The translations under genes and the position numbers were made by a program. Below are positions 1-8,389 of a stretch of 8,389 nt of DNA, piece by piece. The notes beneath the pieces are model-generated. The model searched no databases, was not told where the DNA came from, and saw nothing but the letters and a program-made list of their open reading frames with translations. The stretch is taken from the NCBI GenBank assembly GCA_002329545.1, contig DCTJ01000044.1, forward strand, positions 27,080 through 35,468, written 5' to 3'. The stretch comes from Candidatus Omnitrophica bacterium UBA1443 (GTDB lineage: Bacteria; Omnitrophota; Omnitrophia; Omnitrophales; Aquincolibacteriaceae). How positions within the stretch are numbered: the stretch's first letter is position 1; every line of letters starts with the position of its first letter.

Positions 1-486
1 CGCCAGCTGGACCTCGCCATGGCCACTCGTAAAACAAACATCCACGTTTCGGGGATGCAAAATTCGAAGAAAGGCATTTGTGAAGGCCTCTTCGTTGGGG
101 TCCACGACCCTTTCTTCCCGCTCACCCGCGCGGATCAGGATCGTCGCGGGCTGGGTAATTTGAAATTTTTTCGCCATCCCGGGACGCCGTGCCGGGTCAT
201 AAAAATAATACCGCAGATCCGGATGATACCGCTGACATTCTCTGAGGAAAACCTCGAGGCCACGCCTCGCGTCATCTCCCTGGGGATAAAACGCATACAC
301 CTCCACCGGCTGAGAACTCAGTTCCTTGAGAACACCGGACGTGACGGGCGGTAACGAATACACTTTTTCCTGGGTGAGATCCCAACGGTAATCATACCGG
401 TCGAGAATCACGCCAACGAGAATCAAAGTCGCGAAAAGAAGCGCGGCCTCCAGGACTAGCTGAAATTTAAGGAAAAATCGTCTCAT
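1..486 (-). CDS. GldG-like auxiliary subunit of ABC-2 transporter (partial, 3' end missing)
   Basis: The frame opens at ATG (484-486) and runs off the left edge after 162 codons, so only the N-terminus is present. Residues about 12-29 form one hydrophobic membrane segment. It is followed by RWDLTQEKVYSLPP (34-47), the family hallmark in which an R-x-DLT stretch precedes a YSL motif. VEVYAFYP (61-68) and FTSGHGEVQ (152-160) match the conserved strands of the GldG/ABC-2 auxiliary domain, which would lie outside the membrane. In Bacteroidetes GldG works with GldA and GldF and is needed for gliding. Homologues in other phyla are common and have no assigned substrate, so gliding should not be inferred. 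An in-frame stop lies upstream and the start is the first ATG, but no good Shine-Dalgarno precedes it. It follows the permease after 111 bp and is probably in the same operon. Confidence 0.85.
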   Translation of the reverse strand, partial: MRRFFLKFQLVLEAALLFATLILVGVILDRYDYRWDLTQEKVYSLPPVTSGVLKELSSQPVEVYAFYPQGDDARRGLEVFLRECQRYHPDLRYYFYDPARRPGMAKKFQITQPATILIRAGEREERVVDPNEEAFTNAFLRILHPRNVDVCFTSGHGEVQLA

Positions 487-597
487 AAAATTTTTAAAAT
501 GTATCGAAGGCTTCGAACTGGTTTTACAAGTTCATTTTTTATTTTCCAATTCCCGGGGAACAATCGTCCGCCGATTTTCCCCACAAATGTTTTTCCA

Positions 598-1377
598 TCA
601 GGACTCTTTCCAGTTCCGTGTTTCAATCGAACGAAGCGACAGAAAAAGAAAATAAAAGAAAAAGAACGCGAAATATATCAGGTCACGAAGATCTAAAATA
701 CCATACGTGAAGTTTCTGAAATGCCGAAGTGGCGACATCGCGTTCACAACGACGGACACGCCTCCCCCTCCCGACATGGGAGCGAAATCCATCATCCAGA
801 AAATCACCAATATTCCGAAAGTTCCCACCGCGCTCATGACCGAACTTTTCGTGAGCGTCGAAACAAAGACACCCGCCGAAAGATACGCCATGCCCAGTAC
901 CCAGAAACCCAGAAAGGCCGACAAAACGGGCCCCCAGTCCAGCTCTCCGCCGATCCAGTAAAAAACCAGCGCGTAACCCGCCAAAGGGACGAGGAGCATC
1001 TCAAAAAACCAGATCAGACCAAGCAATTTGCCGGCGACGATTTCAAGGTCCGTCAAGGGGTACGTAAACAAAAGCTCAAGGGTTTCGTGTTTTCTTTCTT
1101 CCGCGAACGAACGCATCGTTATAAGCGGCACCAAAAACAGCAAAATGACGTTCAGATTTAAAAAAAGCGACCCGAAAACATAATGCGTCTGGCTAATATT
1201 GGGGAAACTCGAAAGGCCCGCGCTTCGGGGATCCATGGAAATCTGCGCGAAATTCAGGGTCAGGATCACAAAAAAAATCCCCGTCACCGCAAAAAACATG
1301 ACGGCCGTCATCACCCCCGTCCAGGAGTGAAAAAAGGAGCCAAACTCCTTTCGCGCAATCGCAAAAACCTTTCTCAT
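598..1377 (-). CDS. ABC-2 type permease, GldF-like
   Basis: This 259-residue integral membrane protein is the likely channel subunit of the exporter. About six membrane segments are visible, near residues 21-43, 70-90, 115-140, 150-172, 182-198 and 232-249. PLITMRSFAEERKHETLELL (84-103), followed by a TYPLTDLEIVAGK stretch, is the cytoplasmic coupling region typical of GldF and NosY-like ABC-2 permeases. HFRNFTYGILDLRDLIYF near the C-terminus is also family-typical. The start at 1377 is preferred over the longer frame beginning at 1506. The extra 43 residues are charged and unlike the family, they overlap the ATPase gene, and GGAGGG lies 6 bp before this ATG. The length is normal for the family. 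It lies 79 bp after the ATPase stop and 111 bp before the GldG-like gene, so a three-gene operon is likely. The transported substrate is unknown. Confidence 0.9.
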   Translation of the reverse strand: MRKVFAIARKEFGSFFHSWTGVMTAVMFFAVTGIFFVILTLNFAQISMDPRSAGLSSFPNISQTHYVFGSLFLNLNVILLFLVPLITMRSFAEERKHETLELLFTYPLTDLEIVAGKLLGLIWFFEMLLVPLAGYALVFYWIGGELDWGPVLSAFLGFWVLGMAYLSAGVFVSTLTKSSVMSAVGTFGILVIFWMMDFAPMSGGGGVSVVVNAMSPLRHFRNFTYGILDLRDLIYFAFFFFYFLFLSLRSIETRNWKES

Positions 1378-1383
1378 TCCTCG

Positions 1384-1389
1384 CCCTCC
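1384..1389 (-). promoter_or_regulatory. Shine-Dalgarno of the ABC permease
   Basis: GGAGGG on the minus strand lies 6 bp upstream of the ATG at 1375-1377. It decides the permease start against the longer frame that would overlap the ATPase gene. Confidence 0.75.
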
Positions 1390-1456
1390 ATGAGCACAAC
1401 AGAATTTCGGAAAACAGAGGTCATTAAGCAGTGTCGATTTTGATTTAGTGAATCTT

Positions 1457-2473
1457 TCATGTTTCGGCTTTTGCCTCGATTTTTGTTCTTTGTTGGAACC
1501 AGCCATCTTTAAGCAATTTAAGAAAAATTTCTTCGAGCGTTAGCTGGTCGCGGCGAATTTCAAGCACCGGAATTTTGCTCTCCACAAAGAACTTGGTAAT
1601 TTCGGGACGAAGATCCTCGTCCTGGGCTGTTTCCAGGCAAAACTGGATCTCATTTTCATGGCGTTCAACCACCCTGACATTTTCAACGCCCGAAATCTTT
1701 GAAAGAATTTCCTCGGCAGTTTCCTGGTATTGCGCCCCGGGGACCGTCACAAAAATCGCTTCACGATCCTTGAGGCAAGACTCAAGCTCCCGAACCGTCC
1801 CGCTGGCAAGCACTTTCCCCTGATGAATCATGATGACCCTGTTACAGATCATCGACACTTCGGGAAGAATATGCGTCGAAAGAATCACCGCTCGCCGCTT
1901 GCCGAGATCCCGAATGAGCGCGCGAATTTCTGCGATCTGTTTCGGATCTAATCCTGTCGTCGGCTCATCCAGAACAAGAACCGGAGGATCCCCGATCAGG
2001 GCTTGGGCAAGCCCGACCCGTTGACGAAATCCCTTGGAAAGACGCCCGATCAAACGGTGTTCCACGTCCGTGAGGCCACAAAGGGAAATTTTTTCTTCCA
2101 TTTCCATCGGTATGTCTTTGGGCCTGATACCCTTGAGTTCGGCCACGTACCGAAGGTACTCCCTGACGCGCATATCCGGATAAAGTCGTACGACTTCGGG
2201 AAGATAGCCCACATGTCTTTTTGCCCGCTGGGGCTCTCTAAAAAGATCCATGCCGTCCAGGATGACACGTCCCGACGTCGGAGAGAAATAGCCCGCGAGA
2301 ATTCGCATGGCTGTGGTCTTCCCGGCCCCGTTGGGTCCGAGAAAACCGATCACCTCTCCTTGGGCAATTTCAAAGGAAAGATTCTCGACTGCAAATTTGT
2401 TGCCGTACCGTTTGGTAACGCTTTCAAAACGGACCAAGCCTTCGGTTGATCGGGGTTTTCGGATGGTAACCAT
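1457..2473 (-). CDS. ABC transporter ATPase, GldA-like
   Basis: This 338-residue nucleotide-binding subunit would power the adjacent permease in the cytoplasm. Visible motifs are Walker A GPNGAGKTT (46-54), a Q-loop region GYLPEVVRLYPDM (89-101) with Glu where Gln is usual, signature LSKGFRQRVGLAQAL (145-159), Walker B plus D-loop VLVLDEPTTGLDP (165-177) and the switch histidine in STHILPEV (H201). The YLPE...LYPDM and LSKGFRQRVG forms are typical of the GldA branch of ABC-2 exporter ATPases. The last 100 residues form the accessory domain and end in LTLEEIFLKLLK, as in this branch. The start at ATG 2471-2473 adds about 12 residues before the conserved LVRFESVTKRYG. It has no clear Shine-Dalgarno, and an internal TTG at codon 13 has an AAGG too close to be better. 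Two near-identical 14-bp repeats lie just upstream. The permease and GldG-like genes follow. Confidence 0.93.
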   Translation of the reverse strand: MVTIRKPRSTEGLVRFESVTKRYGNKFAVENLSFEIAQGEVIGFLGPNGAGKTTAMRILAGYFSPTSGRVILDGMDLFREPQRAKRHVGYLPEVVRLYPDMRVREYLRYVAELKGIRPKDIPMEMEEKISLCGLTDVEHRLIGRLSKGFRQRVGLAQALIGDPPVLVLDEPTTGLDPKQIAEIRALIRDLGKRRAVILSTHILPEVSMICNRVIMIHQGKVLASGTVRELESCLKDREAIFVTVPGAQYQETAEEILSKISGVENVRVVERHENEIQFCLETAQDEDLRPEITKFFVESKIPVLEIRRDQLTLEEIFLKLLKDGWFQQRTKIEAKAET

Positions 2474-2483
2474 AATTTCAGTA

Positions 2484-2508
2484 TGTGGTATGTAATGTGT
2501 GGTATGTA
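2484..2508. repeat. Two-copy 11-bp direct repeat upstream of the ATPase gene
   Basis: TGTGGTATGTA on the plus strand occurs at 2484-2494 and 2498-2508, spaced by ATG, giving a 14-bp period. On the coding strand this reads TACATACCACA twice. It begins about 10 bp upstream of the ATPase start codon. It could be a regulator site, a slippage product or a fragment of a longer simple repeat elsewhere. The sequence shows the repeat but not its function. Confidence 0.8.
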
Positions 2509-2669
2509 GTCACATCAAGTCTCAAGTAAATTTTTTAAGAGCAGCAATCATCACGCGCCAGTTCACTTACGTTTCATTTCAATATCTTCCGCAAAATTTC
2601 TACGGAGACCGGTTTCACGCATATTTTCGCCCCGTTATTTTTCAGGGAATCAGAAAACGGGTCTTGATA

Positions 2670-3884
2670 TTATGAAGCCGATTCGATTTTTACGAATTTC
2701 CGTTTTCCACATTGCACAATGAGTTCGTGGTCAAGCTTGATGACCTGCTTAACGTCCGTCACTGTCACCTGATCGACCTTCACGCCGCCTTGTTCGATCA
2801 ACCTGCGCGCCTCTCCCTTGCTTGCCACTAACCCGGCCTCGACAAGTATCGAAACGATGTCCATCTCGGACTTTAAAAACTTTACCGTAGGGATTTGATC
2901 CGGCAGACCTTTTTTTTTGAAAATCTCGTCAAACTCCTCCCGCGCGCGCTTGCCATTTTCAGCCCCATGGAACAACGCCACGATCCGTTCGGCAAGAGAC
3001 GCTTTCATTTCGCGGGGATGCAGTTGCCCTGTTTTAAGGCCCTGAATAATGGCCTCAACTTCTTTTACCCGAATGGCGCTTACATACCGGTAAAACCGCT
3101 CCATCATGGGATCCGAGATCGACATGACTTTGCCAAACATCTCACGGGGCGAATCCTTCAGGGCAATGTGATTATTGAGACTCTTTGACATCTTCTGAAC
3201 TCCGTCCGTTCCTTCGATGATCGGCAGGGTCATCACAACCTGTGGCGCTTGACCATCTGTTTTCTGGAGTTCCCGGCCCACCAAAAGATTAAACTTTTGA
3301 TCCGTACCACCAAGTTCAACATCCGAACGTACCACGACAGAATCATGCCCCTGCATGAGAGGATAAAGGAACTCAACCAGGGCAATGGGATCACCCGCCT
3401 TGTATCGCTTGGAAAAATCATCCCTCTCAATCAACCTCGCCACGGTGTATTGCCCCGTCAGCCGGAGGAAGTCCCCAGGTGTCATTTTCGCCAGCCACTC
3501 AGAATTGTAGCGGACTTCGGTCTTCTTCTTGTCGAGGATTTGAAAAACCTGATCCTGGTAGGTCTTCGCGTTTCTCGCGACATCCTCCGGAGATAACATT
3601 TTTCGGGTCTCGGAACGGCCCGAAGGATCTCCGATCTGGGCGGTAAAATCGCCAATAATAAAAACCACCTGATGGCCTAAATCCTGAAGTTGGCGAAGTT
3701 TACGCAAAGGGACTGTGTGTCCGAGGTGAAGGTCGGGAGCCGAAGGATCGGCTCCGTATTTGATCCGGAGAGGGCGGTTCTTTTGAAGAGATTCCGTCAG
3801 TTTCGCTTCAAGTTCACGTTCCGAAATAAGCTCAACAAGATTTTCCTTAAAAACGGAAATTTGTTCTTTAACGGATGGAAACAT
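2670..3884 (-). CDS. tyrS: Tyrosyl-tRNA synthetase (TyrZ-like)
   Basis: This cytoplasmic class I synthetase charges tRNA-Tyr with tyrosine using ATP. The protein has 404 residues, a normal length. The ATP-binding signature is HLGH at 53-56 within GADPSAPDLHLGHTVPL, and the second signature is KMSKS at 231-235. YPLMQGHD (174-181) and GGTDQ (192-196) belong to the tyrosine and Rossmann pocket. The HLGH/KMSKS pair places it with the TyrZ type rather than the HIGH/KFGKT type of the E. coli enzyme. Residues about 341-400 form an S4 RNA-binding domain with AGLVASKGEARRLIEQGGV. The start at 3884 is chosen because GAGG lies 4 bp upstream and MFPSVKEQI aligns with family N-termini. An ATG 15 codons upstream (3929) is possible but has no good ribosome site. 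No T-box leader is recognisable. It stands alone between two spacers, and all key residues are present. Confidence 0.97.
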   Translation of the reverse strand: MFPSVKEQISVFKENLVELISERELEAKLTESLQKNRPLRIKYGADPSAPDLHLGHTVPLRKLRQLQDLGHQVVFIIGDFTAQIGDPSGRSETRKMLSPEDVARNAKTYQDQVFQILDKKKTEVRYNSEWLAKMTPGDFLRLTGQYTVARLIERDDFSKRYKAGDPIALVEFLYPLMQGHDSVVVRSDVELGGTDQKFNLLVGRELQKTDGQAPQVVMTLPIIEGTDGVQKMSKSLNNHIALKDSPREMFGKVMSISDPMMERFYRYVSAIRVKEVEAIIQGLKTGQLHPREMKASLAERIVALFHGAENGKRAREEFDEIFKKKGLPDQIPTVKFLKSEMDIVSILVEAGLVASKGEARRLIEQGGVKVDQVTVTDVKQVIKLDHELIVQCGKRKFVKIESAS

Positions 3885-3887
3885 TTT

Positions 3888-3892
3888 TCCTC
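3888..3892 (-). promoter_or_regulatory. Shine-Dalgarno of tyrS
   Basis: GAGGA on the minus strand, with its GAGG core 4 bp before the ATG at 3882-3884, supports this start over the in-frame ATG at 3929. The spacing is slightly short but acceptable. Confidence 0.55.
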
Positions 3893-4030
3893 GCACACAT
3901 CGTATTGAGCCTCCGGCAACTGACTTCATTTTCGGCGGACATCAAAAACCAGGTATTGGTTTCAAAAGGAGTTACAAAAACGGCTGTATTCTAACGGGGA
4001 AAATTAAAAGAGAGAAGAAAAAACTGGAAA

Positions 4031-4056
4031 TTCCCGATCAACCATACTCTCGGGAA
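4031..4056 (-). terminator. Possible intrinsic terminator of the large gene
   Basis: On the minus strand TTCCCGA (4050-4056) and TCGGGAA (4031-4037) form a 7-bp stem with a 12-nt loop. The stem is followed by TTTCCAGTTTTTTCTTC, a T-rich but interrupted tail. It lies about 60 bp past the stop of the large gene and before tyrS, as expected of a terminator, but the broken T tract and large loop make it a weak candidate. Confidence 0.35.
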
Positions 4057-4058
4057 AC

Positions 4059-4102
4059 ATCGGGGACACTCACTTTTCAGATTTAAAATGAGTGTCCCCG
4101 AT
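4059..4102. repeat. Perfect 14-bp inverted repeat, REP/MITE-like palindrome
   Basis: ATCGGGGACACTCA (4059-4072) is perfectly complementary to TGAGTGTCCCCGAT (4089-4102), with a 16-nt AT-rich loop. The loop can add three T-A pairs after one mismatch. It begins 13 bp beyond the stop of the large gene and lies in the spacer before tyrS. No run of T follows on either strand, so it is not a standard intrinsic terminator, though it could stabilise the mRNA 3' end. GGGGACACTCA-type palindromes remind me of dispersed REP elements mobilised by Y1 transposases. No transposase gene is present here, so that reading is an inference. Confidence 0.85.
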
Positions 4103-4115
4103 TCTGCGCTATTTT

Positions 4116-7100
4116 TTAGGCGCTTCGGCTGATCGCCTTCTCGCCCATTATCGCTGTCACAATCTGTTCCATGACGAGCATAAAGCGATCCAGCATGCCT
4201 TGCGTCATTCTGATAATGTTTCGCTCCGCAATCCGGAGTAAACGGTTATCCTCTTCAGAAAGAGTTTCTCCGGCAAGAAGCACCGCCCTGACCACAGCGC
4301 CTTTGGGAAGATGGTTTTTGAGTTTTTGAGTGGAAAGGTATGGCTCCAGTCCGGCCTCTCCAAGAATCTGATTGATTGAGGCCAGCGTTTCCGAATCAGT
4401 AACAACGGCAACCAGGGAACCCTGTAACGCCTCACGAAACGCCACAAGACCCCGGCCGTCATTTTCCCGCAACTTCTTCAGAAGCTCTGCTCCAAGAACA
4501 AACACATCGGCTACATCAACCGAGGGTTTCCGGATCCCCAAAATCTCCAGAGCTCTCTGGAATATTTCCTTTCTGTCAGCGGTCGACAATCCGGTCGCGT
4601 CAGCCGGTGAAACACCCACGGCCTCCATCATGGCTCGCAACGCTTGTCCCGCAGTATTAAGGCCCGTTTCAATCCCCTCACGCACACGTTCGGGAATGAT
4701 GCCATAATAAAATTCCCGAATCAAAGTCAGCATGAAAGGATTGATCACCTGTTTCAGGTCCCAACGCTCCTCTATCAGCTGTGTTGGAAATAACATTTCT
4801 TCCATCAAAACGGAAGTCGATCGGGCTTCGCTCCTCTTCCTGGAAACTGAATCATCGGATTCCGGTTTTGGCTCAGAAGGAGCCCTGCGAGACACGCCCT
4901 TATCCTGCAATACCGTTTTTAATGGAGAAAAACCAAAAAATCTTTTGCCCACAAAAAGCAATCCATTAAAGATCCCAGCCCCAATCCCCATCAGAATAAC
5001 GGTGGTTCCCCCAATGGTGAGAAAGAATGGGACAGCCGTAAAACCTTCCATCTGGTTAGCCCAACGCCCAACCGCATACACAAAAAGGAGGAGCGGTACG
5101 TTCGCCGCTATTACAAGACTTCCCGCGTAAAAGGTTGCCTCAAAAACCTTCCCCCAACGGCTCCCCTCTTCAATCGTTTCATCTTCACCATTCTCGGAGC
5201 GATTCTCCGAACGAGCAATCCGCTTGGAAAGAACATCACGCAACTGAATAATCCTCCGGCGCGTATAATCACTCGCCAAACCGGCCAAGGCCACGTTAGC
5301 TTTGTCTAATGACTTGATCGCGCCCTCGAAATCACCATTCCCAATAGCAGCCTTCGCACTCCAGAGCAAACTTCGCGCTTCCAACGGGAATGGCTGGTCA
5401 CTCCTGTAATCCGTTACAATCTTTATAACCATGCCAATCAGAGTTGGGGTATCCAGGCTGACGCGAGCTTCCGCGCGAGACAAACGAGCCGATCCATCTC
5501 GGCCGCCCCCTCGATTTCTCTCGAAGCCATCCCTGGTTGTTGCTTGATGGTTAACCGCCCACTGGCGAACCGGATGGCCTTCCGGAAGCTCTTCGGGATT
5601 AACCGGATTAACTTCACGCAAAAAAGCGATCGCGCTTTCCATCTGTCGGGCAAGCATCAGTGAACCCGGCAACTCCTGTCGAGCATGCCTCAACGCAAGA
5701 ACCAAAAGTCTGAGCGCCTGGTTTCGAATGACGGCTATTTCCTCCGGAAAATACATGTTAATGGTTTCATCGGTAGCGGACCATTGGGGATAGACCGTCC
5801 GGTTTTGCATTTCCTTTAACCCATGCCATCCTTCGAGTAGGCCCACGATACCGGCACCAGTCATTGTTTCGCCACGTCGATTCTGGCGGTCCAGAATCTC
5901 ACGAATAAACCGGAGATGCAATGACGTCAGCGGCATTCCTTTCGGGACAAATGCCTGATCCCGTTTGGAAACCGTTAAATTAAAACTCGGTGGAACGTTA
6001 ACGAAGATCTTGTAAACATCTTCTTTACCAAAATACAGATTCGCGCCTTGGTCTTTCGGCTTAAGATTGGCCACAGAAAACGCGGCACGCCCTTCTACCA
6101 CAATCACGTCACCCACATTCACCGTGATGGGAGTCCATACCGGCATCCCATAAAACGTGTACTGTGGCTGTAATAACTGAGTACGCTGACCACTCAATAG
6201 CTGTTCGAATTCCTCAGGATTTACAAGGTCATAATCAACAAAATGCACCTTGCGGCCCGACTGTTTAAAATCCTCTCTTCTCTGCAACTCCTTCACAATC
6301 GATTCAGCAACCACCTCCTTACCGGCAGATTCAGGACCGGTAATCAGTACGACCGGATTCCGGGCAACCCCTTTCGAAAATCGCCCCGATATTCTGTCAA
6401 CTCTTGCCACGATTTCCGCATTAAATTCTCGCGCGGTTTCCGCAAGCAATGCCGCAAGTCGGTCTTTTTGCGTCAGAAAATTCAAATGATTCGTTGTCTC
6501 CGGGCGGCGTGACAGCCCGTGAGAATCGTAGGGTTGTATAGTCCCGTCTTCATACCGGGCTTTCAATTCAGGATCCCTGGCAATCTGGGCGTCAGCAATC
6601 TTCATAAGCGCCGACATGTAAACCGCCTGACGAAAGGTTTTCCCGTAAGAATTCATAATTCTCATCGCGTCATCCGTGGCCTGGCTCATCCGCTCAGAAA
6701 GCATCCGGTCCACCATCGCCGTTGTCCAGCGATCATGCGTATAATTTTGTATCATCTCAAAATAGGACACAATCACGCCCCCCGCGTTCGCAAGCACATC
6801 GGGGATCACCAGTTTGCCGCGAGAAAGCAATATCTTATCCCCTTCCACCGAGGTAGGTCCATTCGCGAGTTCAAGAATCACGGGGGCATTGATCAATCCG
6901 GCATTCTTCTCGGTAATGACATTGTTGGTCGCGGCGGGCACCATCACGTCCACGTTCAGCTTCCAGAAATCTTCATTCGCAATCACACGGGCCCCGGGGA
7001 AATTCTCCAGCGAAAACTCGCCCGGTTTTTTCCCAAGCCGGTTGGACTCGCTTAAAATCCATTGATCAAGGGCCGCGATGTCAATTCCTTTTTCGTTATA

Positions 7101-8389
7101 AATTGTAAATTGGACGAAACGGGTCTTGCCTGTTTCATCCTTTCCGGCCGGGTAAGCCGACTGAATGGCCTTCGCAAGCATGCCTGACCGATTTGCAATA
7201 CGGGCAAAAAAACCGGCCACATTTCCAAATCCCTGAAGGGCATAACTCACCCCCTTGACTGAGGACTTCCTCTGGTGGTGAAGAACCCGCTCCAGGGCAA
7301 AAAATCCACCTTGTCCTGTGGCCTTTTCCCGCCCCTGGGAACCTCCAAGATAGGGATTGGCGGGATCCACGGGGAATATCATCGAATCTCCTTCGGGAGA
7401 TTTCCCTGCAGGTTTTCCGGTCACTGTGGCAGGTTCGATCGTATCAAGTCGATAACCAGCTATCGTTTCATCCTGGGTCAGACGGATGTACTCACGAAGC
7501 ACCTCCACCTTAACAGGATCCGTTTCTTTCATGTTGCCGATAAACTCTCGAAGCGGAGCCAGAATTCTTTGATCAAATATCTTTTCATGCTCCGCCATGA
7601 TTTTTATGTATTCATCAGCAAACCACGCCATCATCTTTCCATCCGTGTTCATGTCCGGAGCCGGAATATCCGAAAAGGGGCCAAAAACATCGATCCCCTC
7701 CTGCTCCATAATCGTTCGCGCATATCCCCGGATCAAGCGGGCCTGTTCAGCCTCAGAAAGAGACGCGCGACTTGCCAAAATGTCCCCTTTCCCTCCACCG
7801 AGCGGAATTCCAACAACAGCCGTTTTGACGGACATCCAGGTCGAAAGCCCCTTGGCTTCTTCAAGGGTTCCTTCCTCATCGTGCTGATCACTCATTCGAA
7901 TCCCCCCCTTGTAGGGACCCCGCGCACTGTTGTGCTGAACACGAAAACCGTGAAAATTACGAACAGATCCATCGTCCATCCGGACTGGTATCGTCACATG
8001 AATTACGCGCTCGTGCTTAATAATCTTTTCTAGCAAAACAGGATCCATAGACAAGGAAGCAGCCGCGTCCCGAATGACCGCCTCTGCCAGTTCCTGCGTC
8101 GTTGCTTTCTTTTCCGCCCGCAATTCTGACCTCGGACGTGATTGGTCCACTTCAACCGCCGGTGCCGGACTCGATTCAACCGGAGTCTTTCCCGCTTCTG
8201 TTCCCTCTTTGGCACTGGAGAACAAAAAGCAAAAATATGCAATGGCTCCCAGAATAGCCGAGGCGACTAATCTTACAGCAACATCAATTAAGAAATTATT
8301 CAGGTCTTTTTCTCGTTGCAACCTCTCATTTTCCCGCTGCACCCTCTCTCTTTCTTCTCTACTTGGCAACCTGCCCGGGCGTCGCGAAG
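4116..8389 (-). CDS. Giant membrane-anchored glutamate dehydrogenase fused to kinase-like and membrane domains (5' end may be missing)
   Basis: Residues are numbered from a TTG at 8369. The frame stays open to the right edge and that TTG lacks a properly spaced Shine-Dalgarno, so the true start may be outside. Layout: charged, coil-like 1-25; membrane segment 26-50; linker; Glu/Leu/Phe/Val dehydrogenase about 100-600; linker; uridine-kinase-like P-loop domain about 668-930; helical segment 970-1050; two membrane segments about 1078-1101 and 1111-1140; helical C-terminus 1186-1417, unrecognised. The dehydrogenase part should interconvert glutamate and 2-oxoglutarate plus ammonia with NAD(P). 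It keeps K154 (GPYKGGIRM), K182, catalytic K194 (GIPLGGGKGDI), D239 (IPAPDMNT), Rossmann GFGNVAG (380-386), PAATNNVIT and LANAGGVIVSYFE. It has extra stretches at about 260-311 and 321-341. The kinase-like part has Walker A GPESAGKE (678-685), with Glu replacing Ser/Thr. A normal bacterial enzyme is about 410-450 residues. The dehydrogenase identity is firm; the role of the whole protein is unknown. Confidence 0.9.
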   Translation of the reverse strand, partial: SRRPGRLPSREERERVQRENERLQREKDLNNFLIDVAVRLVASAILGAIAYFCFLFSSAKEGTEAGKTPVESSPAPAVEVDQSRPRSELRAEKKATTQELAEAVIRDAAASLSMDPVLLEKIIKHERVIHVTIPVRMDDGSVRNFHGFRVQHNSARGPYKGGIRMSDQHDEEGTLEEAKGLSTWMSVKTAVVGIPLGGGKGDILASRASLSEAEQARLIRGYARTIMEQEGIDVFGPFSDIPAPDMNTDGKMMAWFADEYIKIMAEHEKIFDQRILAPLREFIGNMKETDPVKVEVLREYIRLTQDETIAGYRLDTIEPATVTGKPAGKSPEGDSMIFPVDPANPYLGGSQGREKATGQGGFFALERVLHHQRKSSVKGVSYALQGFGNVAGFFARIANRSGMLAKAIQSAYPAGKDETGKTRFVQFTIYNEKGIDIAALDQWILSESNRLGKKPGEFSLENFPGARVIANEDFWKLNVDVMVPAATNNVITEKNAGLINAPVILELANGPTSVEGDKILLSRGKLVIPDVLANAGGVIVSYFEMIQNYTHDRWTTAMVDRMLSERMSQATDDAMRIMNSYGKTFRQAVYMSALMKIADAQIARDPELKARYEDGTIQPYDSHGLSRRPETTNHLNFLTQKDRLAALLAETAREFNAEIVARVDRISGRFSKGVARNPVVLITGPESAGKEVVAESIVKELQRREDFKQSGRKVHFVDYDLVNPEEFEQLLSGQRTQLLQPQYTFYGMPVWTPITVNVGDVIVVEGRAAFSVANLKPKDQGANLYFGKEDVYKIFVNVPPSFNLTVSKRDQAFVPKGMPLTSLHLRFIREILDRQNRRGETMTGAGIVGLLEGWHGLKEMQNRTVYPQWSATDETINMYFPEEIAVIRNQALRLLVLALRHARQELPGSLMLARQMESAIAFLREVNPVNPEELPEGHPVRQWAVNHQATTRDGFERNRGGGRDGSARLSRAEARVSLDTPTLIGMVIKIVTDYRSDQPFPLEARSLLWSAKAAIGNGDFEGAIKSLDKANVALAGLASDYTRRRIIQLRDVLSKRIARSENRSENGEDETIEEGSRWGKVFEATFYAGSLVIAANVPLLLFVYAVGRWANQMEGFTAVPFFLTIGGTTVILMGIGAGIFNGLLFVGKRFFGFSPLKTVLQDKGVSRRAPSEPKPESDDSVSRKRSEARSTSVLMEEMLFPTQLIEERWDLKQVINPFMLTLIREFYYGIIPERVREGIETGLNTAGQALRAMMEAVGVSPADATGLSTADRKEIFQRALEILGIRKPSVDVADVFVLGAELLKKLRENDGRGLVAFREALQGSLVAVVTDSETLASINQILGEAGLEPYLSTQKLKNHLPKGAVVRAVLLAGETLSEEDNRLLRIAERNIIRMTQGMLDRFMLVMEQIVTAIMGEKAISRSA

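Follow-up and report, generated by a model that had tools for sequence, protein, structure and literature searches.

A glutamate dehydrogenase-kinase cassette in a giant, putatively exported multi-enzyme protein of the Omnitrophota

The giant genes of the phylum Omnitrophota are an open puzzle and have usually been read as encoding adhesins or coats. Candidatus Velamenicoccus archaeovorus carries a protein of 39,678 residues, and the available portion of the same report describes giant open reading frames (ORFs) of more than 20 kb in many Omnitrophota genomes, with few annotated domains and poor conservation, that were interpreted in this manner (Seymour et al. 2023, PMC10066038). A related PVC lineage, Candidatus Menyafoubacter, has a likewise giant secreted protein of ~6,000 residues with a signal peptide and a predicted extracellular location; as far as the accessible text of that study extends, it contains carbohydrate-binding, beta-helix, and toxin-like domains and no central metabolic enzymes, and a tag at module joints is not mentioned (PMC12057145).

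Here we analyzed a window of 8,389 nucleotides from Candidatus Omnitrophica bacterium UBA1443, whose protein belongs to a large family of giant proteins that likely come from this phylum. We regard as evenly balanced the proposition that the window carries a glutamate dehydrogenase (GDH)-kinase cassette and that the giant multi-enzyme chain around it, predicted to be exported, is probably cut at a five-residue tag, RSExR, into separate enzymes. MARTX proteins are secreted multi-effector proteins that process themselves. If the model holds, the present family would resemble them as a secreted giant chain with several cargo domains freed by cutting, going by the available account (PMC6254334); however, the Pfam matches of the full-length window protein (P0001) at E up to 0.01 are GDH families only, the cargo consists of housekeeping enzymes, and the cutting here is putative. 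With the Omnitrophota giant ORFs, as far as these are described in the text available (PMC10066038), the family has the phylum and very long single frames in common, but here a conserved N-terminal module (N-module), metabolic cassettes, and a joint tag define the family. Against the single-frame length of 20 kb, P0001 falls short at 7.2 kb, whereas the family members G018 and G041 exceed it. Giant Omnitrophota ORFs are already known; the enzyme-cassette organization is apparently new, and no precedent for it was found among the literature matches listed, a scope that leaves out preprints and most subscription journals.

The window holds a single minus-strand frame (4116..8387; 1,423 aa plus stop), which is open from 8387 without a break to its stop at 4116-4118, as reported in a preliminary description of the same DNA. 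That description placed a membrane segment at the N-terminus, but the window's end on the 5' side of the frame abuts an NN assembly gap (C29:35469-35470), and 973 further residues lie upstream. All 1,423 window residues are identical to part of P0001, a 2,396-residue protein encoded on a 518,120-base contig, and form its C-terminal 59% (residues 974-2396), making the proposed multidomain protein of over 1,400 residues larger than stated. The upstream part comprises a Sec-like signal and the N-module, ~530 residues weakly similar to the Tiki/ChaN superfamily. The suggested search for the same architecture returned P0002 (99%) and P0003 (77%). A further protein, P0004, has both ends as in P0001 and lacks the GDH-kinase cassette, with an identity of 99.4% after the cassette, 89% before it (residues 1-1097), and, for the N-module taken alone, 99%. 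An assembly chimera, a concern raised previously, or a spurious long frame is extremely unlikely: the source genome is scaffolded with NN gaps, but the window's frame is free of them, the same architecture is encountered on other contigs and in the 77% identical relative, and a gap-free frame of 11,858 residues in G041 argues against spuriousness.

The ELFV-type GDH module occupies 6510..8051 on the minus strand, where both Pfam halves match, PF02812 at 7608-8015 and PF00208 at 6576-7346 (E 7.1e-54 and 3.1e-41; 183.5 and 140.6 bits against gathering scores of 23.4 and 25.3), with an extra stretch between them. A GDH inside a very large multidomain protein, as first described, is borne out by these matches, and residue comparison confirmed the intact catalytic Lys and Asp; the substrate-site Lys and the NAD-fold glycines are also kept. 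Among 11 giant GDHs, the substrate-site lysine motif was absent in three (G041, G042, and P0022) and altered in G050. The module was correctly separated from the 180-kDa NAD-GDH class, in that PF05088 gave no match with E up to 1 in the window frame, or with E up to 0.01 in P0001; the relative P0005 has a weak PF05088 match (15 bits compared to a cut-off of 22.8). Soluble hexameric GDH (e.g., PDB 2yfq) has a homologous catalytic domain with the catalytic Lys and Asp in common, but the window's GDH forms part of a giant chain, carries an insertion where its two halves meet, and is paired with a kinase-like domain.

In the GDH tree, which leaves out duplicate loci and P0002, P0009, L104, and L105, all 13 giant-borne GDHs fell on one side of a branch and the 24 others on the opposite side, with moderate support (85/73). 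Homologues encoded as separate genes, named beforehand as evidence against a true fusion, do exist, but only as these other GDHs that the same branch splits off. The source genome possesses a standalone GDH beside the giant-borne copy, and standalone glycogen synthases likewise. No standalone GDH was found in four of the eight genomes with a giant GDH (G005, G019, G042, and G050), so a second enzyme set is not general.

A kinase-like domain with a P-loop, which may distantly resemble PRK/uridine kinase, was placed at 5505..6431 on the minus strand by profile match, with the P-loop GPESAGKE at 6315..6338. The domain had been proposed before; the P-loop stands, but the usual Ser/Thr after GK is absent, its place being taken by E in P0001, A in P0003, I in P0005, V in P0006, and H in G018. 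The profile built from P0001, P0003, P0005, and P0006 also matches G018 (E 6.4e-31), and PF00485 (PRK/uridine kinase) matched P0005 only (E 0.0016; 18.7 bits, under the cut-off of 22). The kinase-like domain alone had no significant match among solved structures. GDH and the kinase-like domain occur together in five proteins. In P0001 the pair is flanked by tags at residues 1059 and 1944; in G018, a distant relative, the flanking tags lie at 2127 and 2945. Neither protein has a tag between them. In the window these minus-strand tags are RSELR (8118..8132) at the N-terminal edge of the cassette and RAEAR (5463..5477) at its C-terminal edge, and the identity with P0004 resumes just before the latter, so that P0001 and P0004 differ by the cassette between two tags. 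Four giants lacking a kinase match have a tag within 6-13 aa after the GDH.

The N-module was detected in 143 of the 285 genomes of the phylum (49 of 49 among those listed, same class or closer), with many giant loci in the source genome, and is fused to triosephosphate isomerase, acetate kinase, hexokinase, transketolase, glycogen synthase, and CsrA; much of the cargo of the sister giants is unrelated to nitrogen. The longest N-module frames, both over 20 kb, encode 15,709 and 11,858 aa (G041). Catalytic residues are kept, with exceptions, in the cargo enzymes checked, including triosephosphate isomerase, acetate kinase, and the window's GDH at the positions that we took to be their active sites. 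With an E limit of 1, Tiki/ChaN (PF04187) weakly matched the N-module of 4 of 23 members, the best E being 0.0016, and weak matches were also noted to DUF5694 and DUF5682, presumably clan relatives of Tiki/ChaN. The invariant N-module residues are H...H, E-G, and GGFH, and the N-module profile found no solved-structure match in PDB. A Sec-like start was present in 55 of 60 giants, including P0001, by a crude rule to which 8 of 32 ordinary ORFs also conform. By eye, the five giants without it appear truncated or off-rule.

The RSExR tag is strongly enriched in these proteins. In 59 proteins, a set holding the near-duplicates P0001/P0004, P0010/P0011, P0013/P0014, and P0057/P0058, 224 copies were counted, compared to a shuffled mean of 3.3 (maximum 7). 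The contigs of the first tag count were mostly chosen by the R-S-E-A-R pattern, and 17 of the 22 tags there are not RSEAR; this choice does not enter the count in the 59 proteins or that in the N-module frames below. A genome-wide DNA pattern for R-S-E-A-R showed no excess (25 matches compared to 36 in the reversed control). Giant frames found via the N-module (36 frames from 39 of 40 loci, one from Zixiibacteriota being left out and three without a usable frame dropped) contained 146 copies in 77,689 aa, with at least one in 29 of the 36, compared to 7 in 63,382 aa of 126 neighboring ORFs. None of 105 R[SA]ExR copies in 16 giants lay inside a Pfam envelope (15.4 expected), and tags were found 1-8 aa off the edges of triosephosphate isomerase, hexokinase, CsrA, and guanylate kinase domains. 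RSExR is absent from 16 of the 59 proteins, above all distant ones, and present in 4 of 15 weak matches; P0006 has a recurring ASSLG in its place, and P0005 and G050 have neither tag nor N-module. The next tag in G041 lies 385 aa past the GDH, beyond a PLP-enzyme domain, so the tags do not separate every domain. The window also contains RSEAR (4821..4835) ahead of the C-terminal domain and a tag-like RSENR (5199..5213) in a region called helical, both on the minus strand. The feature list of the preliminary description contained neither the three module-edge RxExR tags nor RSENR.

The x residue tends to be uniform within each protein (274 same-x pairs compared to 105.6 after shuffling, leaving out P0002, P0003, P0004, P0011, P0014, and P0058), as if a lineage-specific partner read the tag; shared descent of the tags could also explain this. 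We infer export and cleavage at RSExR. The signal would send the chain through the Sec pathway, and a protease would read RSExR and release the cassettes, for which the Tiki/ChaN-like N-module is, on weak grounds, a candidate cutting enzyme. Release would let the oligomer-forming enzymes assemble, GDH being a hexamer and triosephosphate isomerase and CsrA dimers. Outside the cytoplasm, the freed enzymes would then make up a divergent second metabolic set, in addition to the ordinary standalone copies inside where the genome has them. Export and cutting, if confirmed, would make this a bacterial system in which metabolic enzymes are produced as polyproteins. The N-module, joint tag, and list of enzyme cassettes amount to a grammar for part of the Omnitrophota giants, and with such a grammar single modules can be excised and tested individually. 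A further extension, which we consider unlikely, is that Omnitrophota export much of central metabolism a second time, in divergent form, as giant polyproteins. A protease would cut these at RSExR outside the cytoplasm, and the freed enzymes would drive an external metabolism fed by the contents of prey or host cells, either within an enlarged periplasm or inside the victim. The cargo depends on NAD(P), ATP, sugar nucleotides, and, for CsrA, mRNA, which are not expected in the periplasm, and this speaks against the export model itself.

The preliminary description instead proposed a membrane-anchored GDH assembly for nitrogen metabolism, facing the cytoplasm and perhaps regulated by the appended domains, which now appears quite unlikely. 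Around the window's GDH, hydropathy places one hydrophobic segment before it (8238..8294; P0001 1005-1023), a possible membrane span, and two after it, forming a hairpin (5070..5126 and 4980..5036), all on the minus strand. The segment before the GDH could return it to the cytoplasm, which it would face if this segment and the signal each cross the membrane, and the GDH-kinase pairing in five proteins fits a coupling of GDH and kinase. However, by hydropathy the signal-to-GDH stretch has no such segment in 7 of 11 giants (P0005, P0006, P0022, G005, G018, G019, and G050); the remaining four comprise two proteins cut at a contig edge, G041 with five segments, and the window's protein with one. 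The Sec-like start, the non-nitrogen cargo of sister giants sharing the N-module, and the retention of the hydrophobic segments in P0004 despite its lack of a GDH also weaken the proposal.

An exported giant that stays uncut, its enzymes joined as beads on a string, is an unlikely alternative to the cut polyprotein; it would be a coat or adhesive whose enzyme folds act as building blocks or else as catalysts on a tether, with RSExR for docking or as a linker tag. Several cargo enzymes keep their active sites and several are oligomers, awkward within an 11,858-aa chain, and the tags adjoin domain edges. This alternative draws on the further hydrophobic segments in many giants and on the published reading of Omnitrophota giant ORFs, in the text available, as surface coats or adhesins (PMC10066038). 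That RSExR is mainly a DNA-level seam, a scar left when cassettes spread through recombination or as elements inserted in frame, we judge improbable. The cassette distinguishing P0001 from P0004 does sit between two tags, and the codons are skewed, with CGC/CGT at 80% for the first Arg and TCN at 97% for Ser compared to 44% and 65% in other Arg-Ser pairs, a bias not accounted for by a tag that acts solely at the protein level. Yet the 264 tag copies comprise 218 distinct DNA sequences in which each of the six Arg and six Ser codons is represented, the last Arg looks near background in codon usage, and the flanks reach at most 0.34 bits per position and so form no longer repeat. An in-frame inserted element was rejected on the same diversity and flanks, with the codon skew left unaccounted for. 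Internal translation starts at the tag were likewise considered and not adopted: some excess was seen, with 79 of 264 copies followed by a Met within 15 residues (0.30, background 0.25) and GGAG in 40 of 264 compared to 21 expected from re-dealt codons, but there is no fixed spacing.

The C-terminal domain of the window (4119..4820, minus strand), of unknown fold, ends in ...SRSA. With P0001 residues 1600-2396 as the query, a search limited by protein length range matched only P0001 and P0004, so the C-terminal half is either poorly conserved or present in proteins outside that range. A C-terminal domain common to all giants was rejected, the profile matching neither the window protein nor the giant on C10; the window is therefore not assigned to it, an -SA end alone being common. 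This profile, built from 42 giant C termini, matches 29 of the 42 in its own training set, P0016 from outside the training set, and a held-out source-genome giant on C5 (8.3e-24). Alanine is the last residue in 43 of 60 giants, compared to 3 of 32 ordinary ORFs.

The minus strand of the window (G000:C29:27080-35468) was found to carry a single frame that enters at the right edge and terminates at 4116-4118, in which both halves of an ELFV glutamate dehydrogenase (GDH) were detected with Pfam. Among solved GDHs the best match was PDB 2yfq; both catalytic residues (Lys and Asp) are retained, as is the glycine-rich NAD fold, and an extra stretch separates the two halves. Using the translation, we verified the window coordinates of the tags, the hydrophobic segments, the P-loop, the GDH and kinase-like domains and the end. 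These results confirmed the preliminary description of a GDH with intact catalytic residues within a multidomain frame of more than 1,400 residues. The single frame stood, but it represents only part of the gene: an NN gap adjoins the right edge, and a full-length version (P0001; 2,396 aa, encoded on a contig of 518,120 bases) is present in a protein database and shows no difference from the window frame across 1,423 residues. Upstream of the window part, P0001 possesses a Sec-like signal sequence and a module of approximately 530 residues (the N-module) with the patterns HIQTAHGHYEAQ and TGGFH. A piece at the end of another contig of the same genome (C19) is 99.3% identical to P0001 residues 1-306, and could be either the start of the window's gene or that of a near copy. 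A search for the same architecture elsewhere returned P0002 (99%) and P0003 (77%). The related P0004 matches P0001 over residues 1-1097 (89%; 99% over the N-module, with a divergent stretch around the hydrophobic segment) and over 1934-2396 (99.4%), and lacks the GDH-kinase cassette, the joint lying between an RSELR and a RAEAR tag.

We found that the N-module, used as a query against proteins of approximately 1.3-4.2 kaa (7,984 candidates scored), matched 59 proteins ranging from 1.4 to 4.1 kaa, among them P0001. Organism names were present for ten of these: eight Omnitrophota or Omnitrophica, one Endomicrobium and one "bacterium". The whole-genome search of the window's own genome gave 24 matches, grouped manually into about 16 loci. 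Across the phylum, the module was matched at least once in 143 of 285 genomes, comprising all 49 listed genomes that share the class or a narrower rank with the window's genome, plus 94 of the 236 others; with at most five candidates scored per genome the copy numbers are lower bounds, and matches outside the class count modules, without implying location in a giant for every one. Two peptide patterns gave 40 loci in named genomes, 39 of them titled Omnitrophota or Omnitrophica, and the remaining Zixiibacteriota locus matches the GDH part only, in a 439-aa frame. The family may reach into Elusimicrobiota, as an Elusimicrobia fragment (P0008) matches part of the N-module (E 1.8e-21). Around residues 395-490 of this giant fragment, which has a partial N-module and a GDH, an M50-like HELGH membrane segment was noted by eye. 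Two of the N-modules in the window's genome (G000:C33:20362-21741 and G000:C10:41153-42382; loci L132, L133, L134 and L136) lie in short frames (538 and 745 aa), and the module may also occur as a free-standing protein, unless those frames are broken by assembly gaps.

The preliminary description had proposed a membrane-localised nitrogen-metabolism assembly. We replace this reading with a widespread family of giant, tag-jointed multi-enzyme proteins with varied cargo, probably exported, to which the window's protein belongs. Cargo differs among the 59 proteins and includes UTP-glucose-1-phosphate uridylyltransferase, triosephosphate isomerase, acetate kinase, hexokinase, glycogen branching enzyme domains, proline and aldehyde dehydrogenases, CsrA, a response regulator and GNAT acetyltransferases. 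Giants of the window's genome carry glycogen synthase, UDP-glucose dehydrogenase, deaminase, guanylate kinase, a CofD-like protein, LOG-like domains and a histidine-kinase ATPase domain, with three further giant frames giving no Pfam match. Standalone glycogen synthases coexist there with the giant-borne one, and glycogen phosphorylase was found as a standalone gene only. A gap-free 11,858-aa frame in genome G041, beginning with an N-module (E 7.5e-53), contains transketolase, PfkB kinase, GDH, PLP enzyme, hexokinase, phosphoglucomutase, CofD-like protein, UDP-glucose pyrophosphorylase and KDPG aldolase in the portion scanned (the whole frame but for its final ~1,570 aa and one piece of ~290 aa). 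In G018, the 10,770 aa covered of an 11,701-aa frame include GDH-kinase, a malic enzyme, methyltransferases and sugar-nucleotide enzymes. N-modules were also noted in frames of 15,709 and 13,082 aa (G041:C68:139678 and G041:C8:47165).

Both this multi-enzyme architecture and its tag can be read directly from the sequences. We counted 224 copies of RSExR across the 59 proteins (158,811 aa) versus a shuffled mean of 3.3 and maximum of 7, with at least one copy in 43 of them (39/44 strong family members, 4/15 weak). The 36 giant frames found via the N-module contained 146 copies in 77,689 aa (29 frames positive), compared to 7 copies in 63,382 aa of 126 neighbouring ORFs of at least 250 aa, these lying in four ORFs of 3216, 3161, 962 and 274 aa. 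In 16 giants with Pfam matches, all 105 R[SA]ExR copies fell outside the domain envelopes, where 15.4 would be expected inside. The two edges of triosephosphate isomerase are 8 and 5 aa away from a tag and those of hexokinase 1 and 4 aa; a tag comes 5 aa after CsrA and 7 aa after guanylate kinase, and the remaining domain edges are separated from a tag by tens or hundreds of residues. Median spacing was 191 aa, and the first tag after the N-module falls at residue 548-714 in 30 of 43 proteins. Residue x is alike within proteins (274 same-x pairs versus 105.6), and no longer pattern was found in the flanks. The tag DNA is varied (218 distinct sequences among 264 copies); CGC/CGT for the first Arg and TCN for Ser are commoner in tags than elsewhere, and codon use for the last Arg looks near background (copies from L031-L034, L036, L037-L076, L106-L111, L113 and L115). 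Our best guess is that the giants would be cut at this putative cleavage site. Database protein P0006, without R[SA]ExR, has a recurring ASSLG at residues 540, 554 and 1872, as if different lineages used different tags.

We assessed the GDH-kinase cassette further. Homologues encoded as separate genes had been named as evidence against the fusion; ordinary GDHs do occur, but all 13 giant-borne GDHs lie across one branch (85/73) from 24 others, which include ordinary ones from the same phylum. The finer order is unsure because of long branches. A GDH in a frame of at least 1,500 aa was found in 8 of 58 relatives searched, own genome included; an ordinary GDH was also detected in four of these (G000, G015, G018, G041), and not found in G005, G019, G042 and G050. 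The kinase-like domain follows GDH in P0001, P0003, P0005 and P0006, from which its profile was built, and in G018, outside the profile set (E 6.4e-31). Tags flank the pair in P0001 and G018, with none between GDH and kinase. G015, G005, G019 and P0022 lack a kinase match and have a tag 6-13 aa past GDH, the next tag in G041 is 385 aa past GDH, beyond the PLP-enzyme domain, and R[SA]ExR is absent from P0005, P0006 and G050. Activity of the kinase-like domain is doubtful because its GK is followed by no Ser/Thr. Catalytic Lys and Asp are present in 11/11 giant GDHs, and the substrate-site lysine motif is lost in three and altered in a fourth.

A Sec-like start was recorded in 55/60 giants compared to 8/32 ordinary ORFs under the same crude rule, and 7 of 11 GDH giants had no further hydrophobic segment from signal to GDH by a simple hydropathy cut-off; of the other four, those of G015 and G042 end at a contig edge. 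For the family as a whole, the simpler reading is therefore export, which is predicted as likely. The strongest argument against it is that the cargo depends on cytosolic cofactors. Between signal and GDH, five hydrophobic segments were counted in G041 and one in the window's protein, whose GDH may lie on either side of the membrane. Prior work describes giant Omnitrophota ORFs as having great length, poor conservation and sparse annotation, and discusses adhesion (Seymour et al. 2023, PMC10066038); the main text of that paper contains none of the words polyprotein, signal peptide or glutamate dehydrogenase. Phyla noted as rich in huge proteins include Omnitrophica and Elusimicrobiota (PMC11573180), and an exported giant protein is described in a related lineage (PMC12057145). 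Searches outside preprints, covering giant and large proteins, fusions, polyproteins and the letters of the tag, gave no report of the tag-jointed multi-enzyme organisation among the matches listed.

The window's remaining minus-strand genes appeared to be ordinary neighbours: an ABC-type transporter set at 1-2473, possibly GldG/GldF-like, and, at 2670-3929, what we take to be a tyrosyl-tRNA synthetase.
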